DNA of 64,000 bases from Candidatus Bathyarchaeota archaeon (GTDB lineage Archaea > Thermoproteota > Bathyarchaeia > Bathyarchaeales > SOJC01), in contig JAOZHR010000025.1 of NCBI GenBank assembly GCA_026014805.1, forward strand, positions 1-64,000, read 5' to 3'. Made by a program: the position numbers and the translations under genes. This document shows positions 1 through 64,000 of this stretch, in pieces. The notes under the pieces are model-generated. The model was given only the letters and a program-made list of their open reading frames with translations, did not search any database and was not told the origin of the DNA. How positions within the stretch are numbered: the stretch's first letter is position 1; the number at the start of each line of letters is the position of its first letter.

Positions 1-441
1 AATCTCCTGCTTTAACGCCCGCGGATAGGTGAAGTTTTTGTCAACGCTAGGGGTCATGAAACCTGATATTAAAAAGCCGTTGACTGGCTTTGGAGGATAA
101 GCTGGTGGTACGCCGATAACCGCCACTTTCTTGTCATGCCCTCCTAAAATGTCCCAAACAGTTTTTTCCTTGATAGAATGGGAGTCGGCGAGCCAAATGT
201 CGTTGTAGGTTCCGGGTTTGCGGTGGCGAAAGCCATAAATTCCAAGTTTTCCCGCGTTTTTGCTTGTAGCCATGACCATCCAAGCGGGAATCGTTATGGG
301 CGGATTCGAACTCTCCATCCTTGCATGCACGCCATCGTCAAGCATTCTTCTTATGTTCGGCAGTTCATCTGCAAATTGGTCAAACAGCAGTTCAGGCGGA
401 GCACAATCCAAGCCAATTACCAAAACCCGTTTAGCTTTCAT
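1..441 (-). CDS. Alkaline-phosphatase-superfamily phosphodiesterase, N-terminal part (cut by window edge)
   Basis: The gene starts at an ATG at 441 and runs off the left edge, so only about 147 residues are visible. The opening VLVIGLDCAPPELL holds the metal-binding Asp expected at the first strand of type I phosphodiesterase/nucleotide pyrophosphatase proteins. PPITIPAWMVMATSK follows, where the nucleophile Thr or Ser normally sits, and then the GVPPAYPP stretch typical of archaeal members. It starts 12 bases after the stop of the sulfate adenylyltransferase gene, so the two probably share a transcript. The family hydrolyses phosphodiester or sulfate esters; a role near APS metabolism is inferred from position only. 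Confidence 0.8.
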   Translation of the reverse strand, partial: MKAKRVLVIGLDCAPPELLFDQFADELPNIRRMLDDGVHARMESSNPPITIPAWMVMATSKNAGKLGIYGFRHRKPGTYNDIWLADSHSIKEKTVWDILGGHDKKVAVIGVPPAYPPKPVNGFLISGFMTPSVDKNFTYPRALKQEI

Positions 442-453
442 CTCTCTGCACTC

Positions 454-1599
454 CTATTCAACAAATGGATTTGGGTGCCTCGCAATTACTTCAGCAACTT
501 CAGGACGCATCAACTTCTTCGGTGGAATCTGTCCTTCTGAAAACATTTTCCGTATCTTTGTCCCACTAAAATTAATGTGCTCTTTTTCGCCATGAGGACA
601 TGCTTTCTCGTTGGTGACGGCGCTGCATCGTTTGCAGTAGAAGAACGACTTGAAAAACAACAGTGAAATGCCGAGATCTGGAAACTCGTCAAAGATTTTT
701 TGAGCATCATAAGGACCATAGAAATTACCTACACCCGCATGGTCTCTGCCAACAATAAAGTGGGTGCAGCCGAAGTTTTTCCTAACAATGGCATGAAAGA
801 TGGCTTCTCTCGGACCTGCATAGCGCATTTCGAAAGGTAAAATAGACATTACTACTGACTTTTTAAGGTAGTAGTTTTTCATCAAAGCATTATAAGCTTC
901 AAGGATTACTTCGTCTTTGAAATCGCCTTTCTTCTTCTTACCAATCACAGGATTTATGAAAACGCCGTCAACAAAAGCAAGCGCAGTCTTCTGCACGTAC
1001 TCGTGCCCGAGATGCGGCGGATTCCGCGTCTGAAACCCCACAACGGTCTTCCAACCTTTCTCTTCGAATAACACTCTTGTCTCCAAAGGTTCCAGCTTGT
1101 ACTGGTCATAGGGTCCCTCTGGTTCGTTGATTAAGTCTATTTTGCCTCCCAGAAAAATTTCTCCTAAGCCTTTAGTCATTACCACTCCTGGATGAGCCAA
1201 ATCTAGTGTGCCAAATGTGTGGTTTGCCAGTTCATCTTTGTCAAAACTGTATTTCTCCTCAAGATGCATCAACGCCAAAGGCTTGCCATGGAAGTATAGT
1301 GCCATCTCGTCTCCTTCATCAAATCTCTCAGCTCTGCTCTTTGAAACGTCAAGTAAAACTGGAATTGTCCACGCTAAATCGCTGGGAAGCCGCATCAAAT
1401 GCAATACTGCTTCAAGTTCTTCTCGGTTCATAAAACCCTCAAGAGGACTAAAAACTCCTTTAGCAATATTTTCGATATCGCTTGCAACTGCATCTGAAAC
1501 TTCAATTTTCTCTAATCTTACAGCCGTTTCTAACGCTTTTTCCCTTTCTCGTTCTCTTAGAACCCTGTTTATTAGCTTGCCACCGTGTGGTTTTGGCAT
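454..1599 (-). CDS. sat: Sulfate adenylyltransferase (ATP sulfurylase)
   Basis: Makes adenylyl sulfate (APS) and pyrophosphate from ATP and sulfate, the entry step of sulfate activation in the cytoplasm. At 381 residues it is the usual length of archaeal and bacterial homomeric ATP sulfurylases without an APS-kinase domain. The catalytic QTRNPPHLGH motif lies at about 190-199 and the second nucleotide motif GRDHAG at about 284-289. Cys322, Cys325, Cys334 and a nearby His form the zinc site known from thermophile enzymes. It lies between an RHH regulator upstream (14-base gap) and a phosphodiesterase downstream (12-base gap), which looks like one operon. No APS reductase or PAPS reductase is visible here, so assimilation versus dissimilation cannot be decided. 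Confidence 0.95.
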   Translation of the reverse strand: MPKPHGGKLINRVLREREREKALETAVRLEKIEVSDAVASDIENIAKGVFSPLEGFMNREELEAVLHLMRLPSDLAWTIPVLLDVSKSRAERFDEGDEMALYFHGKPLALMHLEEKYSFDKDELANHTFGTLDLAHPGVVMTKGLGEIFLGGKIDLINEPEGPYDQYKLEPLETRVLFEEKGWKTVVGFQTRNPPHLGHEYVQKTALAFVDGVFINPVIGKKKKGDFKDEVILEAYNALMKNYYLKKSVVMSILPFEMRYAGPREAIFHAIVRKNFGCTHFIVGRDHAGVGNFYGPYDAQKIFDEFPDLGISLLFFKSFFYCKRCSAVTNEKACPHGEKEHINFSGTKIRKMFSEGQIPPKKLMRPEVAEVIARHPNPFVE

Positions 1600-1613
1600 T
1601 TGATTCTCCCCGT

Positions 1614-1847
1614 CTAGTCAATGTAGCCTAGTGCTCTCAATCTTTCCTTGACTCTTTCTTTGTCTTCTTCGCTGAAGGGTTCTTCATCTTCTTCTTCAGC
1701 TATTATTTCTCGCAGCACGTAGGCGACGTAGCTTGAAACTGATGTGAAGCCTGTGTCTTTGATTCTTTCTTCGACTTTTTTGAAGAGGGGTATTGGAATA
1801 GAGACTGTGGTGAATTTCTTTCTTTCTTGCTCTTTTTTCTTGGTCAT
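1614..1847 (-). CDS. Ribbon-helix-helix (CopG-like) DNA-binding protein
   Basis: A 77-residue protein with a basic start, then a short strand (FTTVSIPIPLFKKVEERI) and two helices around TGFTSVSSYVAYVLREIIAE: the strand-helix-helix layout of the MetJ/Arc/CopG family. The C-terminal third is very acidic and then basic (EEDEEPFSEEDKERVKERL). It is the first gene of the apparent sat operon. The start is an ATG 14 bases below a 16-bp AT palindrome that could be its own operator. Regulation of sulfate activation is an inference from gene order. Confidence 0.8.
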   Translation of the reverse strand: MTKKKEQERKKFTTVSIPIPLFKKVEERIKDTGFTSVSSYVAYVLREIIAEEEDEEPFSEEDKERVKERLRALGYID

Positions 1848-1861
1848 GCTGGTTTCCTCTT

Positions 1862-1877
1862 AATTATATATAATTAC
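1862..1877. promoter_or_regulatory. Perfect 16-bp palindrome over the TATA region of the sat operon
   Basis: The sequence taattatatataatta is a perfect inverted repeat with no spacer and ends 14 bases before the RHH start codon at 1847. It also reads as a TATA box on the minus strand. RHH proteins bind such palindromes as dimers of dimers, so autoregulation is plausible but not shown. Confidence 0.45.
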
Positions 1878-2386
1878 TGGAAATGCCTCTCGCATTTAAA
1901 GACTTTCATATCTCTAGACATTATATTAAGTCACAATCCCACAGCTTCAAGAGCGTTGTAAAGTTTGACACCATCAAGATAGTTCCAACGAGAAGATCAA
2001 GCTAACATGGGTGCAATGGCTCGCGTAATACCATCAAGGTATGGGTATATCCACAGATTTTAGAAGCATTCCAGTACTTAGGAATACTATCCATATTTCG
2101 ATCAGTATATGCATGCTTTTCTTTTGGAACGCGTTTTGTTATCCCCGCTGCAATTGGAGTGAGAATAGAAATATTAGTGGTAGATTGATTTTTTGTTTGA
2201 GAAGCTTCGCTGACGCCTTGGCGAATAAGTAGCCTAGTGACAGGTGGCCTACTGCAAACGTGGTCTTTACGCTCCAAACGAGAGAATGCTTTCGCTAAAA
2301 TAATCTTTGTTTCCTAATAAAGCGTATGATTACTGACAGTTACTTAGTGAAGGCATGTCTGAAAAAGTGTGATGGAATGTTTTTTG
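1878..2386. other. Gene-poor stretch with possible decayed coding DNA
   Basis: About 500 bases with no convincing intact gene. On the minus strand, around 1938-1993, a short frame reads NYLDGVKLYNALEAVGL followed by a stop, which looks like the end of a real protein. Further upstream the frame is broken and no family can be named. The longest frames here have unusual composition and no recognisable domain. Confidence 0.3.
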
Positions 2387-2851
2387 TTATAATGGTTTAG
2401 TTATTTGGTTGGGCGATATGAGTGTGTCTTTCAGCCCTTTATCTCCGATGAACTTTTTGAGTTGTGTGTCTAATGTTAAGAGTTTGAGGTTGAGGTGGAG
2501 CGAGGTTGAGTATAATATGTTGTCTATCATGTCCTTGTGGCCCAGTTTCTGTAGTATCAAGGCTTCGTTGAATATTTCAGGGTTTTCATCAACCTTCGTG
2601 TATCTGTCAGCTTTCATTATGCTTTTGAGGCCGATTTTGAAGCGTTCTTCGTTGAACGTTTGTGATGTTAAAAATCTGGATGTTACCCATAGTGATTCTA
2701 AAATGCTGAATTGTGAATAGTATATTTTTTCGTTTGTTTCATCAAGCTTTTTTAGTCCTTTTGAAACCTCTGTGCCGACGTTTATTCCAAGGGTTGGAAG
2801 TATGAATGATGTGTCAAGGAGAATGCTTGGTGTGGGTTGCTTGTTCTTCAA
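2387..2851 (-). CDS. PIN-domain ribonuclease, VapC-like toxin
   Basis: A 154-residue PIN-domain protein. The first acidic residue is in ILLDTSFILPTLG near the N terminus, a conserved Glu is in SILESLW, and the C-terminal acidic pair lies in HKDMIDNILYSTSL and LLTLDTQLKKFI. These match the Mg-binding cluster of PIN nucleases. The start overlaps the end of the upstream AbrB-type gene by 38 bases in another frame, the tight coupling typical of toxin-antitoxin pairs. The target RNA is not known. Confidence 0.8.
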   Translation of the reverse strand: MKNKQPTPSILLDTSFILPTLGINVGTEVSKGLKKLDETNEKIYYSQFSILESLWVTSRFLTSQTFNEERFKIGLKSIMKADRYTKVDENPEIFNEALILQKLGHKDMIDNILYSTSLHLNLKLLTLDTQLKKFIGDKGLKDTLISPNQITKPL

Positions 2852-3068
2852 TGCTTATTTCCTCGATTTGATCGTGGGTTATGGATGCAAATCTTTCGCC
2901 TGAAAGGGCTAGGTGAATAGGGTCTTGGATGCTTTCTATGACTAGTGTGTTTCCAACGATTCTTAGTGATATTTTTTGTCCTTCTTTTAGTCCGAGGGTT
3001 TTGACCACGGCCTTCGGTATGTAGATGGCGTATTTTTTTCCGATTCGGGTTTGTATAGTCAGACTCAA
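2814..3068 (-). CDS. AbrB/SpoVT-type antitoxin
   Basis: An 84-residue protein with a swapped-hairpin DNA-binding domain: TRIGKKYAIYIPKAVVKTLGLKEGQKISLRI is the standard AbrB/MazE pattern of strand, PKAV helix and GLKEG turn. The C-terminal 35 residues (from SIQDPIH) are the likely toxin-wrapping tail. It overlaps the PIN toxin gene downstream. It should repress its own operon and neutralise the toxin, as is known for VapB partners of this fold. Confidence 0.8.
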   Translation of the reverse strand: MSLTIQTRIGKKYAIYIPKAVVKTLGLKEGQKISLRIVGNTLVIESIQDPIHLALSGERFASITHDQIEEISIEEQATHTKHSP

Positions 3069-3166
3069 GGCTGTTCACCAGGAAAGTATTGGATTGCCGG
3101 ACTTAAAAATGTTTTCTGGTAACCTGTAAACAGGTTTTTTTGTCTTGAATAGAAGGATGCTTTTGC

Positions 3167-3352
3167 TCAAGTAATTTCTGTTCTGTATCGAATGAAGAGT
3201 GGGGTGAATATTACTGTTGCAGTTATGATTGAGTGGGTTATGGTTCGGTGTTCCACGCCGGGGATTAGTAGGTCTACGTCGGGTATCATTGAGAGTAGGA
3301 GTACGAGTGGGAGGTTGACTTCTTGTTTCATCTTTAGATGTGAGCAAAACAT
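3167..3352 (-). pseudogene. Fragment of a DUF457/YdjM-like membrane metal-dependent hydrolase
   Basis: Only 61 residues: LLLSMIPDVDLLIPG followed by HRTITHS and a hydrophobic stretch. The PDxD and HRxxTHS motifs are characteristic of the membrane-bound metal-dependent hydrolase family DUF457, whose members are usually about 150-200 residues long. The frame ends soon after the second motif and the next 90 bases carry no continuation, so I read it as a truncated remnant. A functional micro-protein cannot be excluded. Confidence 0.5.
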
Positions 3353-3358
3353 ATTAGT

Positions 3359-3874
3359 TTGGTTCGCATAATTGTTGTTTTTGGAAGAAAGTTGTTGGGA
3401 AGGTTCTCGTTGTCCGCTGCAAGGGACGTGTTCGCAGCTTGGCCTCCAATATTCAAACTCCTTATTGTATTAGCGATAGTGAATGGATTTTTGATAGCAA
3501 ACACTGCAAGCACTCAGCTTGTGGTTTTTCGGAACACTGCCATTGTAAAGTCGATTAATATTGGTGTTTATCGGGACGTTGACTGTACAAGCCCTGTGGA
3601 AGCTATTGATTGGGGGATTATTGAACCTGGTGAAAATATGACTATAGATGTTTATGTGAGGAATGAGGGAAACTCGGAGTTGGTTTTGTCGATTTGGGCT
3701 GCTAACTGGTCGTCGCCTGAGGTGGAGCATTATATGAATTTTACTAGTGATTATCAAGATCAACCAATAGGAGTTGGTGATGCGTTGCCCGTTGCGTTGA
3801 TTTTGTCTCTGTCTTGGGATGTTAGAGATATAACGGCGTTCAGCTTCGATGTGATAATTGAAACACGTGGGTAG
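3359..3874 (+). CDS. Membrane-anchored extracellular protein, beta-rich (paralogue of 9540-10094)
   Basis: A 171-residue protein of unknown function. A cytoplasmic segment of about 30 residues is followed by one membrane helix (FKLLIVLAIVNGFLIAN) and then an outer domain with AIDWGIIEPGENMTIDVYVRNEGN, an NxT/NxS-rich beta-sandwich pattern. The end, FSFDVIIETRG, matches the end of the protein at 9540-10094 (FSFDIIINTSKYNS), and WGIIEPG matches its WGTIYPG. The TTG at 3359 is a weak start and lies only a few bases from the divergent DUF457 fragment; a later start is possible. Both paralogues lie near archaeosortase genes, suggesting a shared surface role (inference). Confidence 0.65.
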   Translation: MVRIIVVFGRKLLGRFSLSAARDVFAAWPPIFKLLIVLAIVNGFLIANTASTQLVVFRNTAIVKSINIGVYRDVDCTSPVEAIDWGIIEPGENMTIDVYVRNEGNSELVLSIWAANWSSPEVEHYMNFTSDYQDQPIGVGDALPVALILSLSWDVRDITAFSFDVIIETRG

Positions 3875-4086
3875 TTGAACAGTACTATTCGCATTCTACG
3901 CTAGCGCATATCGTGAATTTGGTGGGTGTCTTCGCATTGGTTAATGTGTGTTGCAATTTTGATAGGGGGCATTCCTGAAACGCTATCGCTGGGAATTCAA
4001 CCGAAGCATGTTTTATTGCAGAAATCGGTTGAGTCCAGTTTTTAAGGATAAGAAGGGTTATTGCAGCGTAGGGTTGTTTTGACGAG

Positions 4087-4293
4087 TTAGAAAGGTTGAA
4101 AAATTCGTAGCAATACTGTGAACATGAAGGCCATGCCGACTCCGATGGATATCAGTCTTAGGCGGGTTCTTTCGATGACGATGTCGCTGAGGTATGTTGT
4201 GGGGGAAGATAAGAGCTCAGAGGTCACGAGTAGGATTATTGCTGTTATTGCTAGCCAGAGTCCGATGTCAGACATTGACAGTGGAAAGTTCAT
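4087..4293 (-). CDS. Small two-helix membrane protein
   Basis: A 68-residue protein starting at the ATG at 4293 (MNFPLSMSDIG). It has two membrane helices, IGLWLAITAIILLVTSELL and ISIGVGMAFMFTVLLRI, separated by a short polar loop. The frame is open further upstream, but that part overlaps the preceding gene in basic low-complexity sequence, so the internal ATG directly after the upstream stop at 4296 is preferred. It is probably co-transcribed with the 314-residue membrane protein and may be its partner. No family recognised. Confidence 0.6.
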   Translation of the reverse strand: MNFPLSMSDIGLWLAITAIILLVTSELLSSPTTYLSDIVIERTRLRLISIGVGMAFMFTVLLRIFQPF

Positions 4294-4295
4294 TT

Positions 4296-5240
4296 TTAGG
4301 CTCCTAGGATTTGAAGCCAAACTTGAATGGTTTGGTTGTCGAGTGATACTTCGTCTTTTACGATTGTGACCATTTTGCCGGTGGCTTTGGCTATTGCGCA
4401 TGCTACGGCGCTTACGATTGGGCATCCGAGTAAGTGTATGCTTTTTAGGTTTTCTTCTCTGCTGTAGAGGTCTTTGTAGGTTGAGTCTACGATTTTTAAG
4501 TGGATTGTGTCTTTTTCGGGTTTTATTTCGATTTCTTTGGCTAGTTGGAAGTGTTCGAGGATTGTGTTTGACAGGCTGTCGTATAGTTCGTTGAGGTTGA
4601 GACCTGTTAAATCAGTTTTTAGTTCTTTTTCGAAGAGGGTTAGTAGGCCTAAGCCGGGTGGGGCGATGCTTATTCCTTTCGGGTTTTCGAGGAGAAAGCG
4701 GCTTTTTGCCATTTCTTCTATGGAGGGCATGCTGGCGTTGCTGTCGGCGGATATGAAGACTATCATGTTTTTGAGGCCTTTGAGGTATTCTGGGAGGTAG
4801 ATGTCTTTTGGGTAGGGTGGTATGTAGAAGCTTTTTCCTTTGTAGTTGAGGTCCTTGATTATTCGGTCGATTGTTGAGTATGATGTGATTGCGGTGGAGT
4901 CTAGGAGGGTGCTTTGGACGTATTTTATGGGTCGGACGAAGAAGAATAGGGCGCCCCAGAAGGTGAGGCCTAAGCCGATGAAGGCCAGTACGGATGAGGT
5001 TACATATATTGAGAAGGCGAGGGATAGTATGCCGGGAATTAGGAAGATTATTCCGATTTTGCCTGAAGGGATCCGTCTGGACTTTGTTAGTTCGAGTTTG
5101 AGGTTTTCGTTTTCAGCTTGAAGTTGTTTGACTGTTTCTACTAGGTATTGAGTAGTTGATAGCTCTGCGGATTTGTCTTCAGTTTTTTGTTCTTTTGGTG
5201 ATTTTCTGGATTTGTTGGGCGCCATTTCTTTCGTGAGCAA
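4296..5240 (-). CDS. Coiled-coil membrane protein of unknown function
   Basis: A 314-residue protein. The N terminus is charged and has a coiled coil (YLVETVKQLQAENENLKLELTKSR, about 32-56). Two membrane helices follow at about 62-80 and 85-105, then a cytoplasmic domain of about 200 residues with a repeated hydrophobic pattern and the conserved-looking segments IPPYPKDIYLPEYLKGLKNMIVFIS and SIAPPGLGLLTLFEKEL. The C-terminal GCPIVSAVACAIAKATGKMVTI is rich in small residues. I do not recognise the family. It lies between the small membrane protein and the archaeosortase gene, all on the same strand. Confidence 0.65.
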   Translation of the reverse strand: MLTKEMAPNKSRKSPKEQKTEDKSAELSTTQYLVETVKQLQAENENLKLELTKSRRIPSGKIGIIFLIPGILSLAFSIYVTSSVLAFIGLGLTFWGALFFFVRPIKYVQSTLLDSTAITSYSTIDRIIKDLNYKGKSFYIPPYPKDIYLPEYLKGLKNMIVFISADSNASMPSIEEMAKSRFLLENPKGISIAPPGLGLLTLFEKELKTDLTGLNLNELYDSLSNTILEHFQLAKEIEIKPEKDTIHLKIVDSTYKDLYSREENLKSIHLLGCPIVSAVACAIAKATGKMVTIVKDEVSLDNQTIQVWLQILGA

Positions 5241-5323
5241 TTAATGTGGCTTTATCTTTTAAGGTTTCTAATTCATTTATGTGTGCATTCGATCTTTTAG
5301 GCGTTAATTGATTCGAAGAAGGT

Positions 5324-7372
5324 TTACGGTTTCCATACTAGGACGGGTTTGCCGCGAATGTTAATGATGTCTCTTCTGATAAGTCCGTATTCTTCTAGTC
5401 GATTCAATATGTTAATCAGATTGCTACGCTCTATGGGTGTCTCAGTCTTTGAAGTTAAGGTTGAAGCTATAGTTTTGGTTTGCACGATTTTTTTCTCTTT
5501 GAATAACTCTTGTATTGTCTGGAGCACAAGTTTTTCGTCTTTTGAGGCAAAATTGTTGAAGATTCTTAAGTTGTTGCTTTTCTTTCTCCATTCATTTGTG
5601 TATTCTGCAGTTTTTGTGACTGCCACAAAAGCAATTGCTAAACCTAGGAGCGTTTGTTGCATGGGAATGCCTATGGAGATTAGAGATTGGCTTTTAAGTG
5701 GTTCCCAGTAGGATGCGATGGATTGTCCAAATGTTAGTAGTTCGTTTTCAAATTGCGGATACATTGTGGAGTTGAGTGTCATGATGATTAAGCTGATTCG
5801 AACATATTTTTGCTCTACTGTGAGGCCTGTGTTGAATGTTGCTTTTTCGTACCAGTAAAGAGTAACTTGAGTATAGTTGGCGGGGGTTTTAAAAACTAGA
5901 TAGCGTGCAATAATTGGGACGTCTTGCAGCAGTTGAGTGTCTCTTGAATCTAGCACTGATACGAGAGGATAGCGTCCCTGAGAGGTTTGCCATGTTATTA
6001 GGCATACTTCCCAACTGTGGAGGTTCGAGATGGTGCTGGCAACGCCTAAGTCTACGTATATTGTTGGGTTTGATATGTTGGTTGGAAGGTAGGCGTAGAG
6101 AAGTGAGGCATCTTGACCGGCTATTTTTTCGTAGTTTGTGTCTCGGTAGAGAAACTTTAGTTGATAATCTGGGATTTCTGGAAAGACGTTTGTGGCGTTT
6201 TCCCAGCTTGAACTCGATGTAACTTCTATAACTCCTTGTGCAATGGCGAATGTGGGTGCTTGGATGCTCAGGGTAACGAGGTAAGTGCCGAGCAAGAGAA
6301 GGATGAGTTTTGCCCAAAACTTTGAAGAAATCTTTGAGTAAGTCGAGCCTAGAAACCTTTCGCAGTTCGAACAGAAAGTCTCAAGGTTTTTCAGGCTTGT
6401 GTTACACATTGAACATGTTTGTTGGTCTTGTGACGATTGGAAGATTTGCACTTTCCAGAGTTTTTCTGTTACGAAGAGAATGAAGAGCATTCCAACGAGA
6501 ATTAGCAGCCATCCGGTAAAAGTGTGGAATACTATCATGGCGATTTCTTCGCCGAGCCAGTATCCTATAGAGACAATTGTTGTTATGCGAAAGATGTTCG
6601 TTGCTTCAAAGACTAGAAAGCCGAGTACGAATAGAGCGGCTTTTTTGAAAAGTGGGGCAATCACGATGTATGCCAAGAAAGTGGCGAACATTATGAAAGC
6701 GGTTAGCGAGTATATTCCTGAGCATGGTACATCTATTGCGAAATAGATGAGTTGACCTGAAGAAGTGGCAACTGCAATCGTTGGTGGCCCGTAGGAAGAT
6801 TGCAGGGTAACTGGTAAACCTAGAGCGCTTAGCAACGTGTAGGATGTTTGGGTGTTGAAGTTAGCCATGACTCCTCCAATGGTGTATGTGATTTCTGCGG
6901 GGACGGGTATGAGAAATAATAGAAAGAGAATGGGGAAGACTAGTACAAGGAAAGTTTTCCAGCTGAACAAGATCAACATTGTGCCTGCGATGAATATAGG
7001 AAGAGAAAAAAGATGATACTCCAACGGATAGAAGGTGTAAGAGCCATACCAGTAAAGGAGGAAGGCGACAAGGCACAAAGCTACACCTACAACTTCATCT
7101 AAATACTTAGCCACCGTTTTTTTACGAAACTTTTCCAAGATAAATGAAGCCTTTACCAAATCTTTCTTTTGGTACAGAAGAAAGCCTACGAAGAAAGGAA
7201 CTAAAATGATGTGGCTTGTAGCTTCGTTTCGTAAAGCTTCATTTGCAAGGATTTCGAAGTCACGCCAATACACTATAACAATAGTTAACAGTATCAAAAA
7301 TGCCGAGAGAATGTACAAGCGGTAAAATCTAATGTACCCCGCTGCTTTTGCGAATACTGCAACTTTTTTCAT
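5324..7372 (-). CDS. Archaeosortase/exosortase family transpeptidase with zinc ribbon and C-terminal winged helix
   Basis: A 682-residue multi-pass membrane protein. The N-terminal 300 residues form the exosortase/archaeosortase core with eight or so helices. The catalytic Cys217 is in DVPCSG, Arg262 in NIFRIT and His283 in FHTFTG, the expected triad. A CSMCN..CSNC zinc ribbon follows (Cys320, 323, 334, 337), then a membrane helix at about 353-370, an outer domain of about 190 residues that may be EpsI-like, another helix near 575-590, and a winged-helix domain at about 610-682 (LVLQTIQELFKEKKIV to the end). The core would cut a C-terminal sorting signal and join the protein to a lipid or glycan. 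The extra cytoplasmic domains are unusual. Confidence 0.85.
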   Translation of the reverse strand: MKKVAVFAKAAGYIRFYRLYILSAFLILLTIVIVYWRDFEILANEALRNEATSHIILVPFFVGFLLYQKKDLVKASFILEKFRKKTVAKYLDEVVGVALCLVAFLLYWYGSYTFYPLEYHLFSLPIFIAGTMLILFSWKTFLVLVFPILFLLFLIPVPAEITYTIGGVMANFNTQTSYTLLSALGLPVTLQSSYGPPTIAVATSSGQLIYFAIDVPCSGIYSLTAFIMFATFLAYIVIAPLFKKAALFVLGFLVFEATNIFRITTIVSIGYWLGEEIAMIVFHTFTGWLLILVGMLFILFVTEKLWKVQIFQSSQDQQTCSMCNTSLKNLETFCSNCERFLGSTYSKISSKFWAKLILLLLGTYLVTLSIQAPTFAIAQGVIEVTSSSSWENATNVFPEIPDYQLKFLYRDTNYEKIAGQDASLLYAYLPTNISNPTIYVDLGVASTISNLHSWEVCLITWQTSQGRYPLVSVLDSRDTQLLQDVPIIARYLVFKTPANYTQVTLYWYEKATFNTGLTVEQKYVRISLIIMTLNSTMYPQFENELLTFGQSIASYWEPLKSQSLISIGIPMQQTLLGLAIAFVAVTKTAEYTNEWRKKSNNLRIFNNFASKDEKLVLQTIQELFKEKKIVQTKTIASTLTSKTETPIERSNLINILNRLEEYGLIRRDIINIRGKPVLVWKP

Positions 7373-7544
7373 GACTATAAAGACTCCGTCTGAAACTGAC
7401 TGCAGTCAGAAATGCGTATGCATAATTTAGATTATTGGAGGATTTAAACGCGCTGAATGTAGGGATAATTTCTTCTATCAAATTTTTCGTTTTCTGCACA
7501 TTATTGGTGCAAACTTGAAAAGGAGGGGGGTCAGTTAAGCAAGC

Positions 7545-8126
7545 CTAAAGGATTTTTGGAATAGGTGTTTTTCTTCTAGCGATTGCAAAGACACCTAATG
7601 CTCCAAGCATGCTTAGCACGGCCGTGATTGCGCCTAAAGGCACCTCTGGAACAACATGATAGGATATTGCCCTTATTGCTACGATCGGATACGGATCGCT
7701 TGGCCCCTTTAGATTTCCCTCTTCGTCGAGGAACAGTGCTTGAACACCCCAATTCCCGATCATGTCTATGGTCTGAGTGTCACTTGCGTCCCATATGTCA
7801 CTTCCGTTCCAAGTGTCACCGCTAAGCGCTAGGACTTTTGGACCCACGTCCCAGTAACTGCCATCTGGTCGAATCCATCTGAATACAACCTCTGTGGCTT
7901 CTGGGTAAGGAGGATCTGTTGTGCACGCTCTTACTGTGGCGCTTTCGCCTGGAAGAAGGTCGCCACCATCCCATGGCCATCTAGTAATGGCGTACCCGGA
8001 ATTTAGCGCGTTGAGGCTGCCTCCAGTAGTTCCTTTCAACTCATCTGCGAATGTGTGCCCAATTGCTGTACTGGCTAAAAGGATTATGACGGATAAGTAA
8101 ACAAGCATTATTTGTCTTTCTTTCAT
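7545..8126 (-). CDS. Secreted protein with C-terminal archaeosortase-type sorting signal
   Basis: A 193-residue protein with an N-terminal signal peptide (about 1-28, ending near TFADELKG) and an outer domain rich in Asp, Trp and Pro (WPWDGGDLLPGESATVRACTTDPPYPE). The C terminus carries VPEVPLG at 159-165, a hydrophobic helix and the basic tail ARRK. This three-part layout (short motif, helix, basic tail) is that of PEP/PGF-CTERM-like sorting signals processed by exosortases and archaeosortases. It is the gene just upstream of the archaeosortase on the same strand, so it is the best candidate substrate. The domain ATVRACTTDPP resembles a bacterial-type secreted adhesin only loosely; its function is unknown. 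Confidence 0.75.
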   Translation of the reverse strand: MKERQIMLVYLSVIILLASTAIGHTFADELKGTTGGSLNALNSGYAITRWPWDGGDLLPGESATVRACTTDPPYPEATEVVFRWIRPDGSYWDVGPKVLALSGDTWNGSDIWDASDTQTIDMIGNWGVQALFLDEEGNLKGPSDPYPIVAIRAISYHVVPEVPLGAITAVLSMLGALGVFAIARRKTPIPKIL

Positions 8127-8156
8127 TTTGGATCATCGATAAGCTAAGTTTTCGCC

Positions 8157-8166
8157 CCTTATAAAC
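8157..8166 (-). promoter_or_regulatory. TATA-like box for the sorting-signal protein gene
   Basis: On the minus strand the sequence gtttataagg lies about 31-40 bases upstream of the ATG at 8126, the right place for an archaeal TATA box with a short leader. No strong Shine-Dalgarno sequence precedes the ATG. Confidence 0.4.
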
Positions 8167-8243
8167 ATATAATGAACATTATTATAGAATATAAAAACAG
8201 AAGTTCTATCTTTGCATTGTAAGGCGTAATTAGTGATGTAGTT

Positions 8244-8981
8244 TTAGATGAAGTTTGCTTTGAGAATTGTTTTGAGGATTGTAAAGCCATCTGAAAAGGT
8301 ATTTAGTTTCGAGAGACCGTTTTTTCTTTTGTCGCAGGTTATGGGCTCTTCTATAACCTTGAAGCCATTCTTGAGTGTTTTAATGGTAAGTTCACTTTCT
8401 ATTTCATAACCGTTAGAGAATAATTCGATTCCTTTTAGCACTTTTCTTTTGAAAGCTCTGAAACCAGTTTGGCTGTCCGTGATTTTCTTTTTTGTTAGAA
8501 GCAGTATTAGAATGTTGAACAAATGATTACCGAATGTGTGAAGTTTGGATGTTACTTCTTTTCCATGGTTCCTAAGAAATCTCGATCCGATAACAACATC
8601 AACGCCATAAAGCAGGGGCTTAATTAATTTTGGTATCTCATCTGGTCTGTGAGAGCCATCAGCGTCCAATGTAACCAGAATTTGTCCTCTCGCACTTGCC
8701 AGTCCTTTTCTAATTGCATAACCCTTGCCGTGGTTGGTAAGGTAGCTTATCAATTTGGCTCCATTGTTTGAAGCATAATGTCGCGTTTTGTCCTTGGAGC
8801 CGTCATCAATGACGATGACTTCGTAGGTAAGGTTTAGAGAGTTCAAAGAGTCTTCTGTTTGCGCGATGATATCCGCTATGTTCTTCTCCTCGTTGAATGC
8901 AGGAATTACTACCGAAATCATCGGATTGGCTTCTGGTTGCATCTGTGTCTCGCTTTCTCCCTTATTCAGTTTGTTTCTCAA
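8244..8981 (-). CDS. Family 2 glycosyltransferase, dolichyl-phosphate mannose synthase-like
   Basis: A 245-residue GT-A enzyme. The nucleotide-sugar motifs are clear: ISVVIPAFNEEKNIADII, VIVIDDGSKDKT, the DxD motif in VTLDADGSH, and the acceptor-side SQTGFRAFKRKV. The length and the lack of C-terminal membrane helices match soluble polyprenyl-phosphate mannose or glucose synthases, which load a sugar onto a lipid carrier for surface glycans. An upstream ATG in frame gives a short N-terminal tail of about 20 residues; the core begins at MISVVIPA. It stands alone between the sorting genes, about 3 kb from the glycan cluster. Confidence 0.85.
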   Translation of the reverse strand: MRNKLNKGESETQMQPEANPMISVVIPAFNEEKNIADIIAQTEDSLNSLNLTYEVIVIDDGSKDKTRHYASNNGAKLISYLTNHGKGYAIRKGLASARGQILVTLDADGSHRPDEIPKLIKPLLYGVDVVIGSRFLRNHGKEVTSKLHTFGNHLFNILILLLTKKKITDSQTGFRAFKRKVLKGIELFSNGYEIESELTIKTLKNGFKVIEEPITCDKRKNGLSKLNTFSDGFTILKTILKANFI

Positions 8982-9164
8982 GACATACAGCGAAATGTAG
9001 TTTTTAAACTATGTGGAAATATGACCTAGAACAATTAGTGGAATGTTATAGAGTAACTCTAGCGTGCGCATCAAGGCTTCAGGAAAAATGTACGTGTTAT
9101 TTTTCGCGTGTGCATGTAGACTGGATATCTACGCCTCTTTTGCTAAAACTAGTGGGACTTTCAT

Positions 9165-9483
9165 CAGTTTTGAAATGATTTTGAGGCGGAGAGACATAGA
9201 GCTAAGCCGATGATTTCGTCTAATGAAACATGTCTTGTTTTTAGTCGAGGCCTTTCAAGTGAAACTGATGCTTTGCGTTATTTCTTTTTCGGTAAAGTAT
9301 GTATGTGATGAGAAATGGGACGAGAAGTATGTGGCTTACCGATTCGCTTTGTAGGGCTTCGTTCGTTAGGATTGATAGGTCTTGCCAGTAAACGATCAAG
9401 ATAGTGAGTGCTATTAGGGTCGCGGAGAAGATTGTGTCATAATTGGGCCTTATGCTTGCAATTGTCTTAGGAAACGCTTGCAC
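9165..9483 (-). pseudogene. Decayed second archaeosortase (N-terminal remnant)
   Basis: From the ATG at 9483 the first 80 residues match the N terminus of the archaeosortase at 5324-7372: TILIVYWQDLSILTNEAL against TIVIVYWRDFEILANEAL, then SHILLVPFLITYILYRK against SHIILVPFFVGFLLYQK. A stop follows at 9241. In a shifted frame the minus strand at about 9222-9166 reads LDEIIGLALCLSASKSF, matching LDEVVGVALCLVAFLLY of the intact copy. The catalytic Cys, Arg and His regions are absent. This is a frameshifted and truncated paralogue. Confidence 0.75.
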
Positions 9484-9539
9484 TCTTTTCTTTGTATGAT
9501 GCTCTTAACATTGAGTTTTTATTTACTGTGTAGAAAGGG

Positions 9540-10094
9540 TTAGCTGTTGTATTTGGATGTGTTGATGATGATGTCGAAGCTGAAGTTCTTTACATCGTTG
9601 TTGATGAGGTAATGGATGAAATCGGGGGAGGAGGAAGCTGATAAGGTTAGTGTCACTTGAATAGTTTCATTTTGTTGAATGATAGTTTCATTGTAGTTCC
9701 ATGTTAGGTTCATGTAAGGTGAGGTGTCGGTGGGTCCTTTAACAGTTTTGCCATCTGACTCTTGGAAGGTCCAGTTTGCAGTGCTAAGGTGGAGAGTTGC
9801 ATTGATGTTGCTTATGCTTTGCAGGTGAAGCGTGACGTTGTTTGATGATCCTGGGTAGATGGTTCCCCAGTAGACTTGTTTTGTTTCGTTTTCAAGGTTT
9901 GCATCCCAATAGGCTTTGACGCCCAACGTGTGTATAGTGCCAATGCTTGGAACGTGTAGATCGTAAATTTTGCTTAACCATATAGCGAGTAGAGTGCTGA
10001 GGACTATCGTTATCAGTGCAACAACTATTATCAGCAGTATTGTTTTCTTTGAAGAACGCAGAAACGTTATGAGAGAATCGAATTTGGCTTTCAT
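9540..10094 (-). CDS. Membrane-anchored extracellular protein, beta-rich (paralogue of 3359-3874)
   Basis: A 184-residue protein with a short cytoplasmic start, one membrane helix (TILLIIVVALITIVLSTLLAI, about 19-39) and an outer domain with several NxT/NxS sites (NNVTLHLQ, NATLHLSTANW, MNLTWNYNET). The motifs WGTIYPGSSNNVTL and FSFDIIINTS match those of the protein at 3359. It lies just upstream of the decayed archaeosortase, on the same strand. The promoter has a good TATA box at 10135-10145. No known family; a surface role is inferred. Confidence 0.65.
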   Translation of the reverse strand: MKAKFDSLITFLRSSKKTILLIIVVALITIVLSTLLAIWLSKIYDLHVPSIGTIHTLGVKAYWDANLENETKQVYWGTIYPGSSNNVTLHLQSISNINATLHLSTANWTFQESDGKTVKGPTDTSPYMNLTWNYNETIIQQNETIQVTLTLSASSSPDFIHYLINNDVKNFSFDIIINTSKYNS

Positions 10095-10134
10095 TTTTGA
10101 GCCACCTATTTACTTTGTCTTTGCGTGGGCGCAT

Positions 10135-10145
10135 CCATTTATAAG
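10135..10145 (-). promoter_or_regulatory. TATA box for the 184-residue surface protein gene
   Basis: On the minus strand the sequence cttataaatgg lies about 41-51 bases upstream of the ATG at 10094. An aggtgg sequence, a plausible Shine-Dalgarno site, lies between the two. Confidence 0.45.
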
Positions 10146-10412
10146 ATGTCGAGAGAGGTAAATAAAAAAAACTATTTCAATTTTGCTTATGCGCGTTCTT
10201 CTTCATGTTCTGCAGAGAAAAACACGTGCACATGGCCATACCGCCACCGGAGCATAACCAAGGCTTCGTATAAATTATGTTTACGTCATATCGCATGAAG
10301 GAAAATACACAAATCAACTAAGAAGTCGTTGCGTTCAGTCAGATCACAATAAAGCGGACCCTGTGATTAAAAGGGAATGGTGCCAGCAAGGCTGCTATGA
10401 TGAAAGCGTGGG
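10146..10412. other. Intergenic stretch without a recognisable gene
   Basis: With the promoter region just to its left this makes about 320 bases between two minus-strand genes. No frame has a recognisable domain and I see no RNA structure I can name. It holds the end of the second toxin-antitoxin operon. Confidence 0.4.
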
Positions 10413-10808
10413 TCAAATTAGATCGTCGAGCTTCAAAACCTTAATGTAGGGTTTTGCTTTATCTATTATGCTTGCATCTTCTGTTGCTAAGGGCAGCTTT
10501 TTGTCTTTAGCATGGCATACGTAGGATGCGTCGTAAAATGTCAATTTTAACTTTTCAGCTATGCTTAATACTTCTTCCTCGCGGCTACTTACCGTTGATA
10601 TTTCCATCAAGTTAAGCACTTTTTTAACTACTTTAGCGAGCTTTGTTAATTCTTTGCTATTAACTCGTCTATGCAAGGTGTTCTCTTTCCATAAGACGTT
10701 TCCTAACTCGTATCTTGTCAATTCTAGAGTGTAGTTTCCAGCCAGGACTTCTACTAAATTCTCTTTTATGGCCCTGAATATTGAAGAGGAGTCGAACACG
10801 TAGCTCAT
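10413..10808 (-). CDS. vapC: PIN-domain ribonuclease, VapC toxin
   Basis: A 131-residue VapC-type PIN protein. MSYVFDSSSIFRAI holds the first Asp, LTRYELGNVLWKE the conserved Glu, LTFYDASYVCHAKDKKLPLATED the third and fourth acidic residues. This is the complete metal site of VapC nucleases. The start overlaps the stop of the antitoxin gene by four bases (ATGA), so translation is probably coupled. It is not closely alike to the PIN protein at 2387, so these are two independent toxin-antitoxin systems. Confidence 0.88.
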   Translation of the reverse strand: MSYVFDSSSIFRAIKENLVEVLAGNYTLELTRYELGNVLWKENTLHRRVNSKELTKLAKVVKKVLNLMEISTVSSREEEVLSIAEKLKLTFYDASYVCHAKDKKLPLATEDASIIDKAKPYIKVLKLDDLI

Positions 10809-11047
10809 CTTTGGTCTCTGTCCTCTCTAATACTTCGTACGATGGCTTCCGTGCGTATCCTGTTAAGCATCGGCTTTAGACTCTCTATCTCATCTTTAAT
10901 CCTCTGAATCTCCCTCTTTCTCACCTCTTCCTCAATGGCTCTTCGCAACAGCGTAGATGGCTTAATGTTGAGCAGCTTCATCTTCTCCTTAACTTCAAGG
11001 GGGACTTTCACAGACACGGTGACATACCTACCCAATATTACCACCAC
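10805..11047 (-). CDS. vapB: VapB-type antitoxin
   Basis: An 80-residue protein: a short strand region (YVTVSVKVPLEVKEKMKLL) then a helix (KPSTLLRRAIEEEVRKREIQRI) and a long charged helix to the end. This is the archaeal VapB pattern of an RHH-like DNA-binding part followed by a toxin-binding helix. It lies directly upstream of and overlaps vapC. A TATA-like gaatatatgg lies about 25 bases upstream of the start. Confidence 0.78.
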   Translation of the reverse strand: MVVILGRYVTVSVKVPLEVKEKMKLLNIKPSTLLRRAIEEEVRKREIQRIKDEIESLKPMLNRIRTEAIVRSIREDRDQR

Positions 11048-11198
11048 TCTATACTACAAAAAAATTGGAATATATGGTTTACCCTTGTTTCGATACGCGC
11101 ACATGTAGAAACGTCATTAGAGAATTAAACTTGTTAATTTTTGAATTATGAGGTGTCGTTTGAGATGTGAAACAAGCTACATTTTTACATATCGTGTT

Positions 11199-11244
11199 GC
11201 GCGCGCGCCTACCCAACTAGCTTAAAAAGCAGACTTCGCGCGCG
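11199..11244. repeat. Pair of alternating GC tracts upstream of a small secreted-protein gene
   Basis: A ten-base (GC)5 run at 11199-11208 and an eight-base (CG)4 run at 11237-11244, separated by 28 AT-rich bases. The two arms can pair as a hairpin, and each is a self-complementary Z-DNA-type tract. Three more such tracts occur in the next 11 kb, all between genes. Confidence 0.55.
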
Positions 11245-11343
11245 TTATACGGAACAGACCTTATGTTATGTTCTAGAAGTAAATTCCACAAGCCTAATTA
11301 GATTGCTCGTCTGTATCGTTTTTAGGATTAAGGAGAATTAAGA

Positions 11344-11649
11344 ATGAGATTGAACAAAGTTGCTTTAGGTTTGGCTCTGCTCGCGATGACGGTTCTAATG
11401 GTTTCCCCAGTATTTGCTTGTGAGCCTCCACTTGAGCCAGGACTTTCGCCCGGATACTGGAAGCATCAGGTCAAAGTTTACATCACTGGAAGAGGTCATG
11501 CGCATGTGGACGGCGCAACTCTGGAAAGCTATGGCATAGACTTAGTCTCGGCTTATGAAGTCTTTACCAATCCCGCACTAAACCATATGTGGCTCGACCT
11601 GGCTAATGATTTCAACGCAGCAGCAGGACTCGCTCCGTACAACGGCTAA
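11344..11649 (+). CDS. Small secreted protein with a PGYWK motif
   Basis: A 101-residue protein with a clear signal peptide (MRLNKVALGLALLAMTVLM..., cleavage near VFACEPP). The mature part is about 76 residues and carries LSPGYWKHQVKVYI, a motif seen in many bacterial and archaeal secreted proteins, often as a short repeat next to anchoring domains. No membrane anchor or sorting signal is present, so it is probably released or held non-covalently. The gene is flanked on both sides by GC-alternating tracts. ggagaatta just before the ATG is a usable ribosome site. Confidence 0.7.
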   Translation: MRLNKVALGLALLAMTVLMVSPVFACEPPLEPGLSPGYWKHQVKVYITGRGHAHVDGATLESYGIDLVSAYEVFTNPALNHMWLDLANDFNAAAGLAPYNG

Positions 11650-11659
11650 ACAAAAAATA

Positions 11660-11675
11660 TCCTCTCTTTTTTCAT
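11660..11675 (+). terminator. Possible T-rich terminator after the small secreted-protein gene
   Basis: A pyrimidine-rich stretch tcctctcttttttc begins about ten bases after the stop at 11649. Archaeal termination uses U-rich runs without a hairpin, so this fits, though it is short. Confidence 0.3.
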
Positions 11676-11725
11676 ACAGGCGCATCTTTCCCCGTATTAA
11701 AATTGCTTGCCAAGTCAGTTATGTT

Positions 11726-11733
11726 GCGCGCGC
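11726..11733. repeat. Alternating GC tract (gcgcgcgc)
   Basis: Eight-base GC run in the sequence gttgcgcgcgcac, in the gap between the secreted-protein gene and the convergent oxidoreductase gene. The same gttgcgcgcgc core is found at 11199 and 22362. Confidence 0.5.
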
Positions 11734-11755
11734 ACTTTCTAATGTAACTTAATAA

Positions 11756-12742
11756 TTAGTCTAAGCGTATCTGGTTCTTGTATGCTAGCGAGATTGCTTC
11801 TAGGTCCTTGAGTGCATCTTCTGCTGATGGGGATGGGGGTAGGTCTTGTTTTAGGCATTGTATAAAGTGTGAGAGTTCTTGAAGGTACGATATGTAGAAA
11901 TCGGGGATTCTTCCAGTCATGAGTTGGATGGCTGTTTTTATTTTGCTTGGGGCGGTATGGGTGGCGGATGCGTGTGTCACTGTTCCTAGTAGTTCGACTT
12001 TGATTTCGGTCTGTTGGGAGAACCAGCCGACGTTGACGATTGCCATTTGCCCAGATTTAAATTTGAATATGGATGTTGCGTGATCCTCGAGGTCTAGATT
12101 AAATCTGTAGCCTAGATAGCTTTTGGCGTCAGAGACTTCGCCAAGGTACCATCGAACTAGATTTATCATATGAGAACCAAGGTCCATGAGGGCGCCGCCT
12201 CCTGTTAATTCCTTTTTGAACCACCATTCTGGAACTGGGCGCGGTATGTCTCCTTCTGCCCTGTGGAGGAAGGGACCTGAGGCTATGTTGGTGGCGCATG
12301 CAATTTGTACTTCTCCAAGCTCGCCGCCTTCGATTTTTTCTTTGAGAGCTTGGAAGCGAGTAGAGAATCTGAAAGGGTAACCGACCATTAGTTTGATTCC
12401 GTTCTTTCTAGCTTCGGATAGGATCTCATTTCCTTCTGCCACATTCCTGGCAAAAGGTTTCTCCAGAAAAATGTGCTTGCCCGCTTCTGCGGCTTCTTTG
12501 GCGCAAGATGTGTGAAGATGTGTGGGCAAAGCAATTATGACTGCGTCTATGCTATTGTCTTTTAAAAGTTGTTTATAGTCAGTGTAGGTTTTCTTGACAC
12601 CCATTTTTTTTGCCAGGTTTAAGGCTTTCTTTGAGATGTCTGAAGCTGCTACGAGACTCGCGGATTTGAGGTGTAAGCAGTTGCGGAGGTGAACTTTACC
12701 GATGTATCCTAGGCCGATTAAGCCTAATTTGATTTTGTTCAT
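11756..12742 (-). CDS. Gfo/Idh/MocA-family sugar oxidoreductase (copy 1)
   Basis: A 328-residue NAD(P)-dependent oxidoreductase. The Rossmann start KLGLIGLGYIGKVHLRNC is followed by the family signature FLEKPFARNVAEG with the catalytic Lys, then the GGGALMDLGSHMINLVRWYLG motif with the conserved DxGxH. Members oxidise or reduce nucleotide-activated or free sugars. It lies 15 bases after a DUF362 gene. A second copy of this two-gene pair lies at 25574-27566 in the opposite order; the two oxidoreductases share PVPEWWF and GGGxLxDLGxHxI motifs. It probably makes a modified sugar for the glycan cluster. Confidence 0.88.
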   Translation of the reverse strand: MNKIKLGLIGLGYIGKVHLRNCLHLKSASLVAASDISKKALNLAKKMGVKKTYTDYKQLLKDNSIDAVIIALPTHLHTSCAKEAAEAGKHIFLEKPFARNVAEGNEILSEARKNGIKLMVGYPFRFSTRFQALKEKIEGGELGEVQIACATNIASGPFLHRAEGDIPRPVPEWWFKKELTGGGALMDLGSHMINLVRWYLGEVSDAKSYLGYRFNLDLEDHATSIFKFKSGQMAIVNVGWFSQQTEIKVELLGTVTHASATHTAPSKIKTAIQLMTGRIPDFYISYLQELSHFIQCLKQDLPPSPSAEDALKDLEAISLAYKNQIRLD

Positions 12743-12757
12743 TGAAGTATGCTCCGT

Positions 12758-13645
12758 TTACATCATTTCTGTGTTCAATAAGCCTGTTCTTGTGGCGAGC
12801 TTGTAAGCGGACAACATAACCTTGTCGGCAGATCTTTTTCTCGGGTATGTTTTCTCGAAAAATTTAGGGCTTGTTCCCTTAGGAATGAGGGAAATGTTTC
12901 CTAATCCTTCTTTGCTTGCTAACGTGATGTGTCGAACTGATTTTGGATTTATGCCAGCTATTTTGGCGGCGGCAACATCTAAAGCTACGGGATCTTGACT
13001 AGTCATTACTAAGCCAAGTCTACGGGGATGACTTCCTGAGACAATTATTCCATCCAGAATGCAGAGATTAAATTTCATGATTTTGTTGAGGGCAACTATG
13101 GTTTCGTCAAGTCTTGGATGGTATTTGAATTTGGCTGGGTTTGGGTTGCAACCAAAAATGTTCTTTAGCGCACATGAAATTTTTGTGTGTAGCAGGTATT
13201 TGATTTTCGGGACGTTAATTCGCAAGTCAGCTTTTCGGACGGTTTCGGGCAGCACGAACCGGAAACGTTGCCCACCGGCTGAAACTTCAACTCTTTCGCC
13301 TTTATCCTCTGAAAGATTAACCAACTTTACATTACATTTTTCGGCCAACTTCTCATAACCAAGTATTTTGAATGCATATTTGCACTTCATGGCTGAAGCA
13401 TCTGATTCTATGATAGAAATATTCACGTTTGGCGATTGGTCGCGGATTACGTCGATTAATGCAGCTACGAATTTAGGGTCGGTTGTTTGACCTGTTGAAT
13501 AATCCCAGTAATAGCACATGTTTGGCTTAATAGCAATGTTTCGTATCTGTGTTGGAAATTTGTATTGAATTAGGTTTATAGAATCTAAGATGGCTTGTTT
13601 TAATTGCTGTTGACTCTGAACTTTAACAAAACTCACTAAACTCAA
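12758..13645 (-). CDS. DUF362-domain protein (copy 1)
   Basis: A 295-residue DUF362 protein. Typical segments are NIAIKPNMCYYWDYSTGQTTDP, INVPKIKYLLHTKISCALKNIFGCNPNPAKFKYHP and CILDGIIVSGSHPRRLGLVMTSQDPVALDVAAAKIAG. No CxxCxxC iron-sulfur motif is visible, unlike the ferredoxin-fused members. The biochemical role of DUF362 is not settled. It is paralogous to the gene at 25574 (same NxCYYWxxxTGxTTDP and CALKNxFGC motifs) and both lie beside a Gfo/Idh oxidoreductase, pointing to a shared sugar reaction. Confidence 0.82.
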   Translation of the reverse strand: MSLVSFVKVQSQQQLKQAILDSINLIQYKFPTQIRNIAIKPNMCYYWDYSTGQTTDPKFVAALIDVIRDQSPNVNISIIESDASAMKCKYAFKILGYEKLAEKCNVKLVNLSEDKGERVEVSAGGQRFRFVLPETVRKADLRINVPKIKYLLHTKISCALKNIFGCNPNPAKFKYHPRLDETIVALNKIMKFNLCILDGIIVSGSHPRRLGLVMTSQDPVALDVAAAKIAGINPKSVRHITLASKEGLGNISLIPKGTSPKFFEKTYPRKRSADKVMLSAYKLATRTGLLNTEMM

Positions 13646-13668
13646 ACTAATGTCTCCTTGTCTAAATT

Positions 13669-14790
13669 TTAGAATATGTTCTCTTCATATCGCTTGAAGA
13701 GTTTCATGAATTCTTTGGAGAAGTTCTCTTCACTAAATCTTTCTGCGATTTTTATCATTTCATCCGCTTTGCTAGATGACCATTCGTAAATGTATTTTTC
13801 TATTTTCTGTGCAGCTTCGTGGACGTTTTTGTATCTATAGTCTGTGCGTAAGTATTCTTTTACTCCTCCTGAGTTGTGGACGATTGGCAGGCAGCCTATT
13901 GCCATGGCTTCGACTATTGATATTCCGAAGTGTTCTTCAACTGTTGTGTGTAAATAAATTTTTGCGCTGTTCAGAATCAATTTCATGTCTTGTTTTGAAA
14001 TGTTCGTTAAGACTTTTACTCTGTTGGCAAGATCTAATTTCTTTATGCTTCTGAGCACTGTTTGAAGTACATTTTCGTCGTGTACTAGGCCTATTATAAC
14101 GAAATTTATGTTGCGGTCTGTAAGGTTGGCTATGTAGGGAATTTTTTCCAGACCTTTGCCAACTCCAAAACGTGACACTGTTACTACTGAATTTTTGCGG
14201 GGACGCTTGTCACGGTCTTCAGAATCCCTAGAGAAAAAAGAGGATGGTACGGGCGGATATAGTACTTCTGCCTCTAGTCGGGAGAAGTCTTTTATGGCCT
14301 CAGCTGTGTAATGGCTGTTGGCAAGCAGTAGTTTTCCGTTGTAATTCTCGAAGTTTTTTTCAAAAAATACGTAGGGGATACCTACCACTTGTGCAAGGTG
14401 TGGACTTTTTAGATATGGGAATTGTGGTTTGAAGTAATAACGGTTTAAGAAAGGGAAGTGAATGTAGCATATGTTAGTCCATGGAAAGATGCAGTTCGAG
14501 TATGTGTCTATTAGTATGTCGCATTTTGATTTGAACGCTAATGTTTTAAACATGTTTTGATAGAGGTCTAGCATACCTCTAGGCTGAAGAAACATGGGTT
14601 TAACGATGATTTTCACGGAAGAAGATATTCTTTCTCCTAAGATTTCCTCAGTTTTCCTCTGATCAACTTCTTTATTAACAAACAACTCGACTTCGTAACC
14701 GCTTTCGGCTAGAGTGTTGACTATGACAGCGGCTACAAATTCTGCTCCACCATAAAAGTTTAAGGCTGGATGAAAAACTCCAACTTTCAC
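13669..14790 (-). CDS. Family 4 glycosyltransferase (copy 1)
   Basis: A 373-residue GT-B enzyme. The N-terminal acceptor domain starts MKVGVFHPALNFYGGAEFVAAVI. The donor domain carries VVTVSRFGVGKGLEKIPYIA and the EX7E motif in EEHFGISIVEAMAIGCLPIV. The YFKPQFPYLKSP region and the layout resemble ALG11-like mannosyltransferases, but the sugar cannot be assigned. It likely extends a lipid-linked glycan on the cytoplasmic face. Confidence 0.87.
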   Translation of the reverse strand: MKVGVFHPALNFYGGAEFVAAVIVNTLAESGYEVELFVNKEVDQRKTEEILGERISSSVKIIVKPMFLQPRGMLDLYQNMFKTLAFKSKCDILIDTYSNCIFPWTNICYIHFPFLNRYYFKPQFPYLKSPHLAQVVGIPYVFFEKNFENYNGKLLLANSHYTAEAIKDFSRLEAEVLYPPVPSSFFSRDSEDRDKRPRKNSVVTVSRFGVGKGLEKIPYIANLTDRNINFVIIGLVHDENVLQTVLRSIKKLDLANRVKVLTNISKQDMKLILNSAKIYLHTTVEEHFGISIVEAMAIGCLPIVHNSGGVKEYLRTDYRYKNVHEAAQKIEKYIYEWSSSKADEMIKIAERFSEENFSKEFMKLFKRYEENIF

Positions 14791-14868
14791 GTTTGAAACC
14801 GCCTATGTGTTTTTCGTTGCGTTAACGAAGTTTTTCAAATCTATTAATGGACAGTACAAATGCGCGTG

Positions 14869-15429
14869 TTACTGGCGCGGTGAGCAGGTCAGAAGATAAG
14901 AATGATATGGCTCAATCCGCTCGAGTGCATAGGTTAGGCTTCCTAGGAGTCGAGCTTTCTTCCCGACAAGAAGACTTTGCCAATAGCTTCCTCGTCTCTC
15001 CAACTTTTTGACTTGTAAAAATCTAGATACATACTCCGGTGTTATAATCCATTTGTGATAGACGATGTATGATTTGTTTCTTATTTTATTCAAACCTTCC
15101 ATTATCTCTAAAATGACAAATGGAAGTGAGGGCATAAACAAGTTGAGCAGAAGTATCCGTAGATAGCACCTTGTGTTGGAAGCATTCTTCTCTAAAGGAA
15201 AACCGACCATGATTTTTGCTCCCTTCTTTGAAACCCGATTGATTTCCATAAGGCAAAGGCGTGGTTTGTCTAGATGTTCCAATAAATGCGAACAATTGAT
15301 GAGATCGAAGACCTTGGGCTTGAAAGGCATATGGTGGGCATCACATACAATGGTAGGCTTGAAATTTCGATTCAAATCAATGTTCACGTCGAACTCATTT
15401 TTAGATCCACAACCTATGTCGAGGCTCAT
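14869..15429 (-). CDS. Class I SAM-dependent methyltransferase
   Basis: About 186 residues from the ATG at 15429: MSLDIGCGSKNEFDVNIDLN is SAM motif I, VCDAHHMPFKPKVFDLINCSHLLEHLDKP is motifs II to III in the style of Methyltransf_11 proteins. The open frame extends 34 codons further upstream, but that part crosses a GC-alternating tract and lacks protein-like sequence, so the internal start is chosen. A methyltransferase among glycosyltransferases usually caps or decorates a sugar. Confidence 0.75.
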   Translation of the reverse strand: MSLDIGCGSKNEFDVNIDLNRNFKPTIVCDAHHMPFKPKVFDLINCSHLLEHLDKPRLCLMEINRVSKKGAKIMVGFPLEKNASNTRCYLRILLLNLFMPSLPFVILEIMEGLNKIRNKSYIVYHKWIITPEYVSRFLQVKKLERRGSYWQSLLVGKKARLLGSLTYALERIEPYHSYLLTCSPRQ

Positions 15430-15465
15430 CAAGATTATGCATGCACCTTCTCGAGGCGTATTTTT

Positions 15466-15475
15466 GCGCGCGCGC
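15466..15475. repeat. Alternating GC tract (GC)5
   Basis: Ten-base gcgcgcgcgc run between the methyltransferase start at 15429 and the membrane protein stop at 15542, preceded by five T and followed by CA repeats. Confidence 0.5.
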
Positions 15476-15541
15476 ACACAAACGATAGTAGAGAAAACTT
15501 TGTTGCATTCAAATATGCTGGAAAATGGCAAATTCGGCTTT

Positions 15542-17686
15542 TCAACTGTCCTTCATGGTTGGCATGTTTCTATAAATCTCACATGCACCATTTGAATATA
15601 TTCTGTTTAGGCTATCAAAACGAAAAGAAAGTTCACTGGAATTCCATAAACGACTTCCAGACACTATCACTCCGTCAACAACATTCAATGTACTCAAGTA
15701 AACAGTGCCGTTATCTGCCACTATTGTGGTGTTAGATAACCCATAGACGTACCCTCTGTAAACCATTCCATAAATGGTTAACACATTGTTTCGAGATACG
15801 CCATCTGCATATAGTCGCGAATTTTCAACATCAACGTTTTTCGACAGCCAAAGAGCGCCAGACACGCTTTTCCCGTCCATGTATCCAATGTTGCCGTATA
15901 ATCTCAAAGCAGTCATCCTATGTTTGCTCAAAGGTACCGACCAGTTATCACTTCCAGTAACCTCGTAAATAAAGCCAGTTTGAAAAAGAAAGTAAGGCAC
16001 CAACACAGTTAGCAATAAAACAGAAACAACAAGTTCTTTTTCTCGCTTGGATATTATGTTAACGATAACCTCGCCGCCCAATATGCAGAAAGGTGCTAAG
16101 AAAAATAATAGTATATGGTAGAACCTCGTCATATTCATTGTATTAGCTAATCCCGGCACCAGTATGAGTGCAGCTAAAAACGCCATGGCTACAATGCTAA
16201 TTGCGAAGTATTCTTTATCAAAACGAAATCTTGTGCGTTTTGTGACCAAACCAACGAAACCAACAGCAATAAGGGCCTGTGTAAGATACGCGAATGCTCT
16301 GCTAATTGTATTCCAAATAGATGGTGATTCTATCAGCCCCAAACCCGTCAATACAGTTTGTCCTCGTGATGTTGGATTAAAAAAGTCGCCTAATTGACGG
16401 TAAACATAATCGCTGAATGACAAGAAACTATCGAAAACAGTTGAACTTGATGTGTAAATATACCATGTAAACATTACTACAAAAAAGAAAACAACCATAC
16501 TTACAGTCATATTTCTACTTTGACGTTTTAAGACAACTAAGGAAATTAAACTAAAAGAAATAAAGAACAGGAAAATTTCTGCGAGCCCATAATGTGACGT
16601 TACCAAAGCAAAGCTTAAAATCATAAAACACATCATCCTGTTAACGGGTTTCATTTTCTTGTTCAACATGACAAGTAGCAATAAAACGAAAAACAATTCC
16701 GCAACTATCTGCCTATTCAACCCCAACATTTCAGTATAGAATGTCAACTGCGTCATGAATAGAAAAGTCGAAATGAAAGCGAGTTTTTTACCTATATACG
16801 CTCGCCAGACTTGATACAAACCTAAGGGGACGAAAGAAAAAATTAGAGGAAATAGTATCTTGAACACCCACGCGGGATCTATATTTAAAAAAGTTGAGTA
16901 AATTGTTGGAAGAATAGTAACACTTAACATTGCATTAGTTCTGCCATACCCTATATCCCAAATGACGGGAGTAGATGAATTCCAATACGCACGGATTTCT
17001 GTAGTTTTTAAGACAAAGTATTCAACGGGGACATCTGAGCCGAAAGAAACTAGGTAGTTGGATATGAGCGAAGAATGAAAGAGCAGAGAGATGGCAATCA
17101 TGAGCACAGCGAAGGGATAAAGTTTTGGAGGCAATCGTTTCTTAGAAATAACCCCGATAAATAACAGAGAGATTGCTATTATCATAACGAGTAAAATCAA
17201 GTTATTTTCATAAGTGTTTACCAATATTGCTCCCATAATGCTGAAAATAGGAGGAATTATAAGGAGTAGCACTAAGGGAGATAACCCAAGTGTTTCAGCT
17301 CCAAAAAGGTTAACATCATCACTTCTTAAATAAATTAAAACTCCACCTATGAGAATAAGGCTGTTCAAAATTATCGTTAAAGGCATCAGCGAAAGCGGCT
17401 GCGAAATGCCAAGTAGAAAACAAAATTCGTTTATTAAAAGTCCAGCAATCATCAGAAAAGCAACACTAAGCCCCACCGAAAAAAGGATGGTTTCCAATCC
17501 GCCAAGCTCATCCAATTTTAGTAGCTTAATAATAACGAATCCTGGAACAAAGGTGAGATAAAGAAATCCAATAACTTGCCTAGCAACTGGAACATCGAAG
17601 AACACTGTTGCATATACTGTAGACTGCAAGAATAGTATAACCAGTAGAAAATCTTTTGATTTCCACTTAGCTAACATAGAACTCAT
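15542..17686 (-). CDS. DUF2206-type multi-pass membrane protein
   Basis: A 714-residue protein with about 14-16 membrane helices and a C-terminal outer part of about 130 residues. The start FLYLTFVPGFVIIKLLKLDELGGLETILFSVGLSVAFLMIAGLLIN is shared by the DUF1616 and DUF2206 proteins of archaea. The middle LTFYTEMLGLNRQIVAELFFVLLLLVMLNKK and ALVTSHYGLAEIFLF resembles GT-C type glycosyltransferases. The C-terminal part WLSKNVDVENSRLYADGVSRNNVLT is typical for DUF2206. A lipid-linked sugar transfer role across the membrane is possible but unproven. Confidence 0.75.
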   Translation of the reverse strand: MSSMLAKWKSKDFLLVILFLQSTVYATVFFDVPVARQVIGFLYLTFVPGFVIIKLLKLDELGGLETILFSVGLSVAFLMIAGLLINEFCFLLGISQPLSLMPLTIILNSLILIGGVLIYLRSDDVNLFGAETLGLSPLVLLLIIPPIFSIMGAILVNTYENNLILLVMIIAISLLFIGVISKKRLPPKLYPFAVLMIAISLLFHSSLISNYLVSFGSDVPVEYFVLKTTEIRAYWNSSTPVIWDIGYGRTNAMLSVTILPTIYSTFLNIDPAWVFKILFPLIFSFVPLGLYQVWRAYIGKKLAFISTFLFMTQLTFYTEMLGLNRQIVAELFFVLLLLVMLNKKMKPVNRMMCFMILSFALVTSHYGLAEIFLFFISFSLISLVVLKRQSRNMTVSMVVFFFVVMFTWYIYTSSSTVFDSFLSFSDYVYRQLGDFFNPTSRGQTVLTGLGLIESPSIWNTISRAFAYLTQALIAVGFVGLVTKRTRFRFDKEYFAISIVAMAFLAALILVPGLANTMNMTRFYHILLFFLAPFCILGGEVIVNIISKREKELVVSVLLLTVLVPYFLFQTGFIYEVTGSDNWSVPLSKHRMTALRLYGNIGYMDGKSVSGALWLSKNVDVENSRLYADGVSRNNVLTIYGMVYRGYVYGLSNTTIVADNGTVYLSTLNVVDGVIVSGSRLWNSSELSFRFDSLNRIYSNGACEIYRNMPTMKDS

Positions 17687-17778
17687 CTAGCCAACTCTCC
17701 AATCCAACCATGAGAGGATTAAAAAGTATATCGTGAGACATAAGATTTATTACATCGATTCCCGCATGTATTGGTGAA

Positions 17779-19026
17779 GTGCACATGAACAACAAAGGCT
17801 ATCGCAAACCTTTAACCTATAAATCGCAAATAAGTAAATTAGGTATGAAAGAATTGCGAAACGCAAAGTTTTATGCAATACTTCTGGTTTCAGTAATGCT
17901 TACCGGAGCTTTCTCTCTCTCTCCAGCTCTTTCGGCGCTGATAAATAGTGTAGTAATGAGGAGTTCCGGTGCAATAGCAACTATTTCATCATTGCATACT
18001 GAAGGAAGATACATCAAAGACATCTTCAATAACACAGTCATACTTAGAGGAATCAATCACGCTGGCTTCACCGATAGTCCGGGAGGATGGTGGACTACTT
18101 TGGATGGATGGTACCCAGATGAAATAAGAGAGCATGTGGCATCTATGAAAGAATGGGGCGTCAATACTGTGAGGTTTCACACAAACATTGAATGGTGGAT
18201 CGAGGATGAAGTCACGTTTAGAGGTGTCTATTACCCATCCTACAGGCAGAACATTAAAGACACCATTGAAATCTTCAGCGAAGCAGGGATATACGTGATA
18301 TTTGAAGGATATAGCGTTCTCGAATATAATCCACAAACCCATATGCCTTTCCCGCCATACCTCTCTCCAGAAGAAGAGACGATTATTCCCTCTCAGCAAG
18401 CTTTCGTGGACTGGTGGGTTAGTGTAGCAACCGAACTAAAAGACTACCCGAACGTCATTTTTGAGCTTTGGAACGAGCCTGTTGGGGATGCAACCGCCAA
18501 AGAAGCTTGGTTTGATGTGGTGGAAAGATGTATCACGGCTATTCGTGAAGTCACCGACAAAATAATAATAGTTCAGTGGGGTTACGGCTCATGGGTAAAT
18601 ATAAGTGTTCCTGAATCTACCCGAGGTGACATCTCATGGGTAAACGACCCACGAGTTCAAGGCACTAACATTCTCTACAGCACACACATTTACGAAGACT
18701 CAGTACATCGCAGTGAGCCAGAATGGCAGCTTTGTCATACCTACGACGACCTCAAAGCGGGATTTCAATATATACAGATGGAAGAAATGGTCACACAATG
18801 GAATAAGCCGCTTCTAATTGGAGAAATTGGATGCGTCATTGATGAAGGCGAGACTGGATTAGCACGTTTTAACAACAGCCTTACAATATTCAATGAATGG
18901 GAACTAAGCTACCTCGCTTGGTGGTGGCGTCCAGACGGAAAATACAGGCTTCTCGATTCTCGAACAACTAGAAGCCCAAACGCAGCAGGTGACATTCTCA
19001 TCGCATCAATAGCACGCGTGCCATAA
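17779..19026 (+). CDS. Secreted glycoside hydrolase family 5 protein (cellulase-like)
   Basis: A 415-residue protein with a membrane anchor or signal at about 31-53 (FYAILLVSVMLTGAFSLSPALS). The catalytic barrel shows VILRGINHAGF, NTVRFH (Arg132), the acid/base Glu233 in FELWNEPVGD, STHIYED and the nucleophile Glu349 in LLIGEIGC: the GH5 set. It should cut beta-linked glucan or mannan outside the cell. It is the only plus-strand gene inside a 22-kb minus-strand glycan cluster, so it probably has its own promoter. It may trim the polymer made by the cluster or degrade external plant-type glycan. Confidence 0.88.
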   Translation: MHMNNKGYRKPLTYKSQISKLGMKELRNAKFYAILLVSVMLTGAFSLSPALSALINSVVMRSSGAIATISSLHTEGRYIKDIFNNTVILRGINHAGFTDSPGGWWTTLDGWYPDEIREHVASMKEWGVNTVRFHTNIEWWIEDEVTFRGVYYPSYRQNIKDTIEIFSEAGIYVIFEGYSVLEYNPQTHMPFPPYLSPEEETIIPSQQAFVDWWVSVATELKDYPNVIFELWNEPVGDATAKEAWFDVVERCITAIREVTDKIIIVQWGYGSWVNISVPESTRGDISWVNDPRVQGTNILYSTHIYEDSVHRSEPEWQLCHTYDDLKAGFQYIQMEEMVTQWNKPLLIGEIGCVIDEGETGLARFNNSLTIFNEWELSYLAWWWRPDGKYRLLDSRTTRSPNAAGDILIASIARVP

Positions 19027-19159
19027 ATGCTCTATTATCCGCCAGCTACATATGTCCATAACCGTCAATGTGCGCTTTGGCAAAGCTAAAATAGCACGCG
19101 ATCATTGAAGACATAGTGAAATGGTCCAAATTAAAGGCGTTTTCACTGATTAAATCGAC

Positions 19160-20356
19160 CTAAAGTTTATCGCCAAATCTCGGTTTGTTGTTTATTCCCA
19201 AAAGCAAATTGTGATAAACTCTAGTCTGATGCCTTACAATTTTTTTCCAATCGTAATTATTAACAACAAGTTCCCTTGCAGCTTTCCCAAGTCTAATCGC
19301 CAATGCTCTATCCTTCAACAACTTGATCACTTCGATAGCAAATTTATCCACGTTGTCTCTGATCAAAGCGTGAACTCCACTCTTGACATCTAAACCTTCA
19401 ACGCCAACGCTCGTGGATACGACAGGAAGACCGCATGAGAAATATTCAAGTATCTTTAACCTTGTACCCGATCCATGAGATAGCGGAGCAATAGCAACAT
19501 CAGAAGTGGCAAGAAGCTCAGCAACATTTTCAACAACTCCTGTGAAGATTAAATTATGACATTCCACCTCTGCAGGAGTTCTCCCTACTATAAGAAACTT
19601 TGTGCCGCTGATCTCTTTCTGAACTCGCGGGGCAATCTCTGAAGCTATTACTTGCAAAGCTTCGCGGTTAGGTAGATACTCCATATTTCCAACAAAAATC
19701 ACCGTACGAGAATGTCTCAAATCAAAACGATCTTTAACACGGCTCTTCTCTATCGAAGGATTGAAAGCTTCAGTATCTACACCATTAGGTATGATATGAA
19801 TTTTGCGCTTTTCGATTCCGTAAAAAACCAGAAGTTCCCTTTCTTTTTCTGAAACAGTCAATATGGCACTTGAGTATTTGTAAGCTATTTTCTCCAGAAA
19901 AGTCCCTAGGATTCTCCGTATTGTGCCTGTATGTTTTATTCTTAGAGTTTGAAAGACATCATGACAATCAACTACAATTGTCTTTTTTAATATTTTCGAT
20001 ATAATAGGAATTAATAGTCCGCCACCCTCTTGTTCTTCTATCTGAACTATATCAAATTTGAGAACCATTCGACTAACTTTTAAAATGAAACCTACATCAT
20101 AAAAAAAAAGGGATGTTGACCTTGATACCCCTAATATTTTGCTGAGAATTTTCAAAATAATTTGTGGACAAGCCCCGTTTATATAATGCACAGTCATTCC
20201 ATCAATGTGCTTACAAGCTGGATTATTTCCAGGAATCAATATATCAACTTCATGACCTAGGGATGCCAGACTCTTTGCTAAATGATAAATACGTACAGTC
20301 GGGCCAGTATCCCCCAAGAGCAAATCTCCAAAAAAACTGAGAATACAGATTTTCAT
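19160..20356 (-). CDS. Family 4 glycosyltransferase (copy 2)
   Basis: About 398 residues from the ATG at 20356 (MKICILSFFGDLLLGDTGPTVRIYHLAKSL). That ATG overlaps the stop of the upstream GT2 gene as ATGA, which decides the start over a longer frame. GT-B features are VIFVGNMEYLPNREAL, KFLIVGRTPAEV, FTGVVENVAELLATSDVAIAPLSHGSGTRLKILEYFSCGLPVVST. The last segment is the donor-binding site with its conserved Glu. It probably adds a sugar to the lipid-linked repeat unit. Confidence 0.88.
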   Translation of the reverse strand: MKICILSFFGDLLLGDTGPTVRIYHLAKSLASLGHEVDILIPGNNPACKHIDGMTVHYINGACPQIILKILSKILGVSRSTSLFFYDVGFILKVSRMVLKFDIVQIEEQEGGGLLIPIISKILKKTIVVDCHDVFQTLRIKHTGTIRRILGTFLEKIAYKYSSAILTVSEKERELLVFYGIEKRKIHIIPNGVDTEAFNPSIEKSRVKDRFDLRHSRTVIFVGNMEYLPNREALQVIASEIAPRVQKEISGTKFLIVGRTPAEVECHNLIFTGVVENVAELLATSDVAIAPLSHGSGTRLKILEYFSCGLPVVSTSVGVEGLDVKSGVHALIRDNVDKFAIEVIKLLKDRALAIRLGKAARELVVNNYDWKKIVRHQTRVYHNLLLGINNKPRFGDKL

Positions 20357-21303
20357 TTGCTTTGCTCTCTCAACGGATAATTTACATGCGCGAAATCCAA
20401 ACGCGCTTTTGCAAAACCTAAACACCAAGCAACCATTTTAAAAGCGAAGTGGAATGGTAGCAAGAAGACACCTTTGTAGCTTATTAGTCTATGCGTATCA
20501 AGAACATACATGGTTCCCGCGATAAAACCTGCAATAGGGTTCATCCTATAAAGAGAAAATATTTTTCGGTTTTTGCAATAAAGATCATGATCTCCGTAGC
20601 CATACCAAAAATACTTATCCCATAAACCCTTCCAAGTCCTAACCCTTTCTTCGTAAAAGACCGCGGGGCTTTGGTCAAGAAACCAGCCTGAAGCTCTAAC
20701 TCTATATGCTGCGTCTTGATCTTCTCCAGTACCCTTTAAACCACTATCAAATCCTCCTACTTGTCTGATGGCTTTGACACGGTAAATTGCTCCACCAGTT
20801 CCAGGGAGTTTCAGGTTTACCATTCCGGGTTTGGTATCATAAACCATGAAAGGGACATTTTCCAAAGTTGCAACTATGTTTTCTTTTGGCACCATTCCAT
20901 ATTTCGCCTTAGCGATCCCTACTTTTGGGTTTTGTTCCATAAACCTTACTTGCTTCCTCACATGGTCGATAGGCAATATCATGTCACCATCAACCCAAAC
21001 AATGTATTTACCTCTTGCTTGCTCAACTATCAAGTTTCTTGCGAACCCCAAGCCCCTCCATTCACTATGAAATACCTTAACTTGAATGTCCATTTTTGAG
21101 GCTAGATTTACTACCATTAGTAGTGTCCTATCCTCGCTACCGTCGTCTACTATGATTACCTCCATGAGTTCATGCGGAAAATCTTGGATGCAAACGCTGT
21201 CAATAGCCTCTTTTACAGAAGTTTCACAATTTTTAACACAAATCCCTATACTAACTATCGGTTTCATTAGACGATTGCACTGTTTCTCAAAAATAAGCTT
21301 CAT
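20353..21303 (-). CDS. Family 2 glycosyltransferase
   Basis: About 316 residues. The ATG at 21303 is chosen because ctggaggct, a good Shine-Dalgarno site, lies about 10 bases upstream; the frame is open to 21384 and a later ATG at 21267 lies next to the domain start. GT-A motifs are IVSIGICVKNCETSVKEAIDS, VIIVDDGSEDRT, the DxD in IVWVDGDMIL, and GTGEDQDAAYRVRASGW. One hydrophobic segment sits near the C terminus (YKGVFLLPFHFAFKMVAWCLGF). The stop overlaps the next gene by four bases, so the two are coupled. Confidence 0.85.
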   Translation of the reverse strand: MKLIFEKQCNRLMKPIVSIGICVKNCETSVKEAIDSVCIQDFPHELMEVIIVDDGSEDRTLLMVVNLASKMDIQVKVFHSEWRGLGFARNLIVEQARGKYIVWVDGDMILPIDHVRKQVRFMEQNPKVGIAKAKYGMVPKENIVATLENVPFMVYDTKPGMVNLKLPGTGGAIYRVKAIRQVGGFDSGLKGTGEDQDAAYRVRASGWFLDQSPAVFYEERVRTWKGLWDKYFWYGYGDHDLYCKNRKIFSLYRMNPIAGFIAGTMYVLDTHRLISYKGVFLLPFHFAFKMVAWCLGFAKARLDFAHVNYPLREQSK

Positions 21304-21356
21304 CGCATTTTTAGCCTCCAGAGCTGTTAAGAAGAAAGACTCCCAAAAAAGCCATA

Positions 21357-22349
21357 TTATGATCTTTCCACGTAAAACTCCCAATATTGAGCAAAATCCA
21401 CTGCCCGCATGAACCTTGCTCCCAATTTTTTCGCGTATCCAATTATCTCATCTAACATTCTAACACCAGAATAGCCAACATTTCGGTACAAATGCCATGG
21501 GACACCTTTTACCTTGGGAAGAGAAATCACATCTCTTGGATGCACATAGAACACAACTGGATTACTGAGGATATAATTCATTTTCACCCCCAACTTAACC
21601 CATAAGGACCCCAAGTTTCTCATCCACGCCGCGCTGAGTGGAAGAGGTATCAACGGGTTTACTGACACGGGTATTTCTAAAAGTTTGCGCGAACCTTCCT
21701 TTGCAATGAATAAAGATGAAGGATAGTACGGCTTTATGGGAGCAAACAAGTAACCGTAATAACCAGGCACGAAAGTTGGTACAGCCGAAGAGTCATAAAC
21801 ATAATCATATTCATCAAGAACCTCTAACGTGGTTTCATTGGCTCTCAAACAAGGGGCTCTAAAACCCACAGGTCGATGCCCAATGGTTTTATGAATGATT
21901 TGTGTAGCTTCTTTTATATTCTGCTCTTGTTCCTGTCTCGTCTTCAAAAATTCGTTCTTTCCATGAGTAAGACCGTGACAGGCTATTTCATGACCAGCTT
22001 GATGAATTTTTCTGACAACTTGACCGTGTCTTCTAGTCATTTCACCGGAAACGAAAAATGTAGCACTTATTCCATGTTTGTCGAACACTTGTAAAAGTCT
22101 ACTAATACCTTCTTCAACACTCACTTGAGCATCCGCTATTGATGGATCATGACTAACTGAATAGAAGTTTAGAAGGCTTGACCAACCATCAACATCAACC
22201 GTCATAATAAACAAGGGACCTCTCAATTCATCTCGTTTTATTCGTCTGTCATGCCATAGACACCGCATTCCTTTTCTACTCCTCATTGTCAGTTCAAAAC
22301 AAAGAAGCACACTAAGAGCGTGCGCGAGTTGCGGCAAACTTTTTTCCAT
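21357..22349 (-). CDS. NodB-type polysaccharide deacetylase
   Basis: A 330-residue deacetylase. The catalytic Asp and metal Asp are in FIMTVDVDGW, the metal His pair in HEIACHGLTHGKN, the conserved Arg in GHRPVGFRAPCLRAN, and the late His in PVVFYVHPRDV. It removes N-acetyl groups from a polysaccharide or sugar-lipid. There is no signal peptide, so it should act inside or on a lipid-linked precursor. The size and the VFYVHPRD ending recall the deacetylase subfamily found in bacterial PEP-CTERM/exosortase loci. The NodB domain starts at about residue 45; the first 40 residues may be over-called. Confidence 0.85.
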   Translation of the reverse strand: MEKSLPQLAHALSVLLCFELTMRSRKGMRCLWHDRRIKRDELRGPLFIMTVDVDGWSSLLNFYSVSHDPSIADAQVSVEEGISRLLQVFDKHGISATFFVSGEMTRRHGQVVRKIHQAGHEIACHGLTHGKNEFLKTRQEQEQNIKEATQIIHKTIGHRPVGFRAPCLRANETTLEVLDEYDYVYDSSAVPTFVPGYYGYLFAPIKPYYPSSLFIAKEGSRKLLEIPVSVNPLIPLPLSAAWMRNLGSLWVKLGVKMNYILSNPVVFYVHPRDVISLPKVKGVPWHLYRNVGYSGVRMLDEIIGYAKKLGARFMRAVDFAQYWEFYVERS

Positions 22350-22361
22350 TTCCCTTGCGTT

Positions 22362-22369
22362 GCGCGCGC
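22362..22369. repeat. Alternating GC tract upstream of the deacetylase gene
   Basis: Eight-base gcgcgcgc in the sequence gttgcgcgcgcaa, 13 bases upstream of the deacetylase start at 22349. It shares its flank with the tracts at 11199 and 11726. Confidence 0.5.
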
Positions 22370-22395
22370 AATAAACGGAAGATCAACCATAACAT

Positions 22396-23646
22396 TTATG
22401 TTTGGAGCGAACTCTTCGCAGGGACTATTTCTCCTTCCATAGTACGACGACCTGCTATAACGTCAACGCAATCTCTCAGCATACCCACGATGGCTCCAAA
22501 AGTTGGTGCTGGATCGTTCAACGCTATTATATCATCAGGTATAGTGAAGGTCTTTATGAAGTTTTCAATTGAACCAAACTTGTCCTTAGCAGAGAGTATT
22601 GAAGAGACTAGCCAGAGTATGTCACCCGGTATCAGCCATCTTTGCTTTACTTTGTCCCTGTAACTAGGCAGTTTTACCTGCTCTCCTTTCACTGCAATTT
22701 GATAAAGTAGATATGGGAAATCTACTCCAGCGGCTATTGCAAGGGCCAAGGAACCCCAGAACCTACCGTTGACCTCCATTAGTTTCGGCTCGCAATTCAA
22801 TTTGTCGACTTTGAACTCAACCATAGCCACACCGTTCCATCTCATTGCTTTCAGCAACTTGACCCCCAAATTCCCGAGTTTCTCATCTGTTATACTTTCC
22901 CTCAGAGTGCTGGCTCCACCTGATATTGGATATTCCCTAATCCTTCTGTGCATAAACATCGCCCTTGGCTCTGAGTTGTGCATCAAAACCTCAACACCGT
23001 AGCCTTCTCCTGCAACATACTCTTGCACCATAGGCAAGTAGCTACTGGCTCCTAATTTTTCAAGCATTGTTGCGATCTCGGAATACTTGGCCACCAAATC
23101 GAATTCATCATAAGCATAATTTCGATGTGTAACCTTTAACGTAATCGCCTGATCGCTTGCCCACACCACTCTCATTCTAGGCTTGATGACTGCAGGGTAG
23201 TTAATCTCTTCAGCTACTTTTCTGATGCATTTTTTATCTTCAATAATGAACGTCTTAGGATGCGGTATGTTATGCTCAGTCGCTATTTGCATCGTCAGCG
23301 CTTTATCAAATGCTTTTAATATTGTTTCATACTTTGGGGTTGCAACTCTCACGTATTTTTCAAAGTCTTCTTTATGCTCAGAGACAGGCATAACTGTAAA
23401 GTCGGTTACAGGAATTAGTAAGTCGAATCTTTTCCTCTTCACTAACTCCAACATTGACCTAACAAACTTCGTTTTGCTCTTTTCAGGCGGTGAATACAGT
23501 ACCCTATGTTTGCAGTATCTCGAAAGAAAGCCTATGTTGAAGCATGTGCTATCGGCCGCCGTTACCTCTATTCCTTTCTTCCCCAGTGACCTTATGATAG
23601 CTAATGCCTCTCTTTTAGAAGCGTCAGTAACTAAGACTTTGGACAA
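22396..23646 (-). CDS. ATP-grasp ligase
   Basis: A 416-residue ATP-grasp protein. The N-terminal part is a Rossmann-like pre-ATP-grasp domain (SKVLVTDASKREALAIIRSLGKKGIEVTAAD). The ATP-grasp fold shows NYPAVIKPRMRV, PMVQEYVAGEGYGVEVLM and the Mg-binding PKLMEVNGRFWGSLALAIAAGVDFPYLLY. Such carboxylate-amine ligases join an acyl-phosphate to an amine or thiol, here perhaps an amino acid to a sugar amine (inference). It follows the PHP gene with a 15-base gap. Confidence 0.85.
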   Translation of the reverse strand: MSKVLVTDASKREALAIIRSLGKKGIEVTAADSTCFNIGFLSRYCKHRVLYSPPEKSKTKFVRSMLELVKRKRFDLLIPVTDFTVMPVSEHKEDFEKYVRVATPKYETILKAFDKALTMQIATEHNIPHPKTFIIEDKKCIRKVAEEINYPAVIKPRMRVVWASDQAITLKVTHRNYAYDEFDLVAKYSEIATMLEKLGASSYLPMVQEYVAGEGYGVEVLMHNSEPRAMFMHRRIREYPISGGASTLRESITDEKLGNLGVKLLKAMRWNGVAMVEFKVDKLNCEPKLMEVNGRFWGSLALAIAAGVDFPYLLYQIAVKGEQVKLPSYRDKVKQRWLIPGDILWLVSSILSAKDKFGSIENFIKTFTIPDDIIALNDPAPTFGAIVGMLRDCVDVIAGRRTMEGEIVPAKSSLQT

Positions 23647-23661
23647 GCCAGAGCCCCATGG

Positions 23662-24309
23662 TCAACCAATAACTCGTTTGATGATCTCTACACCGAAGCT
23701 GAACCCATGTACAATAGCTGGGGATTCTCTACCAATTAACTTTCTTTCGCCACTGACAACCAACTTTCTCAAGTCCTCTAGGCTCGTGACTGAACTAAAA
23801 AAGATCGTTCTGATGGATCCTATTTCAAATGAGAAGTGTGCATCACTGCCCCCAACTACAGGCTTATTGAGTGAAAGTGCCAACTTTTTCGCTTCTAGGT
23901 TCTTTGCACCTGAACTCCTTCCGTTCAATGCCTCAACTATATCGATCTCAAGCATCATCTGCTTTGACATGTTTTTATGGCCTCTAGAGGGATGGGACAA
24001 AACTACTAACCCGTCCTGATCCCTGACTTCGTCAATTACCTCATAGAAGTCTCTTGTTGCTATATCTTCCTCTACGAATAAACCGATAAGATCACCAATG
24101 TTTGTTCTTACTTCAATCCCTGAAACGATGAGAAGATCACTCGAAATGCGGGCTTCTCTTATTGTTTCCATTGCGCCCTTGACTGTCTCGTGATCGGTCA
24201 CTGCTATTGCGGATAATCCCTTTCTTTTTGCCATTTTTATGATTGATCGCGGGCTAAGAAATGAATCTTGTGAATACTTTGAATGGATATGAAAATCGGC
24301 TTCAATCAT
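23662..24309 (-). CDS. PHP-domain phosphoesterase (copy 1)
   Basis: A 215-residue PHP protein with the metal-binding motifs in order: ADFHIHSKYSQDS, AVTDHETVKG, VSGIEVRT, LVVLSHPSRGH and VGGSDAHFSFEIG. It probably hydrolyses a phosphomonoester. It pairs with the ATP-grasp gene downstream. A paralogue of about equal length lies after ftsZ at 40565-41218. Confidence 0.85.
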   Translation of the reverse strand: MIEADFHIHSKYSQDSFLSPRSIIKMAKRKGLSAIAVTDHETVKGAMETIREARISSDLLIVSGIEVRTNIGDLIGLFVEEDIATRDFYEVIDEVRDQDGLVVLSHPSRGHKNMSKQMMLEIDIVEALNGRSSGAKNLEAKKLALSLNKPVVGGSDAHFSFEIGSIRTIFFSSVTSLEDLRKLVVSGERKLIGRESPAIVHGFSFGVEIIKRVIG

Positions 24310-24384
24310 GGGTAGATCAAACCGTCATTTACGGAGGTCTTACTCCTCTATATGCATGTGCGAATGAAACGAGTTTCTAGCAGT

Positions 24385-25545
24385 CTAGATAAGCATGCGT
24401 TTACGAAGCATGTCTTCTGTGAACAAGGCTCTATCCTCGGGTTTGTCCCAAAATACAGTTTTCTTTCCCAAGGCTATCGAGAAAATGGTGAGGAAAAGCA
24501 CGAAATAGCTCTGGATGACCTCAAACAAGTAGTATCTCACTTTAGGGACTAAAAGAGCTAGGAAAATCAATCCAAAATACGGAAAGTTCACGAACAAGAG
24601 GATTGTTGTTCCCAAAAGCAAAATAAACATTGTTGGACTGAAGAGATAAATGAATACGTTCTGAAATATTACTCTCTTCGAATTTTTGATGCGTTTTCTA
24701 AGAAGCAAGACAGCGTACTTGGCGAAGACTCGCACAAGCTGATTAGCTCTTCTTGTCTTTATGCCAATTTTTCCCCTCCAAGTCACAGGGAACGTTGTAA
24801 AAAACTCTGCTTCAGGAACAAGTATAGCTCTAAGGTTCTTCTCGACGATCTTAATTATTGTGCCAGAATCGTCAGAACCCGTATTGTAGGGATCAAAAGA
24901 CTCGAGAACTGCTTTTTTGTAGGCACTGAAACCGCCTTCAAAGAAGACCGTTGAGTGAACTTTCGATTCGCCAAGTTTTATCTGGTTGTGTGAGCTCATA
25001 TAGGCATCTTCAGTTTTCGTCACCCATGACTGCCCGGAATTCAATAGAATCTTCGGTCCAGAGATTGCCCCCACATTTGGGTCAGCTAGAAAAGGCAGCG
25101 CTTTGTCTAAAATATCGGATGGCCAAAAACAATCAGCGTCCGAGACTATTACAATGTCTCCTTCACACTTTTTCAAAGCAAAATTCAAAGCTGCGGATTT
25201 TCCCTTTCTCTCACGCTCCGTCACAATTTGAATATTGGTCTCTGGATGTTGCTTAACAAAATTATTTACGATATTGATCGTTTGATCCTTGGAGTTGCTA
25301 TCCACGATAATTATCTGTGTCAAATCTTTTGGATATTCTAGCTTATTCAAATTCTCGAGTTTAAAACGGATGACACTTGATTCATTATAAGTAGGAACCA
25401 ATATCGACACTTTCGGCTTGTAACTTTCGTCAATCTTTATTCGCCAAGGTCTCGATGCCACCTTTCTCATTAAAACATAGATGAAACCTACAGCACCAAA
25501 TGAGAGAATGAAAAATATCAACCATAGAATGATCAATAAAACCAT
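24385..25545 (-). CDS. Membrane family 2 glycosyltransferase, processive type
   Basis: A 386-residue enzyme with one N-terminal helix (about 2-25) and three or so C-terminal helices (about 295-365). The cytoplasmic GT-A domain shows KVSILVPTYNESSVIRFKLENL, IIVDSNSKDQT, IVIVSDADCFWPSD (DxD), and TRRANQLVRVF, a variant of the QxxRW acceptor motif. This layout matches hyaluronan or cellulose synthase-like enzymes that polymerise and export a glycan, making it a candidate polymerase for the cluster. Confidence 0.85.
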   Translation of the reverse strand: MVLLIILWLIFFILSFGAVGFIYVLMRKVASRPWRIKIDESYKPKVSILVPTYNESSVIRFKLENLNKLEYPKDLTQIIIVDSNSKDQTINIVNNFVKQHPETNIQIVTERERKGKSAALNFALKKCEGDIVIVSDADCFWPSDILDKALPFLADPNVGAISGPKILLNSGQSWVTKTEDAYMSSHNQIKLGESKVHSTVFFEGGFSAYKKAVLESFDPYNTGSDDSGTIIKIVEKNLRAILVPEAEFFTTFPVTWRGKIGIKTRRANQLVRVFAKYAVLLLRKRIKNSKRVIFQNVFIYLFSPTMFILLLGTTILLFVNFPYFGLIFLALLVPKVRYYLFEVIQSYFVLFLTIFSIALGKKTVFWDKPEDRALFTEDMLRKRMLI

Positions 25546-25573
25546 CCCTATCCCAACAATGAATACGCGTGGC

Positions 25574-26506
25574 TTAGCTCTTCATGTCTTTTTCAAGCAT
25601 AGGGGGAACAACATCCTTAACAACCTTGCTATATAACTTAAACAATCCTAGTTGAACATTCCACCAACGCTTTGAGGAAAAGAAATTTTCTTTAGGAAAG
25701 ATTTTCTTAAAAGCAATTATGTTCTCCCCACGTGTCATAATGCCGTCTAAATTTCCAAGTTTTTCCTTCATTGCAATTTTTAAGAATTTGATTTCTGATG
25801 GGTTGTATCCCATTATTTGAGATGCAATCCAATCGATTGAGAACGGATCTGTGCTGACCATAATTAGTCCTAGTTTAATGGGAAAGCGACCAAGTGCTAC
25901 AAGTCCGTCGACTATTGTAAGATGTGGGTGCAGTATTTTGTTTATGCCTACGATAGCCTCACTTAAGATGGGATGATAAACTATTTTTCTTGGAGAAGCA
26001 ATGCAACCAAAAACATTCTTGAGTGCACATGTAATTTTGGTATCTCGCATTATTTTCAATTTTGGTACGTTAATGAAAAGGTCAGATTTCAAGAGTGATT
26101 GAGGAATTTGAAAGGCGATTTCATGTCCGTTTACGCGAACCTTTTCTTGGCTTTTCTCATCTTTGGAAAGATTAAAGAGTTCGACGTTCTTTTCCTTCGC
26201 CAACTTTTCATACCCAAGCATTAAGAAAGCATGCTTTGTTCGCATTGCCGTGGCATCAGCTTCAACAACTCGAATGTACGTGTCTGCGCCGTGCCTTTCG
26301 CGAACACAATCGATGATCCCAGCAACAATTCGAGGATCAGTGGTATATCCTGTAGCGGCATGCCAATAATAACACAAGTTCGCCTTGATGTCAACAGCTT
26401 TCACAGGACCCTTTGGCTTAAAATTTATGAGGTCTAATGCCTTTCCAATAGAGTTTTTTATTTCTTCTGAACTTTGTGCGCGAACTAGACCGACGACATC
26501 GCCCAT
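25574..26506 (-). CDS. DUF362-domain protein (copy 2)
   Basis: A 310-residue paralogue of the gene at 12758. Shared motifs are DIKANLCYYWHAATGYTTDP, INVPKLKIMRDTKITCALKNVFGC and TIVDGLVALGRFPIKLGLIMVSTDPFSIDW. No iron-sulfur Cys cluster is seen. It starts five bases after the oxidoreductase gene. Function unknown; the repeated pairing with Gfo/Idh enzymes suggests that the two act on the same intermediate. Confidence 0.82.
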   Translation of the reverse strand: MGDVVGLVRAQSSEEIKNSIGKALDLINFKPKGPVKAVDIKANLCYYWHAATGYTTDPRIVAGIIDCVRERHGADTYIRVVEADATAMRTKHAFLMLGYEKLAKEKNVELFNLSKDEKSQEKVRVNGHEIAFQIPQSLLKSDLFINVPKLKIMRDTKITCALKNVFGCIASPRKIVYHPILSEAIVGINKILHPHLTIVDGLVALGRFPIKLGLIMVSTDPFSIDWIASQIMGYNPSEIKFLKIAMKEKLGNLDGIMTRGENIIAFKKIFPKENFFSSKRWWNVQLGLFKLYSKVVKDVVPPMLEKDMKS

Positions 26507-26510
26507 TCTT

Positions 26511-27566
26511 CTATGCTTCCTTCAGCGCAAACTGATTTTTATCATGATTTTTGTATGCTTCTTCAATGAGTTGAATAGTCTTTAATCCGTCAATCGGTGA
26601 AACAGACGGATTTGAATCGTTAATTATGCAATCAAAAAAATGCTGTAATTCTTTATAGTATGCTTCGAAATAATAAGAATACGATAAAGGCTTTATCTTT
26701 TTCCCGACAACTTTTCGCAAAAGATTCTTCGTCCCTTCCTTAATGGCATGAAGATAAATGTTCCTTGGCACAAGATCGTCACTAGAAATGTACCCAGCGT
26801 TACCATGAAGAATCATTCGGAAGTTATATTCAGGAAATACGGATTTTTGGTACCAGCCAACATTGATTATTCCTTTAACATCGGATTCAGAAGAACGTAG
26901 TATTAGGATTGCACCATCCTCCATTGGAAGATTAAACTTGTGATCAAAGCAAGAAAATAATATCTCAGGGTATTCCCCCGTGAAGAAACAGAACAAGTCG
27001 ATCAGATGATAACCCAGATCTAGTAAGACGCCTCCTCCAGCTTTCTTTGGGTCAAACCACCATTCAGGCACTGGTGTAGGAACTGCTCCGTGAGCAAAAG
27101 GTCCGCTAAGTATTTGCTCAATGGTGACAACTTGTAAATCCCCAATCTGACCCTTATCTGCGATAGCTTTCATCTTTTCAGTCGCATCGATAAACCGCAT
27201 ACAATGACCAGTCATAAATTTCTTGCCGCTCTTCTCCACCAACTTTACGATTTTTTGGCATTCTTCCACCGTATTAGCCATCGGCTTTTCTACAAAGACA
27301 TCGAACCCGGCTTCTAACGCTAATCGGATACTGTCAAAGTGCAAAAAGTTAGGCAAGGATATGATGACTGCATCCATATTAGAGGAATCATTTAACAAAT
27401 CATGGTAATCAGTGTAAAGATTTTTAACACCAACGGATTTTGCCTTATTCAACGCCATTTTTGATCGGTCAGCTGCAGCAGTTATTTTGATGCCCTCAAT
27501 GTGCCGACAATTCATCATGTGGAGCCTACCCATATGCCCGAGACCAACTACCCCTACTTTTAACAT
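26511..27566 (-). CDS. Gfo/Idh/MocA-family sugar oxidoreductase (copy 2)
   Basis: A 351-residue NAD(P)-dependent oxidoreductase. Features are KVGVVGLGHMGRLHMMNC (nucleotide fold), FVEKPMANTVEEC with the catalytic Lys, PVPEWWFDPKKAGGGVLLDLGYHLIDLF and a C-terminal helix with ELQHFFDCI. It is close in pattern to the protein at 11756. Unlike in the first pair, here the oxidoreductase precedes the DUF362 gene. Confidence 0.88.
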   Translation of the reverse strand: MLKVGVVGLGHMGRLHMMNCRHIEGIKITAAADRSKMALNKAKSVGVKNLYTDYHDLLNDSSNMDAVIISLPNFLHFDSIRLALEAGFDVFVEKPMANTVEECQKIVKLVEKSGKKFMTGHCMRFIDATEKMKAIADKGQIGDLQVVTIEQILSGPFAHGAVPTPVPEWWFDPKKAGGGVLLDLGYHLIDLFCFFTGEYPEILFSCFDHKFNLPMEDGAILILRSSESDVKGIINVGWYQKSVFPEYNFRMILHGNAGYISSDDLVPRNIYLHAIKEGTKNLLRKVVGKKIKPLSYSYYFEAYYKELQHFFDCIINDSNPSVSPIDGLKTIQLIEEAYKNHDKNQFALKEA

Positions 27567-27710
27567 GTTTTATCATCTCCCACTTTTCTGTATCACTATC
27601 TCCAGGCGATCAATTTCGCAATCCAAGAATTTTGAGAGGATAACGACAAAACTCACTTTCATCAGAACAGATATGTTATGAACTAAGGAATACACGTGAG
27701 GCCCGCGTGT

Positions 27711-28400
27711 TTACTTGTCGATGTAGAATATCTCTTCATTTTTCAGAAGTTTTCCAATCTTATCCACAAGAGGTCTTTTTTGTCTGCTCGATATAATCGA
27801 TATCTCGCTCTTGAATTCTTTTACTGCTGCCTCCTTCAAAGGCAGAAACTCAGAAATATCAACCCGAATCATGTTGTGTCTAAAAAGATTAAGAAAAATA
27901 TCTATCAGTGGGCCGATCCGCCCATACTTTTGTGCAATTGAGTATTGATATATCATTGCATGAAGACCTAATTTCTTAATCGATTTTCTTACTATGCGAT
28001 TTGTTACACGATGATCTAAATGATAATCTCTTTCGTAAGGGAAATAGACTTCTACAGAAGCAGGATTTTCTCTTAATATTTCAATAACCTTTTCTTGAGC
28101 TTCCATCTCATTTCTTTCAAGCTTCCCGTCCTCAAAATCCAGAAACACCAATTTTTCTTCTGGCACGCCCAAGATTCTTGTCGCTCTTTTCACCTCCTCT
28201 TTTCTAATTTCCTTTAACTCGTCAGGTGTGGGATCTGAGTTTATACCCAACACTTTGGAAAATGCATATCTGCCATCGGTTATGACAACTATAGTAACTT
28301 CGTATCCTTCACTTATTCTCTTGGCTATTGTTCCGCCGCAGCCCCATGTTTCGTCATCCGGGTGAGGAGCAAATACTATTATTTTTTCCTTATTATTCAA
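27711..28400 (-). CDS. PIG-L/LmbE-type N-deacetylase
   Basis: A 229-residue zinc deacetylase. The signature IIVFAPHPDDETWGCGGTIAKR holds the AHPDDE metal residues, and YFPYERDYHLDHRVTNRI the second His cluster. Family members remove acetyl from N-acetylglucosamine in lipids or small glycoconjugates. With the NodB protein, the cluster has two unrelated sugar deacetylases, suggesting a free amino sugar in the product. Confidence 0.88.
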   Translation of the reverse strand: MNNKEKIIVFAPHPDDETWGCGGTIAKRISEGYEVTIVVITDGRYAFSKVLGINSDPTPDELKEIRKEEVKRATRILGVPEEKLVFLDFEDGKLERNEMEAQEKVIEILRENPASVEVYFPYERDYHLDHRVTNRIVRKSIKKLGLHAMIYQYSIAQKYGRIGPLIDIFLNLFRHNMIRVDISEFLPLKEAAVKEFKSEISIISSRQKRPLVDKIGKLLKNEEIFYIDK

Positions 28401-28425
28401 ACTATATTTCCTCCAGAAGCATAGA

Positions 28426-29460
28426 TTATTTTAATCTTCTAAGGCTTGTGTAACCTTGTTCAATCAGTCTTTTGGTTTTGAGTATGAGTTTGTATCTTGG
28501 CAAGAACATTTTGTCGAATATTCGGATTTTTTCCAGTCTTCCATTCCACTCTCGTTTCCATCTCCAAATCCCCCAAGCACTTGACCCTTCAGTTGGAGGC
28601 GGCTCAGAAACTATTCCCATCTGATATTTTGTATAGCCATTTTTGGAAGCCCATTCCATAATTTTCCAATGCATTACATCGTTTGGTCTCACTTTCCACC
28701 CTCCTCTAAATGAACCCGCTGCCAACGCGTAAACAGTTTTCCCATGAATTACTGTGAAGACTCCAGAAACGTCCTCACCCTTCCAGCGCGCCAAAAAAAC
28801 CCTTGATAGCTTTGGATCATATATTTTCCAGACAGCCTCAAACCACGAAAGAGGATAACTTGAAAAACCTCCCCTTTTTTCGGCGGCTTCAAGCATCGAA
28901 TAAAAAGTCAGCAGATCTTCATGGTTGCGTGATTGAATGACTTCAACTCCTTCCTTTCTGGCTTTTTTTATATTTCTCCTCTTATTGTGAGTAATGCTCC
29001 TCCAGAGCTCATCTGTCCCTTTTTCAAGATTCACAACGTACTCGTTAGATCTACCAACTGAAGTGTAGCCCATTCTATGAAATACTTCCTGCAGTTGCCA
29101 AGCCTCAGACACTGATACATGTGCATGGATTATACGGTTTCTTTTTCCATAGCCCTCAAGTTCTTTCAAGAGAGCTTCAACAAACTGCAAACCTTTCTCG
29201 CTTTTCGTGTCTACTATTGGTCCATGCATTACTCCAAGGTTCATACCAAACCCGAAATAGCGTGAATAAGTTCCTTGAACTGTTCCAACAATTTTCCCAT
29301 TACATGAAACCGCTAGCCTAACAGCTTTCGACCTTGGAAATGCTATTTCAGCTATTTCGCCATACTCAAAACACTGTTCAAAGTTTCCTTCGTGAAACCT
29401 GTTTAAGAAGGATTGCCACATTTCAGCCGGCGGATTTTCAATAACCGAATATTCAAGCAT
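28426..29460 (-). CDS. FemAB-like aminoacyl/acyl transferase
   Basis: A 344-residue protein with two GNAT-type domains in the manner of FemABX and lipid II:glycine glycyltransferases. The fold start is PPAEMWQSFLNRFHEGNFEQCFEYGEI, then NEYVVNLEKGTDELWRSITHNKRRNIKKARKEGVEV, the strongly conserved basic helix of the family, and the second domain VFLARWKGEDVSGVFTVIHGKTVYALAAG. FemABX uses aminoacyl-tRNA to add amino acids to cell-wall precursors; related proteins in exosortase loci have no proven reaction. It forms a tandem with the gene at 29497. Confidence 0.82.
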   Translation of the reverse strand: MLEYSVIENPPAEMWQSFLNRFHEGNFEQCFEYGEIAEIAFPRSKAVRLAVSCNGKIVGTVQGTYSRYFGFGMNLGVMHGPIVDTKSEKGLQFVEALLKELEGYGKRNRIIHAHVSVSEAWQLQEVFHRMGYTSVGRSNEYVVNLEKGTDELWRSITHNKRRNIKKARKEGVEVIQSRNHEDLLTFYSMLEAAEKRGGFSSYPLSWFEAVWKIYDPKLSRVFLARWKGEDVSGVFTVIHGKTVYALAAGSFRGGWKVRPNDVMHWKIMEWASKNGYTKYQMGIVSEPPPTEGSSAWGIWRWKREWNGRLEKIRIFDKMFLPRYKLILKTKRLIEQGYTSLRRLK

Positions 29461-29496
29461 AAGGAGACAGCTCCTCCAAAGTTCGAATAAGTTGAG

Positions 29497-30615
29497 TTAA
29501 CTTTGTTTGATGGTTAAGTGTCCCCCGAGTTTGCTAATGAGAAACCGTGAAGAACTGTTTTGCATAGCCCAAGCATACATTTTCGCAAACCAACCTTTAC
29601 AAACCATTCTCACAACAAAGCTTTTTCTAACTCCTGTAGCCCAATCCGCCTTGTAAGGTTCAAAATCCCTAGTCAAATCGTACTCTCCAAAACCATTCTT
29701 AATGCAATACTCAACAACATGCATTTTCAACAGATTTCCAACTCCATAACGCTCAAATTCAGGGTCAAACCCCGTTAAATACCCATATTTCTTCCCATTA
29801 TAATCAAAAGAGTAAATAGCTGCTACGGGTTCACCGTTTGCAGTCAAGAAATGCAGACCCAGCCAACCTTTCTTGTCTAAGATGTCAGCCAATTCGAGAT
29901 GAAAATTACGGAACGCTTCAGAGACAAATGCACCTAGCTCCCCCTTTGCCCTCCACCTTTTCTGGTGTAATTCAAAAAATACCTCCATAGCCTCTTTAAC
30001 CGAATCGAAATCACGTTGGGTTTTAACCTCAACCTCATATTCCCTTTCAAGTTTTCGCATTCTTTTGCGCAGATTCTTTTTCATGTTTCGGCTTAGGCGA
30101 TTTGTAAAAATTTTGACGGAGTTTGGTAAATTAATGTAAGGACACAGAGTGCTTAATCTTAACTCTAAGTTTGAAGCTTCATTGTTGCACAATAGTTGTA
30201 GAGCAATGGCAGAAGTGCTTCCATCCCGGATCTCTCTTAACTCAAGCAAATTCCAATCGGAAAACTTCATTAAACGGTCTAGAAAAAGCTTCAGACACTC
30301 GCCCGGTTTCTTGAAAAGAATAAAGTTGTTGTAATCAGAGTGGGGAGTTCCAATAAATTCTATCTTATGAAGCTTACCTAAACGTAAAAAACTATATTCC
30401 GAAAGCATGAGTGGAGCGATGCCAAATATTTCATCTTTCTCTTGTGCAGTTAATATTCTTAGGGTTCTTCCTTTCCCGAAGTGTTTCCACCAACACCATA
30501 GCCACTCCCAAGTTGAAAAAACGTCGTTATCCTTTGACTTCTGCAAAACCTGGTTCCAAACGCCTGCTAAACCCTCGAACTCGCTGAAATCGTTCAGTTC
30601 ATCCACTTTAAGCAT
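29497..30615 (-). CDS. GNAT/CelD-BioF2-like acyltransferase, FemAB-related
   Basis: A 372-residue protein. STWEWLWCWWKHFGKGRTLRILTAQ is the usual start of the BioF2/CelD-like group; RLSRNMKKNLRKRMRKLEREY is the basic helix before the second GNAT domain; LDKKGWLGLHFLTANGEPVAAIYSFDYNGKKYGYLTGFDPEFERYGVGNLLKMHVVEYCI is the acetyltransferase core. It lies 36 bases upstream of the FemAB-like gene, and two different acyltransferases in a row suggests stepwise acylation. Confidence 0.82.
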   Translation of the reverse strand: MLKVDELNDFSEFEGLAGVWNQVLQKSKDNDVFSTWEWLWCWWKHFGKGRTLRILTAQEKDEIFGIAPLMLSEYSFLRLGKLHKIEFIGTPHSDYNNFILFKKPGECLKLFLDRLMKFSDWNLLELREIRDGSTSAIALQLLCNNEASNLELRLSTLCPYINLPNSVKIFTNRLSRNMKKNLRKRMRKLEREYEVEVKTQRDFDSVKEAMEVFFELHQKRWRAKGELGAFVSEAFRNFHLELADILDKKGWLGLHFLTANGEPVAAIYSFDYNGKKYGYLTGFDPEFERYGVGNLLKMHVVEYCIKNGFGEYDLTRDFEPYKADWATGVRKSFVVRMVCKGWFAKMYAWAMQNSSSRFLISKLGGHLTIKQS

Positions 30616-30635
30616 CGTTAGTCACGCATGCCGCA

Positions 30636-31982
30636 TTATGGAAGTTTATCTTTTCTCGAAACGTCTTCAAAAGTTTCCTTTTCCCGGATGACCTTTACTT
30701 GTCCCTGAGAGTTGATTAAAACAGCTGTTGGCCGTGGATAAAGGAACTGTGTGGAACTGGAAAGCGAGTATGCTCCGCAGTAGAGGACAGCAATTATGTC
30801 ATCTTCTTTGACTCGTGGAACGGACATTTTGATTGCAATGAAGTCTTTTGGATAGAGCAAAGGCCCAACAATATTAACCAATTCTTTGTTGGATGCTACG
30901 GCTCTGTTGGCAATTAATGTTGTGCGGCGATCATATATTAGTGGGAGTATATTCGTTCCACCATTCACCACTATCCATTTGTAGCCTCCAGCCATTTTTG
31001 TATGGTCAATGCTCAAAAGTAACATACCTGAAGGCCCAGCGATGAAACGTCCGGGCTCCGTAATCAAAGTAGGTTCAGATAAATTACCAAGATTTTGCCT
31101 TACGTTTTCGGCAATTGATTTTGCAACAGATTCTATGCTAGAAATGTTTTTTCTCTTGTCCAATGAAGATTTAAAGCCCAACTTCTGCTTGACAAAATCC
31201 AGCATGAGAGGAAAGTCGCCCGTAGAACCAGATACACCAGGGTCGAACCCACCGCCAACATTGAGATATTTTATTTCGAACCCGAATTTTTCGTTTGCTT
31301 CCTTCATAAATGGTAGAAGCACTTTTAACGCCTTAGTATAAGGATGCATCATAAGACACTCAAGGCGTAAATTCTTCATCTTCCTCAAATACTCAAAGGC
31401 CTTGTGAACGTCTTCAAGTGAAAAACCGAATCTGCAACGTGGATAACAATAACCAGCTTCAATAAGGTTGTTCGGGTGCAAACTTTTGAAGAAGCTAGGT
31501 GGTTTAAAGGGGTTCACTCTCAAGCCTATAGCTTGTTCTAATCCCATTTCCCCAGCAACACTATTCAGCTTTTCCATTTCTGAAAAAGATTCCACATTAA
31601 CCAGCAAAACTTTCTCTTCTAATGCTTTCTGCAAGCCTGTCTTAGGCTTGAAAGGTCCGTCATAAATTATCTTATTGCCATTAAAGCCAGATTTCAACGC
31701 CACGAAGAGGTCCAACTCAGAAGCGACTTCTGCATATGCTCCTATTTTCCTGAGCGTCCTACAAATAGCCAAGTTGTTATTGGTCTTTATCGAATAACAA
31801 ACCATAATTTTAGGGTAAACGCTTTCAAATGCTCGGCGAAACCTCTCAAAATCTTCCACAAGACTAACTTCGTCAAAGACGAAAAGAGGAGTCCCATATT
31901 TACCACAGAGATCAACCAGATCTACCCCGTGAAGGGTTAGGTGATTATCCTCCCCTGTGCTTAAATGATCCTTGATAACCAA
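30636..31982 (-). CDS. LysA-like PLP-dependent decarboxylase-family protein lacking the usual catalytic Cys
   Basis: A 448-residue fold-type III PLP protein related to diaminopimelate decarboxylase. The PLP Lys is in VCYSIKTNNN, the phosphate-binding motif in LNVGGGFD, then EPGRFIAGPSG and CGAYSLSSSTQF. In place of the GPxCESxD motif, whose Cys is catalytic in decarboxylases, it reads VGPLLYPKD. Also HPYT replaces the usual HIGS near 230. It may therefore use another substrate or reaction. A LysA-like protein is a known member of bacterial exosortase/EPS loci. In this cluster it follows a methyltransferase and precedes the acyltransferase pair. Confidence 0.78.
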   Translation of the reverse strand: MVIKDHLSTGEDNHLTLHGVDLVDLCGKYGTPLFVFDEVSLVEDFERFRRAFESVYPKIMVCYSIKTNNNLAICRTLRKIGAYAEVASELDLFVALKSGFNGNKIIYDGPFKPKTGLQKALEEKVLLVNVESFSEMEKLNSVAGEMGLEQAIGLRVNPFKPPSFFKSLHPNNLIEAGYCYPRCRFGFSLEDVHKAFEYLRKMKNLRLECLMMHPYTKALKVLLPFMKEANEKFGFEIKYLNVGGGFDPGVSGSTGDFPLMLDFVKQKLGFKSSLDKRKNISSIESVAKSIAENVRQNLGNLSEPTLITEPGRFIAGPSGMLLLSIDHTKMAGGYKWIVVNGGTNILPLIYDRRTTLIANRAVASNKELVNIVGPLLYPKDFIAIKMSVPRVKEDDIIAVLYCGAYSLSSSTQFLYPRPTAVLINSQGQVKVIREKETFEDVSRKDKLP

Positions 31983-32002
31983 ACTTTCACATCCTTAACC
32001 AA

Positions 32003-32878
32003 CTACATCTGCTTTTCGAGTTTTCTTGCAATAACACTTACATACCTACCAAACTTTCTAGACAGTGGAATTTTTTCGATAACAAAGTTGCTTTTCGTCA
32101 ACAATTGCTGCAGCAAACCCCTATCAGAATCAGGATAAATCCAATGATAAGAATAAGCAAAGATTGGCTTAAACGATCTATAACGCAAAAACTCAGCCAA
32201 CTGCCCCACATGAAAACCCGTTGAGTAATGTACATCAACCTTGGCATAGTCGAGCCCATCAACAACGACATTAGGCTCACGATAAAGCTCAGACCTAAAA
32301 AGCGGTAACCGTCGTAAAACCTTCACAAATTTTTGAACTATCATATGGTCAAAAAAATCAAAGAAACGTCTTAACCGTTGAAAATTAGGTTCACGAGTTA
32401 CGTACAAGAAACCGCCTTCCTTTAGAACACGCGATATCTCTGTCATCGAATTGAAAGGTTTGGGCAAATGATGCAAGACAGAGGAAACAGAAACTAAATC
32501 GGCGATTTCGCTTTTTAAAGGCAAATGTTCCGCGTCGCAACGTACCAGATTCAGTGACTTAAAGTGGCCATGTCTTTTCCAAGCAACTTCAAGCATTCGT
32601 CTCGAAATGTCCATGGCAACAAGGGTCGTGTAAAGCGGTAATTCAAAACTGGTGACAAACCCTGTTCCACAGCCAACATCAACACACAGATCCCTAACAT
32701 CCGAATTTTCAGCTATAAATGCAATACTTTTCAAAACCTTAGATCTCTCATAAATGCTTGAACCTTCAGGATGTGCATGTTCAAAAATTTCCGCTTCAAC
32801 ATCATGATGGCGAACGTTGGCTTTTTTCACTTCCACATCGTCAACACAATTTTTGTCCTTCAAGATTTTAACCAGCAA
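32003..32878 (-). CDS. Class I SAM-dependent methyltransferase
   Basis: A 291-residue methyltransferase. LCVDVGCGTGFVTSFELP is SAM motif I, NLVRCDAEHLPLKSEIADLVSVSSVLHHLPKPFNSMTEISRVLKEGGFLYVTREPN is the Methyltransf_11 region. A C-terminal extension of about 100 residues (from QRLRRFFDF) holds a conserved-looking YHWIYPDSDRG and may bind the acceptor. It lies between the HisC-like and LysA-like genes with short gaps, so it is part of the same operon. The acceptor is unknown. Confidence 0.82.
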   Translation of the reverse strand: MLVKILKDKNCVDDVEVKKANVRHHDVEAEIFEHAHPEGSSIYERSKVLKSIAFIAENSDVRDLCVDVGCGTGFVTSFELPLYTTLVAMDISRRMLEVAWKRHGHFKSLNLVRCDAEHLPLKSEIADLVSVSSVLHHLPKPFNSMTEISRVLKEGGFLYVTREPNFQRLRRFFDFFDHMIVQKFVKVLRRLPLFRSELYREPNVVVDGLDYAKVDVHYSTGFHVGQLAEFLRYRSFKPIFAYSYHWIYPDSDRGLLQQLLTKSNFVIEKIPLSRKFGRYVSVIARKLEKQM

Positions 32879-32905
32879 ATCTCAGAAATAAGCGGCGCAT
32901 CCAAT

Positions 32906-34042
32906 CTAACTTGCCATGTCCAAAATTTCTGATAATGTCTTCAAGAATCGGTCATTCATACCCGGAAGCCCAACAGTTACTCTTAGGCAATGGCCGATTA
33001 CTGGCAAATTGCCGAGATTCTTGACTATTATGCCCTTTTTAAGCAACTCAGAATAGATTCGTTCTGCACCTTTCATAGGCTTAAACGTGACAAAATTAGT
33101 TTTCGACTCAAACACCTCTATTCCATCTATGGCTCTAAAACCTTCAACCAGCCTTTCCCGTTCTTCCTTAACCTTACCTGCAGAAGCTTCAATGACATCC
33201 ACGCAACTCAGCATTTTTGAAACAAATTTCGCTGTAAACGTATTCACAGTATATGGCATAACTTCCGAGAGAAACGAAGCTAAATCTTCATTAGACACAG
33301 CGTATCCAAACCTTAATCCAGCAAGCGCGAAAGCCTTCGAAAACGTCCTCAAAACCACTATGTTATCCTTAGACACGGCTGACGAAGCCGCAGAATAATC
33401 CGCAAACTCTGCATAAGCCTCATCCAACACGATTAGCGATGAACAACCATCAGCAACAGCCTCTACCTGGTCCCATTCAAACTGGTTTGCAGTAGGATTG
33501 TTAGGAGAACAAATGAAAACAAGCCTCGTCCTTGAATTCACCTTATCAAGTATCGCCTCCACATCTAAAGAAAGATCAGCCTTAAGAGGAACAGCAAAAA
33601 GAGTTGCACCCTTTAACTTCACCCTCTTCTCATATATGAAAAAGCTCGGAACAGCTACAACCGCATTATCTCCCTTTTCCAAAAACAAATGAGCAATAAG
33701 ATCAATGAGTTGCTCACTTCCACTGCTCACTGTTATGCATTCAGGCTTTACTCCCAAATATTCTCCTAACGCCTCTTTAACCCCGACAATAACCCGCGAA
33801 TCATAAAGCCTCAAATCAATTTCTTTGAGAACCTCTGAAGCAATTCCATGTAAGAAATCGTTGTCAACGAAGAAATTTTCGTTCGAGTCAAGTTTTAAAA
33901 CCTCAGAAACATCCATCTTAAGTTCATCAGCCAACTCCTCCACCTTAGGAGACGCCCCAACATATTTCAGAAGCGAACCGTCGAAAGAACGGGCAACTCC
34001 AAGTTTTTTCTCCAGCCAATCAAGATTTCCTTTAGTTCTCAT
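32906..34042 (-). CDS. hisC: Histidinol-phosphate aminotransferase-like PLP aminotransferase
   Basis: A class I aminotransferase of about 378 residues. Key motifs are LDSNENFF at the N terminus, VSSGSEQLIDLI, FICSPNNPTANQF, IVLDEAYAEF and the PLP Lys in VLRTFSKAFALAGLRFGY, then the C-terminal Arg in HCLRVTVGLP. This fits HisC. The ATG at 34042 has ggagag ten bases upstream and is preferred to the in-frame ATG at 34066, which lies 15 bases from the tRNA gene. No other his gene is near, and it heads the glycan operon, so a role in making an amino sugar or amino acid substituent is also possible. Confidence 0.82.
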   Translation of the reverse strand: MRTKGNLDWLEKKLGVARSFDGSLLKYVGASPKVEELADELKMDVSEVLKLDSNENFFVDNDFLHGIASEVLKEIDLRLYDSRVIVGVKEALGEYLGVKPECITVSSGSEQLIDLIAHLFLEKGDNAVVAVPSFFIYEKRVKLKGATLFAVPLKADLSLDVEAILDKVNSRTRLVFICSPNNPTANQFEWDQVEAVADGCSSLIVLDEAYAEFADYSAASSAVSKDNIVVLRTFSKAFALAGLRFGYAVSNEDLASFLSEVMPYTVNTFTAKFVSKMLSCVDVIEASAGKVKEERERLVEGFRAIDGIEVFESKTNFVTFKPMKGAERIYSELLKKGIIVKNLGNLPVIGHCLRVTVGLPGMNDRFLKTLSEILDMAS

Positions 34043-34081
34043 AGCTTCAACTCTCCAAGACACCATTATTCATAAGACTCA

Positions 34082-34153
34082 AGCTGGGGGTCGGATTTGA
34101 ACCAACGTGAACGGCTCTGCAAGCCGCTGCCTAGGCTCCTCAGCCACCCCGGC
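34082..34153 (-). tRNA. tRNA-Cys (GCA)
   Basis: A 72-base intron-free gene. The anticodon loop TTGCAGA reads GCA between the stem GCGGC/GCCGT. The T arm is GTTGG-TTCAAAT-CCGAC. The acceptor stem GCCGGGG pairs with CCCCAGC except for C3-A70, which is a mismatch, and the discriminator base is U73, the identity base for Cys. The D arm matches archaeal tRNA-Cys (GGCTGAGG start). The CCA is not encoded. An AT-rich box around 34200-34210 on the minus strand could be its promoter. Confidence 0.93.
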
Positions 34154-34223
34154 ACTCTTCTAGAACATCCAAGACGTGGCATCGAAATTCTACAAAGCAT
34201 TTATTATGCCTAAAAACCGTCAC

Positions 34224-34273
34224 AACAAAAAGCAACAAAAAGCAACTAAAAACAACTAAAAACAACCAAAAGT
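34224..34273. repeat. Five imperfect 10-bp tandem repeats
   Basis: Units aacaaaaagc, aacaaaaagc, aactaaaaac, aactaaaaac and aaccaaaagt follow one another directly between the DUF1616 gene and the tRNA gene. On the minus strand, after the DUF1616 stop, this gives T-rich runs (cttttggttgttttt...) that could end transcription. The 200 bases here hold no credible gene. Confidence 0.6.
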
Positions 34274-34354
34274 CACCAATTTCAACCACACAAACCACAA
34301 CATGGTCTCTCTCCATCCATAAAGAGGGAAAACAACGCAAACAACCTAACAACA

Positions 34355-34969
34355 CTAGGAACCAGTCATGTTCAGCCGCAAACTAACGAAACGCTCATGA
34401 TACTGAAAGTTGCCAATTGCCCTGTCATAGATCCAAAGTTCAAAAAACAAGAAGCCACGAAACTCATTATTCGTCGAATTCCAAGCTATTGCGTAGCCCC
34501 TCATATCCAACGTAACATCGTTTAACATCAAACCATAAAACGCAATCCGCGAAAGCGTTTCATTATACCCATAATCAAAAGAAAACGTCAAAGGCAACTC
34601 CCAAACACCTTCATCCTCAACAAAAGCAGTAATGTTGAAAAGCGCTGGCAAACTGCTCGGAGTGCGATTACCAACTGGTCCAAAACTTGTTGGAGCTAAC
34701 TGCGTTTGATTGCGAAACTTCACCGCAACCTTATAGTACGCAGCATACCCTAAACGATTCCCTATCCCCAAGAAAACATTATACTCCTCGCTAACTGTCA
34801 CGTTGAAAGGATAATCCTCAGCTCTATTATTAGAGTCCAGAAGCCAAAGCTCAGTAAAGAACTCAGTACGCGGAAGAACCAACAATCTGCTAAGTGCAGG
34901 CGAAGCTACAAGCAACACCAAAACACCAGTAACAACAACAAAAACAACCCGATGCTCCTCCAAACTCAC
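34355..34969 (-). CDS. DUF1616-domain surface protein
   Basis: About 204 residues from a GTG at 34969 that overlaps the upstream stop (GTGA), which decides the start. One N-terminal membrane helix (RVVFVVVTGVLVLLVASPALSRLL) is followed by an outer domain: TEFFTELWLLDSNNRAEDYPFNVTVSEEYNVFLGIGN, then a second half ending in FVSLRLNMTGS. The TEFxxLW..AEDYP..V..G....V.VGIxN pattern is the DUF1616 domain. Many N-glycosylation sites suggest a location outside the cell. It forms a coupled operon with the next two upstream genes. Confidence 0.78.
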   Translation of the reverse strand: MSLEEHRVVFVVVTGVLVLLVASPALSRLLVLPRTEFFTELWLLDSNNRAEDYPFNVTVSEEYNVFLGIGNRLGYAAYYKVAVKFRNQTQLAPTSFGPVGNRTPSSLPALFNITAFVEDEGVWELPLTFSFDYGYNETLSRIAFYGLMLNDVTLDMRGYAIAWNSTNNEFRGFLFFELWIYDRAIGNFQYHERFVSLRLNMTGS

Positions 34970-35463
34970 GCACCAACACCCCCACCGTACCTTTTCTTGA
35001 AAAAGTGCCAAACAACAAAACTGCCACAAACGACAGCCACCGACCCAACCACAGAACCCACAACATTAACCAAAAAACCCCAATAATTCTCCTTTACCAC
35101 AGTCTCCGTCAAAGCCTCAGCCTCAACAACAAAACCGTTCAACTTACCTTGGCTTTGACCAGCAAAATCAACTGCATTATCAAAATCACCCCTAGCATAC
35201 GACCACTCCGCCATAGACAACAACCCCCCAGCCTCCCCAAGCGTCACCAGCAAAACCGTGACATTCGCCCCAGCTCCATCTGCCTCCGCAACAGCATCAT
35301 AACAAAGAACATTTTTCTCCTCAGCCGCAGCAATGGCAGCTACGGCATCAGTCTCGTTGGCCCCGAAAACGCGAAATCGAGCACAAGAGCCAAAAACTAA
35401 CAGAATAAAAGCCGCAAAAGTCAACAAAGGTTTGACACGAAACGACATTACTTTATGCAACAT
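34966..35463 (-). CDS. Secreted helical protein with C-terminal membrane anchor
   Basis: A 165-residue protein with an N-terminal signal or anchor (VKPLLTFAAFILLVFGSCARF), an Ala/Glu-rich helical outer part (AVAAIAAAEEKNVLCYDAVAEADGAGANVT...) and a C-terminal helix (FLVNVVGSVVGSVAVVCGSFVVWHFF) followed by a basic tail. It overlaps both its upstream neighbour (11 bases) and its downstream one (4 bases). The pair with a DUF1616 protein suggests a complex at the cell surface. No family name recognised. Confidence 0.65.
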   Translation of the reverse strand: MLHKVMSFRVKPLLTFAAFILLVFGSCARFRVFGANETDAVAAIAAAEEKNVLCYDAVAEADGAGANVTVLLVTLGEAGGLLSMAEWSYARGDFDNAVDFAGQSQGKLNGFVVEAEALTETVVKENYWGFLVNVVGSVVGSVAVVCGSFVVWHFFKKRYGGGVGA

Positions 35464-35818
35464 CCAAACCTTTTCTTGACAACCCTTTCACACTATTATT
35501 CCTAGCCCTCGAATTCGTGTACATCTTTTCAAGCAAAATCTTTTCTTTATCCACAGCGCTTACCTCTTTGTTCACACGCTCACGAAGCTTTTTATAATCA
35601 ATAAACCTCTGCAGAAACTTTTCTCCCTTCGGAGCAACCAAATAAGCGTCGTCATGACTGACACGCACCAACCCACAATCAAGCACTTCGTCAAGATACT
35701 TACACAATAGCTTGTAGCTAAGATTAGCCTTATACATAATATGCGTCTTCTTAGCACCTTCCCTGACTATTTCCAGAATCTCGGCTATGATCTGAAGCTT
35801 AGTTCTATACTTCGCCAA
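35453..35818 (-). CDS. Winged-helix regulator of the archaeal HTH_45 type
   Basis: A 121-residue DNA-binding protein. YRTKLQIIAEILEIVREGAKKTHIMYKANLSYKLLCKYLDEVLDCGLV is the HTH_45 pattern: helix, then the KTHIMYKANLSY recognition region, then the wing and PKGEKFLQRF. A charged helical tail (about 75-121) may dimerise. It is the first gene of the operon with the two surface proteins, so it may control them. Two related proteins lie at 36683 and 37371. Confidence 0.8.
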   Translation of the reverse strand: MAKYRTKLQIIAEILEIVREGAKKTHIMYKANLSYKLLCKYLDEVLDCGLVRVSHDDAYLVAPKGEKFLQRFIDYKKLRERVNKEVSAVDKEKILLEKMYTNSRARNNSVKGLSRKGLDVA

Positions 35819-35886
35819 ACCAAACCCTCAAAAATCTAACCTAGGAAAGAAAACTCAGAAATCAAACAGACACAAAGACTATTTTA

Positions 35887-36402
35887 CTACTTAGTTCTGA
35901 CGTGCAGCCAGCCTCTTCCACCCTTCTTCAACTGCAAACTCCGCATCTTACCATTCTCCACCTTATCTTCCGACCACGTTCTCTTCCGTCTCCTCATCAT
36001 TCTACCCCGCCCAGCAGCCATCTCCCTACCAAACTTTCTCCAACCACCAACATAAGGAGAAGGTGTTTCTTGCTTAACCCTAACCTCATAAGGCGTATCG
36101 TACTGCTCCAAAATCTCCTTGAAATCCAACTGTTTGTAGCATCTTGTTGCTGCAATTACAGTGCCACGATCAACAAACAACAACTCAAAATCTTTACTAG
36201 ATATTCCTTCAGCCCTAACCTTATCATCTATCCGCTCCCTCCACAAAAGCTTCCACTGCCGCCTAAGCTCCTCCACAAAACCCTTCCACTCCACAGCACC
36301 TGCTATACAATCCCTTCCTGACGGAAGCAGACAAGACTCAGTCATTACCTCACCTTTCTCCCAAACAAAGCGCCCTTCCAGAAAAGCCTCCAGCATTACC
36401 AA
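35887..36402 (-). CDS. Uncharacterised 171-residue basic protein
   Basis: No known family. The first 110 residues look like a folded domain (WKGFVEELRRQWKLLWRERIDDKVRAEGI, then ELLFVDRGTVIAATRCYKQLDFKEILEQY); the last 60 are strongly basic and low in complexity (FGREMAAGRGRMMRRRKR...), as in nucleic-acid-binding tails. The opposite-strand frame has Ser/Pro/Leu low-complexity sequence, so this strand is the real one. It lies among four winged-helix genes. Confidence 0.5.
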   Translation of the reverse strand: MVMLEAFLEGRFVWEKGEVMTESCLLPSGRDCIAGAVEWKGFVEELRRQWKLLWRERIDDKVRAEGISSKDFELLFVDRGTVIAATRCYKQLDFKEILEQYDTPYEVRVKQETPSPYVGGWRKFGREMAAGRGRMMRRRKRTWSEDKVENGKMRSLQLKKGGRGWLHVRTK

Positions 36403-36574
36403 ATTTAAAATAGAACATTGAACGGCAATTTATAAACATAGTCGTACGAGTGTTCTAGACTAATAATATAGAACTAAAGTCTATTCTTCATGGAACCTAT
36501 ACGTGCAAAACTCGGCCAAATATACCAAGATGCATGTGCTTACCCTAACGCTGCGATTAAAAAGGCCAAAAAAA

Positions 36575-36597
36575 GGGGGGGAGGGGAGAGGGAGGGG
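36575..36597 (+). repeat. G-rich tract with G-quadruplex pattern
   Basis: Runs of 7, 4, 3 and 4 G separated by A, AGA and A within a purine-only stretch starting near 36568. It fits the standard four-run G-quadruplex rule. It lies in a 280-base gap between two minus-strand genes and is on their template strand. Nothing else is recognised in this gap. Confidence 0.5.
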
Positions 36598-36682
36598 TAA
36601 ACAAAGAAGTCTCTACTGAAAAATAAGCCCAAAAAAAGCACAGGCACAACAATAGAAAACTTAGTAGGCACGACAGAGTCGA

Positions 36683-36949
36683 TCAAATCGGCATAAACCG
36701 CTGAGCCTTACGCAACGTCCTCAACAAAACCTTACCACTTTCAGTCACTTTATACACCACAACTCCCCCAACACCATTATTCTCCTCTAGTAGCAAGCCG
36801 TTCTCAAGCATCTCAGAAAGATAACAGTTGAAACGTAGAAAATTCAAGTTGGCACGATACATAATCCTAGTCTTATTCGCTCCGTCCAGAGATTCTGTTA
36901 AGATATCAATTATAACCTCCATCCTACTTCTCCGAGTCATCGACACCAA
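36683..36949 (-). CDS. Winged-helix regulator of the HTH_45 type (second of three)
   Basis: An 88-residue protein: SRMEVIIDILTESLDGANKTRIMYRANLNFLRFNCYLSEMLENGLL then VYKVTESGKVLLRTLRKAQRF. The KTRIMYRANLNF core matches KTHIMYKANLSY (35453) and KTSIMYKCNLSF (37371). The whole protein is one winged-helix domain. Such small archaeal regulators usually bind as dimers near their own gene. Confidence 0.8.
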   Translation of the reverse strand: MVSMTRRSRMEVIIDILTESLDGANKTRIMYRANLNFLRFNCYLSEMLENGLLLEENNGVGGVVVYKVTESGKVLLRTLRKAQRFMPI

Positions 36950-37147
36950 CCTCTGAGTTTAATTACTATCAAATAACCACATATGTATCAGCATATTAAA
37001 ACTATAAAAACCTAACTGCAGCTCTCCATCTAACGATCAAGCGAGCCAAGTGTTTCACTCTTCCACCTCTAGAACAATCTTCTAAATCAATACCTCAGAA
37101 ATTATTTAAGCTCACACCGCGAAACAATCATAAAGGGGATCACCCGA

Positions 37148-37366
37148 ATGCAGCCACAAATCAACAACGCCATTGAACTACTCAGAGATGGCAAGTGGCA
37201 CACGTTAAGAGAAATAAGTCAAAAAACCAGACTGCACGAGTTTAAAATAGAAATTCTGGCCGATTTCCTCGCAGATTACTCCTTCCTCAAACTCAACAGA
37301 AAAGACAAAAAAGCAAAACTGTCCAAAACGTTCTTAGAATTCCTTAAAAAAACACAACAATTATGA
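37148..37366 (+). CDS. Small winged-helix protein
   Basis: A 72-residue protein: INNAIELLRDGKWHTLREISQKTRLHEFKIEILADFLADYSFLKLN, then a basic tail. The pattern LLRDGKWHTLREIS..T.L is that of a minimal winged-helix domain often found in Bathyarchaeia and Thaumarchaeota. A good ggggat site lies upstream of the ATG. It is convergent with the next gene, with only four bases between the stops. Confidence 0.7.
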   Translation: MQPQINNAIELLRDGKWHTLREISQKTRLHEFKIEILADFLADYSFLKLNRKDKKAKLSKTFLEFLKKTQQL

Positions 37367-37370
37367 AAAG

Positions 37371-37688
37371 TTACGCTGACATAAGAGCGGCCAGATTACG
37401 GTAAGCCCTCAAAAAATCCTTTCCCCTTCCAGTAGTCTCAAAAAAGTAGCTAGTTGCACTCTGCCTCTTCGTGAACACTTTCAAAAGACCCTTATTCAAA
37501 AGAAAACCCATGTAAACCTCCAACTGACTAAAACTAAGGTTACATTTATACATAATAGAAGTTTTCCGCACTCCACCAGCAGCAGAAGAAAGTATATTTG
37601 CAATTATATCTAATCGACTTCTATGCGATGACTTAGTCTCAGTTGCCGTCTGAACCAAAAATCCTCTCACCAGACTCCTTTCTCGCAT
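37371..37688 (-). CDS. Winged-helix regulator of the HTH_45 type (third of three)
   Basis: A 105-residue protein with a 22-residue basic lead, then RSRLDIIANILSSAAGGVRKTSIMYKCNLSFSQLEVYMGFLLNKGLL and a wing with FFETTGRGKDFLRAYRNL. It is the paralogue of the proteins at 35453 and 36683. The start may be at a later codon, since the lead is not conserved. Confidence 0.78.
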   Translation of the reverse strand: MRERSLVRGFLVQTATETKSSHRSRLDIIANILSSAAGGVRKTSIMYKCNLSFSQLEVYMGFLLNKGLLKVFTKRQSATSYFFETTGRGKDFLRAYRNLAALMSA

Positions 37689-37782
37689 CCAACAATATAA
37701 TCATAACTATCCCACAATTTAAACCTTCTTCAGCCAGACGAGCAAAGGAAAAACGCTGAAAAAAGAAAAAAACCAAAGAAAT

Positions 37783-39069
37783 CTACACAATTTCACCAAG
37801 CAAATACGACTGAAAGACATCCACCACCTTCACAGAGACAAACTGCCCCAACAAACCACGCCCATACCTGCTCCTAATCACAACAGGTTTATACGCAAAA
37901 TTCCGCCCAACAACCGACCCCTGCTTTCCCACCTCATCAACCAACACCCTCCCACTCCAACCATTCCACTCACTGTTTCGCTCGAAAGCAATACGGCGAA
38001 CTAAGCTTGCCAAACACGCACTCCTATGCTTCACTTCTAAAGGCGAAACCTGCGGCTTCAAATCTACCGCAGAAGTCTTAGGCCTTGCAAAAAACTTAGA
38101 AATATTTACTATGTCCGGTCTGACATCTTCAATCAACTTACAAGTATTCTTAAACGCTTCTTCAGCCTCTCCCGGAAAGCCAACAATAACATCAGTAGCA
38201 ACAGTTGACTGCCGAAACGCCCTTCTAAACTTCCCAACTGCCACAATGAAGTCCCTAGTTGAATAAAACCGGTTCATCCACCCCAAAACACTGTCATCAC
38301 CACTTTGCACCGGCAAATGCAAAAACTTAAACACTTTCTCGTTTTGAAATGCTTCCATCAACTCATCAACGATGTCCATGAGATTATCAAGCGTCATCAT
38401 TCCAACACGGACAAAAAAGTCCCCCTTAACACCGCAGACACCCTTCAGCAGCTCGGCCAGATCAGTGTCAACGTCCTTTCCATACACAGCCGTATCTTGC
38501 GAGGTCAACCAAAATTCGCGAACACCTTCTGCAACATCTCTTTCAACCTTGTTTAGGATTTCCTTGATGCTATAACTTCTAAGCCTTCCACGCGCAAAGC
38601 GAACACAGCAATATGAGCATGAGCCTAAGCATCCATAGTTTACGGGAATAATGCTTATTCTAGGATTGGAACGCATGCGAGGCGAATCTAGTCGCGGCAT
38701 ATTCATTGCAGCATCTTCTAAATCTGCAACACGCTCGCCCTTAGAAACGCGCGATACGACATCAACAATTTTTTCCCCTAAAGCCGGTCCAACAACTCCG
38801 TCAAAGCAAACCTCTTTGCTCAGCCTTTCAAAGTTTATGAGTGGCAAACATCCAGCCACAATAAGCTTCTTTTCCTTTGGGATTCCTTTCAGCAAGTTTA
38901 TCATTCGATTCTCGGTGGGACCTTTAACTGCACACGTATTATAGAGCACAAGCTCAGCTTCTTGGAGACTGCTCACTATTGTATGACCCGCGCTTGAGAG
39001 ACAACCCGCAAGAACCTCGGCGTCTGCAAGGCTGCTGGAACAACCGAAGCCTTTCACGTATATTCGCAT
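37783..39069 (-). CDS. tRNA-N6-threonylcarbamoyladenosine methylthiotransferase (e-MtaB type)
   Basis: A radical SAM enzyme of about 428 residues that makes ms2t6A at position 37 of tRNA. The N-terminal UPF0004 domain (MRIYVKGFGCSSSLADAEV) carries three cluster Cys in GFGCS, NTCAVK and VAGCLP. The radical SAM motif GCLGSCSYCCVRFARGRLRSY holds CxxxCxxC. A C-terminal TRAM-like segment (VVIRSRYGRGLLGQFVSVKVV) binds RNA. The ATG at 39069 is chosen because the 43 upstream codons are not family-like. It matches archaeal and eukaryotic e-MtaB/CDKAL1 better than bacterial MiaB. Confidence 0.9.
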   Translation of the reverse strand: MRIYVKGFGCSSSLADAEVLAGCLSSAGHTIVSSLQEAELVLYNTCAVKGPTENRMINLLKGIPKEKKLIVAGCLPLINFERLSKEVCFDGVVGPALGEKIVDVVSRVSKGERVADLEDAAMNMPRLDSPRMRSNPRISIIPVNYGCLGSCSYCCVRFARGRLRSYSIKEILNKVERDVAEGVREFWLTSQDTAVYGKDVDTDLAELLKGVCGVKGDFFVRVGMMTLDNLMDIVDELMEAFQNEKVFKFLHLPVQSGDDSVLGWMNRFYSTRDFIVAVGKFRRAFRQSTVATDVIVGFPGEAEEAFKNTCKLIEDVRPDIVNISKFFARPKTSAVDLKPQVSPLEVKHRSACLASLVRRIAFERNSEWNGWSGRVLVDEVGKQGSVVGRNFAYKPVVIRSRYGRGLLGQFVSVKVVDVFQSYLLGEIV

Positions 39070-39221
39070 CGCAGCACCATCATTTAAAATATACAAGTTT
39101 AAGTCACAAACAAAAACATAAACATTCTTTAAACGAGAAGTTTTTACACAAATGCGAAAGAGAACAAGAGAAAAGCTTAAAAAGACATGTGCCAACATAT
39201 TTGAATCATATTTGCAGTATG

Positions 39222-39281
39222 TTATATAGAGCTATAACCTAAAACCACTATGCCTTTCTAATACCCACAGAAGGGAGGAGG
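39222..39281 (+). promoter_or_regulatory. TATA-like box and strong Shine-Dalgarno site of the cdrS-ftsZ operon
   Basis: ttatata at 39222-39228 is a TATA box candidate. gggaggagg at 39273-39281 is a near-perfect Shine-Dalgarno site 11 bases before the small RHH gene start at 39293. This leader of some 40 bases contrasts with the leaderless look of other genes here. Confidence 0.5.
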
Positions 39282-39292
39282 CACAAAAAAGA

Positions 39293-39463
39293 ATGAAACT
39301 CATTACGTTATATCTCCCCGAACCCTACATTCGAGCACTAGACAGCCTTGTAAACGAACAATACTATCCAAACCGTGCAGAAGCCATCCGCATAGCTATA
39401 CGAGACATGTTATCCGTAGAGGTTTGGGGGAGGAAACAAAATGGCTGGCGAAAAACCAACTAA
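39293..39463 (+). CDS. cdrS: CdrS-like short ribbon-helix-helix regulator
   Basis: A 56-residue protein: MKLITLYLPEPYIRALDSLV then YPNRAEAIRIAIRDML, the strand and two helices of an RHH domain with almost nothing else. Its 3' end overlaps the ftsZ start by 23 bases in another frame. In haloarchaea a short RHH protein, CdrS, is encoded directly before ftsZ2 and controls cell division; the same order and size here support that name. A strong Shine-Dalgarno site precedes it. Confidence 0.82.
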   Translation: MKLITLYLPEPYIRALDSLVNEQYYPNRAEAIRIAIRDMLSVEVWGRKQNGWRKTN

Positions 39464-40568
39464 CAAAGCTCTTCAACCCACATGGCAAGGCACCCTTGCA
39501 CCAACTGACAGCATACAGCCATCTAACCAATGCAAAATCGTAGTCATCGGAATCGGAGGAGCCGGCAACAACACGGTCACACAACTAACAAAAATGAGAA
39601 TAAAAAATACTCATACAATTGCAATCAACACTGACTCACTCCAACTTAACGCGTCACAAGCAGATCAGAAAATACTAATCGGAGAGAAACTGACTCAAGA
39701 CGCTGGCACAAGCGGAAATCCTGTTTCGGGAAGGGCTGCTATAGAAGAGTCACGGAAACAAATAGAGAGTACCCTAACAAACGTGGACATCGTATTTGTC
39801 ACCACAGATCTGAGCGGCGGAACTGGAATAGGAGTTGCCCCAGCCGTCGCAGAAATCGCCAAGAAAAAAGGTGCCACCACAATAGGAGTAGTTGCGAAGC
39901 CTTTCCAAATTGAAAAAGATCGAATGAAATCAGCTTCTTATATGCTCACTGAACTCCAACGGGAATGTGATACAGTTGTAGTAATTGACAACAACCAACT
40001 TACAGAACTCGCACCTGAACTTCCAATCAACGAAGCTTTCAAAATTGCTGGCCAAGTGTTGGCCAAAGTGATAAAAGGCCTAGTAGAGATGATTTCAGCG
40101 CCCAGCCTCATCAATTTTGGCCTCGCCAACTTTATGAACATTGTAAAACACGGCGGAGTCGCAGTGATAGGAATAGGCGAATCTGACGCGCAGAATCGCG
40201 CCGAAGAAGCAACACATAACGCGCTAAGAAGCCCATTGCGAGATGTTGACTACGCTGAAGCTACAGGCGCACTCATCGAGGTCACCGGCGATAGTCAAAT
40301 GACAATTGAAGAAGCTAATCGTGTCGGAGAGATTGTAACAGAAATGATGAATGACAACGCCCAGGTGATTTGGGGTGCCAGAGTAGATCCAGAGCTGGAC
40401 GGGAGGATTAGAGTCACTCTGGTGATGACTGGCATTAACTCACCGCGTATAGTGTCAAAGTTTGGTTCAATTGCCCCTCAGCTTTTCAACCTAGAACCTT
40501 ATTCAGAACCTGAGAAAAAACTGCGCGTAGATCTTGGCCTATACCAGCTAGAAAAATTCGAATCCTAA
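39441..40568 (+). CDS. ftsZ: FtsZ-family protein with degenerate GTPase loops
   Basis: A 375-residue tubulin/FtsZ homologue that would form cytoplasmic filaments for division. The N-terminal G loop IGIGGAGNN (36-44) is intact, as are IDNNQL and EKDRM. The tubulin signature reads LSGGTGIG (124-131) rather than GGGTGTG. The T7 loop reads NFGLANF (225-231) where typical FtsZ has NxDxxD, so both catalytic acidic residues are lost, and the helix position of the guanine-contacting Asn is Gly204. It should bind GTP poorly or not hydrolyse it. Gene position after cdrS and a conserved C-terminal tail (DLGLYQLEKF) suggest it is still selected. Confidence 0.9.
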   Translation: MAGEKPTNKALQPTWQGTLAPTDSIQPSNQCKIVVIGIGGAGNNTVTQLTKMRIKNTHTIAINTDSLQLNASQADQKILIGEKLTQDAGTSGNPVSGRAAIEESRKQIESTLTNVDIVFVTTDLSGGTGIGVAPAVAEIAKKKGATTIGVVAKPFQIEKDRMKSASYMLTELQRECDTVVVIDNNQLTELAPELPINEAFKIAGQVLAKVIKGLVEMISAPSLINFGLANFMNIVKHGGVAVIGIGESDAQNRAEEATHNALRSPLRDVDYAEATGALIEVTGDSQMTIEEANRVGEIVTEMMNDNAQVIWGARVDPELDGRIRVTLVMTGINSPRIVSKFGSIAPQLFNLEPYSEPEKKLRVDLGLYQLEKFES

Positions 40569-41218
40569 AACCTTCCAGATAAAATTCTCCTAAGGCTTGC
40601 AAATTCCCTTTTTAACCTCATACTCCAAGGTATCGATCTACCGAAAGGCTTCACGGCTCCGTTTTTTATCGCTTTAACTATCTCGTTAATACCTGCTTCA
40701 GCGTCAACAAGAGTATAGGCCATTCCAACTTCAGGCGCATAATGAGCATCACTCCCCCCTGTTTGAGGAAGATTAAGTTTATTCGCCATTTCCCGGTTTT
40801 TACGCACTGAAAAAGAGAATGGTACTGCAGAAGAGTTGATGACTTCCATTGCATCGAAATTTCGATTAAGCTGTTCCTCCTCGATTCCCTTAAAGAACGC
40901 GGTCGGATGAGCAACTATTGCCAGTCCGTCAGCGTCATGAATTTCGTCGATAGTTTCAGCAAAAGATAAACCAGCCTTAACAGTAGTGTTGATGTTTAGT
41001 GCCAAAACATGGCCTTGCTTCGTCGTAATCTCAATTCCAGGAATAATTAGTAGACTTCGAATTTTGCTGAACTCCCGTAATCCCCCGACAGTGTCATGGT
41101 CTGCTATGGCAACTCCGTCTAGACGCCGCCTTTTCGAGTAAACGGCCAACTCTTCGGGTGTAATAAAAGCGTCACAAGAATATTTTGTGTGAACGTGCAT
41201 GTCAATTCTTAAAGGCAA
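40565..41218 (-). CDS. PHP-domain phosphoesterase (copy 2)
   Basis: A 217-residue PHP protein with all metal motifs: IDMHVHTKYSCDA, AIADHDTVGG, IIPGIEITT, AIVAHPTAFF and TGGSDAHYAPEVG. It is convergent with ftsZ and shares four bases of the two stop codons. It starts seven bases after the metG stop, so it is probably transcribed with metG. Substrate unknown. Confidence 0.85.
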   Translation of the reverse strand: MPLRIDMHVHTKYSCDAFITPEELAVYSKRRRLDGVAIADHDTVGGLREFSKIRSLLIIPGIEITTKQGHVLALNINTTVKAGLSFAETIDEIHDADGLAIVAHPTAFFKGIEEEQLNRNFDAMEVINSSAVPFSFSVRKNREMANKLNLPQTGGSDAHYAPEVGMAYTLVDAEAGINEIVKAIKNGAVKPFGRSIPWSMRLKREFASLRRILSGRF

Positions 41219-41225
41219 AGAGGTT

Positions 41226-43220
41226 TCACTTTATTTTGCTTCCAGCCTCGACTGACTTGTCGGGTTGAATGATTGAAATGCTTTTACCATCCTCTGCCGC
41301 TAAAATCATTACTTCAGAATCTAAGCCAAAAACACGTTTAGGTGTAAGATTAGTCAAAACAGCAATGTTTTTGCCTTCCAGCTGTGTTGGCTTATAATGC
41401 TGAGCGATGCCTGCTACGGCCTGTTTCAGTTCTCCAGCACCTATGTCAATGGTTAGTTTCACAAGATTCCTTGATTGAGGAACGTTTTCTGCCTTAACAA
41501 TCTTGCCTATTCGTAAGTCGAGCTTAGAGAACTCTTCAAATGTTACGGTGGACGGTGTAGTTTTCGTCTTTTCCAACTTGCTCTGCAACTCCTCTCCGCT
41601 TACCTCTATCTTGCTAAATAACGGTTTTGACTTCTTTACTTTATGACTTGAGGGTAAAAGCTTTGTTGCTTCATCCCACTTTTGCAAACATGTCTCGAAT
41701 GACAAATTGAGAAGAGCTGAAATCCTCTCAGAAGTGAACGGAATGAATGGCTCAAGAGTTATTGCCAGAGTTTTGACAATTTGGACAGCGACGTAGAGCG
41801 TATTTGCGGCTTTTTGCCTATTGGCCTTGAGGAGGTTCCACGGTTCCTTTTCGTTGAAATACTTGTTTCCTATACGGCTGATGTCAATAATTTTCTGCAA
41901 GGCCGACTGCAGCTTGCAGCTTTCCAAGTTTTCCGCCGCCTCCGCTACTCTTTTTTCCACAGCTCTGAGAACGCGTTTGTCGTAGGCGTCAAGGTTGTGT
42001 GTTTTAGGCACCGAGCTCTCAAAATGTTGATTAATGAATGTTAAAGTCCTGTGTATGAAGTTACCTAAAGTATCATTAAGATCAGCATTTATCTTTTCTA
42101 TGAAAATATCCCATGAAAAATTTGTGTCCTTTGTTTCTGGGCGCGTGGATACGAGGAAGTAACGCCAATAGTCTGCTGAGAACAATTCTAGGGCTTCATC
42201 TATCCAGATACCCACTCTGTGGCTTTTAGAGAACCTTTCGCCTTTAAATTGCAAAAATTCAGTTGAAGAAATATTCCACGGCAGGTTGTACTCTTCTTCT
42301 ATAGCAAGAAGCAAAGCTGGAAGGATAATGGTGTGAAAGGGAATGTTGTCTTTACCAATAAAATACAAAGTTTTGACATCTTTATCGAACCAAAACTCCT
42401 TCCATTTTTCTCCCTCTTCACGGTTTTCGAAGTATTCGATCGTAGCTGAGACATAGCCAAGAACAGCCTCAAACCAAACATATATTGTTTTGTTTTCTGC
42501 TCCGGGAAAGGGTGCAGGGATTCCCCATTTATTGTCTCGGGTTAACGCTCGGGGCTTAAGTCCTTCGTTGATTATATTCAGGCTAAATTTTCTAGCGTTA
42601 GAGGGCAATCTGCTGTTACTCTTTATGAATTGGCGAAGCTGACCAGTGAATTTTGGCAAGTCAAAGTACCAGTGCTCGACTTTTTTTATAATGGGTGTAG
42701 ATTTACAGATTGTACAGTAAGGATCAACAAGCTCTGCTGGTTCAAGTAGATGTCCACAAGAGCTACACTGGTCACCTCGAGCCCCTTCAGCACCACAATC
42801 TGGACAGATTCCTTCTATAAACCTGTCCGGCAAGAAGCGGTCACAGTTTGAGCAATAGGGTAATTCGGTTTCTTGAGAAAATATGTAGCCATTTTTGTAT
42901 ATCTTCGAGAAAACATTCTTTACAAATGATTTATGCACAGGGCTTTCTGTTCGTGTATAATTGTCAAAGGAAATTCCCCACTTCTTCCACAAGTCAACTA
43001 CCCTTGCGTGGTTTCTATCCGTAAGCTGCCTTGGTGGAATACCTAATCTAACGGCTTCTACTTCCACAGGCGTTCCATGCTCATCGGAACCTGTCACAAA
43101 AACTACGTCTTCTCCACGCAGTCTGTAGTATCGAGCAACAACATCTGCTGAGAGAATTGACCCTATTAGAGTGCCTAAATGAGGCATATAATTAATGTAA
43201 GGCCACGCGCAGGTGACCAC
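41226..43220 (-). CDS. metG: Methionyl-tRNA synthetase
   Basis: A 664-residue enzyme that charges tRNA-Met. The ATP motif is PHLGTL and the second motif is FSKSHRVGIW (variant KMSKS). Two zinc knuckles lie at about 120-175 (CSNCDRF...CPDC and CSSCGHLL...CTICK). The anticodon-binding helices follow, and a C-terminal OB-fold tRNA-binding domain of about 105 residues (FSKLDLRIGKIVKAENVPQSRNLVKL...). The fused OB domain is often a separate protein in other archaea. The GTG at 43220 leaves VVTCAWPYINY at the start; the true start may be a few codons upstream, where ggaggtg lies. Confidence 0.95.
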   Translation of the reverse strand: MVTCAWPYINYMPHLGTLIGSILSADVVARYYRLRGEDVVFVTGSDEHGTPVEVEAVRLGIPPRQLTDRNHARVVDLWKKWGISFDNYTRTESPVHKSFVKNVFSKIYKNGYIFSQETELPYCSNCDRFLPDRFIEGICPDCGAEGARGDQCSSCGHLLEPAELVDPYCTICKSTPIIKKVEHWYFDLPKFTGQLRQFIKSNSRLPSNARKFSLNIINEGLKPRALTRDNKWGIPAPFPGAENKTIYVWFEAVLGYVSATIEYFENREEGEKWKEFWFDKDVKTLYFIGKDNIPFHTIILPALLLAIEEEYNLPWNISSTEFLQFKGERFSKSHRVGIWIDEALELFSADYWRYFLVSTRPETKDTNFSWDIFIEKINADLNDTLGNFIHRTLTFINQHFESSVPKTHNLDAYDKRVLRAVEKRVAEAAENLESCKLQSALQKIIDISRIGNKYFNEKEPWNLLKANRQKAANTLYVAVQIVKTLAITLEPFIPFTSERISALLNLSFETCLQKWDEATKLLPSSHKVKKSKPLFSKIEVSGEELQSKLEKTKTTPSTVTFEEFSKLDLRIGKIVKAENVPQSRNLVKLTIDIGAGELKQAVAGIAQHYKPTQLEGKNIAVLTNLTPKRVFGLDSEVMILAAEDGKSISIIQPDKSVEAGSKIK

Positions 43221-43333
43221 AACTTTGCCGAGTGAAATGCACCTCCAAAGTACATAGTACCAGAGACATTTTGCATATGCAGATACTTAAATAAAGCGGA
43301 ATAAAAAGAAAAAAAAGGTTTTGAGGACGAGAG

Positions 43334-43927
43334 CTATTCCTCTTTCTGCCACGTAACTCTCGGTCTACGTCCCGAAAGAAAGATGGCTGCGGCTATAATG
43401 ATGGCACTGATGATCGCCAGTATCGAGACTACTGTTAGAAGCGTCACTATGTTGTCCATAGCTTTGAGATAACGCAAGCTATAAGCGTCCATAACTTGGA
43501 TCTGATTATTCCATCCTTTGATAGCATACGTATGCAGCTTACCTTTGTTTGTGTATATCGAAAGATCAACGGAAGTACTGTGTCCTCTAGCGTCATTGGG
43601 GATTGTAAAGGTAATCTCATCAAGCGCAACTGCTGTTTCGCTGCTTACTATGATCACTGGATCGTAAACAATTGTCTTGTTGCCCAGTGGGTCCCAGCCA
43701 TCTTCTGTGTATATCATCCAGTCTGTGAATTCAATGGTTACATTCTTAACTTCTATGGGATCGTCCCCAGTGTTTCTAATAGTGATGTAAATTGCTCCTT
43801 GTTCGCCTGGTTCATACGTATTTTTGTTAACACTCACCCATCCTTCGATGTCTTGCGCTCTAACGGAGGGCACCGAAACCATAGAGAACATCGCCAAAGC
43901 CAATAAAATTATAACTAGTTTTTTCAA
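43334..43927 (-). CDS. Membrane-anchored secreted protein with a CARDB-like domain
   Basis: A 197-residue protein with a signal peptide (MKKLVIILLALAMFSMVSVPSVRAQ), a beta-sandwich (VSVNKNTYEPGEQGAIYITIRNTGDDPIEVKNVTIEF) of the kind seen in CARDB/NEW3 domains, a C-terminal membrane helix (IVTLLTVVSILAIISAIIIAAAIFL) and a short basic tail. It should sit on the outer face of the membrane. No sorting motif precedes the helix. Function unknown. Confidence 0.7.
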   Translation of the reverse strand: MKKLVIILLALAMFSMVSVPSVRAQDIEGWVSVNKNTYEPGEQGAIYITIRNTGDDPIEVKNVTIEFTDWMIYTEDGWDPLGNKTIVYDPVIIVSSETAVALDEITFTIPNDARGHSTSVDLSIYTNKGKLHTYAIKGWNNQIQVMDAYSLRYLKAMDNIVTLLTVVSILAIISAIIIAAAIFLSGRRPRVTWQKEE

Positions 43928-44296
43928 GATATCACCTATCCACTGTGTTCAGGCTTTTTCTATTTAAAACTTGTTAGAGTAAGCATTGGATTTCGAACTA
44001 GGTAAACCTTTGGCCTTGAGGAAATGAGAGGTCAAAAAGTAGTTTTCCATGACTATGACTATTTTAGCGCCTTTCAGCCATAGAATTGGAAGACAAGCTT
44101 TTCAGAGTTCTTAAAAATATTTCCTTTTCGATCTTTTCTTCTGCGTCTCATGCTTTCTACAACTAAAACCATTGACATTATGACTTTTCTGTTTTTCATA
44201 CGCGTCATCTCTAACTGACTAGGATTCGATGGGCGCGCCTTCTCTAAGGAACACTGTCAACAATGAATCCTAATCCGAATAAGACTTTTGCAAACA
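43928..44296. other. 369-base gap, possibly with decayed coding DNA
   Basis: No intact gene. On the minus strand around 44260-44130 two frames read protein-like pieces (GLGFIVDS, then in another frame VFLREGAPIES, then SVRDDAYEKQ) broken by stops and a shift, so this may be an old gene. I cannot name a family. The promoter of the 43334 gene lies at its left end. Confidence 0.3.
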
Positions 44297-45259
44297 TTAG
44301 CTGTGTACTGTTGTGCCTGCTTTTCCCTCCAAGGCTTTCCGCCCCATTTCCAAAGAAGATATAACAGCTTTTTCGCCCCCCGTCTCCACAAATTCTATAG
44401 CTGCCTCAACTTTAGGCGCCATACTCCCGGCTGCAAAATGTCCCTCTCGCAGAAACCTCTTAGCTTCAATAATACTCATTTCGTCAAGATCACTCTGACT
44501 CGATTTTCCGTAATTAAGAAAAACTTTCTCAACATCAGTTAACATTAGAAGGACCTCCGCTCCTACGTCACTAGCAAAAATTCGCGCGCTCAAATCCTTG
44601 TCAATCACCGCCACCACACCCTCTAAACTACCATCGTCTCTGATCACCACAGGAATCCCTCCTCCGCCAACAGCAATAACTATTGCACCGCTCTCAAACA
44701 ACGTTCTAATCGCGTCTTTCTCCAATATCTCCTTAGGTTTAGGCGACGGCACCACCCGTCTATATCCGCGCCCACTATCTTCAACCATCGTCCACCCTTC
44801 CCTTTTTCTCAGCATTTCAGCCTCTCTGGCATTGTAAAATGTCCCTATGGGCTTCGTAGGGTTTTTAAAAGCAACATCGTTCTCATCAACTACTGTTTGG
44901 GTTACAAGAGATACAACCGGAATATTTATGCCAGCTCTGTCCATTTCATTCCGCATTGACTGTTGCAACATATACCCTATCATGCCCTGACTCTGGGCTC
45001 CACAAACGTCCAATGGCATAGGGGGCAAAACATCCCTCAACCGCTCATTTTTAAGGAGAATATCGCCAACTTGAGGACCATTTCCGTGAGTTATTGCAAG
45101 TTTATATCCGTCTTTAATTAGCCCAACAAGATGTTTACAAACTCTTTTCACATTCCCAAACTGCTCTTCAGCAGTTCCCCTCTCCTTATGTTTCAAAATC
45201 GCGTTTCCACCTAAGGCCACTAACACTTTCCGACTCACACAATCACCATCTGTATACAT
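44297..45259 (-). CDS. arcC: Carbamate kinase
   Basis: A 320-residue amino-acid-kinase-family enzyme that makes ATP from carbamoyl phosphate and ADP, or the reverse. Motifs are KVLVALGGNAIL, AITHGNGPQVGDI, MPLDVCGAQSQGMIGYMLQQ, AVGGGGIPV, VIDKDLSARIFASDVGAEVLLMLTDVEKV and GSMAPKVEAAIEFV. All fit carbamate kinase. A GTG at codon 8 is a possible alternative start. No arginine deiminase or ornithine transcarbamylase gene is near, so the source of carbamoyl phosphate is not shown here. Confidence 0.94.
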   Translation of the reverse strand: MYTDGDCVSRKVLVALGGNAILKHKERGTAEEQFGNVKRVCKHLVGLIKDGYKLAITHGNGPQVGDILLKNERLRDVLPPMPLDVCGAQSQGMIGYMLQQSMRNEMDRAGINIPVVSLVTQTVVDENDVAFKNPTKPIGTFYNAREAEMLRKREGWTMVEDSGRGYRRVVPSPKPKEILEKDAIRTLFESGAIVIAVGGGGIPVVIRDDGSLEGVVAVIDKDLSARIFASDVGAEVLLMLTDVEKVFLNYGKSSQSDLDEMSIIEAKRFLREGHFAAGSMAPKVEAAIEFVETGGEKAVISSLEMGRKALEGKAGTTVHS

Positions 45260-45382
45260 TTAGCGGTAGGATAGGAAAGAGAACCAGTTGCATTTTAAAG
45301 CCTTTTCTGAAAAAGTCACATTACATACTTGGAACCTAATAGTTAAAAGAGAAAATCTGTATTCATAACTGGGACGTCTTAT

Positions 45383-47467
45383 ATGGCTACGATTGAAAAA
45401 ATCAAGAAAAGAGACGGTAGAATAGTTGAATTCAACTCCAACAAGATCGCTGAAGCAATTTGGAAAACTGCGAAGGCTGTTGGAGTGAAAGATAAGCCAC
45501 TTACTGTGAATCTTGCTGAGCAAGTTGTAAGCCAGTTAGAGAAGCAACTCGAACCAAATCAGATGCCCACCGTGGAGCAAGTTCAAGATCTTGTGGAAAA
45601 AACACTTATAGAGAACGGGCAAGCCAGCATGGCGAAGGCGTATATTCTTTATCGACAGAAACGAGCTAAGATAAGGAGAACGAAGGCTCTACTGGGTGTC
45701 GTCGACGAGCTTAAACTTCCTTTAAACGCGATTCTTGTGCTAGAGCGACGTTATCTTAAAAAAGACGAGAAAGGCAAAGTCGTCGAATCTACTAATCAAA
45801 TGTTCAGACGAATCGCTAATAGCTTAGCTGAAGTTGAAAAACAATACGGCAAAAGTGAGGACGAAGTAGCCGATTATGAAAATGAATTTTACCATATGAT
45901 GACAAACCTCGAATTCATCCCCAACTCTCCCACGCTCATGAATGCAGGCACAATGTTCAGGCAACTCAGCGCCTGTTTCGTCTTGCCCATAGACGACTCC
46001 ATAGAAAGCATATTCGATACGCTGAAAGCGGCTGCTCTAATTCACAAAACTGGAGGGGGAACTGGCTTCTCGTTCTCGCGACTTAGACCAAGGGGAGATG
46101 TTGTCAGAACCACGGGAGGCATAGCCTCAGGAGCAATATCGTTTGCCAAAATATACGACACTGCGACCGAGGTGATGAAACAAGGTGGTCGACGTAGAGG
46201 TGCTAATATGGGCATACTTCTCGTCAACCATCCTGAAATCATGGACTTTATCGTTGCGAAAGAAAAGGAAGGAGTGCTGAGAAACTTCAACATTTCTGTG
46301 GCTGTTAGTGACAAATTCATGAAGGCAGTTGAAGAAGACAGCGATTTTGATTTAATAAACCCTCGAAATGGTGAAACAGTTGAAACCCTAAAGGCGAGAG
46401 CAATATGGAACCTCATGATAATGATGGCGTGGAAAAACGGCGAGCCTGGTGTGGTTTTCATAGACACGATAAACAGACACAATCCGACACCTCGCTTAGG
46501 GCAAATCGAATCCACCAACCCCTGTGGTGAACAACCACTTTTGCCTTATGAATCCTGCAATTTGGGAAGCATTGACGTAAGCAAGTTCGTGTCTGATGAG
46601 GGCAAAATAAACTGGAATCGACTAAGGCAAACTATACGATTGGCTGTAAGATTTTTAGATGATGTAGTCGACGCTAATGTTTACTTGTTGCCTGAAATAG
46701 AAAATGTAACTAAGGGAAACAGGAAAATCGGCCTAGGAGTAATGGGACTTGCCGACATGTTGATTAAAACGGGTATAAGATACGACACTAAAGAAGGCCT
46801 TCAAACTGGAGAAAAACTCATGAAATTCATAGACACTGAAGCAAAAAAGATGAGTGTAGAGTTAGGTGAAGAGAAGGGAAACTTTCCAAACTTCCACGAA
46901 AGCATTTGGGAAAAACAGTTCAAAACTATGAGAAACGCCACAGTTACAACTATTGCTCCCACTGGTACCATAAGCATAATTGCAGGTTGCTCGCAGGGAA
47001 TTGAGCCGCTCTTTGCAATTGTCTACGTTCGCGAAGTTGCCGAAAGCTTAGGAAGAAGTCTTATTGAGGTGAATCCACTGTTCGAAAGTATAGCTTTGAA
47101 AGAGGGATTCTACGACGAGGAACTGATAAAAAAAATCGCGAAAAAAATGTCCATACAAGATGTGGAAGAGATCCCAGAACGTATAAGGAGACTCTTTGTG
47201 GTGGCTCATGACATGAGCGCAGAGTGGCATGTGCAAATGCAAGCAACTTTCCAGAAGTACACTGATAACGCGGTTTCAAAAACCATAAACTTTCCCAACA
47301 GAGCTACACCTGACCACATTGACGAAGCTTATTGGCTCGCATACAAATCGGGATGCAAAGGTGTGACCGTTTATCGCCACCGTAGCCGAGAAAAACAAGT
47401 TCTGCGACCTGTTGAAAGCGAGGGAACACTTGCAGATATTAGTTTTGGATGCCCAACTTGCATTTAA
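45383..47467 (+). CDS. nrdJ: Class II (adenosylcobalamin-dependent) ribonucleoside-diphosphate reductase
   Basis: A 694-residue enzyme that makes deoxyribonucleotides. An N-terminal ATP-cone (about 1-90: IKKRDGRIVEFNSNKIAEAIWKTAKAVG) gives allosteric control. The catalytic barrel has RQLSACFVLPIDDSIESIFDTLKAAALIHKTGGGTGFSFSRLRP and NPCGEQPLLPYESCNLGSIDVSKFV with the active-site Cys and Glu, then APTGTISIIAGCSQGIEP. The C-terminal redox pair is CPTC at 690-693. The protein is shorter than many NrdJ proteins that carry a long C-terminal zinc tail. The start is an ATG two bases after an AT-rich stretch, probably leaderless. Confidence 0.94.
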   Translation: MATIEKIKKRDGRIVEFNSNKIAEAIWKTAKAVGVKDKPLTVNLAEQVVSQLEKQLEPNQMPTVEQVQDLVEKTLIENGQASMAKAYILYRQKRAKIRRTKALLGVVDELKLPLNAILVLERRYLKKDEKGKVVESTNQMFRRIANSLAEVEKQYGKSEDEVADYENEFYHMMTNLEFIPNSPTLMNAGTMFRQLSACFVLPIDDSIESIFDTLKAAALIHKTGGGTGFSFSRLRPRGDVVRTTGGIASGAISFAKIYDTATEVMKQGGRRRGANMGILLVNHPEIMDFIVAKEKEGVLRNFNISVAVSDKFMKAVEEDSDFDLINPRNGETVETLKARAIWNLMIMMAWKNGEPGVVFIDTINRHNPTPRLGQIESTNPCGEQPLLPYESCNLGSIDVSKFVSDEGKINWNRLRQTIRLAVRFLDDVVDANVYLLPEIENVTKGNRKIGLGVMGLADMLIKTGIRYDTKEGLQTGEKLMKFIDTEAKKMSVELGEEKGNFPNFHESIWEKQFKTMRNATVTTIAPTGTISIIAGCSQGIEPLFAIVYVREVAESLGRSLIEVNPLFESIALKEGFYDEELIKKIAKKMSIQDVEEIPERIRRLFVVAHDMSAEWHVQMQATFQKYTDNAVSKTINFPNRATPDHIDEAYWLAYKSGCKGVTVYRHRSREKQVLRPVESEGTLADISFGCPTCI

Positions 47468-47895
47468 GACACACTCTCTTCATCTGCAAACTTCTTTTGA
47501 ATCTTGAGGTCTAAAACCAATTCAATAACCTTTCTTTCTATTTCGTCTCTGATTCGCCTAACTTCCTCTATAGGTCTGCCCTTTGGGTCTTCCAATCCCC
47601 AATCAACAACTTTCTTAAGTAGACATGCAGGGCAAAATCCCTTTGCCTCACAACCCATGACAACAACTATGTCAGCGTTTTGAAGCATTTCAGTGGTTAG
47701 AAGTTTAGGCTTGTTCTTAGAGATGCCGATTCCTTTTTCCTGCATTGTTTTGACGATTGAGGAATAGATGTTATTCGAGGGCATAGTTCCAGCGCTAAAC
47801 GCTTTGACTTTTCCTTCACCGTGCAAGTTTGCGAAGGCTTCAGCCATTTGACTTCTGCCCGCATTCTCGACGCAGACAAATAATACTTTGGTCAC
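47464..47895 (-). CDS. arsC: Arsenate reductase / low-molecular-weight phosphatase-like protein
   Basis: A 143-residue protein with the phosphatase loop Cys8-VENAGR, and Cys82, Cys88 and Cys91 in MGCEAKGFCPACL, which match the three-Cys relay of thioredoxin-coupled ArsC. DWGLEDPKGRP holds the general acid Asp. It should reduce arsenate to arsenite. It is convergent with nrdJ and shares four bases of the stops. No arsB or arsR gene is near, so a phosphatase role is also possible. Confidence 0.82.
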   Translation of the reverse strand: MTKVLFVCVENAGRSQMAEAFANLHGEGKVKAFSAGTMPSNNIYSSIVKTMQEKGIGISKNKPKLLTTEMLQNADIVVVMGCEAKGFCPACLLKKVVDWGLEDPKGRPIEEVRRIRDEIERKVIELVLDLKIQKKFADEESVS

Positions 47896-48029
47896 CTAAC
47901 TATTCTCCAAAAAATGATCCTATTCAAGTTCGCTCATAGGTCTTTAAAGATGTGAAAGTATACACTAATTACTTTTCACTTGTGTTTTTAAAGCTCTAAA
48001 TTCAAAAATTGTTTGCAGACATAATGCAG

Positions 48030-48350
48030 TTAGTGGAGCTTAGCCCAATGGTGTACTTCGACAACAACTCCTACAGCTAAAACAACGAGTCCACCGATGA
48101 TTGACATCAATCCTTGGAGTAACATTCCAACACTCGTTATCGGCATAAGCACGCCGAGAAGAATAAAAATCATACCAACTCCCATACAAATTCCGTCTAC
48201 AAGAGCAGAAAACCGGTGGCTTTTCGTTTCCTCAACCGGGGAAACTCTTTCTAAGGCAGCGTATCCTTCGATAGGTGCCTGAAGTTGTGTACGGGAGTTT
48301 TCTGCGTCCAATTGGAACACCGAGTAAAAATTGATAATTCGTCCTGACAT
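48030..48350 (-). CDS. Small two-helix membrane protein
   Basis: A 106-residue protein. The first 45 residues are soluble (INFYSVFQLDAENSRTQ...), then two membrane helices (about 51-71 VDGICMGVGMIFILLGVLMPI and 76-98 LLQGLMSIIGGLVVLAVGVVV). No family recognised. It stands alone between arsC and a divergent gene. Not much can be said about its job. Confidence 0.55.
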   Translation of the reverse strand: MSGRIINFYSVFQLDAENSRTQLQAPIEGYAALERVSPVEETKSHRFSALVDGICMGVGMIFILLGVLMPITSVGMLLQGLMSIIGGLVVLAVGVVVEVHHWAKLH

Positions 48351-48552
48351 AATTGATTTACTACCTATCTATCTTTATTTTGAATTAATATTGTCAAAAA
48401 AGATAAAATGGTAGATCTGTTGTAGTTTATTCGATTTCAAAGGACCTATGCAATCATTGCCCAGCTTATTTCCACTATTAATTTCGGAATCTAATTTCAA
48501 AGTCACAACACTTAATGGCCTTTTCGCTGCCTTAAACTATCAAGGTCACCAT

Positions 48553-49098
48553 ATGGAAACTAATATCAACCCGTCAGCAATAAGTACAGTTCTAATATTA
48601 ATGGCGGCAGCCTCTCTTTTCACCATGCTCAGCCTAAGCCAGATGAACTACATAGTTCACGGCGACCTTTACAATTACGGTTTGCAATTCAGCTACAGAT
48701 GGGCGATGCCTTACTGGGTTTTATCTGGAATAATTTTCGGTCTGTCTTGGGTGAATATATTTCTGTCAATAATTGTTACGTTGTACATTTTTAAGAAAAG
48801 TCGAAAATCCACAATAGTTTCTGAAAATGCTCTTCAAGCCAAGAAAATAGAAGAGGCAGTCCAGCTTAGAGAAGAAAAAGAACAGAGAAAACTCAGCGAA
48901 TATGTTGAACCACAAAAAGAGAAACCAGAGGCTCTGAAAGAAGAAATTACAGAGGCATCGAGAGAAGAATTTCTCGGAGAAGAAATCAAGCAACCTGAAG
49001 AAACAATAAAGACGCAGGAAGCACAGACCGATCAACAAGAAACTGAAGAGATATCCATCTCTCTAGAAGATGTTGAACGCCAGCGATCCGTCCTCTAG
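48553..49098 (+). CDS. Membrane protein with long acidic coiled-coil tail
   Basis: About 181 residues from the ATG at 48553. Two membrane helices (STVLILMAAASLFTMLSL and YWVLSGIIFGLSWVNIFLSIIVTLYIF) flank a short loop. The last 100 residues are a Glu/Lys-rich helical tail (AKKIEEAVQLREEKEQRKLSEYVEPQKEKPE...). The open frame reaches 48448, but the first 35 codons do not look membrane-like, so the internal ATG is preferred. Unknown function. Confidence 0.55.
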   Translation: METNINPSAISTVLILMAAASLFTMLSLSQMNYIVHGDLYNYGLQFSYRWAMPYWVLSGIIFGLSWVNIFLSIIVTLYIFKKSRKSTIVSENALQAKKIEEAVQLREEKEQRKLSEYVEPQKEKPEALKEEITEASREEFLGEEIKQPEETIKTQEAQTDQQETEEISISLEDVERQRSVL

Positions 49099-49154
49099 AC
49101 TGGGAACCTAATATAAGGGCAAATTGTCACCAATTCTCTAGGTTTGATGAAAGT

Positions 49155-49796
49155 TTGAAAAAGACAAATTTCCTGATAATCATCTGCACATTGGTTAGTC
49201 TCTTCTATTGGTATGATGTATATTCAAACTTTGCAGAAGAATATCTAGTTTACAGTGGAAGCAGATTGGCACAAGGTGCGTTATGGACTCCTGTCACATC
49301 TCTTTTTATACATTTTGATCCAATACACCTGATAAGTAACATGGTTTTTCTCTATGTTTTCGGGAGGATAGTCGAAGAAGACGCAGGTGCAAAACTGACA
49401 ATGACAGCTTTTCTCGTAGGAGGAGTTGGCTCTCTTATAATTAGCTCATTTTACTATGGATTCAACGTTCCAATGATTGGAGCCTCTGGAGCCATCTTCA
49501 CCTTGTCTGCTGCAGCAATGCTTATCAAACCGTTAAAATCGTCATGGCTTTTCTTTTTCATGCCCCTAGGCTTGGTAGCGATTTTGTTCTTTATTCTTAA
49601 TGTTCTCGCGGTGAGCATGAACTTAGGTGGGAATGTAGGATACATAGCTCATGTCACAGGTTTCCTCCTAGGGATTCCTTTTGGCATAGCGTTGAGTAAA
49701 GGTAAATGGGCAAAGAACTTAAGCGTTACAATTCTGTTGCTCATTGCCTTCTTGGTTATAATTTATCTAATCCAATTCTTTCTCAATTTCTTTTGA
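49155..49796 (+). CDS. Rhomboid-family intramembrane serine protease
   Basis: A 213-residue six-helix protein. The nucleophile Ser111 is in MIGASGAIFTLSAAAM (GxSG) and the catalytic His166 in YIAHVTGFLLGIPFG. His53 and the HLISNM motif (58-63) line the active site. It should cut transmembrane segments of membrane proteins. The start is a TTG because the nearby ATG is followed by a stop after three codons. Confidence 0.9.
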   Translation: MKKTNFLIIICTLVSLFYWYDVYSNFAEEYLVYSGSRLAQGALWTPVTSLFIHFDPIHLISNMVFLYVFGRIVEEDAGAKLTMTAFLVGGVGSLIISSFYYGFNVPMIGASGAIFTLSAAAMLIKPLKSSWLFFFMPLGLVAILFFILNVLAVSMNLGGNVGYIAHVTGFLLGIPFGIALSKGKWAKNLSVTILLLIAFLVIIYLIQFFLNFF

Positions 49797-49909
49797 GCGA
49801 CATCTATGTTTCGTAGATGTCGATCACAGCGCGTACGCGTAGCAGTAATAATTATTGTTGCTTCATAACGTTAAATTGTCAAATATGCTAGTTTGTTTAA
49901 GGGATAGCG

Positions 49910-50917
49910 TTGACTTCCAAAAAAGCCCTCGCAGTTTGGATACTTATTATATTCGCTTTCTTAGCCATCTTAGGCACATTGCATGGGTGGATCTTGTGGC
50001 AGGTTGAAGGCGTCAATGTTGTCGCATTTTCTTCATTCTCATTAGAGGTCACTACCTACTTCATCGCAACCCTAACAACCACTTTCTTTTTCATCGGAGC
50101 AGTGTGCTACGTAGTTTTTCGCGGCGAATCGATGGAGTTGCCATTATACCAACTAAGCAAGGATTTTGAGGAACAACTTGATGTGAAATGTGAGGAAATC
50201 AAAACTTCAACCGAGGAGGCTCTAGCAAAGCTTGGGCTGAGAGAATTCCAATTGAAAGAGAGTATGAAAGTCCTGCAGAAGAAGTTTGGAGAATTGGACA
50301 ATAAACTGAAAGAAAGCATGGAAACCCACGAAAAAATCCTCAAAGCAACGCAAAAGAAACTCCTGAAAATGGAACATAAAATAAGCAAAATTCAAACTGC
50401 CCAAAAAGAGTTGCCAAAGTTAAGGAAGAAGTTACAAGCCATAGAGATTGTAGAAAAAAACTTGAAAAGCATAAAAGAGATTATAGCGAAATTTGATTCT
50501 ATTCCTGAGCCTTATATAACTAGCACTAACGAAATTCGTGTACTCGAAGGAAAGATATTGAAACCAGGTACAGTTCGACAGCTAAAGCTGAATGGCATAA
50601 AAAAAATCGAAGACTTACTATTGAAGAGCCCTCTCGAAATAGCGCTGACAAAAACTATGACTGAGGGTGAAGCAAAAAGCTTGCAAAGTATAATGCAATT
50701 GTTAATGATCCCAGGAGTTCATCATGAAGATGCGGTGCTTCTCTTAAAAAGTGGAGTAAATTCTAAGCAAGAACTGGCGCTTCAGGATACTTTTAGTCTT
50801 GGCGCCAGAGTAGCAAAGACTGTTGAGCTTTACGTGAAAGAGGGAAAAATCAAAGAAGACGAAAAACCCACTTTGGAAGAAATCGCTTCATGGATCAGAT
50901 TGGCAAAAACGCAATGA
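49910..50917 (+). CDS. Membrane coiled-coil protein with a C-terminal helix-hairpin-helix-like domain
   Basis: A 335-residue protein starting at a TTG at 49910. Two membrane helices (about 7-29 and 43-67) are followed by a long coiled coil (about 80-200, Glu/Lys-rich with heptads) and a C-terminal domain with repeats like VRQLKLNGIKKIEDLLLKSPLEIA and LLMIPGVHHEDAVLLLKSGVNSKQELA. These match the helix-hairpin-helix modules of DUF4332-type proteins. Membrane tethering of DNA is a possible role, but no proof is in the sequence. Confidence 0.65.
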   Translation: MTSKKALAVWILIIFAFLAILGTLHGWILWQVEGVNVVAFSSFSLEVTTYFIATLTTTFFFIGAVCYVVFRGESMELPLYQLSKDFEEQLDVKCEEIKTSTEEALAKLGLREFQLKESMKVLQKKFGELDNKLKESMETHEKILKATQKKLLKMEHKISKIQTAQKELPKLRKKLQAIEIVEKNLKSIKEIIAKFDSIPEPYITSTNEIRVLEGKILKPGTVRQLKLNGIKKIEDLLLKSPLEIALTKTMTEGEAKSLQSIMQLLMIPGVHHEDAVLLLKSGVNSKQELALQDTFSLGARVAKTVELYVKEGKIKEDEKPTLEEIASWIRLAKTQ

Positions 50918-50926
50918 TTCATGATG

Positions 50927-51657
50927 CTAAATCTTTCTCGCCTCTATGACAACTTGGCTCACTATTCTCTTTGATTTACTGTAATCTCCATAAACGTTCT
51001 CTACTTTAAACCATGCTTCTTCGAGCAGAAGCAACATGTCCCGTTTGCTTATCATTGCTATGATAGAAGCGTCGCAGACACGTTTGGTCATTTCACCATT
51101 CTTGTAGACCTCAAAAAATAGCAAGACTTCGAGAAGTTGTTCTTGCCAGTTTGGCTGGTAGGAGATGAAACGCATTACTGTTGTGTCGTTGTATTTTGCT
51201 TTGCCGATGAATCTTAAATTATTGCTATAGGTTGCTGACGGCAAGATCAGGTTGAAGGCCAAAAAGCCATTTCTTGACAGGTGTTTGTTTATTGCTTTTA
51301 AGCAAGCAATTTGGCTTTCTTGTTTGGCACAATGCTGGATGGTTGATGAGGAAATATATGCTAGAGGGAACGTTTTATTTAAGTTAAAGTTTTTCATGTC
51401 TGCTTCAAAGAGTTTAATCGTTTTCGCACCGCCTCTGTCTCTTTTTTCAGCTTATTTCTTGCTACTTTCAGCATGTGGAGCGAATTATCGATGCCCCAAA
51501 CTTCTACACGTGCTCTTGCTAATTCTAAGGCTACTCTGGCTGTGCCTACACCTACTTCTAAAGCGTTTCCATACTGCAGTCCTAACTCTTTGTAGTAGGG
51601 AACATCGTTTTCGCTGGCAAAGAGGCCGTAAAAGCGTGGGGAGGCTTTGTAAGCCAT
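50927..51657 (-). pseudogene. Class I methyltransferase split by a frameshift
   Basis: The first part (51657 to 51394, 87 residues) has MAYKASPRFYGLFASENDV and SAM motif I in NALEVGVGTARVALELARARVEVWGIDNSLHMLKVAR. The second (51397 to 50927, 156 residues) continues with MKNFNLNKTFPLAYISSSTIQHC and a C-terminal half. Reading in the second frame upstream of its ATG gives GAKTIKLFEADMKNF, an ordinary motif II, so a one-base deletion near 51427 explains the split. It could be a decayed gene, a sequencing error or a coupled pair (ATGA overlap). Confidence 0.7.
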
Positions 51658-51668
51658 TAGTCTTATCC

Positions 51669-52151
51669 TCAGTGACTGTTTATTTTGTGTTCTCGTTCGC
51701 TGACCCAGTAGGATTTTGTTCTTCCTTCTTTGTTGATTACGTATTCTTTTTTGAAGATGGGGGCCTCTTTTTTGTACCGTTCCACCGCTTCCCGCAAGAT
51801 GGGAAATACTTTATTTCTGTGTGCTCCTGCGACTAGGACATAGACGAGTTCTTCGCTGACTTCAAAGTTGCCGAGTAGGTGATGGATTTGAACGTCGATT
51901 ATTCCTTCTTTTTTGTTTAGGTCGTTGCAGATGTTTTCTAGGACCTCGTTGGCTTTTTCTTTGTATGCTTCTAGTTCAAGAGTTTTGACTTTTTCTTTGT
52001 TTTTGGTTTCGCCTCTGACAACGCCGATGAATAGTGCGATGGCGCCTGCTTTGTGGAAGTTTTTGTTTGCTTTTGCGGTTTGAATGATGTTTGTGAGTTT
52101 TATGGTTCCCTTTTTGTGAACTCCTGTTTTTCTTGTCAAGGGTTTCATCAT
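51669..52151 (-). CDS. moaE: Molybdopterin synthase catalytic subunit
   Basis: A 160-residue MoaE. The family motifs are present: KAGAIALFIGVVRGETK, LELEAYKEKANEVLENI, IHHLLGNFEVSEELVYVLVAGAHRNKVFPILREAVERYKKEAPIFKKEY. The KKE(Y) Lys near 135 acts on MoaD thiocarboxylate to put the dithiolene sulfurs on precursor Z. A 30-residue basic N-terminal part precedes the domain. No moaD or moaA gene is near. Confidence 0.9.
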   Translation of the reverse strand: MMKPLTRKTGVHKKGTIKLTNIIQTAKANKNFHKAGAIALFIGVVRGETKNKEKVKTLELEAYKEKANEVLENICNDLNKKEGIIDVQIHHLLGNFEVSEELVYVLVAGAHRNKVFPILREAVERYKKEAPIFKKEYVINKEGRTKSYWVSEREHKINSH

Positions 52152-52228
52152 GCTTGTTCACTGTGTTTTGGTTCTTGTAAAGTTTTGTGGAGTTGGTGTG
52201 TGTTTGAGGAACGGGTTATCATGAATTC

Positions 52229-52236
52229 ATATACTT
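52229..52236 (+). promoter_or_regulatory. TATA-like box for the pilus operon
   Basis: atatactt centred about 26 bases upstream of the ATG at 52258 puts the likely transcript start on the start codon itself, so the operon is probably leaderless. This also argues for 52258 rather than the in-frame TTG at 52246. Confidence 0.45.
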
Positions 52237-52257
52237 TATTAAGACTTGCTACACTAT

Positions 52258-53847
52258 ATGGTCAGTATTCGAATAAAACCAAGAACCCTCCTTCAAGCAG
52301 AACACATGCTGAAAAACAAAGGTGAAAAAACAGTGGAAAAAACACAACAAAAAATCAGAAAAAAACAGCTTTCGGTATTCAGACAGGTCTACTCCGTTCA
52401 AGAGCCATATGCATACGCCGCCATAGTAAAAGATCCCAAAACCCATAAAATCAGCTATAAAGTAATCGAACCAACACTGCTTGAAGAAGAAGCTGAAATG
52501 CTTAAGGAAATAAAAGGCATTTTGATGGAAGAAATCGATGTAAACTTAAAAGAAATTGACACAAGAGAAAAAGCTTCAGAATATCTGAAACAAAAAATCC
52601 AAGAAGTCATCAAGAATTATCGCCTAAAAATTGCTGAAGAGGCTATAGACAAACTAATGTACTACATTGTACGCGACTTTGTTTGTTATGGAAAAATTGA
52701 CCCTTTAATGAAAGACCGCATGGTTGAAGATATTTCTGCAGACGGCGTCAATATTCCGATCTATGTTTGGCATCGCGAATACGAATCTCTACCCACCAAC
52801 ATAATTTTCGAAGATGAAAGCGAGTTAAACTCTTTCATTGTGAGATTAGCGTACCTTTCCGGCAAAAGCATCTCCATGGCATCTCCCATGCTAGACGCGT
52901 CTCTTCCAGACGGAAGTCGCATTCAACTAACATATGGAAACGAAATCACCAGACGTGGCTCAACATTTACAATACGACGCTTCCGTGTCGACCCCCTCAC
53001 GATTTCGGACCTAATAGGCTTCAACACGTTATCGTCTGGAATGGCTGCCTATTTTTGGTATGCGATAGAAAATAGGGCATCTGTTCTGGTAGCGGGAGGG
53101 GTGGCTTCCGGCAAAACAACTGTTCTTAACTGCCTATCTATGTTTATTAAGCCAGAGTTAAAAATTGTAAGTGTAGAAGACACTGCTGAACTTAACTTAC
53201 CTCATGAAAATTGGATACCCTCTATTGTACGAGCGAGTTTTGGATGTGGAGAGGAAGGCCCAGGTGCCATAACATTATTTGATCTTCTAAAAGCGGCAGT
53301 ACGTCAGCGTCCCGACTTCATAATCGTAGGTGAAGTGAGAGGTGCAGAAGCATATACATTGTTCCAAGCTATGGCGACAGGTCATCTGGGTATGAGCACA
53401 ATCCACGCTGAGTCGGTGGACTCAGTTGTGCACAGGCTGGAATCTGAGCCCATGAACATACCGAGGTCTCTACTGGCTATGATTGACGTTGTGACAATCC
53501 AGGTAAGGACAGAAATTGATGATAAGCCTGCAAGGCGAACCTCAGCTGTGACCGAGGTTGTTGCTCTTGATCCTGGGACAAAAGAACTGCTTACGAATGA
53601 CGTGTTCAAGTGGGACATTAGGAGTGACTCCTTCAAATACACAGGGCGAAGTCATATTTTGGAAAGAAACATGGAAAAAACAGGAATTAGTGTAGAAGAG
53701 ATTCGTGGAGAACTGGAAAGAAGAAAAGCTGTTCTGGAGTGGATGGTTCGAAAAAACATACGAAAATACACCGAAGTCGCCAACGTTATCCGAGAATACT
53801 ACGCAAACCCTGATCGAATGTATAGAAAGGCAAGGATGGGCAGCTAA
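52258..53847 (+). CDS. Type II/IV secretion-type ATPase of a TadA/GspE2-like pilus
   Basis: A 529-residue cytoplasmic ATPase. The N domain (about 30-170, ending VEDISADGVNIPIYVWHREY) precedes the RecA-like core with Walker A AGGVASGKTTVLN, the Asp box VSVEDTAEL, Walker B IIVGEVRGAEAYTLFQAMATGH and the His box GMSTIHAES. It drives pilin assembly or retraction. The length and NDISADG layout resemble FlaI and archaeal TadA proteins. It is the first gene in an operon with two platform proteins and two pilins. Confidence 0.9.
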   Translation: MVSIRIKPRTLLQAEHMLKNKGEKTVEKTQQKIRKKQLSVFRQVYSVQEPYAYAAIVKDPKTHKISYKVIEPTLLEEEAEMLKEIKGILMEEIDVNLKEIDTREKASEYLKQKIQEVIKNYRLKIAEEAIDKLMYYIVRDFVCYGKIDPLMKDRMVEDISADGVNIPIYVWHREYESLPTNIIFEDESELNSFIVRLAYLSGKSISMASPMLDASLPDGSRIQLTYGNEITRRGSTFTIRRFRVDPLTISDLIGFNTLSSGMAAYFWYAIENRASVLVAGGVASGKTTVLNCLSMFIKPELKIVSVEDTAELNLPHENWIPSIVRASFGCGEEGPGAITLFDLLKAAVRQRPDFIIVGEVRGAEAYTLFQAMATGHLGMSTIHAESVDSVVHRLESEPMNIPRSLLAMIDVVTIQVRTEIDDKPARRTSAVTEVVALDPGTKELLTNDVFKWDIRSDSFKYTGRSHILERNMEKTGISVEEIRGELERRKAVLEWMVRKNIRKYTEVANVIREYYANPDRMYRKARMGS

Positions 53848-54851
53848 TGAGCTTTACTCGTCTTAAGAAGTCAGTAAACCAGATACGCCAACGCATTATG
53901 GACAAAATTCGCTTAAAAATTTCTTCGCCCCTAAGTCACTTTGGCCAATCAACGGAGAATATAGAGCAAACAAAGTGGAAGCCTGAACTTTTCGCTTACC
54001 ATCTTTTGGGAGAAAGAACAAATCGTTTTTTACCTTTATTCAGAGACATGGTTATTGGTCTGCATAGATCTGGCATGAAGATAAGTTTTAAGCCCTACGT
54101 CAGCCTTACTCTTCTAACTAGCCTAGTAGTTACTGTTTTCACAATGTTTTTTGTTCCTTCAACATTGCATCTTATCCTACAGATAGAGTTCTTTCCATCC
54201 CTTCTTTTTGGCGTAGGTGGTGGTTTGCTTGCGGGCGCTATAACTATCATTTGCTTTTACATTTATCCTGTTTACCGAGCCGACAATATTAAACGAAACT
54301 TAGATGATAGCATGTCTTTTGCAACGGGTTATTTGGCAATTCTAGCAGGTGCAGGCATACCGCCTGCCAAAATGTTTCGCGCTCTCTCAAATATTCCTCA
54401 GAGATTGGCTGTCGTTGATGAGTCAAGAATCATCGTTCGAGATGTGGAACTTTTTGGTGCAGACATAATCACTGCTTTAGAGAATGCGTCAAGACGCACA
54501 CCTTCTGAGAGATTTAGAGAATTACTTGAAGGCTTCATAGCAACAATATACTCTGGCGGCAATTTAATGTCTTATTTGTTGGACAGATCGCGACAAAACA
54601 TGAAGCTTAAAAATATTACCTTGCGAAAGTTTTCAGATACTCTTGGAGTGCTTTCGGAATTCTATGTAACATTACTAGTAGCAGGACCGCTTATTTTCGT
54701 TGTGATGCTATCGGTTATGGCTATGCTTGGAGGCGCCGGGTTCGGAATAATGAATCCAACCTTGCTGTTGATGCTTTTAACATACATTGTCCTACCTGTT
54801 GGCTCAGTCATCTTCATAATAATCTTGGATGCTCTTACGCCACGGTGGTGA
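53847..54851 (+). CDS. TadC/FlaJ-type pilus platform protein (first)
   Basis: A 334-residue membrane protein. A soluble N-terminal part precedes two helices (about 87-107 and 112-140), then a cytoplasmic T2SSF domain with GYLAILAGAGIPPAKMFRALSN and ERFRELLEGFIATIYSGGNLMSYLLDRS, and two C-terminal helices. Its start codon shares a base with the ATPase stop. The pair of T2SSF proteins forms the inner-membrane platform of archaeal pili. Confidence 0.85.
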   Translation: MSFTRLKKSVNQIRQRIMDKIRLKISSPLSHFGQSTENIEQTKWKPELFAYHLLGERTNRFLPLFRDMVIGLHRSGMKISFKPYVSLTLLTSLVVTVFTMFFVPSTLHLILQIEFFPSLLFGVGGGLLAGAITIICFYIYPVYRADNIKRNLDDSMSFATGYLAILAGAGIPPAKMFRALSNIPQRLAVVDESRIIVRDVELFGADIITALENASRRTPSERFRELLEGFIATIYSGGNLMSYLLDRSRQNMKLKNITLRKFSDTLGVLSEFYVTLLVAGPLIFVVMLSVMAMLGGAGFGIMNPTLLLMLLTYIVLPVGSVIFIIILDALTPRW

Positions 54852-55672
54852 AAGTGCTAAAAGTTGAAACACGGGAAAAGAAAATCGCTTGGGCAGTCTC
54901 TATCGGTTTAGGTCTCGTTATAGTAGCGACAGCAGTCATAACATTAGCGGGAAAACCCCTTTTTGACGAGTATCTTTTTTTCGCTACAGTAGTTGCTGTA
55001 TTTCCTACTGCAGTGCTAAATTATTTAGAATACCGCTGGCAAAAATCAATAGACGAACACTTGCCCGACTTGTTTAGAAGCATTGTTCAGGCTCAACAGA
55101 CAGGTATGCCTTTACCTCAAGCCTTGGAAGAAGCCTCAAAACGAAATTATGGTCCCCTAACTGCGGAGTTAAGGAAAATGGTGAATCAGATGTCTTGGGG
55201 TTTATCTTTTGAAGAGGCATTTCAAGAGTTTGGTAAGCGTGTTGACACTGCTCTAGTGCAGAGGACTGTACCTTTGATTATTGAGGCTAGCCGATCTGGA
55301 GGGCGCGTGGAGAAGGTCTTTGCTCCGATGGAAAGCTTTATTCAATCCACTCTTAACATGGAGAAGGAGCGAAAGGCTCAAACAAGACCTTACATCGCAA
55401 TAATTTATGTTGCATTTTTTGTCTTCGTTTTTACTATAGTATTGCTTTTCAAAACGTTCTTCGTAAAAATGGGCGGTTCACCAATCATCGGTTTTTCCGC
55501 ATTAACTTCTGAAGAAGCGTGGCGCATTTTCTTCCACATGAGCCTTATGCAAGCGTTTTTCGGCGGATTAGTTGCTGGAAAAATGGGTGAAGGAACCGTA
55601 AGCGCTGGGTTGAAACATAGTGTAATTCTCATGGCAACTGGATATGCTACTTTGAAACTGTTTACTTGGTGA
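54845..55672 (+). CDS. TadC/FlaJ-type pilus platform protein (second)
   Basis: A 275-residue membrane protein beginning at a GTG that overlaps the previous gene. Two N-terminal helices, a T2SSF domain (LPDLFRSIVQAQQTGMPLPQALEEASKRNYGPLTAELRKMVNQMSWGLSFEEAF and VPLIIEASRSGGRVEKVFAPMESFI) and two or three C-terminal helices are visible. It is half of the platform with the preceding gene, as in TadB/TadC pairs. Confidence 0.85.
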   Translation: MVKVLKVETREKKIAWAVSIGLGLVIVATAVITLAGKPLFDEYLFFATVVAVFPTAVLNYLEYRWQKSIDEHLPDLFRSIVQAQQTGMPLPQALEEASKRNYGPLTAELRKMVNQMSWGLSFEEAFQEFGKRVDTALVQRTVPLIIEASRSGGRVEKVFAPMESFIQSTLNMEKERKAQTRPYIAIIYVAFFVFVFTIVLLFKTFFVKMGGSPIIGFSALTSEEAWRIFFHMSLMQAFFGGLVAGKMGEGTVSAGLKHSVILMATGYATLKLFTW

Positions 55673-55677
55673 TTGTG

Positions 55678-56079
55678 ATGAGGCGATTTTTAAGGAATAA
55701 GCGTGGAGTTACGCCTGTTCTAAGTAATGTTCTACTTACTGTTGTGGCTGTGGCGGCCATGTCTTTGGCGGCTTCAGCTACCTATGTGATAACCGACAAC
55801 ATGCATCAAATTATGGGAGAACGCGTTGTCGCAGAGGATGTATGGTTTACACCTGATGGAATTTCGATTTATCTCCGTAATATAGGAAAAGTGGCGATTG
55901 AAGTGTCATCGGTGTATGTGGACTTCACAAGCCAATCCTTTACACCGCTCACGCTGGAAGTTGGGGATCATGGATGGCTAAATGTTACTTTCAGTTGGGA
56001 TGCTGGTGGCGTGCAGCATATAAACGTAGTGACTAGTAGAGGAACGAAAATTGTCGACTATTATAAGGCACCTTCATAG
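55678..56079 (+). CDS. Archaeal type IV pilin-like protein
   Basis: A 133-residue protein starting at the ATG at 55678. RFLRNKRGVTPVLSNVLLTVVAVAAMSLAAS is a class III signal: basic segment, Gly, then a hydrophobic helix, cut by the prepilin peptidase after KRG. The outer domain is beta-rich (VWFTPDGISIYLRNIGKVAIEVSSVYVDF). It is likely the main pilin. The gene overlaps neighbours on both sides. Confidence 0.85.
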   Translation: MRRFLRNKRGVTPVLSNVLLTVVAVAAMSLAASATYVITDNMHQIMGERVVAEDVWFTPDGISIYLRNIGKVAIEVSSVYVDFTSQSFTPLTLEVGDHGWLNVTFSWDAGGVQHINVVTSRGTKIVDYYKAPS

Positions 56080-57415
56080 GTTTAGACGCAATAAGCGTGG
56101 CATTAGCAACATCATAGTTATAGTGCTAAGCCTTGTCATTCTAGTGATAGTGGCCTCTAACGTCATCTTGTGGAGTTATCAGATGAACCAGCTTGACTGG
56201 GAAAAAATGCAAGAGAAGCTCAAAATCACAGATGTTGCGAGAATAAACAGCTCAGTATGGTTCACAACGCAAAGCGAATATACAGTAAGCATTGGCAGCC
56301 ACATCAATAGCACTTACCAAGATACAACTGCTGTTGACAATTCATACGAAACTTTTCAAGAAGAAAACCAGACAACAATCCACCCAAATGCTGCTGGACA
56401 TTATGCAGAATGGGGCACAGAAGTTCCTACAGAAACGGCACATTGGAACTGCTGCAACGAAGACCCTCCTGACGACGACAATTCCTATGTCCAAACAACG
56501 ACTCAAAGTTGGCGAAGAGAAGTGTACAGCTTGAAGGACATCGCAGGCTCTGGAAACATCAATTGGGTCAGAGTGTACATAAGAGCAAAACACAACAATG
56601 TCCTAGGACCTGCATCTTACATCAGAACACTAATCAGAACGCATGACACAGATCATACGTCTGAAAACATAGCTCTGACGACATCTTACCAGAATTTGAA
56701 CACACAGTACGATACAAACCCTCTTTCGGGGGCACCATGGACTTGGGATGAAGTTAATTCTTTGCAAGCAGGAGCCTTTGCCAGAAGTTTCGAAGACAGA
56801 TTCGTCAGGCTAACAAAGGTTTGGGTAGTTGTCAACCATGGTGCAATTGTTGACATAAATGGAATTTTCACGATGGATATCTCTACGTACTCCTTAACAG
56901 AGGTGAAAGGTGTAGAAGTTAGGTTAAGGTATAGAGCAAGTGATGCTGGGCAAAGGTGGTATCTAAAGGCATATAACTGGACCTCTGGAAAATACAGCGA
57001 CAATGGATTCAACTCTACTGCAGGACATCTATCTACGACAGCATGGGACTATTACACCGTAGACCTTACTGACGAATGGCTGGGTTATATACGCGAAGAT
57101 GGCATAATGAACATCAAATTCCACGACGAAGGCGCTGACATTAATCAAACAACTATCGATATAGACTTTCTAGCTGTTAGAGTGCTTATTGAAGGAACGT
57201 GTTTTTCCTTCAAGAGCGAAGGAGCTTTGACCTGTCACATAATCTCATTATGGATTGTTAACTCCACAATTCACACAAGATATGTGACAGAAATTTATAT
57301 CAATGCAGGAGAATCAATAAACTACATCCGCACAGATATTTCATTGCCAGATGATTCCTATTTCGTAAAAGTCACAACTGAGCGGGGAAATATCGCTGTT
57401 TACTCACCAAGCTAA
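56051..57415 (+). CDS. Long pilin-like surface protein (454 residues)
   Basis: The class III signal FRRNKRGISNIIVIVLSLVILVIVAS at about 11-36 is followed by an outer part of about 415 residues, three times longer than the pilin before it. It contains a jelly-roll-like stretch (WVRVYIRAKHNNVLGPASYIRTLIRTHDTDH) and two Asn/Thr-rich regions with many glycosylation sites. NCCNEDPPDD holds adjacent Cys residues. It may be a minor pilin or tip adhesin (inference). The start is a TTG within the end of the previous gene, 29 bases before its stop. It shares four bases of stop codons with the convergent gene at 57412. Confidence 0.8.
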   Translation: MSTIIRHLHRFRRNKRGISNIIVIVLSLVILVIVASNVILWSYQMNQLDWEKMQEKLKITDVARINSSVWFTTQSEYTVSIGSHINSTYQDTTAVDNSYETFQEENQTTIHPNAAGHYAEWGTEVPTETAHWNCCNEDPPDDDNSYVQTTTQSWRREVYSLKDIAGSGNINWVRVYIRAKHNNVLGPASYIRTLIRTHDTDHTSENIALTTSYQNLNTQYDTNPLSGAPWTWDEVNSLQAGAFARSFEDRFVRLTKVWVVVNHGAIVDINGIFTMDISTYSLTEVKGVEVRLRYRASDAGQRWYLKAYNWTSGKYSDNGFNSTAGHLSTTAWDYYTVDLTDEWLGYIREDGIMNIKFHDEGADINQTTIDIDFLAVRVLIEGTCFSFKSEGALTCHIISLWIVNSTIHTRYVTEIYINAGESINYIRTDISLPDDSYFVKVTTERGNIAVYSPS

Positions 57416-58407
57416 GAATTATTTTTTAGCTTATTGCATTTGCTTTCCAAAGCTTTTATTGCTTCTTTCGGGCTTTTCGCCTCAATCAAGGTGATGTTGT
57501 AGAGTTTTGCCATTTTCTTCCCGTTTTCAGTTGTCTTAGGAATTGCAATTAAGCATGCGTGGTCAGGGGTAACGTCATAGATTTTGGCAAACATGGCGAT
57601 TACTGGCTGCTCAGAGATAACATCCTCAGACGAAGTGGCAAGGTCTATGACTGTCATGTTTTTCGCAACATCTTGCCTAAAAGCCGTAATATCAAACATG
57701 TGACTTGCACCGGACTTTCCTCTCAAAAACCCAGGCGTTTCCACCTTGAAACCATGACTTTCCAAGAATTCTCTTATAGGTGCGACTAGAATCCATCCAA
57801 GTGAAGCCTCTTTTTTTGATTCGTCGCTTAATTTGTATGAGTAAACGTTTTCGTAGACAGCATCTTCAAAAGTAAAATTTTTGTGGCAGTCTCGGCAGAA
57901 ATGAGATGGAACGGCAATGTCAAAGCTCTTTTTGCAGTCATTGCATGTGCACCACATTCCAGCTTTTCTGTAATCAACATCTGGCTTAACCAGTTCTTTG
58001 CTGCATCTTGGGCAAACAAGCTTGTCTCCCCTTTTGAAGGGCTCTTCTGTGTCAATATACCCACATTGCAGATGTTCTATCAAGGCGCTCTTTCTAATGT
58101 TGAACGATTTGCAATGGGGACAATTATAATGTATTGAGACTTTTGGCGAGCTGCAATAGGGGCAAAACAGGATTTTATCATACAGTTCTCTCTTTAGAAT
58201 TCCAAATTTGCTTAATTCGGCCAAAAAGTCTTCAACTTTCGCAGAGTCTCCTAAAATTGCTTCAATAAGAGGATACTTGTAACCGCGATTTGGATCAAAA
58301 ACAGGGCCTAATTTTGCAATTTCTCCGCTTAGAAACTTGCTCAGAAACACTTGAACCAAATGATCTTTATAGAGATTCATCCTCTCTACTTTGGAAGCTT
58401 TTGACAT
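57412..58407 (-). CDS. TackOD1-like multi-zinc-ribbon protein with a nuclease-like C-terminal domain
   Basis: A 331-residue protein. After a helical start (about 1-75) come several zinc ribbons: FCPYCSS, NCPHCKS, LVCPRCSKEL, CTCNDC and HFCRDC. The HLQCGYIDTEEPF segment and the order of Cys pairs match the TackOD1 output domain of TACK archaea. The last 130 residues (FLESHGFKVETPGFLRGKSGASHMFDITAFRQD...MTVIDLA) look like a restriction-endonuclease-like fold with a possible D-I-D core. The role is unknown; signal-output or DNA-processing functions are options. Confidence 0.72.
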   Translation of the reverse strand: MSKASKVERMNLYKDHLVQVFLSKFLSGEIAKLGPVFDPNRGYKYPLIEAILGDSAKVEDFLAELSKFGILKRELYDKILFCPYCSSPKVSIHYNCPHCKSFNIRKSALIEHLQCGYIDTEEPFKRGDKLVCPRCSKELVKPDVDYRKAGMWCTCNDCKKSFDIAVPSHFCRDCHKNFTFEDAVYENVYSYKLSDESKKEASLGWILVAPIREFLESHGFKVETPGFLRGKSGASHMFDITAFRQDVAKNMTVIDLATSSEDVISEQPVIAMFAKIYDVTPDHACLIAIPKTTENGKKMAKLYNITLIEAKSPKEAIKALESKCNKLKNNS

Positions 58408-58534
58408 TGTCCCTTACCTGACTTTTCCTGTCATCACGCCATTTGCTGATAGTTTAGGATTGCTTAACTTCGCTCTTAAACATTTCCAGCATTCGGTTTT
58501 GCTTTTTTGGAGAATAGATGTGTCAACGCGAAAA

Positions 58535-58543
58535 CTTTTAAAA
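58535..58543 (+). promoter_or_regulatory. TATA-like box before the small zinc-ribbon gene
   Basis: cttttaaaa centred about 24 bases upstream of the ATG at 58563, a leaderless arrangement. Confidence 0.4.
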
Positions 58544-58562
58544 CAGCATAAGGCTTTTTCAT

Positions 58563-58754
58563 ATGCGCTTCGTAAAGGAGAAAAAACGGTTGTCCAAAGT
58601 CAAACAGTTAGTTCGTTGTCCAAAATGCGGTTTCACCTTTGACATTAGTTATGGAAGAGCTTTTGCATGTTCAGGATGCCCGTCTGTTGTTCAATGTAGC
58701 AGTGCAAAGTGTCCAAAGTGCAAGCACGAATTTCCATTACCCAAAAGCGTCTAA
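58563..58754 (+). CDS. Small zinc-ribbon protein
   Basis: A 63-residue protein with six Cys: VRCPKCGFTFDISYGRAFACSGCPSVVQCSSAKCPKCKHEFP. CPKCGF and CPKCKHEF are zinc-binding pairs, with a third CSGC pair between. A basic start (KEKKRLSKVK) could bind nucleic acid. It is a conserved type of archaeal small protein; exact role unknown. The gene stands apart between divergent units and has its own promoter. Confidence 0.75.
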   Translation: MRFVKEKKRLSKVKQLVRCPKCGFTFDISYGRAFACSGCPSVVQCSSAKCPKCKHEFPLPKSV

Positions 58755-58970
58755 CTTGAAAGCTAGTTCTTGGCAAAGTGGGCACCGGAATAGTTGATTT
58801 ATGTCGTATGAAAACTTGTCGATTTAAGATTTCAGAATTCGCAATTCATCTTTCTCTTCTTCATGCCAATATGTTCAAATCAACTAGTCAGAAAATTATT
58901 GTGAGAAGGATTACTCTTTTAAAGAATTAAATAATTAGAGTATGACTCTTTTAAAAGTGAAGGAATCTGC

Positions 58971-59189
58971 ATGAGAAAAATCTATGGGCTTTTACTAATT
59001 ATAGCGCTATGCTTTATTCTAATTCCAGTAATCGCTTATTTCTTAGGTGGCTGGTACGCTTATTGGGGGCATGCTTTGCTTGCAATAGTGGCCGTTCTAG
59101 CAGTTTTCATAAAAACCCGCTACTACTGGGAGGAGATTGAATGGCGCCACCAATACCTGAAACGGGGTCAGAAATGGCCGTTGGCGTAA
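58971..59189 (+). CDS. Small two-helix membrane protein
   Basis: A 72-residue protein with helices at about 5-26 (YGLLLIIALCFILIPVIAYFL) and 31-47 (WGHALLAIVAVLAVFIK), and a basic tail with YWEEIEWRHQYLKRG. In the 216 bases before it, the sequence actcttttaaa occurs twice, 32 bases apart (58913 and 58945), both TATA-like. Unknown function; it might be expressed with the acyl-CoA dehydrogenase 115 bases downstream. Confidence 0.55.
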   Translation: MRKIYGLLLIIALCFILIPVIAYFLGGWYAYWGHALLAIVAVLAVFIKTRYYWEEIEWRHQYLKRGQKWPLA

Positions 59190-59303
59190 TCACTGCCATA
59201 GCAGCATTCCTGACCACAAGCATTCTCTTGGGTTTTTTCATGAGGAAGAAACGAAAGTTTGTTTCAAAAGCCATCAGATGTCTAGCAAGTTTTAAGTGTA
59301 GCA

Positions 59304-60869
59304 ATGTTTCATTCTAATACTCCAAAAGTCGTGTTTAATTTGATGGAGATATTTCCATGGTGGAATGAAAAGCAGAAGAAACTGGCTGAAGAAGCAAAAA
59401 CTTTCGCCGACAAGAACTTGTCGAAAGGAGAAGAAGTCGCTTGGACCCAAGAATTTCCTTCAACCCTTCTTAAAGAAGTAGCAGAGAAGGGGTGGTTCGG
59501 TGCTCTCATTCCAAAAGAATATGGTGGTATAGAACTTGGCGTAACGGGCTCTTGCATCATTGCGGAGGAACTTGGTCGCATATGTGCTGCACTGACAGCG
59601 GCCTATTCGGTAACCATGTTTGGCGGTGTAGAACAACCCATAAAGTTTGGCAATGAAGAACAAAAGCGAAAGTGGTTGCCCCAAGTTGCAAAAGGCATGC
59701 TCGGAGGCATCTGTATAACCGAACCCGGTGTGGGTTCAGATGCGGCAAGCATCGAAACGACGGCGACACAGGAGGGCGACCACTATGTGTTTAATGGCAA
59801 GAAACGTTTTATTACCAATGCAGGTATGGGCGACATTTATTGTGTGTATGCTAGGACCAGCGACCATCCCGAAGACAGAGCAAAGTATAGGCATCTTAGT
59901 GCATTTATCGTTGAGAAAGATACACCAGGATTTTCCCTTGAGCGAATCAACGAGTTGGGAGGGTGGATTGGACTTCCCAATGGATACTTGGACTTTGATG
60001 ATGCAAAGGTGCCTATGAGTTCTCGTTTGGGAGCCGAAGGCGAGGGTTGGACGATTCTTGTGGACGGGTTGAACTTTGAGAGAAATCTTTTCGCAGCTGG
60101 GATGCTTGGTCCTATGCGAGAAGCCATACGATATGCTGTTGGTCACTCAGAAAGACGTATTCAGTTCAAACAACCGTCAATTAATTTTGAGATTAATCAA
60201 TTCAAAATTGCCGACATGTTTGCGAGACTGCGGACCGCACGATTACTTGTGTATCACTCAGCACATCTTATGGACGTGAAAGCAGACGCCGTGATGGAAG
60301 CAACGAACGCCAAGCTCTACACGTCAGAAGCCTACGAGAGACATATGATTGACGCGATGCAGGTTATGGGCGGAGATGGTTGGACACGGTTCTACCCAGT
60401 TGAAGCACTCATGAGAGACACCCAAGTCAACAAATTAGGCGCCGGAACCAGCGAAGTGATGAGAATGGTTCTGTTCAGACAGGGAATACGCACAATGGCT
60501 GAGGAGCTGAAGATGCCGCACCGTCACATGCATCCTACATTAGGAGTACCTATCTCAACCTTAAGCCTCTCACCTATCACAGAAATTAATGAAAAAACTG
60601 TGCTTGAAATGCTGGCAGAAGACTACAAAGTAAACCCAGGACTTTACATGAGCCGCAACGACATGAAAGCACTCTTAACAGGCGTGACAGATGAAAAGCT
60701 TGACAGCATCATAACCGCGTTAGAAGCCAAAGGACTCGTTAAACTCCATCGTGACAGAAAAAGAAGAATTGCTTTGGCAAAAGCCTCATACAAAGGGTTG
60801 AAAGAAGCAAAACCGCTTGAAGATTATAAATGGTTCCCTGAGTGGGCTAAGAAGCAACTCAACATCTAA
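59304..60869 (+). CDS. Acyl-CoA dehydrogenase with C-terminal winged-helix-like extension
   Basis: A 521-residue FAD enzyme that oxidises acyl-CoA to enoyl-CoA. CITEPGVGSDAASIETTA and the FIVEKDTPGF region bind FAD and substrate. The catalytic Glu fits position 259 in NFERNLFAAG, the isovaleryl-CoA/long-chain type location; at the medium-chain location the residue is Ala380 (LGAGTSE). The C-terminal 110 residues (about 412-521) are an added helical domain with TDEKLDSIITALEAKGLVKLHRDRKRRIALA, which resembles a winged helix. An ATG at 59343 is a likely alternative start, directly before the conserved MEIFPWW. Confidence 0.88.
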   Translation: MFHSNTPKVVFNLMEIFPWWNEKQKKLAEEAKTFADKNLSKGEEVAWTQEFPSTLLKEVAEKGWFGALIPKEYGGIELGVTGSCIIAEELGRICAALTAAYSVTMFGGVEQPIKFGNEEQKRKWLPQVAKGMLGGICITEPGVGSDAASIETTATQEGDHYVFNGKKRFITNAGMGDIYCVYARTSDHPEDRAKYRHLSAFIVEKDTPGFSLERINELGGWIGLPNGYLDFDDAKVPMSSRLGAEGEGWTILVDGLNFERNLFAAGMLGPMREAIRYAVGHSERRIQFKQPSINFEINQFKIADMFARLRTARLLVYHSAHLMDVKADAVMEATNAKLYTSEAYERHMIDAMQVMGGDGWTRFYPVEALMRDTQVNKLGAGTSEVMRMVLFRQGIRTMAEELKMPHRHMHPTLGVPISTLSLSPITEINEKTVLEMLAEDYKVNPGLYMSRNDMKALLTGVTDEKLDSIITALEAKGLVKLHRDRKRRIALAKASYKGLKEAKPLEDYKWFPEWAKKQLNI

Positions 60870-60922
60870 GATGCACGCACATATGTACTCAGCAAATTTA
60901 TCAGTACTAGAGGAGATATGAA

Positions 60923-62071
60923 ATGGGTGTTGCAATTGTAGGAGTGGGGCAAACCCCTTTTAGTAGAAGTTGCGGGACAAGTATTCGAGAGCTGTGCTTC
61001 AAGGCATTCAGGGACGCTCTCGAAGACATCAATCTCGCACCTAAGGAGATAGACACCTCTGTGATTTGTTCCGCTCCAGAGTATGATAAGCAGAGAAGCC
61101 CAGCTGGACTGATATCTGAATATCTCGGTCTAACCCCCAAGCCAACGTTCTACGCCGAGTCTATTTGCTCTTCAAGCAGTACAGGGGTAAAAGTTGGGTA
61201 CAGCTTCGTAAAATCCAAACTTCACGATATAGTTGCAGTAATCGGTTTCCAAAAGATGTCAGAAATATCCTCAGCAGAAGTCCAAGAAAGGATGGGTAGA
61301 GGCGCAGATATACAATGGGAGTCACCCTTCGGCACCATGATGCCAGCTGGCTATGCAATGTTCGCCCACGCCCACATGCAAAAATATGGAACCACTGAAG
61401 AGCAGCTGGCAAAGATTAAGATTAAAAGCGCAAAATACTCGCTCTTAAACCCCTTGGCTATGTATCGAAGAGCAGTAACGTTGGAAGAGTGTCTAGAAGC
61501 TAGAGTTATAGCAAGCCCATTAAAGATGTTTGACTGTTGCGCAAACGCAGATGGCGCTTCGTGCGTGATCATGGCAAGTGAAGAAAAGGCCAAGAAGATA
61601 ACGGACACCCCGGTTTGGGTGGCAGGGATAGGCGCTGCAAGCGATACTCTATCCACAACGAGTAGGACTAATTTAACTGGTCTTGACTGTGCGATTAATG
61701 CTGGAAAGCAGGCTTACAGGATGGCTCATGTAGAGGCAAAGGATGTGGATGTGGCGGAGGTGCATGACTGCTTTACGATAGCTGAAATGATGGCATATGA
61801 AAACCTGGGCTTTTGCAAACCTGGCGAGGGAGGTAAGCTAATTGATGAATCACAAACGTACATTGGGGGCAAGATCCCTGTGAATGTTGATGGAGGGTTG
61901 CTGTCTAAAGGACATCCAATAGGTGCAACCGGGGGTTCGCAAATCAGAACGATTGTGTTCCAACTCCAAGGAATAGCCGGCAAAACCCAGGTTGACGGCG
62001 CTGAAATCGGTCTAGTCCATAACATTGGTGGGATTGGATTGTATGGAAATGTGACGATACTGCGAAGGTGA
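60923..62071 (+). CDS. Thiolase-family protein
   Basis: A 382-residue thiolase of the archaeal/SCP-x type. Cys82 in AESICSSSSTGVKVG is the nucleophile; the His of HNIGGIGLYG and the GHPIGATGGSQ motif complete the site. It would join or cleave acyl-CoA units. It lies 53 bases after the acyl-CoA dehydrogenase and overlaps the DUF35 gene, the usual partner of archaeal thiolases in the mevalonate or beta-oxidation setting. Confidence 0.9.
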   Translation: MGVAIVGVGQTPFSRSCGTSIRELCFKAFRDALEDINLAPKEIDTSVICSAPEYDKQRSPAGLISEYLGLTPKPTFYAESICSSSSTGVKVGYSFVKSKLHDIVAVIGFQKMSEISSAEVQERMGRGADIQWESPFGTMMPAGYAMFAHAHMQKYGTTEEQLAKIKIKSAKYSLLNPLAMYRRAVTLEECLEARVIASPLKMFDCCANADGASCVIMASEEKAKKITDTPVWVAGIGAASDTLSTTSRTNLTGLDCAINAGKQAYRMAHVEAKDVDVAEVHDCFTIAEMMAYENLGFCKPGEGGKLIDESQTYIGGKIPVNVDGGLLSKGHPIGATGGSQIRTIVFQLQGIAGKTQVDGAEIGLVHNIGGIGLYGNVTILRR

Positions 62072-62076
62072 TTTTC

Positions 62077-62490
62077 ATGAGTTTTAGCAAGTTTGGGAAG
62101 ATAAGTTATGTTTCAGAGACTAAGGTAGCGGATTTTGTGAAGTACTTAGAGGAAGGAAAAACCATGGCAACCAGATGCAGCAAATGTGGAAAACTCTACT
62201 TTCCTCCTAGAGCTGATTGCCCAGATGATTTGTCAATGGACATGACGTGGGAGGAGTTAAGCGGAAGATGTAAACTACTCACATATACCTTGGCTCATTT
62301 CGCACCAACTGGCTTCCAAGACGATTTGCCTTATACTATTGCCTTAGCACAATGTGAAGAAGGTGTAAAAGTATATGCACTTTTGAGCAAAGACATAAAT
62401 GGAGACGAAATCCGCATCGGCATGGATCTCCGACTCACGCCACTCCGATTACCCAATGGCAGAATCACCTACGAGCTGAAAAAGGTTTAA
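62077..62490 (+). CDS. DUF35 OB-fold protein with a zinc-ribbon remnant
   Basis: About 137 residues from the ATG at 62077 (a GTG at 62068 overlaps the thiolase stop). TRCSKCGKLYFPPRADCPDD is the rubredoxin-like ribbon of DUF35, with the fourth Cys replaced by Asp. The OB fold follows (CKLLTYTLAHFAPTGFQDDLPYTIALAQCEEGVKVYALL). In archaea this protein forms a complex with thiolase and HMG-CoA synthase and channels acetoacetyl-CoA; no HMG-CoA synthase gene is seen in this window. Confidence 0.88.
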   Translation: MSFSKFGKISYVSETKVADFVKYLEEGKTMATRCSKCGKLYFPPRADCPDDLSMDMTWEELSGRCKLLTYTLAHFAPTGFQDDLPYTIALAQCEEGVKVYALLSKDINGDEIRIGMDLRLTPLRLPNGRITYELKKV

Positions 62491-62524
62491 GTTTAATGCA
62501 TTAAATCATGGACTGGGTATTTAC

Positions 62525-63604
62525 ATGAGAGCCTATGGATCAATAAAGTTCGGTGTCGAATGCCCTAACTATCCTTGGGAAGTCATACGCGATACTGCCA
62601 TGTTGGCAGAGAAGATCGGATTCGACTCCTATTGGATTCCTGATCACCTTGTGGCTACCGGAGTAAGGCGTTGGGATGCTCTACACGCTTGGAGCACTCT
62701 TTGTGCCCTTGCTGTACAAACGAAAAAAATCAAGCTGGCTACTGGCGTGAGCGACACCTACCGGCATCATCCTGCTGCTTTAGCTCAAATGGCAGCGACT
62801 TGTGATGTCTTATCAGAAGGTCGGGCGATACTTGGGATAGGCCTAGGTGAGGCGATGAACCTGGTACCTTTTGGCATTCCTTATGACAAGCCAGTGGGAA
62901 GAACGATTGAGGCTATCCAGATTATCCGAAGATTGTTTACTGAAGATTTTGTTGATTTCAAAGGGAAATACTATGAGTTGAAGAAAGCCTTCCTACGACC
63001 TAAACCCGCGGTACCGATTTCTGAAACAGAGTATCGGTCTACTGTTCCAATATTTATTGCTGCAAGTTCACCGAGAACCATGAGGGTGACAGCCCAATAT
63101 GGCGACGGATGGTTGCCTGCAAACTTGGTGCCTGAAGAGTATAAGAATAACCTCGAAAAAATACGAGAAACAGCGAAGAAGTATGAGAGAGATCCTTCGA
63201 GTATAGAGCCTGCCCATTTCATGTACGCAGTAGTTGCTAAGGACGCAGAAACCGCTAGAAAGAGTATGATGCTGACTGGTAAGATGATGCTATTATCAAG
63301 GCCGAGGATACTCGAAAAAATTGGATTCGAACCTCCTACATACGACTTTGAGATGACATTTAAACTTGTTTTTCCGCGGGACGGGAAATCTTGGCTGGCG
63401 AAGTCTAGGGAGCTGCCAGATGATGTCGTTGAAAAGTCACCCTTCCTCTTTGGGTCGCCCGATGATATCATAGACAAGCTTGACGAGTTCGCTAAAGCTG
63501 GTTGTCGCCACTTTGTAATGAATTTTCAGGTCTCACCAAGGATTCTGAAGGAAACCTGCCAGCTTTTCGCGGAGAAAGTTATGCCCTACTTCAAGGAGAA
63601 GTAA
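62525..63604 (+). CDS. LLM-class flavin- or F420-dependent oxidoreductase
   Basis: A 359-residue luciferase-like TIM barrel. KFGVECPNYPWEVIRDTAMLAEKIGFDSYWIPDHLV and TKKIKLATGVSDTYRHHPAALAQMAATCDVLSEGRAILGIGLGEA are typical, as is VPIFIAASSPRTMRVTAQYGDGWLP. In archaea this family mostly uses F420, for example methylene-tetrahydromethanopterin reductase, but the substrate here is not clear. The gene starts 34 bases after the DUF35 gene, so it is in the same unit. Confidence 0.88.
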   Translation: MRAYGSIKFGVECPNYPWEVIRDTAMLAEKIGFDSYWIPDHLVATGVRRWDALHAWSTLCALAVQTKKIKLATGVSDTYRHHPAALAQMAATCDVLSEGRAILGIGLGEAMNLVPFGIPYDKPVGRTIEAIQIIRRLFTEDFVDFKGKYYELKKAFLRPKPAVPISETEYRSTVPIFIAASSPRTMRVTAQYGDGWLPANLVPEEYKNNLEKIRETAKKYERDPSSIEPAHFMYAVVAKDAETARKSMMLTGKMMLLSRPRILEKIGFEPPTYDFEMTFKLVFPRDGKSWLAKSRELPDDVVEKSPFLFGSPDDIIDKLDEFAKAGCRHFVMNFQVSPRILKETCQLFAEKVMPYFKEK

Positions 63605-63683
63605 GCCTTCCTGAAGAGGAACACCCCAAGGTAAACGCAATCCTAAGAGAATTTATATCAAAAGCCATGCTTAAAGTGGAGAC

Positions 63684-64000
63684 ATGGACACGCAGCAAGT
63701 GATTGAACACTTAAAACAGATAGTGAAACCAGAACAGATTCTAACAGACCTTGAAGACCTCTATGTATATTCTTTTGAAAAAATCTTTGAGAAACAAAAC
63801 CCAGTGCCAGACATAGTTGTTAAGACACTTTCATCTAAAGAAGCTCAAAGAATTCTCGAACTAGCTGGGAAAAGGGGCTTCACAGTTGTCAAGAGAGGTG
63901 CACCGCTTAATACCCAAAGCATAAGGAAGCTGCTAATCTTAATAGATGACGTTCCAGTTCCAGAACTGAAAAGAGTTCCATCAAAAATAAGTGAGACAGC
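63684..64000 (+). CDS. FAD-binding oxidase-like protein, N-terminal part (cut by window edge)
   Basis: The ATG at 63684 opens a frame that runs off the right edge (about 105 residues seen). DLYVYSFEKIFEKQNPVPDIVVKTLSSKEAQRILELAGKRGFTVVKRGA matches the start of the GlcD/PCMH FAD-binding domain. After RGAPLNTQS the sequence leaves the usual RGAGTSLxGGxxP pattern, so the domain may be truncated or changed. It lies 79 bases after the LLM gene. Confidence 0.6.
   Translation, partial: MDTQQVIEHLKQIVKPEQILTDLEDLYVYSFEKIFEKQNPVPDIVVKTLSSKEAQRILELAGKRGFTVVKRGAPLNTQSIRKLLILIDDVPVPELKRVPSKISET

Follow-up and report, generated by a model that had tools for sequence, protein, structure and literature searches.

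FtsZ is among the most conserved cytoskeletal proteins. A degenerate FtsZ beside the Cdv machinery is already known in Thaumarchaeota: Nmar_1262 of Nitrosopumilus maritimus, which divides with Cdv/ESCRT-III, has neither a working GTP-binding motif (AGKAGSA) nor T7 and does not polymerize (PMC3684127). In addition, a conserved cdrS-ftsZ2 locus has been documented in Halobacterium and Haloferax (PMC7439475), and the C-terminal domain of archaeal FtsZ binds SepF via a motif centered on GID (Pende et al., PMC8178401). Noncanonical FtsZ-like sequences, bathyarchaeial FtsZ relatives among them, have been mentioned for Bathyarchaeia, Korarchaeia, and Nitrososphaeria in passages that describe neither decay nor a tail nor stand-alone tails (PMC9723716).

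A cdrS-linked FtsZ homolog with noncanonical T4 and T7 motifs

The window (the whole stretch of 64,000 nucleotides that was analyzed) comes from a bathyarchaeial genome of 1.79 Mb that is 96.6% complete (G000). At 39441..40568 (+), it carries an intact ORF of 375 amino acids, running from ATG to TAA, and the opposite strand contains many stops. The product matched TIGR00065 over its whole length with 330 bits (curated cutoff, 295.2), scored 131 bits for Tubulin and 108 bits for FtsZ_C in Pfam, and had M. jannaschii FtsZ1 as its best solved relative (E 7e-86). It is an FtsZ homolog, beyond doubt as to family membership, but not a canonical FtsZ GTPase by its T4 and T7 motifs.

The T7 region is SLINFGLANFMNIVKHGG, in which the loop at 40113..40130 (+) reads NFGLAN instead of the canonical NLDFAD: Asn225 is kept, Gly227 and Asn230 occupy the two positions of the catalytic acids (NxDxxD), and residues 217 to 246 include no Asp or Glu. 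Apart from the lineages undergoing decay, nearly all orthologs have N-x-D-F-[AS]-D at this place, so the change is not noise. A shifted alignment masking an acid was considered and rejected, since the alignment is ungapped and no acid lies within reach; a sequencing or assembly error is unlikely, since losses of a related kind occur in the sister genome and in further relatives. The T4 region is DLSGGTGIGVAP, compared with GLGGGTGTGAAP in canonical orthologs, and its tubulin signature at 39813..39833 (+) is SGGTGIG rather than GGGTGTG. In H7, Gly204 (40050..40052, +) stands where canonical orthologs and M. jannaschii FtsZ1 have Asp. In contrast to Nmar_1262, the window protein keeps T1 (GIGGAGNN, 39549..39572, +) and T3 (NTD), and a loss of GTP binding is therefore not evident; the Glu/Arg of T5 have likewise been kept. 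An AlphaFold model built from an input of three sequences reached a mean pLDDT of 49.5 and was set aside.

The preliminary description had reported an FtsZ homolog without the T7 acids and with an altered tubulin signature, and the ORF, the family matches, and the aligned NFGLAN and SGGTGIG bear this out, with no other acid filling the T7 position. Its reading of H7 was right about the glycine and wrong about the usual residue, which in the proteins compared is Asp and not Asn. The alignment, together with the decay series among relatives described below, lends good support to the slow or dead GTPase that it predicted, and the protein is here regarded as probably GTPase defective.

The gene lies directly downstream of a cdrS-like ribbon-helix-helix gene (RHH_1 match, 56 amino acids, 39293..39463, +), which overlaps the ftsZ start and contains the ftsZ Shine-Dalgarno sequence GGGGGAGG (39426..39433, +). 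This placement behind cdrS, noted earlier as that of haloarchaeal ftsZ2, recurs elsewhere in the order, in loci that were read and whose contig covers the slot. The syntenic markers are a MiaB-like methylthiotransferase gene (37783..39069, −), which also served as the species-tree gene, a convergent PHP-domain protein gene that overlaps the ftsZ stop (40565..41218, −), and the methionyl-tRNA synthetase gene (41226..43220, −). The slot order is MiaB-cdrS-X-PHP-MetG, where X is ftsZ or its remnants. The window protein resembles the FtsZ2 of the cdrS-ftsZ2 locus (PMC7439475) in position, FtsZ fold, and C-terminal tail and differs from it in that the catalytic acids are missing, no FtsZ1 companion was found in the genome, and ESCRT-III is present. 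Three related small winged-helix-like ORFs with a KTxIMYxxNLSF motif (35453-35818, 36683-36949, and 37371-37688) cluster next to the MiaB-cdrS-ftsZ block and are also present in relatives, and a second paralog of the PHP-domain neighbor is found at 23719-24306.

Erosion of FtsZ among relatives

The ortholog in G009, with 74% identity to the window protein, is fully canonical. The sister in G008, with 91% identity, reads NFDLAN at T7, where one acid is gone, and GIGEAGNN and GGTGMEAAP at T1 and T4, where glycines are gone. The simplest order of events is loss of the second T7 acid in the common ancestor of the window genome and G008, followed by loss of the first in the window lineage and of the glycines in the sister. 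Four further genomes (G001, G002, G003, and G011) contain full-length ORFs with 40 to 50% identity in which T1, T3, T4, and T7 are largely erased, and G111 and G112, from a separate genus of another family, show the same pattern, with T1 to T7 largely erased. Among the conserved canonical sites, these six proteins keep 3 to 5 of 15 in T4 and 12 to 14 of 17 in the tail; G111 and G112 keep 61 to 62 of 67 in the C-terminal domain. Pfam scores along the series fall from 131 through 72, 69, and 32 to none for Tubulin and stay at 65 to 108 for FtsZ_C, and the domain itself (PF12327; 40155..40436, +, in the window) is kept in the eroded full-length relatives run against Pfam. In G006 and G007, the slot holds an ORF of about 300 amino acids in which only pieces of the C-terminal domain and the tail are recognizable, and no ftsZ copy was detectable in three family members.

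These comparisons indicate that the decay of FtsZ is graded and repeated at one syntenic slot and that the window gene represents an early stage. The canonical G009 is placed inside the eroded family, which would mean several independent erosions, with some supports there being weak. The combination of a lost T7, a damaged T4, and the presence of ESCRT-III and CdvA is that of the thaumarchaeal-type degenerate FtsZ, of which Nmar_1262 is the described case. However, the loss here is a recent one, as a canonical relative is still 74% identical; it is graded, it has happened repeatedly in a single order, and relatives reach tail-only proteins. Given the canonical relatives, shared ancestry with the thaumarchaeal form is unlikely.

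Intact T1 and T3 would possibly leave the window protein able to bind GTP and thus to form static filaments. If that were the essential property, loss of hydrolysis would be an adaptation that yields a long-lived ring or filament of a GTP-binding, nonhydrolyzing FtsZ. The intact T1, T3, and T5 Glu/Arg fit such a protein, as does the expectation from E. coli FtsZ T7 mutants that loss of the T7 acids alone would block hydrolysis to a greater degree than binding (PMC3684127). Nevertheless, the 91% sister has also lost the T1 and T4 glycines, and the other eroded relatives have all lost most of the nucleotide site; nucleotide binding is therefore not what is conserved, and we consider the static-filament explanation unlikely.

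Selection on the eroding gene

For the pair G000-G008, dN/dS of ftsZ was 0.49, below 1 (p 0.008), compared with 0.21 for three neighbor genes (Fisher p 0.016); four canonical ftsZ pairs gave 0.01 to 0.06. The tail of this pair, with very few changes, gave 0.50, which is not below the rest of the protein. For G111-G112, the whole gene gave 0.18, with the GTPase domain at 0.23 and the C-terminal domain at 0.11. Constraint on ftsZ is relaxed but real. The excess over neighbors and canonical pairs, together with the three family members without a detectable copy, is what would be seen if FtsZ were dispensable and a functionless ORF were rotting. This explanation appears improbable, as the ratio is still below 1 and as neutral decay to 40 to 50% identity predicts 8 to 10 in-frame stops, yet full-length ORFs persist; in simulated decay to 50% identity, about 8 stops were expected and 1 of 300 runs was stop free. 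It is also at odds with the concentration of losses in the catalytic motifs while the C-terminal domain and tail persist and with the existence of stand-alone tails that have a ribosome-binding site and are under constraint.

Stand-alone FtsZ tails

A profile built from the last 90 residues was searched against the genomes, and the matching loci were then fetched and read. The tail in the window protein is IAPQLFNLEPYSEPEKKLRVDLGLYQLEKFES (40470..40565, +). In genomes without any FtsZ match, the profile search recovered ORFs roughly 100 codons long whose C-terminal part is the FtsZ tail, homologous to that of the window protein. Some 50 genomes of the order (49 tabulated), and some of other orders, have an intact tail-only gene in the slot, which is used in this way in other families as well. 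No FtsZ GTPase match was found in 28 tail-only genomes of the order, each at least 90% complete. A Shine-Dalgarno sequence precedes an in-frame start in 37 of the 38 aligned tail-only genes, whose proteins have 74 to 106 amino acids; four of these proteins run against Pfam reached no family cutoff. Pooled dN/dS was 0.21 for the tail, indicating purifying selection, versus 0.45 for the linker. The N-terminal part of the genes (pooled pS, 0.13; dN/dS, 1.17) was considered as a functional motif and rejected, its conservation coming mostly from the cdrS overlap and the Shine-Dalgarno sequence.

In nearly all loci of the order with contig coverage, cdrS and the MiaB-like gene lie beside the tail gene; in other orders, cdrS often went undetected, the MiaB-like gene is present, and PHP and MetG usually are too. 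On the MiaB tree, a minimum-change count required at least 10 changes among the canonical, eroded, and tail-only states, with tail-only arising several times; if only the starred branches are counted, 4 changes are still required for the tail-only state. Across a phylum-wide sample of 398 genomes, the tail was found outside the class only within full-length FtsZs. In the open-access part of the literature, which was what was searched, we came across neither stand-alone FtsZ tails nor a graded loss that recurs in one order and leads to stand-alone tails of the SepF type, and the repeated reduction of FtsZ to its tail appears to be undescribed.

Separately, cdrS is intact and highly conserved even beside tail-only ftsZ (L159:2247-2426, L163:3177-3371, and other tail-only loci). 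Since CdrS is conserved where FtsZ is the tail alone, it must have targets besides the FtsZ GTPase.

SepF and the division machinery

In sequence, the tail is the counterpart of the peptide with which archaeal FtsZ binds SepF, a membrane anchor; its GID-like region DLGLYQLE is the presumed SepF ligand. At the place of GID, the window protein has GLY, and relatives have GID or GLD (G027, G247, and G029-G031). Tails in the class include DLGIDQIE (G027), DLGLDQIE, and DLGIDLYDIE (G247), those of G027 and G247 matching the GID motif of Pende et al. (PMC8178401), and the commonest form is DLGLYQLE/ME. SepF was found in 150 of 163 genomes of the order, including that of the window (G000:C15:15524-15733; PF04472, 49.8 bits; cutoff, 27), and the SepF core is as well conserved in eroded and tail-only genomes as in canonical ones. 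The pairing of SepF and tail across genomes is imperfect: two tail-only genomes, each at least 94% complete (G059 and G071), gave no SepF match, and SepF is conserved also in some genomes that yielded no tail (G004 and G018). SepF is the best candidate for the partner that the tail would bind. The likeness to the described system (PMC8178401) lies in the conserved GID-like tail and in the presence of SepF in nearly all genomes here; the difference is that the tail is there part of a GTPase and in Bathyarchaeia also a separate small protein. An earlier survey reported SepF as missing wherever FtsZ is missing. A role for contact between SepF and the tail may explain why SepF is kept in these genomes, whose tail proteins escape standard sequence searches for FtsZ. 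In this lineage, SepF also adjoins an apparent beta-CASP/aCPSF-like RNase gene (L254, L163:6372-6746).

ESCRT-III was found in 151 of 163 genomes of the order and in 88 of the 88 high-quality ones, 51 of which have an FtsZ match; all eight high-quality family genomes contain CdvA. The window genome has two ESCRT-III-family and two CdvA matches, one of the latter lying just upstream of an ESCRT-III gene match on contig C29. Judged from gene presence and the likeness to Nitrosopumilus, Cdv/ESCRT-III is likely the constriction machine, although ESCRT can have other roles in archaea that also carry FtsZ (mBio 2024 survey, PMC10936438).

With moderate confidence, we propose that the window FtsZ is a noncatalytic SepF-binding scaffold or regulator that lost GTP hydrolysis within the genus, in cells dividing by Cdv/ESCRT-III. 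A vertically inherited, cdrS-linked FtsZ of the ftsZ2 type would have lost hydrolysis, as its sequence changes suggest; because Cdv/ESCRT-III is present and probably constricts, selection on FtsZ turnover would have been relaxed and would have been retained on the nonenzyme parts, chiefly the C-terminal tail but also the C-terminal domain. The protein would then be coexpressed with CdrS and act at a membrane site rather than as a dynamic ring. The scaffold role suggested in the preliminary description fits, with the modification that it would be a SepF-binding scaffold beside Cdv/ESCRT-III, an alternative that had not been considered there.

Elsewhere in the class, this process would have gone further: the GTPase domain has eroded past recognition, or it has disappeared and the operon slot now holds just a small tail protein. 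The wider proposal that FtsZ was repeatedly cut to its SepF-binding tail across Bathyarchaeia, with GTPase erosion preceding loss of the whole tubulin fold and with the stand-alone tail actively coupling SepF and CdrS-controlled timing to the ESCRT-III machine, is more tentative, and we put it at somewhat below an even chance. The tail is the part that selection keeps, so contact between SepF and the tail, if it occurs, would serve a function that needs no FtsZ filament. One slot displays many stages together (a working GTPase, a dead-T7 GTPase, an erased core with an intact tail, and the tail alone), and the series bears on the transition of a lineage from division by FtsZ to division by ESCRT-III. 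If true, the reduction to the tail would be a natural experiment in which the scaffold and polymer functions of FtsZ are separated.

Additional FtsZ copies in the order

The window protein had also been suggested to be a partner of another FtsZ. As a regulatory partner or poison subunit, it would act on a second, canonical FtsZ, in line with the use by haloarchaea of two FtsZs with distinct roles and with the fact that some genomes in the order encode an FtsZ of a second type. However, no second tubulin-family gene, canonical ftsZ included, was found in the 96.6% complete genome, and the seven family members with an FtsZ match have one match each, three of the seven being single-contig genomes. 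A partner role is thus highly improbable.

The second FtsZ type, present in part of the order (L072:2973-4049, L078, L066, and others), has canonical GTPase motifs and lacks the conserved tail. The second-type loci that were looked at lie outside the translation-gene context, and both bathyarchaeial FtsZ types have M. jannaschii FtsZ1 as their best solved-structure match. In several genomes, the second type coexists with a stand-alone tail protein, and FtsZ core and tail may there be split between two genes. Some genomes of family f6 have up to five FtsZ matches, and a third copy in that family (L077, G155:C17:26900-33800) has a damaged T7 (FDLS-LKALM) and an intact T4.
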